Shown one piece after another: positions 1 to 35,582 of a DNA stretch of 35,582 bases. Source of the stretch: an uncultured Gammaproteobacteria bacterium (GTDB taxonomy: Bacteria > Pseudomonadota > Gammaproteobacteria > Steroidobacterales > Woeseiaceae); NCBI GenBank assembly GCA_913063505.1, contig CAJXYT010000011.1, positions 1 to 35,582 on the forward strand. The letters run 5' to 3'. Made by a program: the position numbers and the translations under genes. The notes beneath the pieces are model-generated. The model had not been told where the DNA came from. It worked only from the letters and a program-made list of their open reading frames with translations, and did no database searches. The stretch's first letter is position 1. Each line of letters opens with the position of its first letter.

Positions 1-84
1 GATATCTACTCGTTCGGTGCGGATGGGAAGCCGGGCGGCGCTGAAGAAGCAGCCGATATTGGTAATTGGGAACCTGAATCGTAG
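1..84 (+). CDS. gspG: GspG major pseudopilin, C-terminal end (partial)
   Basis: The window opens inside a reading frame that ends with TAG at 82-84. Its last 27 residues read DIYSFGADGKPGG and then an acidic tail ending NWEPES. The pattern 'D..SFGADG..GG' is the well-known C-terminal calcium-binding region of the type II secretion major pseudopilin GspG. The start and the prepilin signal lie outside the window. Position directly before gspH fits the standard gsp order. GspG subunits polymerise into the periplasmic pseudopilus that pushes substrates through the outer-membrane secretin. Identification rests on a short tail plus context, but both agree. Confidence 0.9.
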   Translation, partial: DIYSFGADGKPGGAEEAADIGNWEPES

Positions 85-104
85 CGATTGACGCGGCCAT
101 TCCC

Positions 105-662
105 TTGAATTCGCGAAATCAACAAACCGGGTTTTCGCTGCTGGAAATAATGGTCGTCGTCGTTATTGTCGGCATCGTTCTCTCCATTGCATCTCTTTCT
201 GTCGGAGTTCTTCGTAGCGATCGCCATGTCACTATTGAAGCACAGCGTTTCATCGCGCTTGCCGTGGTTGCTCAGGACGAGGCCGAAATGCAAGGGCGAG
301 AGTTTGGCATTGAAGTAATGACTGCAGGTTACCGCTTTGTGGAATACGACGCGTACACAGGGCAATGGGCCGAGGTCTTTGGCGACGACACCCTGCGCTT
401 ACGTTCACTTCCTGATGACATTAAGTTTGAACTATATCTGGAAGGCAAAAGGATTCTGCTCGACGATGATCCAGCTACCTTCGAAGACCCCGGCAAGGCA
501 CAAGCTGCGACCGATATTTATGCCCCGCATTTACTGATTTATTCAAGCGGTGACGCCACCCCGTTTGAGCTGCATATTGTGCGTGAATACGACAATGTCG
601 ATATCGTACTCCGTGGGGACGCACTCGGGACTCTCAAAATTGCAAAGCTGGACGAGAGCTAA
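105..662 (+). CDS. gspH: Type II secretion minor pseudopilin GspH
   Basis: A 185-residue protein with a type IV prepilin N-terminus: a short basic leader, then G|FSLLEIMVVVVIVGIV, with the conserved Glu at +5 after the prepilin-peptidase cleavage site and a hydrophobic helix of about 20 residues. The rest is a globular periplasmic domain without recognisable motifs, as usual for GspH. It is expected to be a minor pseudopilin at or near the pseudopilus tip. The start is a TTG 20 bases after the gspG stop; no ATG or GTG exists in frame between that stop and the prepilin motif, so TTG is the best choice although no strong ribosome-binding site is visible. gspI follows 3 bases later. Confidence 0.9.
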   Translation: MNSRNQQTGFSLLEIMVVVVIVGIVLSIASLSVGVLRSDRHVTIEAQRFIALAVVAQDEAEMQGREFGIEVMTAGYRFVEYDAYTGQWAEVFGDDTLRLRSLPDDIKFELYLEGKRILLDDDPATFEDPGKAQAATDIYAPHLLIYSSGDATPFELHIVREYDNVDIVLRGDALGTLKIAKLDES

Positions 663-665
663 ACA

Positions 666-1106
666 ATGTACAAGGGCAGCAACAGAGGATTCACCTTATT
701 GGAAGTAATGGTTGCACTGGCGATTGTGGCTTTGTCGTTAACGGCGGTCACCGCGAGCATGAGTCAGATGATCAGCTCCGCGCACACAATGCGCGATAGA
801 ACATACGCCAGCTGGATCGCACAAAACCGCATTACTGAGCTGCGACTGGCATCTACGACGCCAGAGGTTGGCAGCACTAACGGAGAAGTACAGTACGCGA
901 ACAGGGACTGGAGCTGGCGAGCGACGGTTGAAGAAACCGGCGTCGATGACTTGTATCGCATCGATGTTGCGGTGTCGCTCGCCGATAGCGACAACAACAT
1001 TCGAACAGTCACTGGATTCGCTGGGCCACCAGGGTTGCCTGGTGAGGCAAATCGGGCGTGGATGCGTTCGCGAGCAGTGAGTCGTAATGGAGGCGATTCA
1101 GAGTGA
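666..1106 (+). CDS. gspI: Type II secretion minor pseudopilin GspI
   Basis: A 146-residue protein beginning with a short leader and the prepilin motif NRG|FTLLEVMVALAIVALSL, with Glu at +5. The size and the downstream pattern (short periplasmic domain, a W.W element near residues 77-79) match GspI, the subunit thought to nucleate the tip complex with GspJ and GspK. The ATG start lies 3 bases after the gspH stop. The end overlaps gspJ by four bases (GTGA), implying translational coupling. The gene order H-I-J-K makes the assignment safe even though minor pseudopilins are weakly conserved. Confidence 0.92.
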   Translation: MYKGSNRGFTLLEVMVALAIVALSLTAVTASMSQMISSAHTMRDRTYASWIAQNRITELRLASTTPEVGSTNGEVQYANRDWSWRATVEETGVDDLYRIDVAVSLADSDNNIRTVTGFAGPPGLPGEANRAWMRSRAVSRNGGDSE

Positions 1107-1717
1107 ATGGGCGCCTATCGAAGGGATTTACTCTAATAGAGGTACTGGTTGCTCTGGCAATTTTTGGTGTGCTCACCATCCTCGCTTATATGTCACTCGG
1201 TCAGGCATTATCCAATGCTGATTTGTTGAATGCGCGCATGGATCGGTTGCAGGCAATTCAGCGAACAGTTCGTTATCTGACCAACGACCTGACCGCCGCA
1301 GCGCCTCGTCCTATTCGTACTGAACTCGGTGACAGCTACATGCCCGCACTAATGGTCTCCGCTACCTACGATTTCGTGCTTGCAGTTACCCATGGTGGTT
1401 GGCGGAATCCAGCTGGACTTCCAAGAAGTACACAGCAACGCAGCGTCTACCTACTTGAAGATGGCAAACTATTTCGCGTTTACTACAACGTACTCGATGC
1501 GACCTTTTCCAATGATGCGATATCGACCGAAATTCTTGATGGCGTATTAAGTCTCGAAATACGCTTGTTTCAAGATAACGGGCAAGTGACGAATCAGTGG
1601 CCACCATTGGGGCCTGAAGAGGCCACGAATTTATCGGCTAGACCAAGGGCGGTTGAAATTATTCTGACGCTCGAAGGCGACGGCGAAATTCGTCGAATTA
1701 TCGAGGTTGCCTCGTGA
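1103..1717 (+). CDS. gspJ: Type II secretion minor pseudopilin GspJ
   Basis: A 204-residue protein with the prepilin motif SKG|FTLIEVLVALAIFGVLT (Glu at +5) close to the N-terminus, followed by a larger periplasmic domain ending in a strand-rich stretch. Size and position are typical of GspJ, which forms the pseudopilus tip complex with GspI and GspK. The start is GTG at 1103, inside the gspI stop (GTGA overlap); the prepilin leader from there is 8 residues, which is normal. The end overlaps gspK in the same way. Confidence 0.92.
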   Translation: MNGRLSKGFTLIEVLVALAIFGVLTILAYMSLGQALSNADLLNARMDRLQAIQRTVRYLTNDLTAAAPRPIRTELGDSYMPALMVSATYDFVLAVTHGGWRNPAGLPRSTQQRSVYLLEDGKLFRVYYNVLDATFSNDAISTEILDGVLSLEIRLFQDNGQVTNQWPPLGPEEATNLSARPRAVEIILTLEGDGEIRRIIEVAS

Positions 1718-2655
1718 AACAGATAAGGAAAAATCGCGGTGTCGCTCTAATTACGGCGATGTTGATTACAGCGCTGACCGGGTCTCTCGCAGCCGGCCTT
1801 GCCTGGAATAATGCGCTGGATGTCCGCCGTACGATGACCTTGTTGTTTCACGAGCAAGGCATGCAGATTGCGCTCGGTACTGAATCGTGGATTCGCAATA
1901 TTCTGCGTGATGACGGAATCGACAGTCAGACTGATCATTTGGGCGAATTATGGGCGAGTGATCTACCGGGCCTCCCCGTCGATAACGATTCAGTGCAAGG
2001 TGCAGTCAGCGGAAAAATAGAAGACTTAAATGGGCGGTTTAACATCAATAACTTGCTCGATGCCAATGGCAAGGTTAATCCGGACATACTGGCACAATTT
2101 GAACGCTTGTTGCAGGCTCTCGACATAGACATAAAATTCGCCGGGTTGGCAGTAGATTGGATCGATGCGGATCAGGACGCAGGCCTCCCCAATGGTGCGG
2201 AAGATTCAATATATACCGGGCTCATCCCGCCGTATCAGACATTTAATAAGCCATTGACCAACGTCACCGAATTGTTCGCCCTTGAAGGTATGGATAAGCT
2301 CAGTTTTGATCGACTCTTGCCACATGTGACAGCTTTACCTGGACGCACGAGCATCAATGTCAATACAGCAACACCCGCAGTATTGCAGTCTCTCAGTATG
2401 AGCATGGATGAAAGTACCGTTGAGAGTTTGCTGTTTTTGCGCGAAGAGTCAGGATTCGCTGATATTGCCTCGACATTTGGTACGCTGGTGGATAACGAAG
2501 TGATTTTTGGTCTTCTCACGGAATCAAGTGAGTATTTTCAATTGAAGGCTGTCGTACAGATTGATACCGTTCATGTCACTTACTTTAGTGTGTTGCTGCG
2601 TGTGCCCAATGGCGGCCCAGTGACCACGATTCTTCGCAGCCTCGGAACCCCATAA
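1714..2655 (+). CDS. gspK: Type II secretion minor pseudopilin GspK
   Basis: A 313-residue protein starting at a GTG that overlaps the gspJ stop. The N-terminus MKQIRKNRG|VALITAMLITALTG is prepilin-like but has Thr, not Glu, at mature position +5. This is the recognised hallmark of GspK, which caps the pseudopilus tip and lacks the Glu needed for filament growth. It is also the largest of the minor pseudopilins, as expected. The sequence IEDLNGRFNINNLLD and the later INVNTATPAVLQSL segment (helix-hairpin-helix-like) are typical of the GspK family. gspL follows 2 bases later. Confidence 0.94.
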   Translation: MKQIRKNRGVALITAMLITALTGSLAAGLAWNNALDVRRTMTLLFHEQGMQIALGTESWIRNILRDDGIDSQTDHLGELWASDLPGLPVDNDSVQGAVSGKIEDLNGRFNINNLLDANGKVNPDILAQFERLLQALDIDIKFAGLAVDWIDADQDAGLPNGAEDSIYTGLIPPYQTFNKPLTNVTELFALEGMDKLSFDRLLPHVTALPGRTSINVNTATPAVLQSLSMSMDESTVESLLFLREESGFADIASTFGTLVDNEVIFGLLTESSEYFQLKAVVQIDTVHVTYFSVLLRVPNGGPVTTILRSLGTP

Positions 2656-2657
2656 GT

Positions 2658-3908
2658 ATGTCTGAATATCTGGTTATTCGACTTCGCCAAAACTCGCTCG
2701 TGGAATGGATCCTAGTCGACAGTGATGGCACGCAACTCAGCGACCCGTCCACTGGCACGCTGGTAGATGCTTCCACTGCAGCCGGTGATTGTTCTGTTAT
2801 TGCGTTAGTACCGGCTACGGATGTCTTGTTGACCAGCGTACATATTCCCGCGCGCTCGTCCACGAAAATCCGGAAAGCTCTACCCTTCGCACTAGAGGAA
2901 GATCTCGCCGAGGATATAGAAAATCTGCATTTCGCGGTTGGCGCACGGCAGGAAAATAACTCCTTGCCAGTCGCTGTCGTGTCAAATGAAATAATGGCGG
3001 GCTGGATGACGGCCTTGAATGACGCAGGGATCGAACCTGTAATCGTCGCTGCAGAGAATCATGGACTGTCGAAAATTCCTGGCACGATGTCGCTGTTGGT
3101 CGATGGTGAAATCGTCATGTTTAATGACGGCGGCAACGCAGATTTCGTCATGCAGGATGTGAAGCCCAGTGATGTCCTCACCATCGCCGGACAGTTAGAT
3201 CAATCGAATGACGAAGCCGAAGGCAGCTTGAGGCACTTGCTTGTCTTTTGTTCTGCCGTAGAAGATGAAGCACTGTCATATGACTGGCTTGCATTGCGAA
3301 ACGAATTGAGTAGTGTCGATGTGAATGTGCTGCCAGACGGAGTATTACCAAAATTGGCGGTTACCGTTGCGGCCGGCCATGGCATCAATCTTCTGCAAGG
3401 GGAATATGGACGGAAAACCGAGTACGGTACGATGCTCCGGCCGTGGAAAGCTGCTGCCGTATTGCTGCTCGGACTGGCGATGGTGGGCCTGCTGACGAAA
3501 GGTGCAGCGTATCAAGAATTAACCCAGAATAAGGTTGCATTGCAATCACAGTTTGTTCGCGAGTACCGCCAGATACGGCCGAATGACACGCGCGAAATTA
3601 TTGATCCCGCGGCAACAGTTAATTCATTGCGCCAGGGCGCCAATGCATCTGGTGCGCCGCAAGTATTCCTGCCGAGCTTACGCGAACTAAGTGCCGCCAT
3701 TGCCGCGAACTCTGATGCGAGGATTGAGGTAATCAGTTACAGAGCGGGAATTATTGATTTACGACTTACCGTCCCGGATGTTGCAACGCTCGATAATATC
3801 CAAAAGGCTATTGCTGCGTCTGGTCGATTTCAGAGCTCCATTCAATCGACAGATCAGGTCGCCGATAAGATCAATGGTCGCATGCAAATCAAGGGGGGCG
3901 GATCATGA
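2658..3908 (+). CDS. gspL: Type II secretion inner-membrane protein GspL
   Basis: A 416-residue protein with a cytoplasmic domain of about 260 residues, a single membrane segment at about 264-281, and a periplasmic ferredoxin-like domain of about 135 residues at the C-terminus. The cytoplasmic part begins EYLVIRLR and contains the 'KALPFALEEDLAEDIENLHFAVG' region characteristic of the GspL actin-like fold. GspL binds the secretion ATPase GspE in the cytoplasm and pairs with GspM in the membrane. The ATG start lies 2 bases after gspK, and the end overlaps gspM by ATGA. Confidence 0.94.
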   Translation: MSEYLVIRLRQNSLVEWILVDSDGTQLSDPSTGTLVDASTAAGDCSVIALVPATDVLLTSVHIPARSSTKIRKALPFALEEDLAEDIENLHFAVGARQENNSLPVAVVSNEIMAGWMTALNDAGIEPVIVAAENHGLSKIPGTMSLLVDGEIVMFNDGGNADFVMQDVKPSDVLTIAGQLDQSNDEAEGSLRHLLVFCSAVEDEALSYDWLALRNELSSVDVNVLPDGVLPKLAVTVAAGHGINLLQGEYGRKTEYGTMLRPWKAAAVLLLGLAMVGLLTKGAAYQELTQNKVALQSQFVREYRQIRPNDTREIIDPAATVNSLRQGANASGAPQVFLPSLRELSAAIAANSDARIEVISYRAGIIDLRLTVPDVATLDNIQKAIAASGRFQSSIQSTDQVADKINGRMQIKGGGS

Positions 3909-4396
3909 AAGATTGGCTTGATTCCCTTGACCCAAGAGAACGGCAATTCGTTCTCGGCGGTGCAGTTATTGCCGCAATCTCATTGATCTACGGCCTTGCC
4001 TGGGCCCCCTTCGACAAACAATACAAAGAACTCGAAGCCGACATCGTAAGATTAGAGTGGGCGATCGTAGATTTGCGCTCTATCCGAGCAACACTGAAGA
4101 GTGACAACTCATCCGGATCTGTTGTAGCTCCACAGAATCAGCAATCACCGATCATTATTGTTGACCAAACTTTACGAGGCCGTGGGCTTGATCGATACCG
4201 GAAACGCAGCCAGCCGTCAGGCAGTAACGGAATTCGGGTCGAGTTCGAAAACGTTGCCTTCGATGAGCTGGTCATGTGGCTTGGCGACCTTGTTGAGCAA
4301 TACGCCATGCATGTCCAAAACGGTAGTTTCTCAGTCGGCTCACAGGCAACGCCGGGGCGAGTAAACGCGTCATTAACATTGGAGCGCGCTCTTTGA
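3905..4396 (+). CDS. gspM: Type II secretion inner-membrane protein GspM
   Basis: A 163-residue bitopic protein. It has a short cytoplasmic head with the family signature LDPRERQFVLGG, a membrane segment at about 17-36, a short coiled-coil-like stretch (about 37-65), and a periplasmic ferredoxin-like domain. The size and the head sequence are standard for GspM, which stabilises GspL in the assembly platform. The ATG start overlaps the gspL stop (ATGA) and the end overlaps gspN (TTGA). Confidence 0.92.
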   Translation: MKDWLDSLDPRERQFVLGGAVIAAISLIYGLAWAPFDKQYKELEADIVRLEWAIVDLRSIRATLKSDNSSGSVVAPQNQQSPIIIVDQTLRGRGLDRYRKRSQPSGSNGIRVEFENVAFDELVMWLGDLVEQYAMHVQNGSFSVGSQATPGRVNASLTLERAL

Positions 4397-5133
4397 TTTG
4401 CTCGAAAGGTGGCCTGATAGCTATCGGGGTCGCCACGTTAATTCTCGGCCTGGTCCTCCAGTTCCCTGCCCGAGTTGCCGTCCACTGGTTAGTGCCATCG
4501 GAAATCGTCATTGGCGGACTTGAAGGCACTGCCTGGAATGGTTCTGCGAGAGAAGCATCCGCAGGCGGAATCTATGTGCGTGAAGTGAAATGGAATCTCA
4601 ACGCAGCGCAGATACTTACTGGTGCATTCTCGTATGGCATTGAAGCTACACCTGTATCCGGTTTTTTCGAGTCAGAAGTTAGGATTGGCCTGGGTGGAGC
4701 AATATCAATGTCGGAACTGCGCGCAGCTTTACCTATGAGCTTATTTTCTACCGCGATTGGTGTTCGTGGTTTGCAGGGGCAGGCGAATCTCGCGCTTGAC
4801 CGACTCGAACTGCTTGATGGTCTGGCGGTCGTTGCGGATGGAGTAGTTAATATAGTCGATCTAATAGTGCCATTAGTTGGACATGATTCACTTGGTAGCT
4901 ACGAAATAGAGCTCTTCACCCAAAACAATGGTGTCTCGGCGAGCATAATCGATAGCGACGGCGTGCTGGATCTTGCCGGTAGTCTGCAGATACGAAACGA
5001 TAGATCATTCGAATTTCTTGGATTAGTCGTTCCGAAGCCAGAAACACCGGCGGCCATTCGCCGACAATTGCGATTCTTGCCACCAGCGAACGATCAGGGT
5101 CAGCAAGAGTTGCGACTTGAGGGAATTCTTTAG
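4393..5133 (+). CDS. gspN: Type II secretion protein GspN
   Basis: A 246-residue protein with one N-terminal membrane segment (about residues 5-24) and a periplasmic domain. Near the N-terminus it carries VPSEIVIGGLEGTAWNGSA, matching the 'L.GT.W.G' pattern of GspN. The role of GspN is poorly defined and the gene is absent from many T2SS clusters; a late position after gspM is normal. The start is TTG at 4393, overlapping the gspM stop; the first good downstream alternatives would remove part of the membrane segment. The end overlaps by four bases the end of the convergent addA-like gene, leaving no space for a separate terminator. Confidence 0.88.
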   Translation: MICSKGGLIAIGVATLILGLVLQFPARVAVHWLVPSEIVIGGLEGTAWNGSAREASAGGIYVREVKWNLNAAQILTGAFSYGIEATPVSGFFESEVRIGLGGAISMSELRAALPMSLFSTAIGVRGLQGQANLALDRLELLDGLAVVADGVVNIVDLIVPLVGHDSLGSYEIELFTQNNGVSASIIDSDGVLDLAGSLQIRNDRSFEFLGLVVPKPETPAAIRRQLRFLPPANDQGQQELRLEGIL

Positions 5134-8100
5134 ACTGGCACTTCCACGAATTCTTTGAGCAGTGGAAAATACAGGGCGCACTTAACTCTTTCGCCACACC
5201 AGTCTGAATAAATCGATGCATAGCGCTGCAGCTGAGGTCGATATCGATCGCATTCAACCTGCAAGAAACCAGCAAGATTACCCCCCTCATGCGAGCTGGT
5301 TTTATAGTCGATAATCCAGTGCACTCCGGATTCGTCAACACGAACCCGATCGAGAATTACCGATTCCACTTCGCCGTTATCAACACCACTTAGCGCCAGT
5401 TCCGCATGACCATTACCATCCAGTATCCAGCGCCCCTTCTCATCGTGAAGCATGGAATTGACGGCGCTCTCAACTCGAGCAATGATAGGCTCCGCTGCCG
5501 CATCTTTAATGCCTGCTTCATGCAGCCAGCGTTCAGTGACGCCACGAAGCTTATTATTGCCTACTACCTCTGCCGATACTCGGCTGTCCGCCAAGAGTTG
5601 CAGCCATCGATGTACTAACGTTCCCGCAATGCGAGCGTCATTGCCAACCCAATAAAACTCGACCTCATTTTCAATCGGCGCATCTTGGTCAACTGAGTTC
5701 ATCCCAGGCAACTGCGCAACATTGGGTAAAGTCCATGGGGTTTCAAAACGTCTTAGTTTTGGAGTCGCCCAAACCAATCGATCGACTTCAGGTACAACGA
5801 TTGGATTCCCCTCAAACTGACGGACAAATTCCGCCTCGACCGCTGGCCAGAGCAAATGCAGCAAACTATCACTTCGCGGAGGCCTGAAATCATCTCCGTC
5901 CTTTCCAATTAATGCATTCCCCATCAGATGCAATGACTTCTTGGCGCGGGTGCAAGCCACGTACAGCAATCGCGCTTGTTCGTTGGCGTCCTTTTCAGCT
6001 TCGGTGAGTTCAATGTAACGATGAACCGGGTCGTTATCTATCTCTGCGCGTGCTCCGACAGGGCTGATCACCTTTCTTTCTATACCGCGTTTCGATGGCA
6101 TATCAAACCAGGACAATACACGCCTATCACCTTTACCTGACTGACGTCCAAGGCCGTACAGCAAGACATGATCGAATTGCAGTCCCTTGGCGCGATGCAT
6201 CGTCATTATTTGCAGGCGCGCACTGTTGTTATTCGACACTCTTTCAAGATCCAGAATGGTTTCAAGCTCACCGACGTCCATCAGCGTTCCGGCCTGCTCA
6301 AGGGAGGCAAGCACATCGAAATAGCGGTAAACATTCTCGATGGTATATTCGTCCGATAATGTTCCGGGCCCACCGAGCGCAAACCAGACTCGCTCAATCA
6401 AGTCGCGCAAACTCTGCGAACGGCGCGGTGAAACCAGTAAACGTAAATGTATCTTTGACCGCTCAACCGCCGCTCGCCCCTCTTTAGACAGCGATTCGAG
6501 CCGTGTCTCGTCTTGCAATAATTCCCAGACAGTTCGGTCTTTATCATTCCGAACTAGCGAATGCAGATCCTCCCAATGCAATCCTACCCATGGCGCGCGC
6601 AGCAACCCCAGCCATGCAATTCTGTCGCCCTGATGAACCGCCGCACGCGTTAGCGAAAGTACATCGATGATCTCTGGTAGATCCGTCAACCGATCAATTT
6701 CGATTGCTCTGTATGAGATACCGGCGGCCCGAAGTTCGGCCAATAATTGTGGAAGCTGAGTTCGGCCACGCACCAGCACCGCCATATCGTCATCCGGATT
6801 CTCATCGAGAGTCTTTGCAATCACGCGGCACCCACTGACTGCTTCAATGGCGTTATCAGCCCCGAACACTGCGTGAGTAAAGCACGCGCCCTGCCCAGCA
6901 AGATGATCAGCTGGCACCGCCTCTGCATAGGAAACCGCACCTCGAAGTGGATCATCATTCGGAGCGAGGACATTTGGAAATACCGAATTGAACCAATCAA
7001 CCAGATTTGCGCCAGAACGAAAATTTTGTCTCAGCAATAAGGGCTGCAGCTGTATGTCTCCCAATCCATGCTCTTTTGCAAGCAAGAACTGGCCCACTTC
7101 GGCATTTCGGAATCGGTAGATGGATTGCATAGGATCGCCAACGCAATACAAAGTACGTCCGTCTCTCGCTTCCCAGCCCGCCGTCAGCGTTTCCAGCATT
7201 CGATACTGCGCGCTCGAGGTGTCCTGCATTTCGTCGACCAGTAGGTGTCTTACCTGATGATCCAGGAGCAGCGCGATATCGCCCGGATTCTCGGCGTCTC
7301 CGAGCGCGGCTCCTGCAGTCATGGCTGTGTCGATATGGTCCGAGATACCCTGCTCATTGAACAAGCGTTTTAGCTCGGTAACAGCAAGTGGCAGCAAACG
7401 TAAAAGAGCTAGGAGGACTTGCCATTGTTCGTCGGTGTATCGGATCGGAGGCAGAAACAAGGTTCCGTGCAGAAGTTTTGCCAATTGATCATCCGATGCC
7501 ATCAACTCGAGCAATGAGTGCATGCTCTCTTTCTTTGCCTTGTTGTCAGCGGGAAAGCCTTGGCGCTTGTCGACTTTCTTTCGGAATAAACCTTTTTGCG
7601 TTAATAGAAGTTCAGCTATTCCCTGCCAAGACTGGATGCCCCGTGGCTCGGGTGCCGGTAACTCGGAAAGGTTTGCGAGATTACGAATTGCGCTCACGCT
7701 ATTGTCCGAATCGATCATGCTGGAACCGGCAAAGGACAGTAGCTCGCTTAGGCCCGCATAAAGATTAGCGGATAGGTGACTTAGTGACCTCTGCAGATGA
7801 TCTGTAACGGCGAACTCGAGACTGCTCTCAAACTGCTCTCGCATGCACGCCGAGTCTTGATCGGATAAAAGTCCTGTACCGACGAAAGGTAGCCACTGGT
7901 CGCGAGTTCCGAGCATCTGAGCCAGATAGGACGCGTACAGCCAGGTATTGTTGTCGACATGCCTCAAGACATTGACCGTGGCGGCTTGGAAGTCACCCTT
8001 TTCTGCAAGCCAGTCGAGTGTCGCTAATGCCGCTGACTTATGAATCGCCTTAAGCTCAGCTCCCACAACAATGCGCGAGCCAGCACCCGGCGAGCTCAGA

Positions 8101-8507
8101 GGCTGCGCACGAGCAATCGATGCGTTTAGTGCATCAAGCGTTTGAATCCGCATGCGCCGTGGGTTGCCGATCAGATTCCACTGCAATGCTGCGCTTTTAT
8201 CGAGTGCCAGACCTGCCAATTCGTAAGTCTTGAGCTCATGTGGCTCAGTTGGTTTATCCTCAGCTTTACAACGGCGTAGCGCTTGGAGTACACGCAGTTG
8301 CATCTCGGTAGCGGCTTTTCGGGTAAAGGTGATCGCTATGATCTCTTCTGGATGATCCACTGTTGAGAGCAGCGCTAAGTATCGCTGAATCAGCAGCTCT
8401 GTCTTCCCAGAGCCCGCAGGTGCTTGAATAATGAAAGAGCGCGAGACGTCCAGGGCATCAATGCGTGCCTGTCTATCTGCGCTCAGGAGCGACTTAGCCT
8501 CACTCAC
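5130..8507 (-). CDS. AddA-like UvrD-family helicase-nuclease
   Basis: A 1125-residue superfamily 1 helicase fused to a RecB-type nuclease. Visible motifs: Walker A APAGSGKTE (29-37), motif Ia TFTRKAATEM (60-69), Walker B LLVDEMQDT (422-430), motif III GDPMQSIYRFR (457-467), motif V-like MHRAKGLQFD (770-779), motif VI LLYVACTRAKK (847-857). The C-terminal nuclease has H966 (GTLVHRW), D1053, the D1067-Y-K1069 core and the Q1092 LQRY motif, so all catalytic positions appear intact. With its partner it should process double-strand ends for recombination, like AddAB or RecBCD. It overlaps the addB-like gene by 8 bases. Whether to call it addA or recB-like depends on phylogeny; the partner supports AddA. 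Confidence 0.9.
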   Translation of the reverse strand: MSEAKSLLSADRQARIDALDVSRSFIIQAPAGSGKTELLIQRYLALLSTVDHPEEIIAITFTRKAATEMQLRVLQALRRCKAEDKPTEPHELKTYELAGLALDKSAALQWNLIGNPRRMRIQTLDALNASIARAQPLSSPGAGSRIVVGAELKAIHKSAALATLDWLAEKGDFQAATVNVLRHVDNNTWLYASYLAQMLGTRDQWLPFVGTGLLSDQDSACMREQFESSLEFAVTDHLQRSLSHLSANLYAGLSELLSFAGSSMIDSDNSVSAIRNLANLSELPAPEPRGIQSWQGIAELLLTQKGLFRKKVDKRQGFPADNKAKKESMHSLLELMASDDQLAKLLHGTLFLPPIRYTDEQWQVLLALLRLLPLAVTELKRLFNEQGISDHIDTAMTAGAALGDAENPGDIALLLDHQVRHLLVDEMQDTSSAQYRMLETLTAGWEARDGRTLYCVGDPMQSIYRFRNAEVGQFLLAKEHGLGDIQLQPLLLRQNFRSGANLVDWFNSVFPNVLAPNDDPLRGAVSYAEAVPADHLAGQGACFTHAVFGADNAIEAVSGCRVIAKTLDENPDDDMAVLVRGRTQLPQLLAELRAAGISYRAIEIDRLTDLPEIIDVLSLTRAAVHQGDRIAWLGLLRAPWVGLHWEDLHSLVRNDKDRTVWELLQDETRLESLSKEGRAAVERSKIHLRLLVSPRRSQSLRDLIERVWFALGGPGTLSDEYTIENVYRYFDVLASLEQAGTLMDVGELETILDLERVSNNNSARLQIMTMHRAKGLQFDHVLLYGLGRQSGKGDRRVLSWFDMPSKRGIERKVISPVGARAEIDNDPVHRYIELTEAEKDANEQARLLYVACTRAKKSLHLMGNALIGKDGDDFRPPRSDSLLHLLWPAVEAEFVRQFEGNPIVVPEVDRLVWATPKLRRFETPWTLPNVAQLPGMNSVDQDAPIENEVEFYWVGNDARIAGTLVHRWLQLLADSRVSAEVVGNNKLRGVTERWLHEAGIKDAAAEPIIARVESAVNSMLHDEKGRWILDGNGHAELALSGVDNGEVESVILDRVRVDESGVHWIIDYKTSSHEGGNLAGFLQVECDRYRPQLQRYASIYSDWCGERVKCALYFPLLKEFVEVPV

Positions 8508-11085
8508 GTCGGAGCTCCGTAAAACGGGTCAGTAAGTTCAAAGGCCGCGCGCTCTGAAGTCCTTGCTCAATGTTGACTCGCACATCGCCCGCCGACAAAT
8601 TCTCGCATGCAATAAAAATCTCCGACTTTATCTCCTCCAACAAGTCCGACCAAGCCTCAACATCGGTGTATCCTGATCCGGCGCCGTCAAAGCTAATTTC
8701 CCGACTGTCGATATTGACAAGTGCCAGGGCAGAAACAGGTGAATCTGATGCTACGGCATATACGAAAAGCTGTATGTCCTCGGCTGCATTCTGTCGATTC
8801 AGTAAGCGCTTCTTTGAGCCAGTCTTGTAATCGAGTATCGCAATGCCGCCGTCGTCGAGAGTGTCAATGCGGTCAAACCTGAGCGGTAATCTAATATGCC
8901 CGGCGACAAACTCGAGGTGCCCTTCGACAGCGGCGATTTGAAAATGACTACGGGCACCGTCTACGACTACGAATTGACGTAACAGACCTGCCACCCGATG
9001 CCGCTCCAGTATCAATAATTGCTGCAACACTGCATCGACGTTTCTCTCGTGACGAGCGAACGCGAAATTGACTGCCGCGGTGATCCGTCGCTCGAGTTCA
9101 TCGCCTTCCCAAGCTCCGATGCTGTCTTGCGAGGGAAGATCTATATATAGCTTGTATAAGGCATCGTGAATCAGATTGCCGCGCATCGACGCCGGTATTC
9201 CGACCGCCTGTGGATAAATAACACGCGCCCCCATACGACCATGCAAAAACGCAGTGATTGGGTCGTTGCGTTGCCGCTGAATGGTCCCCGCTCCCCCAGA
9301 TATCTGCTCGCCTTCCGCGACGGCAGGAATCGAGTCATTGACCTCCTTCAGGGTGGCCGACCCCAATAGTTCGGCGGCGTGAAATCCCGGGGCATCATCA
9401 CCCTTCTGAACCGCCAATTGCATCGGTTCCAACAGATCACTGGCTGTCTGTTCGGAGTCGTCATCGTTCAGTGCGAAGCTAGCAATCGTGGCGACACTTG
9501 ATGCCACAAGTCGCGTCAGTAATCGCTGCGCATAATCTAACGTGTTGGCATGCGTGCAATCGGGCATCGCGTGCTTTTCTTGCAGCCGTCGTGAAATGAG
9601 TGGTGATGGTGTGCCAGCCGGCGGCCAGTTGGCCGTTGTGACACCAGCTACCCACAGGGCATCAAACTCTGCTCCCGATGCCTCAAGGGGTCCAAGCAAC
9701 TGCACCATCGCACTCGTCGACTCCGGCTGAAATATTGTATCGCTTGCCAAAGTTTCGAGTCGTGAAATCGCTACCGTTGGACTCATCGGCGCACTCACCA
9801 ACCCAAGTCGTGCAAAGTCGTTTAGTAACTCAAACCATCGATTGATTAGCTGAAAATCAGTGCTGCCCAATGTGCCTTGACCTGGCCAATTGAATCGCTT
9901 CAGAATATCCGTTAGCAATACGGCCCATTGTGCCGGCGTTGCCAACGTTGGCAGATCTCTTTGTGTCTTGCTGAATTCAGCAAGTTGCGTCAGCCACGCT
10001 TTGCTATTAGTGCCATCGTCGCGGCCGCGAAATTGTGCGGTCAGCATCGAAGGGGACCACTGGCGATCCGGTACTTGCCGTAATTGCAATTCAAGCCGAG
10101 TTCGTCCGCCTGTAATTCCTGACCCTAGCAACGGCGACCGCAATAACACGCCTACTTCCAACGAGGATAAATCGCGAACTAACCAACGCAACAGCAAGCG
10201 TGCAACTGCGATGGCCGGATATTCTGACAGACGACGACCATATGAAACATTCACTGCCTCTTGAAGCGACTTATGTCCGTATTGCCATGCCGGAGTCGCA
10301 CCTTCGCGGACGCTTCGGGTAATTGAATCCGCATCCCTGTCGAGACCAGTAACAACAATAGCGATGCGAGACTTGGAGTTAGAGTCGAGTTGCTGTCGTG
10401 CCCATGCACCTGCTGCTCGTAATTCTGCGTCAATATGCTCGTATGTGCGCAACGTTAAGCATGTGTTCGCTGTCGCAATTGGCGCCAAACAGACTTCAAT
10501 CCCTGCGGCCATCAAGATCTGATGCATCGTTGTTACAACGGGCCGCTCCCGATCAAAGCCGACAAAAGTGTGGCGCCCCGAGGGCCGAATGTTACCGCTT
10601 TGGATTTGCTCGAAAACCAGTTCTGGGAGCCCTGCATCATCGACCATATTCTCCCGCTTAAGGATACGAAGATAGCGGCCGGCGACCGAAGCAAACAGTT
10701 TCTGATCGTCGCTTTGCGCCGCTCGTGCAACCTCGGCGATTGAGATTCTCCAATCGGACAGTCTTTGCCATGTGTCACGAGACAGTCGGACAAGATTGCC
10801 GATGTTAGCTTCGGATTCCGTCACTTCTTTGCGAAGGCAGGTTTCCCAGAGTAACTGGCTTTGACTCGCGTTTATGCGAGTTGGGAGACTATTCTGATCA
10901 ATTGTGTTGGCAGCCAGCGTGACCAACCAATCCTGCCAGGAACAAATGACCGGCGTCTGCCAAGCCGTTCTCCCGCTAAGCTGTTGTTGTGTTGAGAATT
11001 CAATTCGCAATAGTCGAGCAAGACGGCGATTCGCAGTGATGATTGATCCGGCGGCGTCGTTTGCCTCGAGAATCCAGTCATACAT
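8500..11085 (-). CDS. AddB-like PD-(D/E)XK nuclease, DNA repair
   Basis: An 861-residue protein matching in size and layout the AddB-related 'probable DNA repair protein' family found beside AddA-like helicases in Proteobacteria. The N-terminus (ITANRRLARLLR, then a W-rich CSWQDWL) is typical. I see no Walker A, as expected since AddB is not an active helicase. The C-terminal nuclease has GNLIH (636-640), D738, the D752-Y-K754 core and Q772, so it looks catalytically complete. The cysteine pattern of the iron-sulfur AddB proteins of Firmicutes is not apparent. It starts 3 bases after the aminotransferase gene and overlaps the addA-like gene, so the pair is co-translated. Confidence 0.87.
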   Translation of the reverse strand: MYDWILEANDAAGSIITANRRLARLLRIEFSTQQQLSGRTAWQTPVICSWQDWLVTLAANTIDQNSLPTRINASQSQLLWETCLRKEVTESEANIGNLVRLSRDTWQRLSDWRISIAEVARAAQSDDQKLFASVAGRYLRILKRENMVDDAGLPELVFEQIQSGNIRPSGRHTFVGFDRERPVVTTMHQILMAAGIEVCLAPIATANTCLTLRTYEHIDAELRAAGAWARQQLDSNSKSRIAIVVTGLDRDADSITRSVREGATPAWQYGHKSLQEAVNVSYGRRLSEYPAIAVARLLLRWLVRDLSSLEVGVLLRSPLLGSGITGGRTRLELQLRQVPDRQWSPSMLTAQFRGRDDGTNSKAWLTQLAEFSKTQRDLPTLATPAQWAVLLTDILKRFNWPGQGTLGSTDFQLINRWFELLNDFARLGLVSAPMSPTVAISRLETLASDTIFQPESTSAMVQLLGPLEASGAEFDALWVAGVTTANWPPAGTPSPLISRRLQEKHAMPDCTHANTLDYAQRLLTRLVASSVATIASFALNDDDSEQTASDLLEPMQLAVQKGDDAPGFHAAELLGSATLKEVNDSIPAVAEGEQISGGAGTIQRQRNDPITAFLHGRMGARVIYPQAVGIPASMRGNLIHDALYKLYIDLPSQDSIGAWEGDELERRITAAVNFAFARHERNVDAVLQQLLILERHRVAGLLRQFVVVDGARSHFQIAAVEGHLEFVAGHIRLPLRFDRIDTLDDGGIAILDYKTGSKKRLLNRQNAAEDIQLFVYAVASDSPVSALALVNIDSREISFDGAGSGYTDVEAWSDLLEEIKSEIFIACENLSAGDVRVNIEQGLQSARPLNLLTRFTELRRE

Positions 11086-11088
11086 CGG

Positions 11089-12321
11089 TCAGTTGTGTTG
11101 TCCGAGGCATTCTTCAATGCGATCAAAAACGATATCGATCGTATCTTTATCCGGCAGCGTGGTAATTCGAAAATGATCGCTATACGGCGTATTGAAGCTA
11201 CTGCCCGGCGCAACCAGGACATGATGATTCTCGAGTAATTCAAGTGCGAATGCCTGATCGTCGAATGTGCCCTGGAAGCGTTCGTTCAGCCTCAGGAAGG
11301 CGTACATGGCTCCCATTGGGCGCTCAAGATGCAAGTCATCACTAGCGGCGGCACGATCTATGACCGCCTGTCGCGACTCATACAGGCGTCCGCCAGGCTC
11401 AACGAGTGGCTTAATACTCTGAATTCCACCTAGCGCGGTCTGTACTGCCCATTGCCCCGGAACATTGCTGCACAGCCGCAAAGCCGACAGTAACTCCATG
11501 CCTTGTATATATTGACTCGCGCGGTCGATATCACCGCTGAATATGGCCCAACCCACCCTGTATCCACAGGCACGATATATCTTTGATAGACCAGAGAATG
11601 TCACACAGACGCAATTCGTAGCCAGCGTCGCCATTGGTATGAATTCGGCGTCGTCGTAGACCATTTGGTCGTATATTTCATCCGACAGCAGCACCAAGTT
11701 ATGGCGCTCCGCCAGCTCAACAATGGCTGTCAGGGTTTCTCGATCGTAGACAGCACCGCTCGGATTGTTCGGATTTATTACGACGATTGCCCTGGTTCTC
11801 GGCGTAATCACACTCTCCATTTGTTCGAGGTCCGGCAGAAAGCCGTTATCCGAAGCGCAGCGATAATGAACGGCCTTTCCTCCGTTCAAGGCAGCAGCGG
11901 CACTCCACAATGGATAGTCGGGGCTCGGCACCAAGATTTCGTCGCCAGGATTCAGTAATGCACGCAACGACAGGTCGATCAGTTCGCTTACGCCATTGCC
12001 CATGAAGACTTCATCTACCGTCACACCAGTGACGCCACGATTTTGCTGTTGCATTACGACGGCTTCGCGCGCAGGAAAAATCCCTTTTTGATGGCAATAA
12101 GGTTCTGCCTGATCGAGATTTTCGATCATCGACAAACGCATGGTTTCGGGTGTGCGAAACCCGAAGAGACCCGGATTTCCGATATTTAAAGAGATTATTT
12201 CGTAGCCGCGCCTCTCGAGCTCCAACGCATGATTCGCGAGCCTTCCGCGAATTTCATAACGGACATCCTGTAATGCTTCGCTACTGCTGACGAGTGGACT
12301 TACCACGTTAGACGACCCCAT
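11089..12321 (-). CDS. alaA: Alanine-type PLP aminotransferase (AlaA-like)
   Basis: A 410-residue class I aminotransferase. Family features: IGNPGLFGFRTPE near residue 47, the substrate/PLP region PSPDYPLW (132-139), NPNNPSGAVY (183-192), SDEIYDQMVYDD with D214 and Y217, the PLP lysine K247 in SGLSKIYR, and SNVPGQWAVQTALGG. The whole pattern, including GGRLYE..., follows E. coli AlaA (glutamate-pyruvate transaminase), which makes L-alanine from pyruvate and glutamate. It starts with ATG inside the end of the CoA-transferase gene (14-base overlap) and is followed 3 bases later by the addB-like gene. The link to repair genes looks positional rather than functional. Specificity for alanine is inferred from similarity. 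Confidence 0.87.
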   Translation of the reverse strand: MGSSNVVSPLVSSSEALQDVRYEIRGRLANHALELERRGYEIISLNIGNPGLFGFRTPETMRLSMIENLDQAEPYCHQKGIFPAREAVVMQQQNRGVTGVTVDEVFMGNGVSELIDLSLRALLNPGDEILVPSPDYPLWSAAAALNGGKAVHYRCASDNGFLPDLEQMESVITPRTRAIVVINPNNPSGAVYDRETLTAIVELAERHNLVLLSDEIYDQMVYDDAEFIPMATLATNCVCVTFSGLSKIYRACGYRVGWAIFSGDIDRASQYIQGMELLSALRLCSNVPGQWAVQTALGGIQSIKPLVEPGGRLYESRQAVIDRAAASDDLHLERPMGAMYAFLRLNERFQGTFDDQAFALELLENHHVLVAPGSSFNTPYSDHFRITTLPDKDTIDIVFDRIEECLGQHN

Positions 12322-13507
12322 TTTTTTTCAATGCTTCAATTTCCGCGTCAGAGTACCCCAACCATTCGTGGAGCACCTCATTGGTATGCTCACCCAATAA
12401 CGGCGGTGCTCGCTCATATCCTACAGGTGTACTTTCAAAGTCGACCGGATTCGACACTTGCGGAACTGCGTTCCCTGCAGCATTCGCAATATGCCGCACT
12501 AGGCCACGCTCTATCGCATGCTCATTCGTCAGGACCTCCCCTATATCGTTAACCGGTCCCGCAGGTACTCTAAACTCAAGTAGTTTCTCCAGCCATTTTT
12601 CGGTGCTATCGCTTTGAAATTGCGTTTGCAGCAGTTTAACCAGCACCTTACGGTTTTCAATTCGCTTACTCATGGTCGCGAATCGAAGGTCGCTCGCGAG
12701 ATGCTGCAATCCTATCGCTTCACAACAATTCTCAAATTGACTGTCATTCCCCACAGCCAGCATTAGGTCTCCGTTCGAGGTAGAGAATGCCTGATAAGGA
12801 ACCAGGTTGGGGTGCGCTGTTCCCATGCGCTGCGGCGCCACGCCACTCAATAGGAAATTCATGTTCTGATTGGCAAGCCACGCAACCTGGCTATCGTACA
12901 GGGGCACGTCTATAGTTTGCCCTTGCCCGCTTACAGCACGTGAGTTCAGTGCCGCGAGGATTGCAGTAGTAGCGTACATCCCAGCCATGATGTCGCTGAC
13001 AGCAACGCCAACTTTCTGCGGCCCGCCGCGGTCATCCGATGCTGATCCGGTCACACTCATTAGTCCGGCGGACGCCTGAATCATCGCATCGTAAGCCGGC
13101 TGGTCCGCCCTGGAACCGGTTTGACCATAGGCGGAGATCGAACAATAGATCAGTCGTGGATTGAGCTTTCTGAGATCTTTCGGGCCAAGCCCGTATCGCG
13201 CCAACGTGCCGACTTTATAATTTTCGAGCAGCACGTCAGCCTGCATCGCCAGCCCCCTGATGATCTCCTGCCCCTTCGAGACCGCCAAATTGACTGTTAT
13301 CGAGCGTTTGTTTCGATTCGTAGACAGAAAATAACCAGACTCCTCGCCCAGCCAAGGTGGACCCCATTGACGAGTATCATCACCAACTCCTGGCCTCTCC
13401 ACCTTTATTACGTCCGCACCGTAATCGCCGAGCAGCTGGCCCGCCCATGGGCCGGCGAGCACCCGGCTCATATCAATGACTTTTATATTCTCGAGTGGGG
13501 ATGTCAC
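12308..13507 (-). CDS. Family III CoA-transferase (CaiB/BaiF)
   Basis: A 399-residue family III CoA-transferase. It begins with IKVIDMSRVLAGPWAGQLLGDYGADVIKVE, the usual CoA-binding N-terminus, and contains the catalytic Asp as D140 in QPAYDAMIQA, followed by GLMSVTG and a DIMAGMYATTAILAAL helix. These enzymes move CoA between carboxylic acids through an aspartyl anhydride. The exact acids cannot be read from the sequence; the closest recalled pattern is the succinyl-CoA-dependent dicarboxylate group. The start is GTG at 13507; the next good starts would cut into the conserved N-terminus. It heads the four-gene minus-strand run. An intrinsic terminator ends only about 13 bases upstream of the start codon, which is odd. 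Confidence 0.9.
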   Translation of the reverse strand: MTSPLENIKVIDMSRVLAGPWAGQLLGDYGADVIKVERPGVGDDTRQWGPPWLGEESGYFLSTNRNKRSITVNLAVSKGQEIIRGLAMQADVLLENYKVGTLARYGLGPKDLRKLNPRLIYCSISAYGQTGSRADQPAYDAMIQASAGLMSVTGSASDDRGGPQKVGVAVSDIMAGMYATTAILAALNSRAVSGQGQTIDVPLYDSQVAWLANQNMNFLLSGVAPQRMGTAHPNLVPYQAFSTSNGDLMLAVGNDSQFENCCEAIGLQHLASDLRFATMSKRIENRKVLVKLLQTQFQSDSTEKWLEKLLEFRVPAGPVNDIGEVLTNEHAIERGLVRHIANAAGNAVPQVSNPVDFESTPVGYERAPPLLGEHTNEVLHEWLGYSDAEIEALKKNGVV

Positions 13508-13519
13508 TTTCTAGTCTTC

Positions 13520-13555
13520 AATAAAAACCCGGCCAACCGTTTCCGGTGGGCCGGG
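13520..13555 (-). terminator. Intrinsic terminator upstream of CoA-transferase gene
   Basis: Read on the minus strand: a 7-bp GC stem (CCCGGCC with GGCCGGG at 13528-13534 and 13549-13555), one mismatch, a further 4 bp (ACCG/CGGT) and a tetraloop, followed directly by a T-run (TTTTTATT, complement of 13520-13527). This is a strong Rho-independent terminator for a minus-strand transcript coming from upstream, supporting the small gene at 13588-13797. It could instead act as an attenuator of the CoA-transferase operon. Confidence 0.85.
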
Positions 13556-13587
13556 CGGGTCCGCACGGAGTTTGCGGATTGCGTGAC

Positions 13588-13797
13588 TCAGTTGCCCGAC
13601 GAATCGTCGTTGGCCGCTGGGTCTAGCTCTTCTACGTCTGCGCCTTTAACTTCGTACGGCGCAGGCATTTGTTTAATTTCCGGTTTTTTCTTGCCGACCG
13701 GATCAATATATCCTCGGATACTTGATCTCGAGATGCAATCCGAACGGCTGTGACTAGCCTCAGAATAAGTGTCCATCGATGGCGCATTCGAGGTCAA
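13588..13797 (-). CDS. Small hypothetical protein
   Basis: A possible 69-residue product (62 residues if the ATG at 13776 is used rather than the TTG at 13797). I do not recognise a family. It is hydrophilic, has one Cys in SDCISRSSIRGYIDP, a basic KKKPEIKQ stretch and an acidic C-terminus, with no membrane segment or signal peptide. Support for reality: it is the only open frame in the gap, and a strong minus-strand terminator follows 33 bases after its stop. Against: no clear ribosome-binding site. The minus strand upstream has a weak promoter-like pair (TTGTTG, 18 bases, TAGAAT). Confidence 0.45.
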   Translation of the reverse strand: MTSNAPSMDTYSEASHSRSDCISRSSIRGYIDPVGKKKPEIKQMPAPYEVKGADVEELDPAANDDSSGN

Positions 13798-14088
13798 ATA
13801 TTCTAATAAATTACTCGAAGAAGCAACAATAACTAACTGTTTAATAGATACTTTAATTTACACCACTAAGCACACTCGTGATTAATTGAATTAGATCCAA
13901 GTCCTCGAGGCATGATTCCGCGAATCGCGATTAACAGTCTAAAACTTACGTCATATCCGCAGCCTTTTTTACTCAATTCAGTCCGAACCCTACAAAAAAA
14001 TTGCCCGGATGGTGTATTTGGACTTGAGCATGCCTAACCCCTAATGGACAATAGCGACCCACTCCCACTTGACGCAAGGAGCAATGAG
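13798..14088. other. AT-rich intergenic region before etfBA
   Basis: No coding frame is supported here. The stretch is AT-rich and must hold the etfBA promoter and possibly that of the small minus-strand gene, but I see no convincing -35/-10 pair for the plus strand. It contains an 11-base palindrome CGCGAATCGCG at 13919-13929. A frame open from 14044 belongs to the upstream extension of etfB and lacks a ribosome-binding site. Confidence 0.5.
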
Positions 14089-14838
14089 ATGGAAAAGATT
14101 TTGGTTGGCCTGAAGCGAGTAGTGGATTACAACGTTCGCGTTCGCGTCAAAAGCGATGGTAGTGATGTCGAAACAGACGGCGTCAAGATGAGTATTAATC
14201 CGTTCGACGAGATTGCACTCGAGGAAGCATTGCGCATTAAAGAGCGCGGCGAGGCTTCCGAGGTCATCGTTATCTCCGTCGGAACAGTCGACGCTCAGCA
14301 ACAGTTGCGAACAGGCCTTGCCATGGGAGCGGATCGTGCGATTCTGGTTGAGAGTAACTCGCCAGTCGACCCACTGGGCCTTGCTCGAACCTTTAAATCG
14401 ATTATAGATCGAGACGACATCGATCTGGTTATTCTGGGTAAGCAAGCCATAGACGATGACAATAGTCAGACGGCACAAATGCTCTCTGCAATTTGGGGTC
14501 GCCCACAGGCGACCTTTGCATCTAAATTTGACGTAGCGGGTAACAAAGCAACAGTGACTCGGGAAGTCGACGCCGGACTCGAAGTGATCGAGATTGACTT
14601 GCCGGCGGTCGTTTCTACTGACCTACGTATGAACGAACCTCGATACGTCAAACTTCCTGACATCATGAAGGCGAGGAAAAAACCGTTGGAACTGATTGCA
14701 ATATCAGACCTAGGCATCGATCAAGGACCCGAAATCAAGAGTTTGATGTTTGAGCCACCCCTGGAGCGTGAGCGCGGAGTAATGGTAGACGATGTAGCCG
14801 GCCTAGTTGCCGCACTGAAAGAAAAAGGACTAGCGTAA
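14089..14838 (+). CDS. etfB: Electron transfer flavoprotein beta subunit
   Basis: A 249-residue EtfB. The N-terminus MEKILVGLKRVVDYNVRVRV and the following NPFDEIALEEALR segment are diagnostic, as is the later 'DLRMNEPRYVKLPDIMKA' region (the ETF beta signature). The ATG at 14089 is chosen over an in-frame ATG at 14044 because AAGGAG (14076-14081) lies 7 bases upstream and EtfB proteins begin right before the KILV strand. With EtfA it forms the soluble heterodimer (FAD plus AMP) that passes electrons from acyl-CoA and related dehydrogenases to ETF-ubiquinone oxidoreductase. The latter is not encoded nearby. The stop overlaps the etfA start (TAATG). Confidence 0.96.
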   Translation: MEKILVGLKRVVDYNVRVRVKSDGSDVETDGVKMSINPFDEIALEEALRIKERGEASEVIVISVGTVDAQQQLRTGLAMGADRAILVESNSPVDPLGLARTFKSIIDRDDIDLVILGKQAIDDDNSQTAQMLSAIWGRPQATFASKFDVAGNKATVTREVDAGLEVIEIDLPAVVSTDLRMNEPRYVKLPDIMKARKKPLELIAISDLGIDQGPEIKSLMFEPPLERERGVMVDDVAGLVAALKEKGLA

Positions 14839-15782
14839 TGTCTAAAGTATTAGTAATTGCAGAGCACGACGGGGCCATACTAAATCCAAGTACAGCCAAG
14901 ACAGTCGCCTGCGCGGCAAGCATTGATGGCGCTAGCGTTGATGTTGCAGTATTTGCCGCTACCGCCGGCCCTATCGCTTCTGAGGCGGCGAAGTTGGCGT
15001 CGATCGCACGAGTGGTGACATACGAGCGAAGTGAGAATGAGTATGCTCTTGCAGCTATTATCGCACCACAGATTGTCGCAGTGGCCGGCGAGTACACACA
15101 TATATTCGGTCCTTCCACCACTTTTGGCAAGGACTTGATGCCGCGTGTCGCTGCCCTGCTGGGTGTGAATCAAATCAGCGATATTATGAGCGTTGAAAGC
15201 AGCCATACATTCAAGCGTCCGGTCTATGCGGGTAGTGCTATAGCAACGGTTGAGGCACCTATGGACGCTATCCTGGTTGCGACGGTTCGAATTGCTTCCT
15301 ACAGCGCTGTTACAGACAATAATTCGGCCTTAATCGAGAGTGGCGATCCCTCGGTGGCCGACATTCCGACGCATACGCGATTTATTGAAGTAAAGTCAGG
15401 CGCAACTGATCGACCAGACCTGCAAACCGCAGTAAAGGTGGTGTCAGGCGGGCGCGCACTGGCCAGTGCAGAGAACTTCGACATTATTTACAGGCTTGCG
15501 GATAAGCTTGGAGCTGGCGTAGGCGCCTCCCGCGCAGCGGTTGACGCGGGATATGTGCCGAATGAAATGCAAGTTGGGCAAACAGGCAAAATTATTGCGC
15601 CCGATCTATATATGGCGATTGGAATTTCGGGTGCTATTCAGCATCTGACTGGCATCAAAGATGCCGGGACCATCGTCGCGATCAACAAGGACGAAGAAGC
15701 ACCGATCTTTGAAGTCGCGGACATAGGTTTAGTGGCCGATCTTTTTACCGCGATACCAGAACTAACTGAAGCCCTCGACTAG
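14838..15782 (+). CDS. etfA: Electron transfer flavoprotein alpha subunit
   Basis: A 314-residue EtfA. The N-terminal Rossmann-like half starts [11 protein letters not shown]. The C-terminal FAD domain has the standard motifs: [57 protein letters not shown] and [17 protein letters not shown]. All FAD-binding segments are present, so the protein should be functional. It is translationally coupled to etfB (TAATG). Its stop codon lies in CTAG shared with the stop codon of the convergent peroxiredoxin gene, and this junction sits in the middle of a perfect 10-bp inverted repeat. Confidence 0.96.
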
Positions 15783-15791
15783 AGGGCTTCA
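15767..15791. terminator. Perfect hairpin over etfA/peroxiredoxin stop codons
   Basis: TGAAGCCCTC (15767-15776) and GAGGGCTTCA (15782-15791) are exact reverse complements separated by GACTA. Both convergent genes end inside it. Neither side has a T-run, so it is not a textbook intrinsic terminator, but it would form in both mRNAs as a 3' stem and may act as a bidirectional terminator or 3'-end stabiliser. Confidence 0.6.
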
Positions 15792-16261
15792 AGTATGGCC
15801 TCAGCCTTACTTACTTCGAACTGACCCGGTGCTTCTATCGCCACGTGGATGACTTTTCCGTCATCAACGATGATCGCAAAGCGCTGCCCTCGCATACCCA
15901 TACCGAATCCTGACGCATCCATCTCCAGACCGAGAGCCTCGGTATACTCTCCGTTACCGTCGGCCAGCATCATTATATTACCGCCAACACCGCGGTCCTT
16001 ACCCCATGCATCCATTACAAACACATCGTTGACTGCCATGCAGGCAACGGTATCGACATTCTTGCCCTTCAGGGCGTCAATCTGGTCCACGTAGCCGGGA
16101 AGATGACTCATCGAGCACGTCGGTGTGAATGCACCTGGGACAGATACAAGAACGACCTTCTTGCCAGAAAATAGGTCACTGGTAGAGAGGGCGCCAGGGC
16201 CAGATTCAGTCATGATTCCGAAGGTTCCGGACGGCATGTTTTCGTCTACAGCTATAGTCAT
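15779..16261 (-). CDS. Prx5-type peroxiredoxin
   Basis: A 160-residue peroxiredoxin of the Prx5 group. The peroxidatic site is VPGAFTPTCSMSHLPGY with Cys49; a second Cys is at 74 (TVACMAVND), a position compatible with atypical 2-Cys or glutaredoxin/glutathione-dependent mechanisms. The RGQRFAIIVDDGKV strand is also typical. It reduces H2O2 and alkyl hydroperoxides in the cytoplasm; the reductant cannot be told from sequence. There is no fused glutaredoxin domain. The gene lies 26 bases downstream of the ferredoxin gene on the same strand, so the two may share a transcript. Its end overlaps etfA tail to tail. Confidence 0.93.
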   Translation of the reverse strand: MTIAVDENMPSGTFGIMTESGPGALSTSDLFSGKKVVLVSVPGAFTPTCSMSHLPGYVDQIDALKGKNVDTVACMAVNDVFVMDAWGKDRGVGGNIMMLADGNGEYTEALGLEMDASGFGMGMRGQRFAIIVDDGKVIHVAIEAPGQFEVSKAEAILEAL

Positions 16262-16287
16262 TTAAACGCTCCTACTTGAAGAATATT

Positions 16288-16608
16288 TTAGTACTCATTC
16301 TCGGCGACGTGAATCACCAAGCCATTAAGTTTATCTGAAACCTCTATTTGGCATGTAAGACGGCTGTTCGCTTTGCGCTCAAACGCCGCGTCGAGCATGC
16401 TGTCCTCCATATCGTCCATTTCATTTAGTTTTTCAATCCATGCTTCATCAACATAACTGTGACAGGTCGCGCAAGCACAGGCTCCACCGCATTCGGCAAC
16501 TATCCCATCGATATTATTGTTGATTGCGCCTTCCATGACTGAGTAGCCATTTTCGACCTCAACTTCGTGTCGGGTTCCGTCTTGAGTTTGATAAATAATT
16601 TTTGGCAT
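16288..16608 (-). CDS. [2Fe-2S] ferredoxin, adrenodoxin type
   Basis: A 106-residue ferredoxin with the adrenodoxin-like ligand set C40-x5-C46-x2-C49 and C86 (AECGGACACATCH and LTCQIEV). A fifth Cys, C44, lies inside the loop. The acidic helix DEMEDSML-like segment after the ligand loop resembles the partner-binding helix of vertebrate-type and P450-linked ferredoxins. It is a soluble one-electron carrier; the partner is not encoded nearby. It differs from the Isc-linked Fdx only by context, since no isc genes are present. The ATG start has a purine-rich AAAAG element just upstream. It is probably co-transcribed with the peroxiredoxin gene. Confidence 0.92.
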   Translation of the reverse strand: MPKIIYQTQDGTRHEVEVENGYSVMEGAINNNIDGIVAECGGACACATCHSYVDEAWIEKLNEMDDMEDSMLDAAFERKANSRLTCQIEVSDKLNGLVIHVAENEY

Positions 16609-16635
16609 TGATTCTTTTCACTACTCTTAGGTGCG

Positions 16636-16677
16636 CGCAATAATAAGGGCGTTGCCCATTGCTGGTCAACGCCCTTA
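16636..16677 (-). terminator. Intrinsic terminator of the TonB operon
   Basis: An 11-bp perfect stem (16644-16654 with 16667-16677, TAAGGGCGTTG and its complement) with a 12-base loop, followed on the minus strand by TTATTATTG. It lies 37 bases past the TPR gene stop and before the ferredoxin gene, so it should end the seven-gene TonB operon transcript. Confidence 0.85.
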
Positions 16678-16713
16678 GGGTTAAATATGTAAAAATACTA
16701 TCGAAAGCCAGAC

Positions 16714-18069
16714 TTAGGCGCGCGCGTTTTGGGCTTTTCTTTCCTCAAGCTCCTTACGCTTCTTTCTTGCGGCTTCTTCTGCGAGTTGAATTTGGCGATT
16801 TCGCTCAACTTCAGCATCAATAACCCGGATCCACTGGCGAGAGGTTCGTTGTGATCTTGGAACCTTTGCAGCCTTTCGAAAGGCGGTCTTGGAGTCTGCG
16901 TATTTTTGTACGTTATAAAGACACATTCCAAGGGAAATCTGGACATTGTCAGGGCTTTTCAATTCACCTTTTCGCACAGCCGTTCTAGCCGACTTGACGC
17001 AATTCGGGTAGTCGCCAACATTGAGGTAGGAATTGGCCAAGCGAGCGTCGACCTCCCCATTATCGGCAAGGCGGGCAGCTTCCTTCAGTGCTGGAATCGC
17101 TTTCGCATCTTCCATTGCCAGCATCCAACTTTGAGACAGAAGCCGGTAATGCTTCTCATTCTTTTCGACAATGCCGGCGCTCATCTTCTCTTCCAATAAG
17201 ATGGCGGCCTTGTAAGGCACTTCCGCCTGCAAAAAGAGTTGTGACATCGTCACGAATTCCGTGCCTTTCTCCAGCATTCCTTGCGTAAATGCGGCGTCAT
17301 ATGCGTAAATCAGCTTATCGTCCTGCCCCAGCTCAGTATAAGCACCTGCAAGCGCCTTCCAATAACGTTTCTTGGGCCAGGCCTGCAGTAGAATCTTTTG
17401 AATGTCGCGTACTTTGCCGTAATTTTCTTGCTGAAAATATGCGAAATTCAGCAGTTCCCACCAGTTTTCTTTGGCGGGCTTGCCGCGATCCTTGGCAACT
17501 TGCATGGCATTTTCTATCGGCTGTATCATGCTTTGGTATTGATCCAGATTGTAGTGAATCTGCGCCTTTAGAATAAACGGGTCCGGCCCTGGATTCGTCT
17601 CCAAAACAAACCATTTGTCGAGTGTTGCCAATGACTCCTCATAGCGCTCCTCCATCATTAGTAACTGCGCCACCGTTAACGTAGTTTGCTTCTCCATCTG
17701 TGGCTCGAGACTCGGAACTGCGAGGAGTTTCTGAAATGTCGTAATTGCCGCAGTCGTGTTCTCGGTATTGTAGTGAAGGAAGCCGATATAATTTAGGACA
17801 TTCGCCTGCTCATACTCTGTCAACTCATCCGGGTCGTACAATTTATTCAGAAGCTTGAGAGCTCCTTGGTAATCTTCCGCCTCGCCCAATTCCTGAGCTT
17901 TAGTTATGCGCTCATAGACTTCTTTGCTGACCGCCTGCGCCCGCTTCGTCTTCGTCTTATCTTGCTTGTCTGCCTGCCCACTACCTTGTGCGGCGGCATT
18001 TGTGCACGCCAACATTCCGGCGAGCAATAACATGCACAGCTTCAATGAAATGCCACGATCAGTATTCAT
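16714..18069 (-). CDS. TPR-repeat protein of the TonB operon
   Basis: A 451-residue exported protein with tetratricopeptide-like helical repeats over most of its length (for example the AxxxxxxAxxxxP spacings in 'QGALKLLNKLYDPDELTEYEQANVLNYIGFL' near the N-terminus) and a very basic, charged C-terminal helix (ARKKRKELEERK). The N-terminus is a signal peptide with likely cleavage after NAAA (about residue 27). I prefer the ATG at 18069 to the one at 18081, because AAAGGA at 18081-18086 gives 11 bases of spacing and would overlap the earlier start. In TonB2/TtpC operons of marine gammaproteobacteria such a TPR protein closes the cluster; its exact function is unclear, possibly a periplasmic adaptor for TonB-dependent uptake. 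Confidence 0.85.
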   Translation of the reverse strand: MNTDRGISLKLCMLLLAGMLACTNAAAQGSGQADKQDKTKTKRAQAVSKEVYERITKAQELGEAEDYQGALKLLNKLYDPDELTEYEQANVLNYIGFLHYNTENTTAAITTFQKLLAVPSLEPQMEKQTTLTVAQLLMMEERYEESLATLDKWFVLETNPGPDPFILKAQIHYNLDQYQSMIQPIENAMQVAKDRGKPAKENWWELLNFAYFQQENYGKVRDIQKILLQAWPKKRYWKALAGAYTELGQDDKLIYAYDAAFTQGMLEKGTEFVTMSQLFLQAEVPYKAAILLEEKMSAGIVEKNEKHYRLLSQSWMLAMEDAKAIPALKEAARLADNGEVDARLANSYLNVGDYPNCVKSARTAVRKGELKSPDNVQISLGMCLYNVQKYADSKTAFRKAAKVPRSQRTSRQWIRVIDAEVERNRQIQLAEEAARKKRKELEERKAQNARA

Positions 18070-18123
18070 AAAATTAAACATCCTTTGGATAGGGTCCCCC
18101 CGCTAAGGGCTATCAATCGTTCC

Positions 18124-18729
18124 TTAATCTTGAAGCTCGAACGTAATACGCGTCTTAACGCCCGGCACTTCGACCGGAATGCCGTCGACAACACGAGGCT
18201 TATATTTAAACTTAATTACGGCTCTGGTTGCGGCACGTTCAAACATACTGCTTGTGGATTGCAGTACGATTGGATCTTTAACCGTTCCAGTTGCGGTTAC
18301 CGTGAACGACATGTCAACGAAGCCCTCAAGCCCTCTGGATAAAGCTCGTGACGGGTAGACAGGTGCAACACGAACGATTGGCAGATAGTCACCTTCTGCT
18401 ATATTCATTCTGCCTGGCCCGCCAATGTCAGCGCCTCCCATAATGGTCGGGCGTGCTACGTCTATTGTCGGTGTGTCAGGATCGATGTTATCCATGTCCT
18501 GCGGTGGTGTTTCCGGTGGTGTCTCAGGAGGCTTCGGTGGTTTTTCTGGGATAACCTCCTGAGTGTTTAGATTCTCGTTTCGTTTTACGCGTACGAAATC
18601 GAGCTGCGCCCTTTCTCTGGGCTTTGTCAACGCACCCTTACCTGTCGCAATAAGCAACTGCATTACGAACAGCAAGGTGAGCGTAACTACGACGCCAGTG
18701 ACAATTGATATTACGTAGCGACCTATCAT
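18124..18729 (-). CDS. tonB: TonB energy transducer (TonB2 type)
   Basis: A 201-residue TonB. It has an N-terminal membrane anchor (about residues 5-28), a short proline-rich linker (PEKPPKPPETPPETPP, 61-76), and a C-terminal TonB domain with VAPVYPSRALSRGLEGFVDMSFTV, the AAT..I.KFKYKP element and a final strand. The short linker is typical of TonB2-type proteins. It transfers energy from the ExbB-ExbD motor to outer-membrane TonB-dependent receptors. No receptor gene is in the window, so the substrate is unknown. It follows exbD by 34 bases and precedes the TPR gene by 54. Confidence 0.93.
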   Translation of the reverse strand: MIGRYVISIVTGVVVTLTLLFVMQLLIATGKGALTKPRERAQLDFVRVKRNENLNTQEVIPEKPPKPPETPPETPPQDMDNIDPDTPTIDVARPTIMGGADIGGPGRMNIAEGDYLPIVRVAPVYPSRALSRGLEGFVDMSFTVTATGTVKDPIVLQSTSSMFERAATRAVIKFKYKPRVVDGIPVEVPGVKTRITFELQD

Positions 18730-18763
18730 GGTCCCGTCTCCTTAGTGGCTCTCGCCGCTTCTC

Positions 18764-19174
18764 TTAGCCGTTATCAGATGCCATAGCAACATTTGTTACG
18801 CCAGCCGCTTTAGCCGCCTCGAGTATTTGGATAAGCGTTTCATTGGTCGATCTCTCGTCTGCCTGAATCACGACCGACCCCTTTGGATTTTCAGAGTGCA
18901 GGCGCTCAATGATGCCACGCAAGTCCCGAGTATCACGTTCCTGCTTGTCTATCCAGATTGCATCGTTGGCACTGATGGCAATCAAAATGGATGCATCTTC
19001 CTGTGAGTCCGCCGTGACAGTATCGGGACGCTCAACCTGAATGCCTGCTTCCTTAATGAACGTTGCAGTTACGATGAAGAAAATAAGCATAATGAACACA
19101 ACATCGAGCATCGGCGTGAGATTAATCTCCTCGCTTTCCTCTTCGTGTCCAAATGCACCTTGGTTATTTCGCAT
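18764..19174 (-). CDS. exbD: ExbD/TolR family protein, second copy
   Basis: A 136-residue ExbD. After an acidic head it has EINLTPMLDVVFIMLIFFIVTATF, where D24 at the start of the membrane helix is the essential proton-pathway Asp. The periplasmic domain keeps the usual VVIQADERSTNETLIQILEAAKAAG element. It is a close paralogue of the ExbD directly upstream: same length, identical LTPMLDVVFIMLIFFIVTA core and matching C-terminal domain. Together they may form a hetero-oligomeric ExbD in the motor. There are 24 bases between the two genes. Confidence 0.94.
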   Translation of the reverse strand: MRNNQGAFGHEEESEEINLTPMLDVVFIMLIFFIVTATFIKEAGIQVERPDTVTADSQEDASILIAISANDAIWIDKQERDTRDLRGIIERLHSENPKGSVVIQADERSTNETLIQILEAAKAAGVTNVAMASDNG

Positions 19175-19198
19175 GTGGTATGTCCTTGAAGATCCCGC

Positions 19199-19609
19199 TC
19201 AAGTTGAGTCCGCGATCGATATGTTATAGACGCCGGCACTACGTGCAGAGTCCATTATCGTCACGAGCATTTTATTGGTTGATCGCTTGTTCGGCTGAAT
19301 CACCACCGACCCCTTGGGGTTTTCAGCGTGCAAGCGTTCGATATTGGCTCGAACAGCTCGAGGGTCGATGACTCGACGATCGATCCAGATATCGTCATTT
19401 GCGTCCACAACGATCAGAATATTGGCATCCTCCGGCTTTGTCTCCGTTACTGGAGCATCTGGCCGGTTGACGTCAATCCCTGCTTCCTTGACAAACGATG
19501 CAGTCACGATGAAGAAGATAAGCATGATGAAAACAACGTCCAACATAGGCGTTAGATTGATTTCATCGCCATCTTCGTCTTGCCCCATCGAAAGATCAGT
19601 CTTGCGCAT
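19199..19609 (-). CDS. exbD: ExbD/TolR family protein, first copy
   Basis: A 136-residue ExbD, the upstream copy of a tandem pair. Layout: acidic cytoplasmic head (DEDGDE), membrane helix 22-40 with the conserved D24 in LTPMLDVVFIML, then a periplasmic domain with VVIQPNKRSTNKMLVTIMDSARSAG. The two copies differ most in the head and in the periplasmic domain, consistent with an old duplication kept for different roles. The start lies 9 bases after the small exbB gene. Confidence 0.94.
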   Translation of the reverse strand: MRKTDLSMGQDEDGDEINLTPMLDVVFIMLIFFIVTASFVKEAGIDVNRPDAPVTETKPEDANILIVVDANDDIWIDRRVIDPRAVRANIERLHAENPKGSVVIQPNKRSTNKMLVTIMDSARSAGVYNISIADST

Positions 19610-19618
19610 GATATTTCC

Positions 19619-20146
19619 TTAATGGTCCATCGTGAGAGAGTCTTCAAGAAACTCAACTTCACGAGCCGCACGGCGTGTTAACAAAGTAACGAGCAATACA
19701 CCCGAAAGCGCTCCGACCATTCCAGCCATCGTCGGAACAGTCGCCTGGGATACCCCAGCCGCCATCGCTCGAACGTTTCCTGACCCGGATACCGCCATGA
19801 CTTGAAACACGCTAATCATGCCGGTAACAGTGCCGAGGAGCCCGAGTAAGGGGCAAAGTGCAACAAAAGTCTGAATGACATTGATGCCCTGGCTAGTTGC
19901 TTCGCTAAAGCGTGAAATCATTAACTCGCGAATTTGGTGTGCGCTCCAGGAACGTCGTTCCTGTCTCGTTTCCCAGCTATCATGAATCTCTTTCGACATT
20001 TGCTTCATCGACGTGCGGAAATACATTATCCGCTCGACGATGAGGACCCACATCAGAAAGATGACCACGGCGATGCTTTTGAGCACAACACCGCCGAGAT
20101 TCATGAAATCGCGTATGGCCTCAAAACTATCAATAAGCCAATACAT
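19619..20146 (-). CDS. exbB: ExbB/TolQ family proton channel, small copy
   Basis: A 175-residue MotA/TolQ/ExbB protein. The first membrane helix is about residues 17-38 (GGVVLKSIAVVIFLMWVLIVERIMYF). The two later helices hold the family signature CPLLGLLGTVTGMISVFQVMA and VPTMAGMVGALSGVLLVTLLTRR. This corresponds to ExbB2 of the Vibrio-type TonB2 system, which forms the pentameric channel with ExbD. It lies 17 bases after the large ExbB gene, with AAAGGAG-like purines before the ATG. Confidence 0.93.
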   Translation of the reverse strand: MYWLIDSFEAIRDFMNLGGVVLKSIAVVIFLMWVLIVERIMYFRTSMKQMSKEIHDSWETRQERRSWSAHQIRELMISRFSEATSQGINVIQTFVALCPLLGLLGTVTGMISVFQVMAVSGSGNVRAMAAGVSQATVPTMAGMVGALSGVLLVTLLTRRAAREVEFLEDSLTMDH

Positions 20147-20163
20147 GATTACTCCTTTCGGCC

Positions 20164-21531
20164 TTAGCCATTACGCTCCGAGTGCTGGGCAACAAGCCCG
20201 GCGCTCTGAGATTGGAGGATATTAATGATCTTGCGGCTTTGACCGCTTACAACGGTGTGCAGCAGAACCATCGGAATAGCAACAACAAGACCCAAGACCG
20301 TTGTCATCAAAGCTTGAGAAATACCACCTGCCATCATCTTCGGATCGCCGGCGCCGTAAAGCGTGATGACCTGGAAAGTCTTAATCATGCCGGTCACGGT
20401 TCCGAGCAGGCCCATAAGAGGAGCGACGGCGGATACTACCTTGATAAAGAGCAGCCCTTTCGTGAGTCCGGGCATTTCTTTAAGCGCCGCCTCACTCAGT
20501 TTGAGCTCAATCGTTTCAGTGTCCGCAGTACTATTGCTCTCGTAGGCAGCGAGAACGCGGCCAAGGGGATTGTCGGTGCTGGCAGTATCACGTTTCAGCT
20601 GTGCCGTCACTCGTCGGCTGTCGCCCGTCAGGCCAAACCAACGCCAAATGGCAATCAGCAGACCTACGATACCCAGCGCGATGATGCAGTAACCAACAAT
20701 TCCGCCCTGTTCAATGCGATCTTTGATCGTTGGTGACTCTACAAGCAGGCCAAGAATCGTGCCGCGTGTTACATCGACGCCAAAAGTAACCGTGCCGCTG
20801 TCAGCATTCATCAGGTCACTTGTCGTTCCCGTGTATCTAGATTCTGGCTGACGCGCCAGCTCAGTAAGTGTGCCTTCATTGGAGTCGTACTTGAGGTAGC
20901 CATTTTCGTTGATGATGTTATACGAGCCAATTCGAATAACATCCATCTCTTCCTGTTGGCCATCCGCCTTTGTAACTATATTGCTAAAGCGAACAACACG
21001 ACCAGATTCAACGACTTCCTTCTGGATCATTCCCCAAAGACGTTCGATATCTGCGATCGATGCGAGGCTGCTGGCGCCGGCCATCTTGCTGCCAAGTGCA
21101 ACCAGGAATTCTCCGCGGTTTGGATATTGGATATTGGTCAGCGAAGTACTGAATACACCCTGAGTATCACCAGAAACAGTCTGTAGGACACCGAAAAGTT
21201 CTTTCAGTGCGCCCAGTCTCTCGTCCAGCGCCTGACTTGCAGTGATAATTTTTTGCTGATTATCTTCAAACCGCGACTCAAGCGATTCACTGATGTTTTC
21301 TTCGCGGGTACGATTGGCACGCGCTTTATTCAACAGTGACTGTTGCCGATTTTTCGCCTGTGCAAATTCTGCTTCGCGTTGACGTGCAATCTGCGAGTCA
21401 CGTGCTTGCCCTTGTTCAATCAGACCGAGAAGCTCCGCCATACTGCGCGCGTCGCTCTCATCCTGAGCATATGCTGTTGTCATTCCGAGACATAGCAGTC
21501 CGGCAGCAATAATTATTGTAATACGTTTCAT
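20164..21531 (-). CDS. Large ExbB-like protein (TtpC type)
   Basis: A 455-residue protein with a cleavable signal peptide (cleavage after AYA, residue 22), a periplasmic coiled-coil region rich in Gln, Arg and Glu (about 30-110), a folded middle part, and a C-terminal MotA/TolQ/ExbB domain. The latter has membrane helices near GGIVGYCIIALGIVGLLIAIW, GLLFIKVVSAVAPLMGLLGTVTGMIKTF and the MTTVLGLVVAIPMVLLH helix. This architecture is that of TtpC, the extra component required by TonB2 systems in Vibrio. The start immediately follows the DUF3450 stop (21532), so the two are likely co-translated. Confidence 0.9.
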   Translation of the reverse strand: MKRITIIIAAGLLCLGMTTAYAQDESDARSMAELLGLIEQGQARDSQIARQREAEFAQAKNRQQSLLNKARANRTREENISESLESRFEDNQQKIITASQALDERLGALKELFGVLQTVSGDTQGVFSTSLTNIQYPNRGEFLVALGSKMAGASSLASIADIERLWGMIQKEVVESGRVVRFSNIVTKADGQQEEMDVIRIGSYNIINENGYLKYDSNEGTLTELARQPESRYTGTTSDLMNADSGTVTFGVDVTRGTILGLLVESPTIKDRIEQGGIVGYCIIALGIVGLLIAIWRWFGLTGDSRRVTAQLKRDTASTDNPLGRVLAAYESNSTADTETIELKLSEAALKEMPGLTKGLLFIKVVSAVAPLMGLLGTVTGMIKTFQVITLYGAGDPKMMAGGISQALMTTVLGLVVAIPMVLLHTVVSGQSRKIINILQSQSAGLVAQHSERNG

Positions 21532-22317
21532 TTAAGAAGCCTCCGCAGCAGAAACTGGCACGCTGATAAGTTCAGGTGCAATTAACTGACGAGCCATTCT
21601 CAGACCCTTACGAATTTCATTACGTGATGAATCGTCCATCACCCACTCACGTGCTGCGTTATCCCAGCGGCCAGTGACTCTGGCGTCATCAGACTGGAAA
21701 TACAGTCCGATACGGCCAATACGCAACATATTGAATGATCGAGTTGTACCGTCGATCGTTAGCGACTGCGTGTAATAATCGCCAGTCCAGCCAAATTCGT
21801 TCTCAATCTGGTAGGCCTCCATTACTTTCCGGAATTTTTCAGCCACGGATACGTCGGAGCGCTCCATGATTCCCTCAAGGCTGACAACTCGCGTCATGCG
21901 TTCATCCATCAGAAATGGAATATCCAACCCTATCGATTGCCGTAGGCCGTCGATCATGCGTTCCATCAACGGGAAGATCTGACGGTTAATGACGTCGACC
22001 TGGTCCATAGACAAACCGATGTCTTCCAAAGTGGCCATTTGCCCCTCTACCTGCGCTTTCATCAAGCGGTTATAGACTTTGAGGCCATCGATTTCTTTAT
22101 TTGTAGCCCGATACTGATCCTCCAGAGAGCGAGTACCATCAACAACACTGTTGATTCGTTCCTGGGATTTTTGCGCGAGATTCAACCGACGTTGATCCGC
22201 TTCAAGTATCTGATCGACAGACACGGACTGGGCGAAAACGCTGCCAGAGATTGCGATAACCGCTGTTGCGAAAAACGCAGTGGTTAGGCGCTGACTGCTG
22301 CTAATACACCGTTTCAT
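21532..22317 (-). CDS. DUF3450 family periplasmic coiled-coil protein
   Basis: A 261-residue exported protein. It has a signal peptide with cleavage after SVFA (residue 29), then a long coiled-coil (about 35-110), and a C-terminal region with EIQ-type motifs such as 'VSVAEKFRKVMEAYQIENEFG' and 'RIGLYFQSDD'. This is the DUF3450 family, which is found next to TtpC-type ExbB genes. Its role is not established; position suggests a periplasmic partner of the TtpC coiled-coil. It heads the operon: AAGGAG at 22323-22328 gives a 5-base spacing to the ATG. Confidence 0.88.
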   Translation of the reverse strand: MKRCISSSQRLTTAFFATAVIAISGSVFAQSVSVDQILEADQRRLNLAQKSQERINSVVDGTRSLEDQYRATNKEIDGLKVYNRLMKAQVEGQMATLEDIGLSMDQVDVINRQIFPLMERMIDGLRQSIGLDIPFLMDERMTRVVSLEGIMERSDVSVAEKFRKVMEAYQIENEFGWTGDYYTQSLTIDGTTRSFNMLRIGRIGLYFQSDDARVTGRWDNAAREWVMDDSSRNEIRKGLRMARQLIAPELISVPVSAAEAS

Positions 22318-22374
22318 GGATACTCCTTAAAGTTCTTTAATATTGCAGTTAATTACAAATGAAGAGGGATGCAG

Positions 22375-22391
22375 TGTATTAGTTGAATACA
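22375..22391. promoter_or_regulatory. Inverted repeat upstream of TonB operon
   Basis: TGTATT (22375-22380) and AATACA (22386-22391) are exact reverse complements with a 5-base spacer, 58 to 74 bases upstream of the DUF3450 start. The size and symmetry suit a dimeric repressor site in the TonB operon promoter. No regulator can be named, and it does not look like a Fur box. Confidence 0.35.
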
Positions 22392-22807
22392 TGCACAAAT
22401 GAAAGCCGACGATAAAGATCGCATCACCAAGTGCGCACGCGACCCTCTCCACCTTCGCCGCGCGGCTATAAACTATTGGAACCCCTACTACCTCTATATT
22501 CGTTGGCACACTCAGAGTTTCCTAGTGAGTGTTTCTGCCGTTTATTCCTTCTTGTATCGAAAGGTCCCCGTGACACCGGGGCGAAGAATAACACATGATC
22601 TACATATCGCCAGCCCAACATCTACATAACTTTTAGGACTCGCGAATTTGACTTTAAGCGCCAACTTAGGGGGGTGCTGCGCGCCTCCTGTATAGCCAAA
22701 ATGTGCGTAAAAGTACTAAGGCTTTTTTATCCTGTATTGGGGTGTATATATAAGGTATCAAAGAAAAAGCTCCAAGGATTCGAATAATTATTGTTATTTT
22801 AGTGCTT

Positions 22808-22832
22808 TATGATGGAAAGTTAATCCATCATA
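22808..22832. promoter_or_regulatory. 25-base operator-like palindrome upstream of ilv-leu promoter
   Basis: TATGATGGA (22808-22816) and TCCATCATA (22824-22832) are exact reverse complements with a 7-base spacer. It lies 33 bases upstream of the -35 box of the ilvC-leu promoter, a position suited to an activator or to a site shared with the divergent operon. The protein that would bind is unknown. Confidence 0.45.
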
Positions 22833-22864
22833 TTTAGTAACACGTGTAACCGATTAAGCAACGG

Positions 22865-22893
22865 TTGACATCGTTATTTTCTTACAACATGAT
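22865..22893 (+). promoter_or_regulatory. Promoter of the ilvC-leuACDB operon
   Basis: A perfect -35 hexamer TTGACA (22865-22870), 17 bases, then CATGAT (22888-22893, four of six matches to TATAAT). The predicted start of transcription is about 22900-22901, which coincides with the ATG of the leader peptide. Prediction by eye only. Confidence 0.55.
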
Positions 22894-22900
22894 TCGCGTC

Positions 22901-22975
22901 ATGACTGTAACGCAATGCAAAAACTTGCTCGTGCTTCGACTTTCTTTGCTCCTTCTTGAGAGGCAAAGCGGGTAG
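22901..22975 (+). CDS. leuL: Leucine-rich leader peptide of the ilv-leu attenuator
   Basis: A 24-codon open frame from ATG 22901 to TAG 22973-22975 encodes a peptide with 8 Leu and 2 Val; the run NLLVLRLSLLLL is the diagnostic part. It lies directly upstream of a strong terminator and the ilvC-leu operon, so it should be a regulatory leader peptide whose translation senses charged tRNA-Leu (and perhaps tRNA-Val). An in-frame ATG at 22889 would extend it to 28 residues, but that lies in the predicted -10 box. No ribosome-binding site is visible before either start. If transcription starts at 22901 the message would be leaderless. The Leu codons used are TTG, CTC and CTT, never CTG. Confidence 0.8.
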   Translation: MTVTQCKNLLVLRLSLLLLERQSG

Positions 22976-23036
22976 CGCGCATCCGGTCATCGGACAACGT
23001 AAACCCCGCATCCAAAAGGATAGTGGGGTTTTTTTT
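22945..23036 (+). promoter_or_regulatory. Leu attenuator: pause stem, antiterminator and terminator
   Basis: Three mutually dependent structures can be drawn. Stem 1:2: TTTGCTC (22945-22951) with GAG..CAAA (22958-22967), which overlaps the last Leu codons. Stem 2:3: GCGGGT (22968-22973) with ACCCCGC (23003-23009), 6 bp and one bulge. Stem 3:4: the terminator, AACCCCGCATCC (23002-23013) with GGAT-A-GTGGGGTT (23018-23030), loop AAAA, followed by eight T (23029-23036). A ribosome stalled on the Leu codons covers segment 1, frees segment 2 and prevents the terminator. This is classical ribosome-mediated attenuation. The terminator is certain; the 2:3 pairing is short and hand-drawn. Confidence 0.8.
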
Positions 23037-23066
23037 ATCTTCGCATTAAGGTTTTAGGAATTCACC

Positions 23067-24053
23067 ATGCAGATGTACTCAGAAGCAGATGTTGATATTT
23101 CATGCCTGGCTAATCGCCAGGTCACCGTGCTGGGCTACGGCAGCCAGGGTCGCGCTCACGCACTGAACCTCAAGGACAGCGGTTTCAATGTCGTCGTAGG
23201 CCTGAGGCCCAGTGGAGCCAGTTGGGCAATAGCGGAAGCTGACGGCTTAACCGTTCAGGAACCGAGCGACGCGGTTAAAGGCGCCGCTGTTGTCATGTTC
23301 CTGACGCCAGATATGGTTCAAAAGAGCCTATATCAGTCCGTTGAGGGCGATATCGACCAAGGTGCGATGCTAATGTTTGCGCACGGATTGGCCATTCATT
23401 ACAAGCAGATCGAACCGCGTGCAGATTTGGACGTTTCTTTAATAGCCCCTAAGGGGCCGGGTGGGCTGGTTCGCAGGCAGTATGAAGAGGGACACGGCGT
23501 TCCTTGTCTCGTTGCGGTGCATCAGGATGCCAGCGGCAATGCACTGAATATCGCTCTTGCCTATGCAGCCGGAATTGGGGGCGCCCGAGCAGGTGTAATT
23601 AAGACTACATTCGCAGAAGAAACAGAAACCGACTTATTCGGCGAGCAGGCCGTTCTGTGTGGTGGCGCGACGGAATTAATTGTGGCGGGATTTGAAACCT
23701 TAGTCGAAGCGGGTTACCAGCCAGAAGTTGCGTACTATGAAGTCATGCATGAGTTGAAACTGATCGTTGATCTGCTTCACGAAGGTGGTCTACGCAAGAT
23801 GCATAAGTTCATTAGTGACACGGCAGCCTGGGGCGATATGATCAGTGGCCCGCGCGTCGTGGGGGATACATCCCGTGCCGCAATGAAAGCTATCTTGACA
23901 GACATCCAGGACGGTACATTCGCTCGCACTTGGATCGCAGAGAATGAGAACGGCATGCCTGAATTCAAGCGCTTAATGCAGGCTGATCTTGTTCATCCGA
24001 TTGAAAAGGTTGGCGCTGATCTGCGCGGTCGTATGGATTGGCTGGAAGAGTAA
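23067..24053 (+). CDS. ilvC: Ketol-acid reductoisomerase
   Basis: A 328-residue class I acetohydroxyacid isomeroreductase, the second step of Val and Ile synthesis and source of the keto acid for Leu. Seen: nucleotide motif GYGSQG (23-28), catalytic H106 (FAHG), K129 (APKGPG), metal ligands D189 and E193 (DLFGEQ), E225 and E229 (YYEVMHELK) and substrate Ser250. The family's usual 'TAEYGD' reads TAAWGD here. Overall it follows the Xanthomonas-type sequence. AGGA (23056-23059) lies 7 bases before the ATG. It is first in the ilvC-leuA-leuC-leuD-leuB operon, behind the Leu attenuator. Acetohydroxyacid synthase genes (ilvG/M or ilvB/N) are not in the window. Confidence 0.95.
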
Positions 24054-24083
24054 GTTATCGCAAAGTAAACCGGAGAACTCTTA

Positions 24084-25661
24084 ATGCCTGACAATCTCTC
24101 AGAGAACCAGATACGCATTTTTGACACCACGTTACGTGATGGGGAGCAAGCCCCAGGCTGCAGCATGACGCTCAGTGAGAAACTACGTGTCGCAAAAGCG
24201 CTATCAGAGCTAAACGTCGACATCATTGAGGCCGGTTTTCCCGCTGCATCGCCGGGTGATTTCGAATCCGTGAAAGCCATTGCGGATCGAAATTTTGGCC
24301 CGGTGATTTGCGGTCTTGCGCGGTGTAACGCCGCTGATATTGAGAGGGTCCACGCTGCGGTTAAGGGCGCCGATAATCATCGTATCCACGTATTTGTAGC
24401 GACCAGCGCGATCCATCGCGAGTACAAACTCAAGATGGCTAAAGATGAAATAATAAAGAGCGCTGTTGGAGCAATAAAAATCGCTCGGGAGCTCTGTGAC
24501 GATGTCGAATTTTCGCCGGAAGACGCGTCACGAACAGAGTTGTCGTATCTAGCAGAGGTGGTGTCGGCAGCGATTGAAGCAGGCGCGAGCACAGTGAATA
24601 TTCCTGACACCGTGGGCTACACGGTTCCGGCAGAGTTCAATCGCTTGTTCTGCTACCTCAAAGAGCATGTCGCTCGAATCAACGAGATCACACTCAGCGT
24701 ACATTGTCATAACGACTTGGGTATGGCCGTTGCAAATAGCCTTGCTGCTGTCGGTGCAGGTGCACGTCAAATCGAATGCACAATCAATGGTATTGGTGAG
24801 CGAGCCGGAAATTGTAGTCTTGAAGAAGCCGTTATGGCGATCAAGACGCGCTCAGAATTTTTCGGAGTCTGCACCAAGATAGACACGACCCGCCTGTACC
24901 CTACTTCAAGGTTGGTTTCGAATATCACGGGCATGCACCCTCCTCGCAACAAAGCGATCGTTGGTGAGAATGCATTCTCACACGAAGCGGGTATACATCA
25001 GCACGGTATGCTGCAACATGCATCAACCTACGAAATCATGCGTCCAGAGGATGTCGGCCTGAGTCACTCAAATCTGATTCTCGGTAAACACAGCGGCCGG
25101 CATGCATTTCGGGATCGCGCAAAGGAGTTAGGTTTCGAGCTCGACGACTTTGAAATCAATCGAGCGTTTCAGGATTTCAAGAAACTTGCGGACAAGAAAA
25201 AGGATATCTATGACGGTGATATTGAATCGATTATCATGAATGCCAGCGGTTCGGCTTCCGGACCATGGTCTCTTAAGTCTCTGGAAATTCAAACCCATAC
25301 AGATCAACCCGCGACAGCGACAGTAACTCTTGTAGGTGAAGACGGGGTTGATGTCTCTGAGTCGGCGCACGGTGATGGTCCTGTCGCTGCTGCACTTCAG
25401 GCTTTGGAGCGCGCGACTGGTGTCGACATGATTTTGCTAAACTTCGAGCTACACAGTGCCTCGAGCGGTGAGGACGCTCAAGGTGAAGTGACCGTCACTG
25501 TGGAAATCAACGGCCAAATTTTTCGTGGCCGCGGTGCAAGCGTCGACATTGTCGAGGCTGGTTGTCGCGCTGGCCTTGAGGTTATGAATCGTACACTCCG
25601 TCGCAGAGCGCGTGGCGAAACGAACGCTGATAGCACCCAGTCAGCGCACGCAACTATTTAA
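24084..25661 (+). CDS. leuA: 2-Isopropylmalate synthase
   Basis: A 525-residue LeuA, the committed step of Leu synthesis (acetyl-CoA plus 2-ketoisovalerate). The TIM-barrel part has [12 protein letters not shown] (14-25) with catalytic R18 and D19 and the metal-binding HCHND (207-211). The NGIGERAGN loop and the [13 protein letters not shown] and GKHSGRHAF motifs follow. The C-terminal third is the LeuA dimer regulatory domain that gives feedback inhibition by Leu. Length is normal. GGAG (24072-24075) precedes the ATG by 8 bases; the gene follows ilvC by 30 bases. Its product pathway continues with leuCD and leuB. Confidence 0.97.
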
Positions 25662-25686
25662 TTTCAATTTACTTTGGATTTTAAAC

Positions 25687-27087
25687 GTGAGTAGCAAAAG
25701 AACCCTCTTCCAGAAGGTATGGGATGACCATATCGTAGTTGCAGAATCGCCAGAGACACCCGCAATTCTCTACATCGATTTACATATTGTTCATGAGGTC
25801 ACCACGCCCCAAGCGTTCTCGGTACTTCGGGAGTTCGGCCTACCCGTGCGTAGGCCTGACCTGACATTACCAACACTGGATCACTCGACTCCGACTACTC
25901 CCGTATCTTCATACGAAGACCTCCTGGTGGCGGGTGTTAGTGCAGCCAATCAAGTTCGACAGATGGAGAAAAACTGCGAGGAATTCGGTCTCGACTTACT
26001 GGGCTACGGAAGTGGCAAGCGCGGCATCGTTCACGTCATAGGCCCAGAACTCGGCGCTACACAGCCTGGTAAGACCATTGTCTGCGGTGACAGTCATTCC
26101 AGTACTCATGGCGCGTTTGGGGCTCTTGCGTTTGGAATTGGTACCACCGAAGTCGGTCACGTTCTGGCCACTCAATGTTTGCTGCAGCGCGCCCCCAAGA
26201 CGCTCGAAGTCAATATAGAGGGCGAGCTTCCCGATGGCGTGACGGCCAAAGATCTAATTCTTGCTGTCATAGGCCAGATCGGCGTTAACGGCGGTACAGG
26301 CCACGTCATTGAATACCGCGGTAAAGCGATCGAGGCGCTCGATATGGACAGCCGGATGACGATTTGTAATATGTCGATTGAAGCCGGCGCCCGTGCAGGC
26401 ATGATTGCTCCAGACCAGATAACATTTGACTACCTTAAGGGTCGACCGAAATCACCAAAGGGAAGCGAGTGGGATGCGGCGGTGGAGCGTTGGAAGGAGT
26501 TGCGATCCGATGATGGCGCCGAGTTCGACAAATCGGTCACATTACATGCTGGTGATCTGAAACCGATGGTCACCTTCGGAACGAATCCCGGGATGGTCGT
26601 CGGTATTGACGAGCTTATTCCAAACGAAAATGGCGCCAGTTTCAAAAAAGCATTAAATTACATGCAAGTCGAACCTGGAAAGCCGATGACTGAAATCGCT
26701 GTGGACATAGTTTTCGTCGGCAGTTGTACTAATGGTCGACTTTCCGATATCAAAGAAATCGCCCGAATCCTGAGTGGCCGTCGGATTGCTGACGGTGTTC
26801 GAATGCTGGTGGTTCCAGGCTCTGAGCTCGTAAAGAGGGAAGCAGAAGATCGCGGCCTCGATAAGGTCATAACGGCCGCAGGCGCAGAGTGGCGCGAAGC
26901 AGGTTGCTCAATGTGTATTGCGATGAACGGTGACATAGTGAAACCGGGGCAACTTTGCGTCAGTACAAGCAATCGAAACTTCGAAGGCCGCCAAGGTGTC
27001 GGCGCCAGAACGGTATTAGCAAGCCCGGCAACCGCTGCCGCATCCGCTGTTACCGGTTATGTTTGCGACCCAAGGATCTTTTCATGA
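25687..27087 (+). CDS. leuC: 3-Isopropylmalate dehydratase large subunit
   Basis: A 466-residue LeuC, aconitase family. The [4Fe-4S] ligands are C347 (GSCTNGR), C407 and C410 (GCSMCIAMN), the same numbering as the E. coli enzyme. That agreement supports the GTG start at 25687; an open frame extends upstream to 25612 inside leuA, but those residues do not belong to the family. Other motifs: [21 protein letters not shown] and [10 protein letters not shown]. With LeuD it isomerises 2- to 3-isopropylmalate. The ribosome-binding site is weak. The stop overlaps the leuD ATG (ATGA). Confidence 0.96.
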
Positions 27088-27659
27088 ATCCCGTCAGACG
27101 AATTCAAGGACGGACTGTGGTTCTGCCCAACCGAGACATCGACACGGATCAAATTATCGCTGCTAGGTATCTCACAACAACGACTAAAGAAGGTCTTGGG
27201 CAACACGCTTTTCACGACCTTCGATTTGACAAGGATGGTAATGAAAACCCCGATTGCATATTGAATCAGCCGGCTGCGGTAGGATGTTCCATCTTAATTA
27301 GCGGCAATAATTTCGGTTGTGGCTCCTCTCGTGAGCATGCCCCATGGGCGCTGCTGGATTATGGCTTTGAGGCTGTAATTTCAACCGAGATAGCCGATAT
27401 TTTTTGTAATAACTCCCTTAAGAACGGCCTGGTGGCGATTGTAATTGATGCCCAAACGCACGAATGGCTGATTCAGAACCCGGGCAGCGAAATTGGAATT
27501 GATATCGCAGCTGGGACCGTTACGCTTTCAGGTGGTCGATCGGTCGATTTTGCGATGGATAGTTTTGCACGTCATTGCTTACTTGAGGGAATTGACCAAC
27601 TGGGTTTCTTGCAACAGCAGTCAGCCGCCATCGAAGCATTCGAGGAAAAACGAAATTGA
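27084..27659 (+). CDS. leuD: 3-Isopropylmalate dehydratase small subunit
   Basis: A 191-residue LeuD. The N-terminus [30 protein letters not shown] and the [22 protein letters not shown] motif are diagnostic of the swivelling small subunit. The ATG at 27084 overlaps the leuC stop; a longer frame open upstream lies within leuC and is not family sequence. The subunit combines with LeuC. The end overlaps leuB (TTGA). Confidence 0.96.
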
Positions 27660-28717
27660 AAGCCCAGATCACTCTATTGCCGGGAGACGGTATTGGCCCG
27701 GAAGTAACGGATAGCGCGCGAAACGTTCTTGATTCTGTTGCATCAAAATTTGGTCATGAATTTGTATACGATAGCCAGCTCATTGGTGGCGCAGCTATCG
27801 ATACAGAGGGTAATCCCTTGCCGTCAGCAACCATCACGAGTTGCAAGAATGCTGACGCAGTATTCCTGGGCGCAGTCGGCGGACCAAAATGGTCCGACCC
27901 GAACGCGACAGTTCGACCGGAACAAGGCCTGCTCGGCATTCGTTCTGTTTTGGGCGTTTACGCAAATATTCGGCCAGTAAAAATCTATTCTGAGCTTGTT
28001 GAAGCTTCCCCGCTTAAGCCCGAGATTCTTGAAGGCGTCGACATGATTGTCGTAAGAGAGCTTACTGGCGGCATCTACTTCGGCGAAAAAACTCGCGATG
28101 CAACTTCTGCAAGTGATCTTTGCACCTACACGGTGGCCGAAGTAGAACGAATCGTAAGGGTCGCAGCAAGACTCGCGTCTGGACGTCAAGGTAAGTTGTG
28201 TTCGGTCGATAAAGCCAATGTATTAGAGACATCGCGCCTGTGGCGAGATGTGACAGACCGGTTGATGGCGGCCGAATACCCTGAAATCGAAGTTGAGACA
28301 TTGCTGGTGGATGCGGCCGCGATGCATCTTCTGAGTAGACCGTCGGAATTCGACGTGATTGTTACTGAGAATATGTTCGGTGATATCCTGACTGATGAAG
28401 CCTCAATGTTGGCAGGATCGCTTGGAATGCTACCCTCCGCGTCGCTGGGCGACAGCAAGGTCGGACTTTACGAGCCTATCCATGGATCGGCGCCCGATAT
28501 CGCTGGACGGGGTCTCGCAAATCCCTGTGCGTCAATCGCCAGCGTTGCACTGCTCTTACGCCATAGCCTCGGACTGGAGCAAGAAGCAACGGCCGTTGAG
28601 CGCGCTATCGCACGCGCAATCGGTGCTGGAGCGAGAACTGCCGACATCGCCTCAGACGGCGAATCACGTGTCTCCACGAGCGAGATGACGGCGGAGATCG
28701 TGCACAGTCTGAACTAG
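27656..28717 (+). CDS. leuB: 3-Isopropylmalate dehydrogenase
   Basis: A 353-residue LeuB. Motifs: [12 protein letters not shown] at the N-terminus, LGAVGGPKW, the substrate region [28 protein letters not shown], the metal-binding [25 protein letters not shown] and the NAD-binding [12 protein letters not shown]. It oxidises and decarboxylates 3-isopropylmalate to 2-ketoisocaproate. The start is a TTG overlapping the leuD stop; LeuB proteins begin at exactly this point ([10 protein letters not shown]). The stop lies in CTAG shared with the stop of the convergent metB gene. Confidence 0.97.
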
Positions 28718-29922
28718 GCGTAAGCGGCCGCTAAGGGCGGCTGTATTTCAGATGCTTTTGCTGCCGTAAGAGCTGACAACAGGTCGTCAATCAAATCCTC
28801 GCTGCTCTCGATACCCACTGACAGTCGAATCAGGTTTTGCCCGATGCCCGCGATCGCCAGTGCTTCTTCACTGACTGGTGCGTGCGTCATTGTGGCAGGG
28901 TGGCAGACGAGACTCTCGACTCCACCAAGCGATTCTGCCAACGAGAAGTACTTAAGGCCTTCTACGAAGGCGCGAATTACCTCTTGCCCACCATCAAGCT
29001 CAAAACTCACCATTCCGCCAAATCCACGCTGCTGACGTTTGGCAATATCATGACCTGGGTGAGATTCGAGACCAGGGTAGTAAACACGGTTAACCTGCTC
29101 ATGATCATTCAGAACATTGGCAATCAGGCTGGCATTTTCCTCATGCTGCCGAATTCGAGGATGCAATGTACGAATGCCGCGCAGCGTTAGAAAGCTGTCA
29201 AAAGGCGCTCCTGTGACCCCAATACAATTGGCCCAGTAGGCTATTTTCTCGGCGAGTTCATCAGTCGCCGCTATCAGGCAGCCACCGACCACATCGCTGT
29301 GCCCATTTAAATACTTGGTGGTTGAGTGAATCACCAGATCAGCGCCAAACTCGATCGGGTTTTGCAGGGCTGGTGAAAGAAAGGTGTTGTCGACTGCGAA
29401 AAGAGCACCCACGTCGCCCGCAACAGCAGCGATTTTTTCAATATCGACAATTCGAAGTAGTGGATTGGACGGTGTTTCGGAGAGAACTATTTTTGGCCGG
29501 CACTGACAGGCATTGAAGAGCGCTTGCTCGTCAGTCTGATCCACGAAAATGACCTTGTACAGCCCCCTTTTCGATTGTTGCTCGAATAATCTATACGCAC
29601 CACCGTAACAGTCATGCGGTGCAATGATCGTGTCGCCTGGCTCAAGGAGTTGCGTCAGCAGCGTAAGTGCTGCCATGCCCGATGACGTCACTACAGCGCC
29701 CGCCCCGCCTTCCAGTTCTGCCATAGCATCCGCCAGCGCGTCACGCGTCGGATTGCCTGAGCGGGTGTAGTCATATTCCCGCTTTTCGCCAAATCCAGCG
29801 AAAGTAAAATTGGATGATAAGTGTAATGGCGGCACGACCGCGCCGTGCTGTGTGTCCGATTCCATGGACGCACGTACCGCTCTCGTCGCTTTGCTTGCCG
29901 GGGTGGTCATTTGGGTCTTCAC
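28714..29922 (-). CDS. metB: Cystathionine gamma-synthase (MetB type)
   Basis: A 402-residue PLP enzyme of the Cys/Met metabolism family. Features: [23 protein letters not shown] with Y106, [12 protein letters not shown] with D178, the PLP lysine K203 in [12 protein letters not shown], and [19 protein letters not shown]. The whole follows E. coli MetB closely, so it should join an activated homoserine (O-succinyl or O-acetyl) to Cys, or act as a direct sulfhydrylase; sequence alone does not separate these. GGAG (complement of 29929-29932) lies 6 bases before the GTG start, which decides against the ATG at 29910. It is a single-gene unit controlled by a SAM-I riboswitch upstream. Confidence 0.92.
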
Positions 29923-29932
29923 TTTAAGCTCC

Positions 29933-30057
29933 GTAGCTAATCAAACTTGCTCATCGGAACCCTGCGAAGCCCGCAAGGGAGGGGTACTGCCCTTCTCCCG
30001 CGGACGGGACGTTGCAGTTACCCTCATCATTCGATGCCCTCAAAAAACTGAGTAGAG
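29933..30057 (-). promoter_or_regulatory. metB leader: expression platform of the riboswitch
   Basis: About 125 bases between aptamer and ribosome-binding site. The first hairpin (CGATGC/GCATCG at 30032-30037 and 30057-30062, inner CTCA/TGAG) reuses the 3' half of aptamer stem P1, so the two exclude each other. Two further GC hairpins compete for the same GGG (29977-29979): GGGAG..GGG/CCC..CTCCC (29977-29999) and CCC.GCG/CGC..GGG (29960-29979). None is followed by a proper T-run, so control may be translational or Rho-dependent; I cannot tell which. Confidence 0.5.
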
Positions 30058-30149
30058 CATCGCAGGAGTTGGCACCTTTTCAGAATGGTTAGTTCTGAAG
30101 GTTGCCCCGGAGTCGTCGGGCCTATCCCTCGACCGGTCTCGATGAGTAG
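30058..30149 (-). ncRNA. SAM-I (S-box) riboswitch aptamer upstream of metB
   Basis: Read on the minus strand, the conserved SAM-I core is complete. P1 pairs CATCG (30140-30144) with CGATG (30058-30062). The kink-turn/pseudoknot region reads GAGGGATAGGCCCGACGA, then CCGGGGCAACC. P3 is a perfect 7-bp stem, TTCAGAA/TTCTGAA. The 3' core reads AAGGTGCCAACTCC. These segments match the S-box consensus (GAGGGA..GGCCC..GA, GGCAACC, GGTGC.AA.TCC) nearly base for base. Placement before metB is the expected regulon: high S-adenosylmethionine should repress methionine synthesis. Confidence 0.95.
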
Positions 30150-30154
30150 CAGCA

Positions 30155-30184
30155 ATCTTAGGCGCGTCAGTTACTCGAGGTCAA
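30155..30184 (-). promoter_or_regulatory. Promoter of riboswitch-metB transcript
   Basis: On the minus strand TTGACC (complement of 30179-30184) and TAAGAT (complement of 30155-30160) are separated by 18 bases. The expected transcription start, about 30148, falls right at the 5' end of the SAM-I aptamer, which independently supports the call. Confidence 0.7.
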
Positions 30185-30253
30185 GGACTTGTTAATCTTT
30201 TTTATTTGTGCCGCTTGAAACTGCCTTCTGAGTCCTTGCTATCGATCGCTGAT

Positions 30254-30281
30254 TGTATTAGTGTACTATCACGTTAATACA
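30254..30281. promoter_or_regulatory. Palindromic candidate operator before the his operon
   Basis: TGTATTA (30254-30260) and TAATACA (30275-30281) are exact reverse complements; inside them GTG (30261-30263) and CAC (30270-30272) also pair. The element ends 11 bases before the ATG of the TrpR/YerC-family gene and overlaps where a plus-strand promoter would be expected. It is a good candidate for autoregulation by that protein, but binding is inferred only from position and symmetry. Confidence 0.5.
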
Positions 30282-30292
30282 TTGGTACAGAC

Positions 30293-30598
30293 ATGAAGCC
30301 CAATCGAAACGAATCGAATCACCAGCAGCAGCGTGCCGAAGAGGCCCTTTTTAAAGCGATGGCGGTCTTGCAGAGCACCAAAGAGGTTCGAATTTTCCTC
30401 AAAGATCTATGCACGCCCGCTGAACTGCAGGCTTTGGTCGATCGATGGCAAGTCGTCGAATACCTTCAGAAAGAACTACCCTATAGAAAAATCCATGACC
30501 TTACGGGCGTTAGCGTTACCACGATCGGACGGGTCGCACGTTGCCTCGCGGACGGTGCCGGCGGCTACCGTGCGGCGATAGACATAATTTCTCACTAA
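30293..30598 (+). CDS. TrpR/YerC-YecD family DNA-binding regulator
   Basis: A 101-residue all-helical protein of the Trp-repressor superfamily, YerC/YecD branch. Seen: FLKDLCTPAELQALVDRWQVVEYLQ (35-59) and a helix-turn-helix YRKIHDLTGVSVTTIGRVARCL (64-85), followed by the GGYRAAI tail typical of YerC-like proteins. It lies 10 bases upstream of hisG in the same direction. YerC-type proteins have been proposed as histidine-responsive repressors in other bacteria; the context here supports that role. No His-rich leader peptide is present, in keeping with repressor control. The ATG start has only a poor ribosome-binding site. The ligand is not determined; tryptophan-binding cannot be excluded. 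Confidence 0.88.
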   Translation: MKPNRNESNHQQQRAEEALFKAMAVLQSTKEVRIFLKDLCTPAELQALVDRWQVVEYLQKELPYRKIHDLTGVSVTTIGRVARCLADGAGGYRAAIDIISH

Positions 30599-30608
30599 AG
30601 GAACCTCA

Positions 30609-31511
30609 ATGGAATACTCCGAGCAACGCATTAAAATTGCGGTTCAAAAATCCGGGCGCCTAACAGACCACTCAATTGATCTTTTGGAGCGATGTGGCCT
30701 GAAAGTGACTAGGAGCAAAGACAAGCTAATTTGCTATGGCGAAAATATGCCGATCGACCTACTTCTGGTGAGGGATGACGACATTCCGGGGTTGGTTAGT
30801 GATGATGTCTGTGATCTCGGTATCGTCGGCCTGAACGTCGTTGAGGAAAAACGACTTAAGTTGGAGCAAGAAGGCTCCAAGGGTATGTTCAAACATATTT
30901 TCGAGCTGGATTTTGGCCAATGCAGGCTTTCAATTGCAGCACCGGAGAACGTCCAATACAATGGTCCGAAATCATTAGAAAATACAAGAATTGCAACTAG
31001 TTACGTTAGTTTATTGACAGACTACCTTACTAAAAATTCGATCACTGCGGAAGTGGTATTTCTCTCCGGTGCTGTCGAGATAGCACCAAAACTCGGGCGC
31101 GCTGACTTCATCTGTGATCTAGTCTCATCGGGCAACACATTGCGTGCAAACGCACTCAGAGAGGTGGCCGTTCTTCTTGAGAGTGAAGCTGTAGTAATAC
31201 AGACACTGGCTCCATTGGGTGATGAAAAACAGGCGCTGGTAGACAAAATTATTCAACGGCTTGATGGCGTCCTTAAGGTACATGACAGCAAATACATCAT
31301 GCTCCACGCTCCACGCTCCGCACTGCCCCAGATTCGCGCCCTTCTGCCCGGCTCTGAGGTCCCTACAGTGATGCCTCTCGAGGGCAACGATGACAAAGTT
31401 GCCATTCACGCAGTTTGCCGTGAAAACGTCTTTTGGGAAACGCTCGAAAACCTGAAAGCCGCAGGCGCAAGCTCCTTACTCGTCTTGCCGGTCGAAAAGA
31501 TGCTGGCCTGA
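30609..31511 (+). CDS. hisG: ATP phosphoribosyltransferase, long form
   Basis: A 300-residue HisG, the first step of His synthesis (ATP plus PRPP). The N-terminal part reads RIKIAVQKSGRLTDHSIDLLERCGL, then LLVRDDDIPGLVSDDVCDLGIVGLNVVEE. The PRPP loop region is GAVEIAPKLGRADFICDLVSSGNTLRANAL. The last about 75 residues form the regulatory domain of long-form HisG, which gives His feedback inhibition, so no HisZ is needed. AAAGGA lies just upstream of the ATG. hisD follows 2 bases later. Confidence 0.96.
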   Translation: MEYSEQRIKIAVQKSGRLTDHSIDLLERCGLKVTRSKDKLICYGENMPIDLLLVRDDDIPGLVSDDVCDLGIVGLNVVEEKRLKLEQEGSKGMFKHIFELDFGQCRLSIAAPENVQYNGPKSLENTRIATSYVSLLTDYLTKNSITAEVVFLSGAVEIAPKLGRADFICDLVSSGNTLRANALREVAVLLESEAVVIQTLAPLGDEKQALVDKIIQRLDGVLKVHDSKYIMLHAPRSALPQIRALLPGSEVPTVMPLEGNDDKVAIHAVCRENVFWETLENLKAAGASSLLVLPVEKMLA

Positions 31512-31513
31512 TA

Positions 31514-32818
31514 ATGCGTCTTCAAATCTCATCATGGGAAGACCTCAGTGCGAAGCAGCAAAGCGCATTGTTAAGGCGACCGCAGGCGTCTCAGGATGCC
31601 GCGATTCGCGCTCAGGCTGTCGAAATTATAGGGGCCGTTCGCGCAGGTGGCGACCGTGCGCTTTTCGAGCTAACCCAAAAATACGATGGCGTCAGCATTC
31701 AGGAGCTTCGCGTTACAGAAGCCGAACTGGACTCAGCGAGTAAGCAACTGTCGTCTGATGAGCTTGCAGCAATCAGCCTTGCGGTAGCCAACGTGAGGCG
31801 TTTTCACGAGTTGCAAATACCATCGCCAATCGACGTTGAAACGATGCCGGGTGTGCGCTGCGAGCGGATTAGTCAGCCACTGGACGCTGTCGGACTGTAT
31901 GTTCCTGCCGGCACTGCTCCGTTGCCGTCCGCGGCAATAATGCTGGCGATTCCAGCTAATATCGCAGGCTGCCCAAGGATCATCCTTTGTACACCACCGC
32001 AACCAGACGGCACTGCAGATCCGGCAATTCTGGCTGCAGCAAAATGCTCCGGCGTCACTGAAATATACAAAGTCGGGGGGGCGCAAGGAATCGCTGCAAT
32101 GGCATACGGAACGACGAGTATTGCCAAGGTCCGAAAAGTATTTGGACCGGGTAATGCATGGGTAACTGCGGCGAAATCGATCGTCAGCGCGGATCCCGAT
32201 GGCCCCGCCATTGACTTACCCGCTGGGCCGTCCGAGGTTCTTGTCATCGGTGACAAGTCAGCATCCGCCGAATTCATCGCGGCAGACTTGCTGTCCCAGG
32301 CCGAGCACGGTGTAGATTCCCAAGTCTTATTCGTAACGACTGATGCGGATCTGGCAACGGCCGTTCAGATAGAAACGAATGACCAATTATCAGGTCTTTC
32401 TCGGGCGGATACTGCGAGCGCCGCACTCGAGAACTCACATATCATTGTGACAGCCAGCATCGAGTCGGCGATACAAATAAGTAATCGCTATGCTCCGGAG
32501 CATCTGATCCTGCAAACCGAGTACCCACGGGAGTTACTGGCATCGGTTCGAAATGCTGGCTCGGTCTTTGTTGGACGGTGGACCCCGGAAGCAGTCGGGG
32601 ACTACTGCAGCGGTACTAATCATGTCTTACCCACCTACGGCTACGCAAATACCTATAGTGGGTTGGGTGTTGAACAGTTTATGCGTCAAATGACTATCCA
32701 AGAGTTAACTCGAGATGGCCTCGCCAGCCTCGGCAATGCGGTGGCCTGCCTTGCAGGCCTCGAGGGACTGGATGCCCACGCGGCTGCCGTGAGTCGCCGC
32801 CTCGAGGCCTCGAAGTGA
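31514..32818 (+). CDS. hisD: Histidinol dehydrogenase
   Basis: A 434-residue HisD, performing the last two oxidations of the pathway. Motifs: VGLYVPAGTAPLPSAAIMLAIPA, GGAQGIAAMAYGT, KVFGPGNAWVTAAK, DLPAGPSEVLVIGD, LLSQAEHGVDSQVLFVT, YAPEHLIL, and GDYCSGTNHVLPT. The Zn-binding and catalytic segments all look intact. The ATG at 31514 is chosen: family proteins start close to this point, while the open frame extending back to 31433 lies inside hisG. The stop overlaps hisC (GTGA). Confidence 0.96.
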   Translation: MRLQISSWEDLSAKQQSALLRRPQASQDAAIRAQAVEIIGAVRAGGDRALFELTQKYDGVSIQELRVTEAELDSASKQLSSDELAAISLAVANVRRFHELQIPSPIDVETMPGVRCERISQPLDAVGLYVPAGTAPLPSAAIMLAIPANIAGCPRIILCTPPQPDGTADPAILAAAKCSGVTEIYKVGGAQGIAAMAYGTTSIAKVRKVFGPGNAWVTAAKSIVSADPDGPAIDLPAGPSEVLVIGDKSASAEFIAADLLSQAEHGVDSQVLFVTTDADLATAVQIETNDQLSGLSRADTASAALENSHIIVTASIESAIQISNRYAPEHLILQTEYPRELLASVRNAGSVFVGRWTPEAVGDYCSGTNHVLPTYGYANTYSGLGVEQFMRQMTIQELTRDGLASLGNAVACLAGLEGLDAHAAAVSRRLEASK

Positions 32819-33882
32819 GTATCGTGAAGCTGGCGCGCCCGGAGATTCAGGCGTTGACGCCCTACGACGCAGCCGCTCAGGTTAACAATACTGTCCGACT
32901 TAACGCGAATGAGTCACCGTTATCGAGCTCGATAGGAAATTTCCGAAGACCGCTTAACCGGTATCCTGAGGTTCGCCCACAGCGACTTCAAGCAGCGCTG
33001 GCAAGCCGGTTTGGGTGCCGTGCCAATCAACTCTTGGATACGCGCGGTTCAAGCGAGGCAATCGATCTGTTGATTCGTGCGTTTTGTATCGCCGGTGTGG
33101 ACAACGTTTTGACATCATCACCGTCGTTCGAAATGTACCGTCACTTCGCGATGATTCAGAATGCCGAAAATATCCAGGTTCCGACACTCGCGGAGAATGA
33201 CTTCGCGGTAGATGTTGACGCTTTAATCAGTGCTTGCACCTCCAATACGAAGGTTATTTTTGTCTGTTCGCCGAATAATCCGACGGGTGCAAGCTTGCCG
33301 CGGACCAAATTACTGAGACTGCTGGACGCCCGGCAGAACTTATCTGCGGTTGTGGTCGATGAAGCATATATTGAATATGGTACAGAGGACTCGGCGGTAG
33401 ACCTCTTGGATCAATACCCGAATCTCATGATCCTCAGAACACTTTCAAAAGCGCTCGGCTTTGCCGGCGCGCGTTGCGGTGCTGTAGTGGGATCGGCGGA
33501 TGCCATCGAAATGCTTAATGCGGTTCAAGCGCCCTACGCACTTGCAACGCCGGTTGTTGAATGTGTTGAAGATGTTATGCAATCGGCGCAATTGGCGCTT
33601 GCTGAACAAGCCATAGCTGGCGTGATTGCCGAACGTGAGCGCCTGATCGCAGTTATTCGCGATTTTCCGTTCGTCAAAAAGGTTTGGCCGAGTGAGGCAA
33701 ATTTCTTTTTGATTCGTGTTGATGATGCTGAGCTAGTAATGCAGCGTACCGCGGAACAAAAAGTTCTACTGCGCGACTTCGGATGCAGCCTGCCAGGCTG
33801 CATCCGCATATCCGTCGGTAGTCATCAAGACAGTAAGCGCTTATTAGGCGCGCTCGAAACATTGGTGGAGGATCGATTGTGA
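32815..33882 (+). CDS. hisC: Histidinol-phosphate aminotransferase
   Basis: A 355-residue class I/II aminotransferase with NANESP (30-35), CSPNNPTGAS (151-160), VDEAYIEY (181-188) and the PLP lysine K212 in RTLSKALGFAGARCG. It converts imidazole acetol phosphate to histidinol phosphate. The start is a GTG overlapping the hisD stop, and the end overlaps hisB the same way. Near its 3' end (33781-33805) the coding sequence contains a nearly perfect 25-base palindrome covering the codons of FGCSLPGCIR. Confidence 0.95.
   Translation: MSIVKLARPEIQALTPYDAAAQVNNTVRLNANESPLSSSIGNFRRPLNRYPEVRPQRLQAALASRFGCRANQLLDTRGSSEAIDLLIRAFCIAGVDNVLTSSPSFEMYRHFAMIQNAENIQVPTLAENDFAVDVDALISACTSNTKVIFVCSPNNPTGASLPRTKLLRLLDARQNLSAVVVDEAYIEYGTEDSAVDLLDQYPNLMILRTLSKALGFAGARCGAVVGSADAIEMLNAVQAPYALATPVVECVEDVMQSAQLALAEQAIAGVIAERERLIAVIRDFPFVKKVWPSEANFFLIRVDDAELVMQRTAEQKVLLRDFGCSLPGCIRISVGSHQDSKRLLGALETLVEDRL
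33781..33805 (+). repeat. 12-bp-arm palindrome inside hisC
   Basis: GGATGCAGCCTG (33781-33792) and CAGGCTGCATCC (33794-33805) are exact reverse complements with one central base. In RNA it would form a very stable hairpin about 75 bases before the hisC-hisB junction. No T-run follows. Its role, if any, is unknown; a processing or pausing site is possible. Confidence 0.75.
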
Positions 33883-34955
33883 GCAGCAAAGTCTTATTTA
33901 TCGACTGTGATGGTACGATTATCGAGGAACCAGAAGACTTTCAGGTAGATTCCGTCGATAAAGTAAAGCTGGTAGCGGATGTGATCCCATCATTACTCGA
34001 GCTTTCACGATATGGGTTTCGATTCATCATGGTGAGCAACCAAGATGGACTGGGCAGCGCATCATTCCCGCAAGCCGCATTTGATGCGTGCCATACACAC
34101 ATGATGAATTTATTTACTTCCCAAGGTATCAAGTTCGATGAAGTATTTATTTGTCCTCATATGCCAGATGCGGGCTGCATGTGTCGTAAACCTCGCACAG
34201 GACTCCTAACTCGCTACCTAGCGGCGACCAATATAGACCTCGATCATTCGGCAGTCATTGGCGACCGATCAACGGACATGGAGCTTGCCGAACGGATCGG
34301 TGTACGCGGTCTATTAACCAACAGCGAGTCCTCGGCTGCATTGAGTTGGCCCGATATTGTGACCTTGCTGTGCCACTCGGATCGAGTATCTACGTTTCGA
34401 CGCGAAACTAACGAAACGAAAATTCTTACGACCGTCAATCTTGATTCAAGTGACCTCATCAGCGTTGCAACTGGCATCGGTTTCTACGATCACATGCTCG
34501 AGCAGATCGCGAAACACGGTGGCTTCAGTCTAACGCTCTCGTGCAGCGGTGACTTGGAAATTGATGAACATCATACTGTCGAAGATACGGCCATCTGTCT
34601 CGGCACCGCTTTACGCGAGGCGCTGGGCAACAAGATCGGTATTGGTCGCTATGGATTCTTGCTCCCAATGGACGAAAGCGAAGCCAGAGTTTCTCTAGAT
34701 CTGTCAGGCCGAGCAGCATTTGAATTTTCAGCTGACTTTCCACGCAGCAATATCGGTGAGATGTCGACCGAAATGGTCGAGCATTTCTTCCGCTCATTTT
34801 CAGGGTCACTCGGTGCTGCACTGCACATCACTGTTCGGGGAAAAAACACGCACCACATGGTCGAGGCTTGCTTTAAGTCTGTAGGACGAGCTCTGCGACA
34901 AGCTATCCAGATATCGGGGACGGACCTACCCTCGACCAAGGGAACACTGAGCTAA
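33879..34955 (+). CDS. hisB: Bifunctional histidinol-phosphatase / imidazoleglycerol-phosphate dehydratase
   Basis: A 358-residue fusion, as in E. coli. The N-terminal HAD phosphatase has FIDCDGTI (catalytic D9 and D11), the Zn site C92, H94, C100, C102 (CPHMPDAGCMCRKP) and GDRSTDMELA. The dehydratase starts at about residue 167 and has the two metal-binding elements EHHTVEDTA and HHMVEACFKSVGRALRQA. The fused form is characteristic of gammaproteobacteria and a few other groups. The start is GTG overlapping the hisC stop; the stop overlaps the hisH start (TAATG). Confidence 0.97.
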   Translation: MSSKVLFIDCDGTIIEEPEDFQVDSVDKVKLVADVIPSLLELSRYGFRFIMVSNQDGLGSASFPQAAFDACHTHMMNLFTSQGIKFDEVFICPHMPDAGCMCRKPRTGLLTRYLAATNIDLDHSAVIGDRSTDMELAERIGVRGLLTNSESSAALSWPDIVTLLCHSDRVSTFRRETNETKILTTVNLDSSDLISVATGIGFYDHMLEQIAKHGGFSLTLSCSGDLEIDEHHTVEDTAICLGTALREALGNKIGIGRYGFLLPMDESEARVSLDLSGRAAFEFSADFPRSNIGEMSTEMVEHFFRSFSGSLGAALHITVRGKNTHHMVEACFKSVGRALRQAIQISGTDLPSTKGTLS

Positions 34956-35554
34956 TGAACGAAGTCGCCATTATCGACAGCGGCGGCTCGAATATCGCTT
35001 CGCTTCTGTATGCCCTCAAGCGTCTCCAGACAAAAGCGGTTCTGACAACCGACGTCGACGTTATAAGAAACGCTAAGCGAGTGTTACTGCCCGGCGTCGG
35101 AGCTGCCCGCGATGCGATGAATAGACTGACGAACGCAGGCCTCGTAGATGTAATTAGGAGTCTCACGCAACCCGTACTAGGTATATGCCTTGGAATGCAA
35201 TTACTGTGCGAGTCCTCCGAGGAGGGGGATGTTGAGTGCCTCGGCATCATCCCCGGTACGGCCAATAAACTACTCTCAAGCACGAGCGACCCGGTACCTA
35301 ATATGGGTTGGTGCGCTACCGAAGTAGCTTCCGATCATCACATCCTCAAGGACATTCGAAATCGCAGCTATTTTTACTATATACACAGTTACGCACTGCC
35401 AGTATCTGAATTCACGATCGCGACAGCTATGCACTCAGAGCCGTTTTCAGCAGTCATTAGCAAGGACAATTTTGTCGCGGCACAATTTCATCCGGAACGA
35501 TCATCCGTAGCCGGATCAGTGTTGCTGGCTAATTTTCTCGGTGATAGGCAATGA
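34955..35554 (+). CDS. hisH: Imidazole glycerol phosphate synthase, glutaminase subunit
   Basis: A 199-residue class I glutamine amidotransferase. The nucleophile is C78 in GICLGMQLL, and the His-Glu pair is H179 and E181 in QFHPERSS. PGVGAARDAM (46-55) and NMGWC are also HisH-typical. It supplies ammonia to HisF, which would be expected downstream beyond the window. The ATG overlaps the hisB stop, and the end overlaps hisA (ATGA). Confidence 0.96.
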   Translation: MNEVAIIDSGGSNIASLLYALKRLQTKAVLTTDVDVIRNAKRVLLPGVGAARDAMNRLTNAGLVDVIRSLTQPVLGICLGMQLLCESSEEGDVECLGIIPGTANKLLSSTSDPVPNMGWCATEVASDHHILKDIRNRSYFYYIHSYALPVSEFTIATAMHSEPFSAVISKDNFVAAQFHPERSSVAGSVLLANFLGDRQ

Positions 35555-35582
35555 GAATAATTCCGGCGATCGACCTTAAGGG
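35551..35582 (+). CDS. hisA: HisA isomerase, N-terminal start (partial)
   Basis: The last 32 bases open a frame, MRIIPAIDLK, overlapping the hisH stop by ATGA. 'IIPAIDL' is the standard N-terminus of HisA, the phosphoribosyl-formimino imidazole carboxamide ribotide isomerase, and the position after hisH is the usual one. The gene runs off the window edge. Confidence 0.9.
   Translation, partial: MRIIPAIDLK

Follow-up and report, generated by a model that had tools for sequence, protein, structure and literature searches.

Leader-peptide attenuators of leu and ilv genes have long been known in Gammaproteobacteria, leuL and ilvL of Escherichia coli being examples, and a survey of the proteobacterial leu and ilv attenuators was reportedly given by Vitreschak et al. 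in 2004. In textbook attenuation, the leader peptide starts from a Shine–Dalgarno sequence. According to the extracts available of the respective reports, the transcriptional start of the Corynebacterium glutamicum ilvBNC attenuator and the start codon of its leader are one nucleotide apart and the mRNA is leaderless (PMC11857589), and the attenuator RNA of Sinorhizobium meliloti trpL, rnTrpL, has the leader-peptide ATG at its very start (PMC7298713). In Salmonella Typhimurium, 33 leaderless mRNAs, whose 5′ end by definition coincides with the start codon or precedes it by no more than 6 nt, were mapped; 16 of them have +1 at the A of the AUG and 17 start 1–6 nt before the AUG, without a Shine–Dalgarno sequence (PMC3293720). 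Because of this set, leaderless mRNA as such is already known in Gammaproteobacteria (PMC3293720).

Organization of the ilvC-leuACDB locus and its probable attenuator

The window, i.e. the whole stretch of 35,582 nucleotides analysed here, belongs to an incomplete assembly of 1.45 Mb whose nearest named relatives are MAGs of the Woeseiaceae, a marine bacterial family. On the plus strand it carries, in this order, a Leu-rich leader frame, a terminator and the genes ilvC (ketol-acid reductoisomerase, 23067–24053), leuA (2-isopropylmalate synthase, 24084–25661), leuC (isopropylmalate dehydratase large subunit, 25612–27087), leuD (isopropylmalate dehydratase small subunit, 27075–27659) and leuB (3-isopropylmalate dehydrogenase, 27656–28717). 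All five matched their NCBIfam profiles above cut-off (TIGR00465, TIGR00973, TIGR00170, TIGR00171 and TIGR00169 respectively); the leuC coordinates are those of the longest frame, with the profile match beginning at residue 29, and those of leuD are of the frame as scanned, matched from residue 4. A Shine–Dalgarno sequence of ilvC, AGGA, was read from the sequence at 23056–23059; with three duplicates counted in, 29 of 38 Woeseiaceae loci have an SD-like 4-mer ahead of ilvC itself. Since most genes of the operon are leu genes, a mainly Leu leader fits this operon.

Downstream of the operon, a SAM riboswitch (RF00162, 77.5 bits, 30021–30148, minus strand) is located upstream of a cystathionine gamma-synthase-like gene (28714–29922, minus strand), an S-box in a gammaproteobacterium. 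It was the sole Rfam match at gathering score in the whole window, where no amino-acid leader family such as Leu_leader was detected. A YerC/YecD gene of the TrpR family (30293–30598) stands directly ahead of a hisG-like gene (hisG by eye) and is possibly a local his regulator in place of a His attenuator.

All features of the attenuator and its promoter described in the following lie on the plus strand. The leader peptide frame, MTVTQCKNLLVLRLSLLLLERQSG, comprises 24 codons from the ATG at 22901 to the TAG at 22973–22975 (22901–22975), as delimited by sequence and family comparison. The putative regulatory codons are found at codons 9 to 19 (22925–22957), where eight Leu codons (4 CTT, 2 CTC and 2 TTG) and one Val codon were counted. 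CTT makes up 140 of 338 Leu codons in 46 Woeseiaceae leaders compared with 34 of 156 in the operon of the window; as the pause stem constrains these codons, no conclusion is drawn from this bias.

The initial annotation had proposed that this Leu-rich frame is followed by a pause stem, an antiterminator and an eight-T terminator ahead of ilvC-leuACDB, and had suggested folding of the RNA from 22901 to 23040 as a check. This RNA folded with −46.9 kcal/mol (z = −3.0), a stability reached by 4 of 200 shuffles, and sequence, folding and alignment confirmed each of the proposed elements. The alignment (A1) comprised 35 distinct Woeseiaceae ilvC upstream regions, the window included, and covered the Leu run through to the T-run. 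It was drawn from 36 regions anchored on GCGGGTA, which is present in all 36; L050, in whose stretch the T-run was not found, was left out. Twenty regions fetched later are outside A1, and at least one of these, L124, deviates from the antiterminator core by eye.

The pause or anti-antiterminator hairpin (1:2; 22944–22968) overlaps the Leu codons; 81.1% of its cells were paired in the 35 sequences, and its covariation barely exceeded that of shuffles. The 5′ strand of the antiterminator, GCGGGTAGCGCG (22968–22979; as GCGGG-TAG-CGCGC, 22968–22980), contains the leader stop codon, and its 3′ strand, ACGTAAACCCCGC (22997–23009), is shared with the 5′ arm of the terminator. The 5-bp core GCGGG:CCCGC was identical in 35 of 35 aligned Woeseiaceae and, because it never varies, covariation provides neither a test of the antiterminator nor support for it. 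The invariant sequences of A1 are the leader GCGGG, which contains the last Gly codon and is directly followed by the stop codon, and the CCCCGC of the terminator. RNA 22968–23017, ending before the 3′ arm of the terminator, folded as the antiterminator with −16.6 kcal/mol; once the 3′ arm was included the terminator formed, even with the 5′ part omitted as if masked. The intrinsic terminator (23002–23036) consists of a hairpin at 23002–23030 and a run of eight T at 23029–23036. As a simple terminator pattern scan of the region found none, the hairpin there having a bulge, the terminator was assessed by folding and alignment. Its cells were paired to 97.9% over the 35 Woeseiaceae, a percentage matched by none of 500 shuffles, and two pairs are altered on both sides. 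The RNAalifold consensus of A1 displaced the pause stem and placed a local GCG:CGC hairpin within the antiterminator strand; structures of our own definition were counted instead.

Both the Leu run and the terminator, on whose conservation in relatives the attenuator had been made to depend, are conserved among Woeseiaceae. A constitutive terminator or a small-RNA gene with a Leu-rich frame arising by chance would agree with the Rfam search of 22800–23080, which gave no leader family at gathering score or as a weak match, the only weak match being anti-hemB (E = 0.49, under its gathering score). Such an origin is extremely improbable, as the Leu-rich frame, the antiterminator core and the terminator are jointly conserved in the 35 aligned sequences ahead of a Leu pathway operon, and LLVLVLI-type runs occur in the ilvC leaders of the Stenotrophomonas family. 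The predicted structures are laid out like those of a classical Leu transcription attenuator. As the stop codon is inside the antiterminator strand, this strand would be masked by a ribosome that has reached the stop, but not by one held up in the Leu run. This geometry is classical, and the part of the ribosome in it is what we infer.

Distance between promoter and leader start in Woeseiaceae

Sequence and promoter scan revealed a −35 hexamer TTGACA (22865–22870) and, 17 nt past it, a −10 hexamer CATGAT (22888–22893). With 10 of 12 consensus bases, TTGACA-17-CATGAT is the top one of three promoter-like matches in 22318–23066 (shuffle mean 1.9), the intergenic region before ilvC having a length of approximately 750 nt. 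The gap between the −10 hexamer and the leader ATG at 22901 is 7 nt. As +1 is usually located about 6–8 nt past −10, a 5′ untranslated region of 0 to approximately 3 nt is predicted. In the case of an 8-nt discriminator, which is the commonest one, transcription could begin at the G that stands three bases ahead of the AUG.

For comparison, 51 distinct Woeseiaceae promoters were obtained with the pattern TTGAC[AT]-17-[CG]ATN[ACG]T from 59 loci, after subtraction of six duplicates and of two loci without a match, L025, whose contig starts at the leader, and L129. These promoters were chosen by pattern, and conservation of the hexamers among them is by construction. The first ATG or GTG in any frame, searched 5–13 nt past −10, occurred at 6 nt in 6, at 7 nt in 10 and at 8 nt in 32 promoters (48 of 51 at 6–8 nt); the remaining three had a start at 10 nt, at 13 nt and nowhere within 5–13 nt, respectively. 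The frame from this first start was open for at least 20 amino acids in 49 of 50 sequences and had a mean of 7.2 Leu; the means of the two remaining frames were 0.56 and 1.0. Openness alone proves little because one of the non-leader frames was also open for at least 20 amino acids in 39 of 50; it is the Leu content that discriminates. Likewise, high bits at the start codon itself are no evidence, the profile having been built from rows with ATG or GTG at 5–13 nt, and what counts as evidence is where the start lies and how much Leu its frame encodes. Leader peptides are 20–36 amino acids long (L124 excepted), and their codons 3–13 are nearly unconserved, with at most 0.6 bit per position, which indicates that leader sequences diverged while the position of the start stayed. 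Poor fits within the family are L122, with no start up to 13 nt, L124, whose first start at 13 nt opens just four codons, and L129 mentioned above.

This conservation could have another cause. The ATG next to the promoter might belong to a DNA-binding site or to the discriminator, and translation might really begin farther inside, at a TTG or CTG that precedes the Leu run; close relatives do indeed show good conservation between −10 and the ATG, and most leaders contain internal GTG, TTG or CTG codons. A DNA site would need no frame, but the frame from the ATG is kept in all sequences except one, with variable length. Moreover, the bases directly ahead of the start vary (0.4–0.9 bit), and in L024 and L126 GTG takes the place of ATG, as for a start codon. 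We therefore regard a start at an internal codon as very unlikely.

The Leu attenuator might also be transcribed into an ordinary leadered mRNA from a different upstream promoter, with 30S initiation at 22901 or at a second in-frame ATG at 22889, which overlaps the −10 hexamer of the window. The long intergenic region offers other weak promoter-like matches for this, and in sister lineages leaders do start farther from −10 (see below). Against it stands the rank of TTGACA-17-CATGAT as the top match of the region. An upstream +1 would not require a start held 6–8 nt from −10 while peptide length varies, and an SD-like 4-mer was found in the DNA from −18 to −4 before the leader start in 0 of 50 Woeseiaceae. 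An ATG overlapping −10 is in frame with the leader in only 7 of 50 sequences, and ATG 22889 is therefore unlikely as the leader start. Altogether, a leadered mRNA has a small chance of being correct. The spacing in Woeseiaceae and in some relatives supports a predicted +1 at, or up to approximately 3 nt from, the leader ATG 22901, i.e. the leaderless arrangement that the initial annotation had advanced together with the missing ribosome-binding site; the latter was borne out in the 50 sequences.

Upstream of the −35 hexamer, the 51 promoters share a further element with the consensus TTTaGTAaCACa.GTAACTGA (22833–22853 in the window). Its positions, −31 to −13 of the −35 hexamer, mostly reach 0.7–1.5 bits, a few 0.2–0.4, and the block contains a pair of GTAAC direct repeats whose starts are separated by 9 nt. 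It is a putative regulator site for the ilvC promoter, a function that we consider likely or at least possible. The promoters of L022, L026 and L027 have G+C-rich 8-nt discriminators ahead of the start, such as GCGCCACT; to our mind these resemble stringently controlled rRNA promoters, which one would not expect in front of amino-acid biosynthesis genes.

Leader starts beyond the Woeseiaceae

To the Woeseiaceae loci, 80 upstream regions fetched across the host order were added. Altogether 188 ilvC upstream regions were examined, of which 96 distinct rows with a Leu/Ile/Val-rich stretch in the leader and a recognisable terminator were kept; 83 failed because attenuator, promoter or start was unrecognised by the script, and nine duplicates were dropped. 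The distance from −10 to the start was two-humped, with 64 rows at 2–10 nt (near), none at 11–17 nt and 32 at 18 nt or more (far). The 46 Woeseiaceae rows were all at 6–10 nt, and the other 50 were divided into 18 near and 32 far. L154 and L070 are doubtful rows; L177 has a GTG at 2 nt and an ATG at 26 nt and was entered as far in the tree described below, and L164 and L183 have a GTG at 18–19 nt and an ATG at 27–28 nt. Leaders of the sister lineages start 18–69 nt past −10, and an SD-like 4-mer was present in only 5 of 30 far leaders (L070 and L154 removed before the count), so that far is not simply equal to Shine–Dalgarno. That these leaders mostly have no clear Shine–Dalgarno sequence either is part of the case for the leadered mRNA considered above.

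A quick, single-protein IlvC tree was calculated for 83 rows (48 near, 35 far), including L043, L044, L060, L122, L124, L132, L133 and L168, which the script had missed and which were labelled by eye. The fewest changes between near and far on this tree were six, compared with approximately 27 with shuffled labels, and its well-supported branches force at least two. Lineages have thus probably switched their initiation mode.

In the family of a Stenotrophomonas genome, 27 of 40 genomes have a recognisable IlvC. A leader and a promoter were found in nine of the 27, all nine with the start at 7–9 nt and with weak −10 matches, and in 17 the script found no leader; in L247 a leader was found with a promoter below threshold, the layout being alike by eye. 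The operon of this family presumably has a gene order of wider branched-chain scope, which would fit its mixed Leu/Val/Ile runs. G037, a genome of another family, has a Leu leader, MNVVAPSPASRLTGSLPVQGVLAGLLLLSRSRCGLSG, with a terminator (L236:107–330) and an ATG 7 nt past −10. What it precedes is not ilvC but a threonine dehydratase-like gene, behind which lies a LeuA-like frame (names by eye). Outside the Woeseiaceae, the presumed homology of the attenuators rests on position and design, and many of the relatives compared are MAGs. From these comparisons, the sister lineages appear to have a genuine 5′ untranslated region, and the leaderless arrangement appears to be a conserved gammaproteobacterial form.

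Additionally, whole genomes were searched for a consensus promoter with an ATG 6–8 nt past −10. This pattern occurred 93 times in 36 genomes, compared with 21 for the reversed control pattern. For 23 genomes of the host genus the numbers were 79 and 10, and about 20 of the 79 were the ilvC leader by eye. The incomplete genome of the window had two against none, and G092 of the same family showed no excess (two and two). Leaderless starts may thus form a conserved minority class in the host genus. Recurrent starts of this type were seen there at the loci L238, L242 (G000:C57), L239 and L240; the genes of recurrent cases, by resemblance, we take to be a cobalamin adenosyltransferase-like gene, a TetR-like regulator and a sigma-factor-like gene. 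The TetR-like case has a palindrome, CAGAAT..ATTCTG, between −35 and the ATG.

Proposed mechanism and relation to known attenuators

At the sequence level, the frame, its Leu run, the spacing of promoter and start, the antiterminator core and the terminator are conserved. It is likely that they constitute a ribosome-mediated, Leu-sensing attenuator of ilvC-leuACDB whose leader is translated from a leaderless mRNA with a 5′ untranslated region of 0 to about 3 nt. The course of events that we infer, including the precise 5′ end, leader translation, ribosome stalling and regulation by Leu, is as follows. RNA polymerase would initiate at or beside the leader AUG, and a ribosome would load on the bare 5′ end. 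When Leu-tRNA is scarce, the ribosome would stall in the Leu run and cover the pause hairpin; GCGGG (22968–22972) would be free to pair with CCCGC (23005–23009), the terminator would be blocked and ilvC-leuACDB would be transcribed. When Leu-tRNA is ample, the ribosome would reach the UAG inside the antiterminator strand and mask it, the terminator would form and transcription would end at the T-run.

A more tentative proposal, to which we give clearly less than an even chance, is that the leaderless start is itself regulatory. Loading at a naked 5′ AUG as the RNA leaves RNA polymerase might lock leader translation to the start of transcription and make it dependent on the pool able to start on leaderless mRNAs, so that the operon would sense the condition of the ribosome pool in addition to Leu-tRNA. 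The ilvC attenuators of the order would then exist in two discrete modes, leaderless or with a 5′ untranslated region of at least about 12 nt, and lineages would move from one to the other while largely avoiding intermediate lengths. The ilvC attenuators of one order, which appear to be leaderless in some lineages and leadered in others, represent a natural experiment on ribosome loading, and the mode of loading could bear on the timing of attenuation and on basal read-through.

That attenuation of leu genes was already known in Gammaproteobacteria, as the initial annotation noted, is beyond dispute. Its view that the leaderless layout is unusual holds in part. In the open-access literature, covered mostly as titles and listings, we recognised nothing that describes a gammaproteobacterial attenuator with a leaderless leader peptide. 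Nor did its listings show a recognised report on attenuation in Woeseiaceae or 5′-end maps of Xanthomonas or Stenotrophomonas. In a wider sense the layout is not without precedent, as S. meliloti trpL (PMC7298713), C. glutamicum ilvBNC (PMC11857589) and the 33 Salmonella mRNAs (PMC3293720) have been published. The Salmonella set names regulators, membrane proteins and others, and no attenuator leader peptide is among those named in the extract available (PMC3293720). Judged from sequence comparison, the new part appears to be a conserved leaderless attenuator leader in Gammaproteobacteria that have sister lineages with a 5′ untranslated region.

With attenuators of the E. coli leuL/ilvL type, the locus described here shares the run of Leu codons, the pause hairpin and the mutually exclusive antiterminator and terminator ahead of a biosynthetic operon. 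It differs in a leader that starts at, or at most about 3 nt from, the predicted +1 and has no Shine–Dalgarno sequence, in a mainly Leu leader in spite of ilvC being the first gene, and in a stop codon within the antiterminator strand. The attenuator of C. glutamicum also combines control by branched-chain amino acids with a leaderless leader, but it belongs to an actinobacterium, precedes ilvBNC rather than ilvC-leuACDB and has a 15-amino-acid Ile/Val/Leu leader (PMC11857589). S. meliloti trpL shares the leaderless leader mRNA and is proteobacterial, but it comes from an alphaproteobacterium and responds to Trp rather than Leu (PMC7298713). The ilvC leader of the Woeseiaceae would add a gammaproteobacterial attenuator leader to a leaderless class known from an actinobacterium and an alphaproteobacterium.
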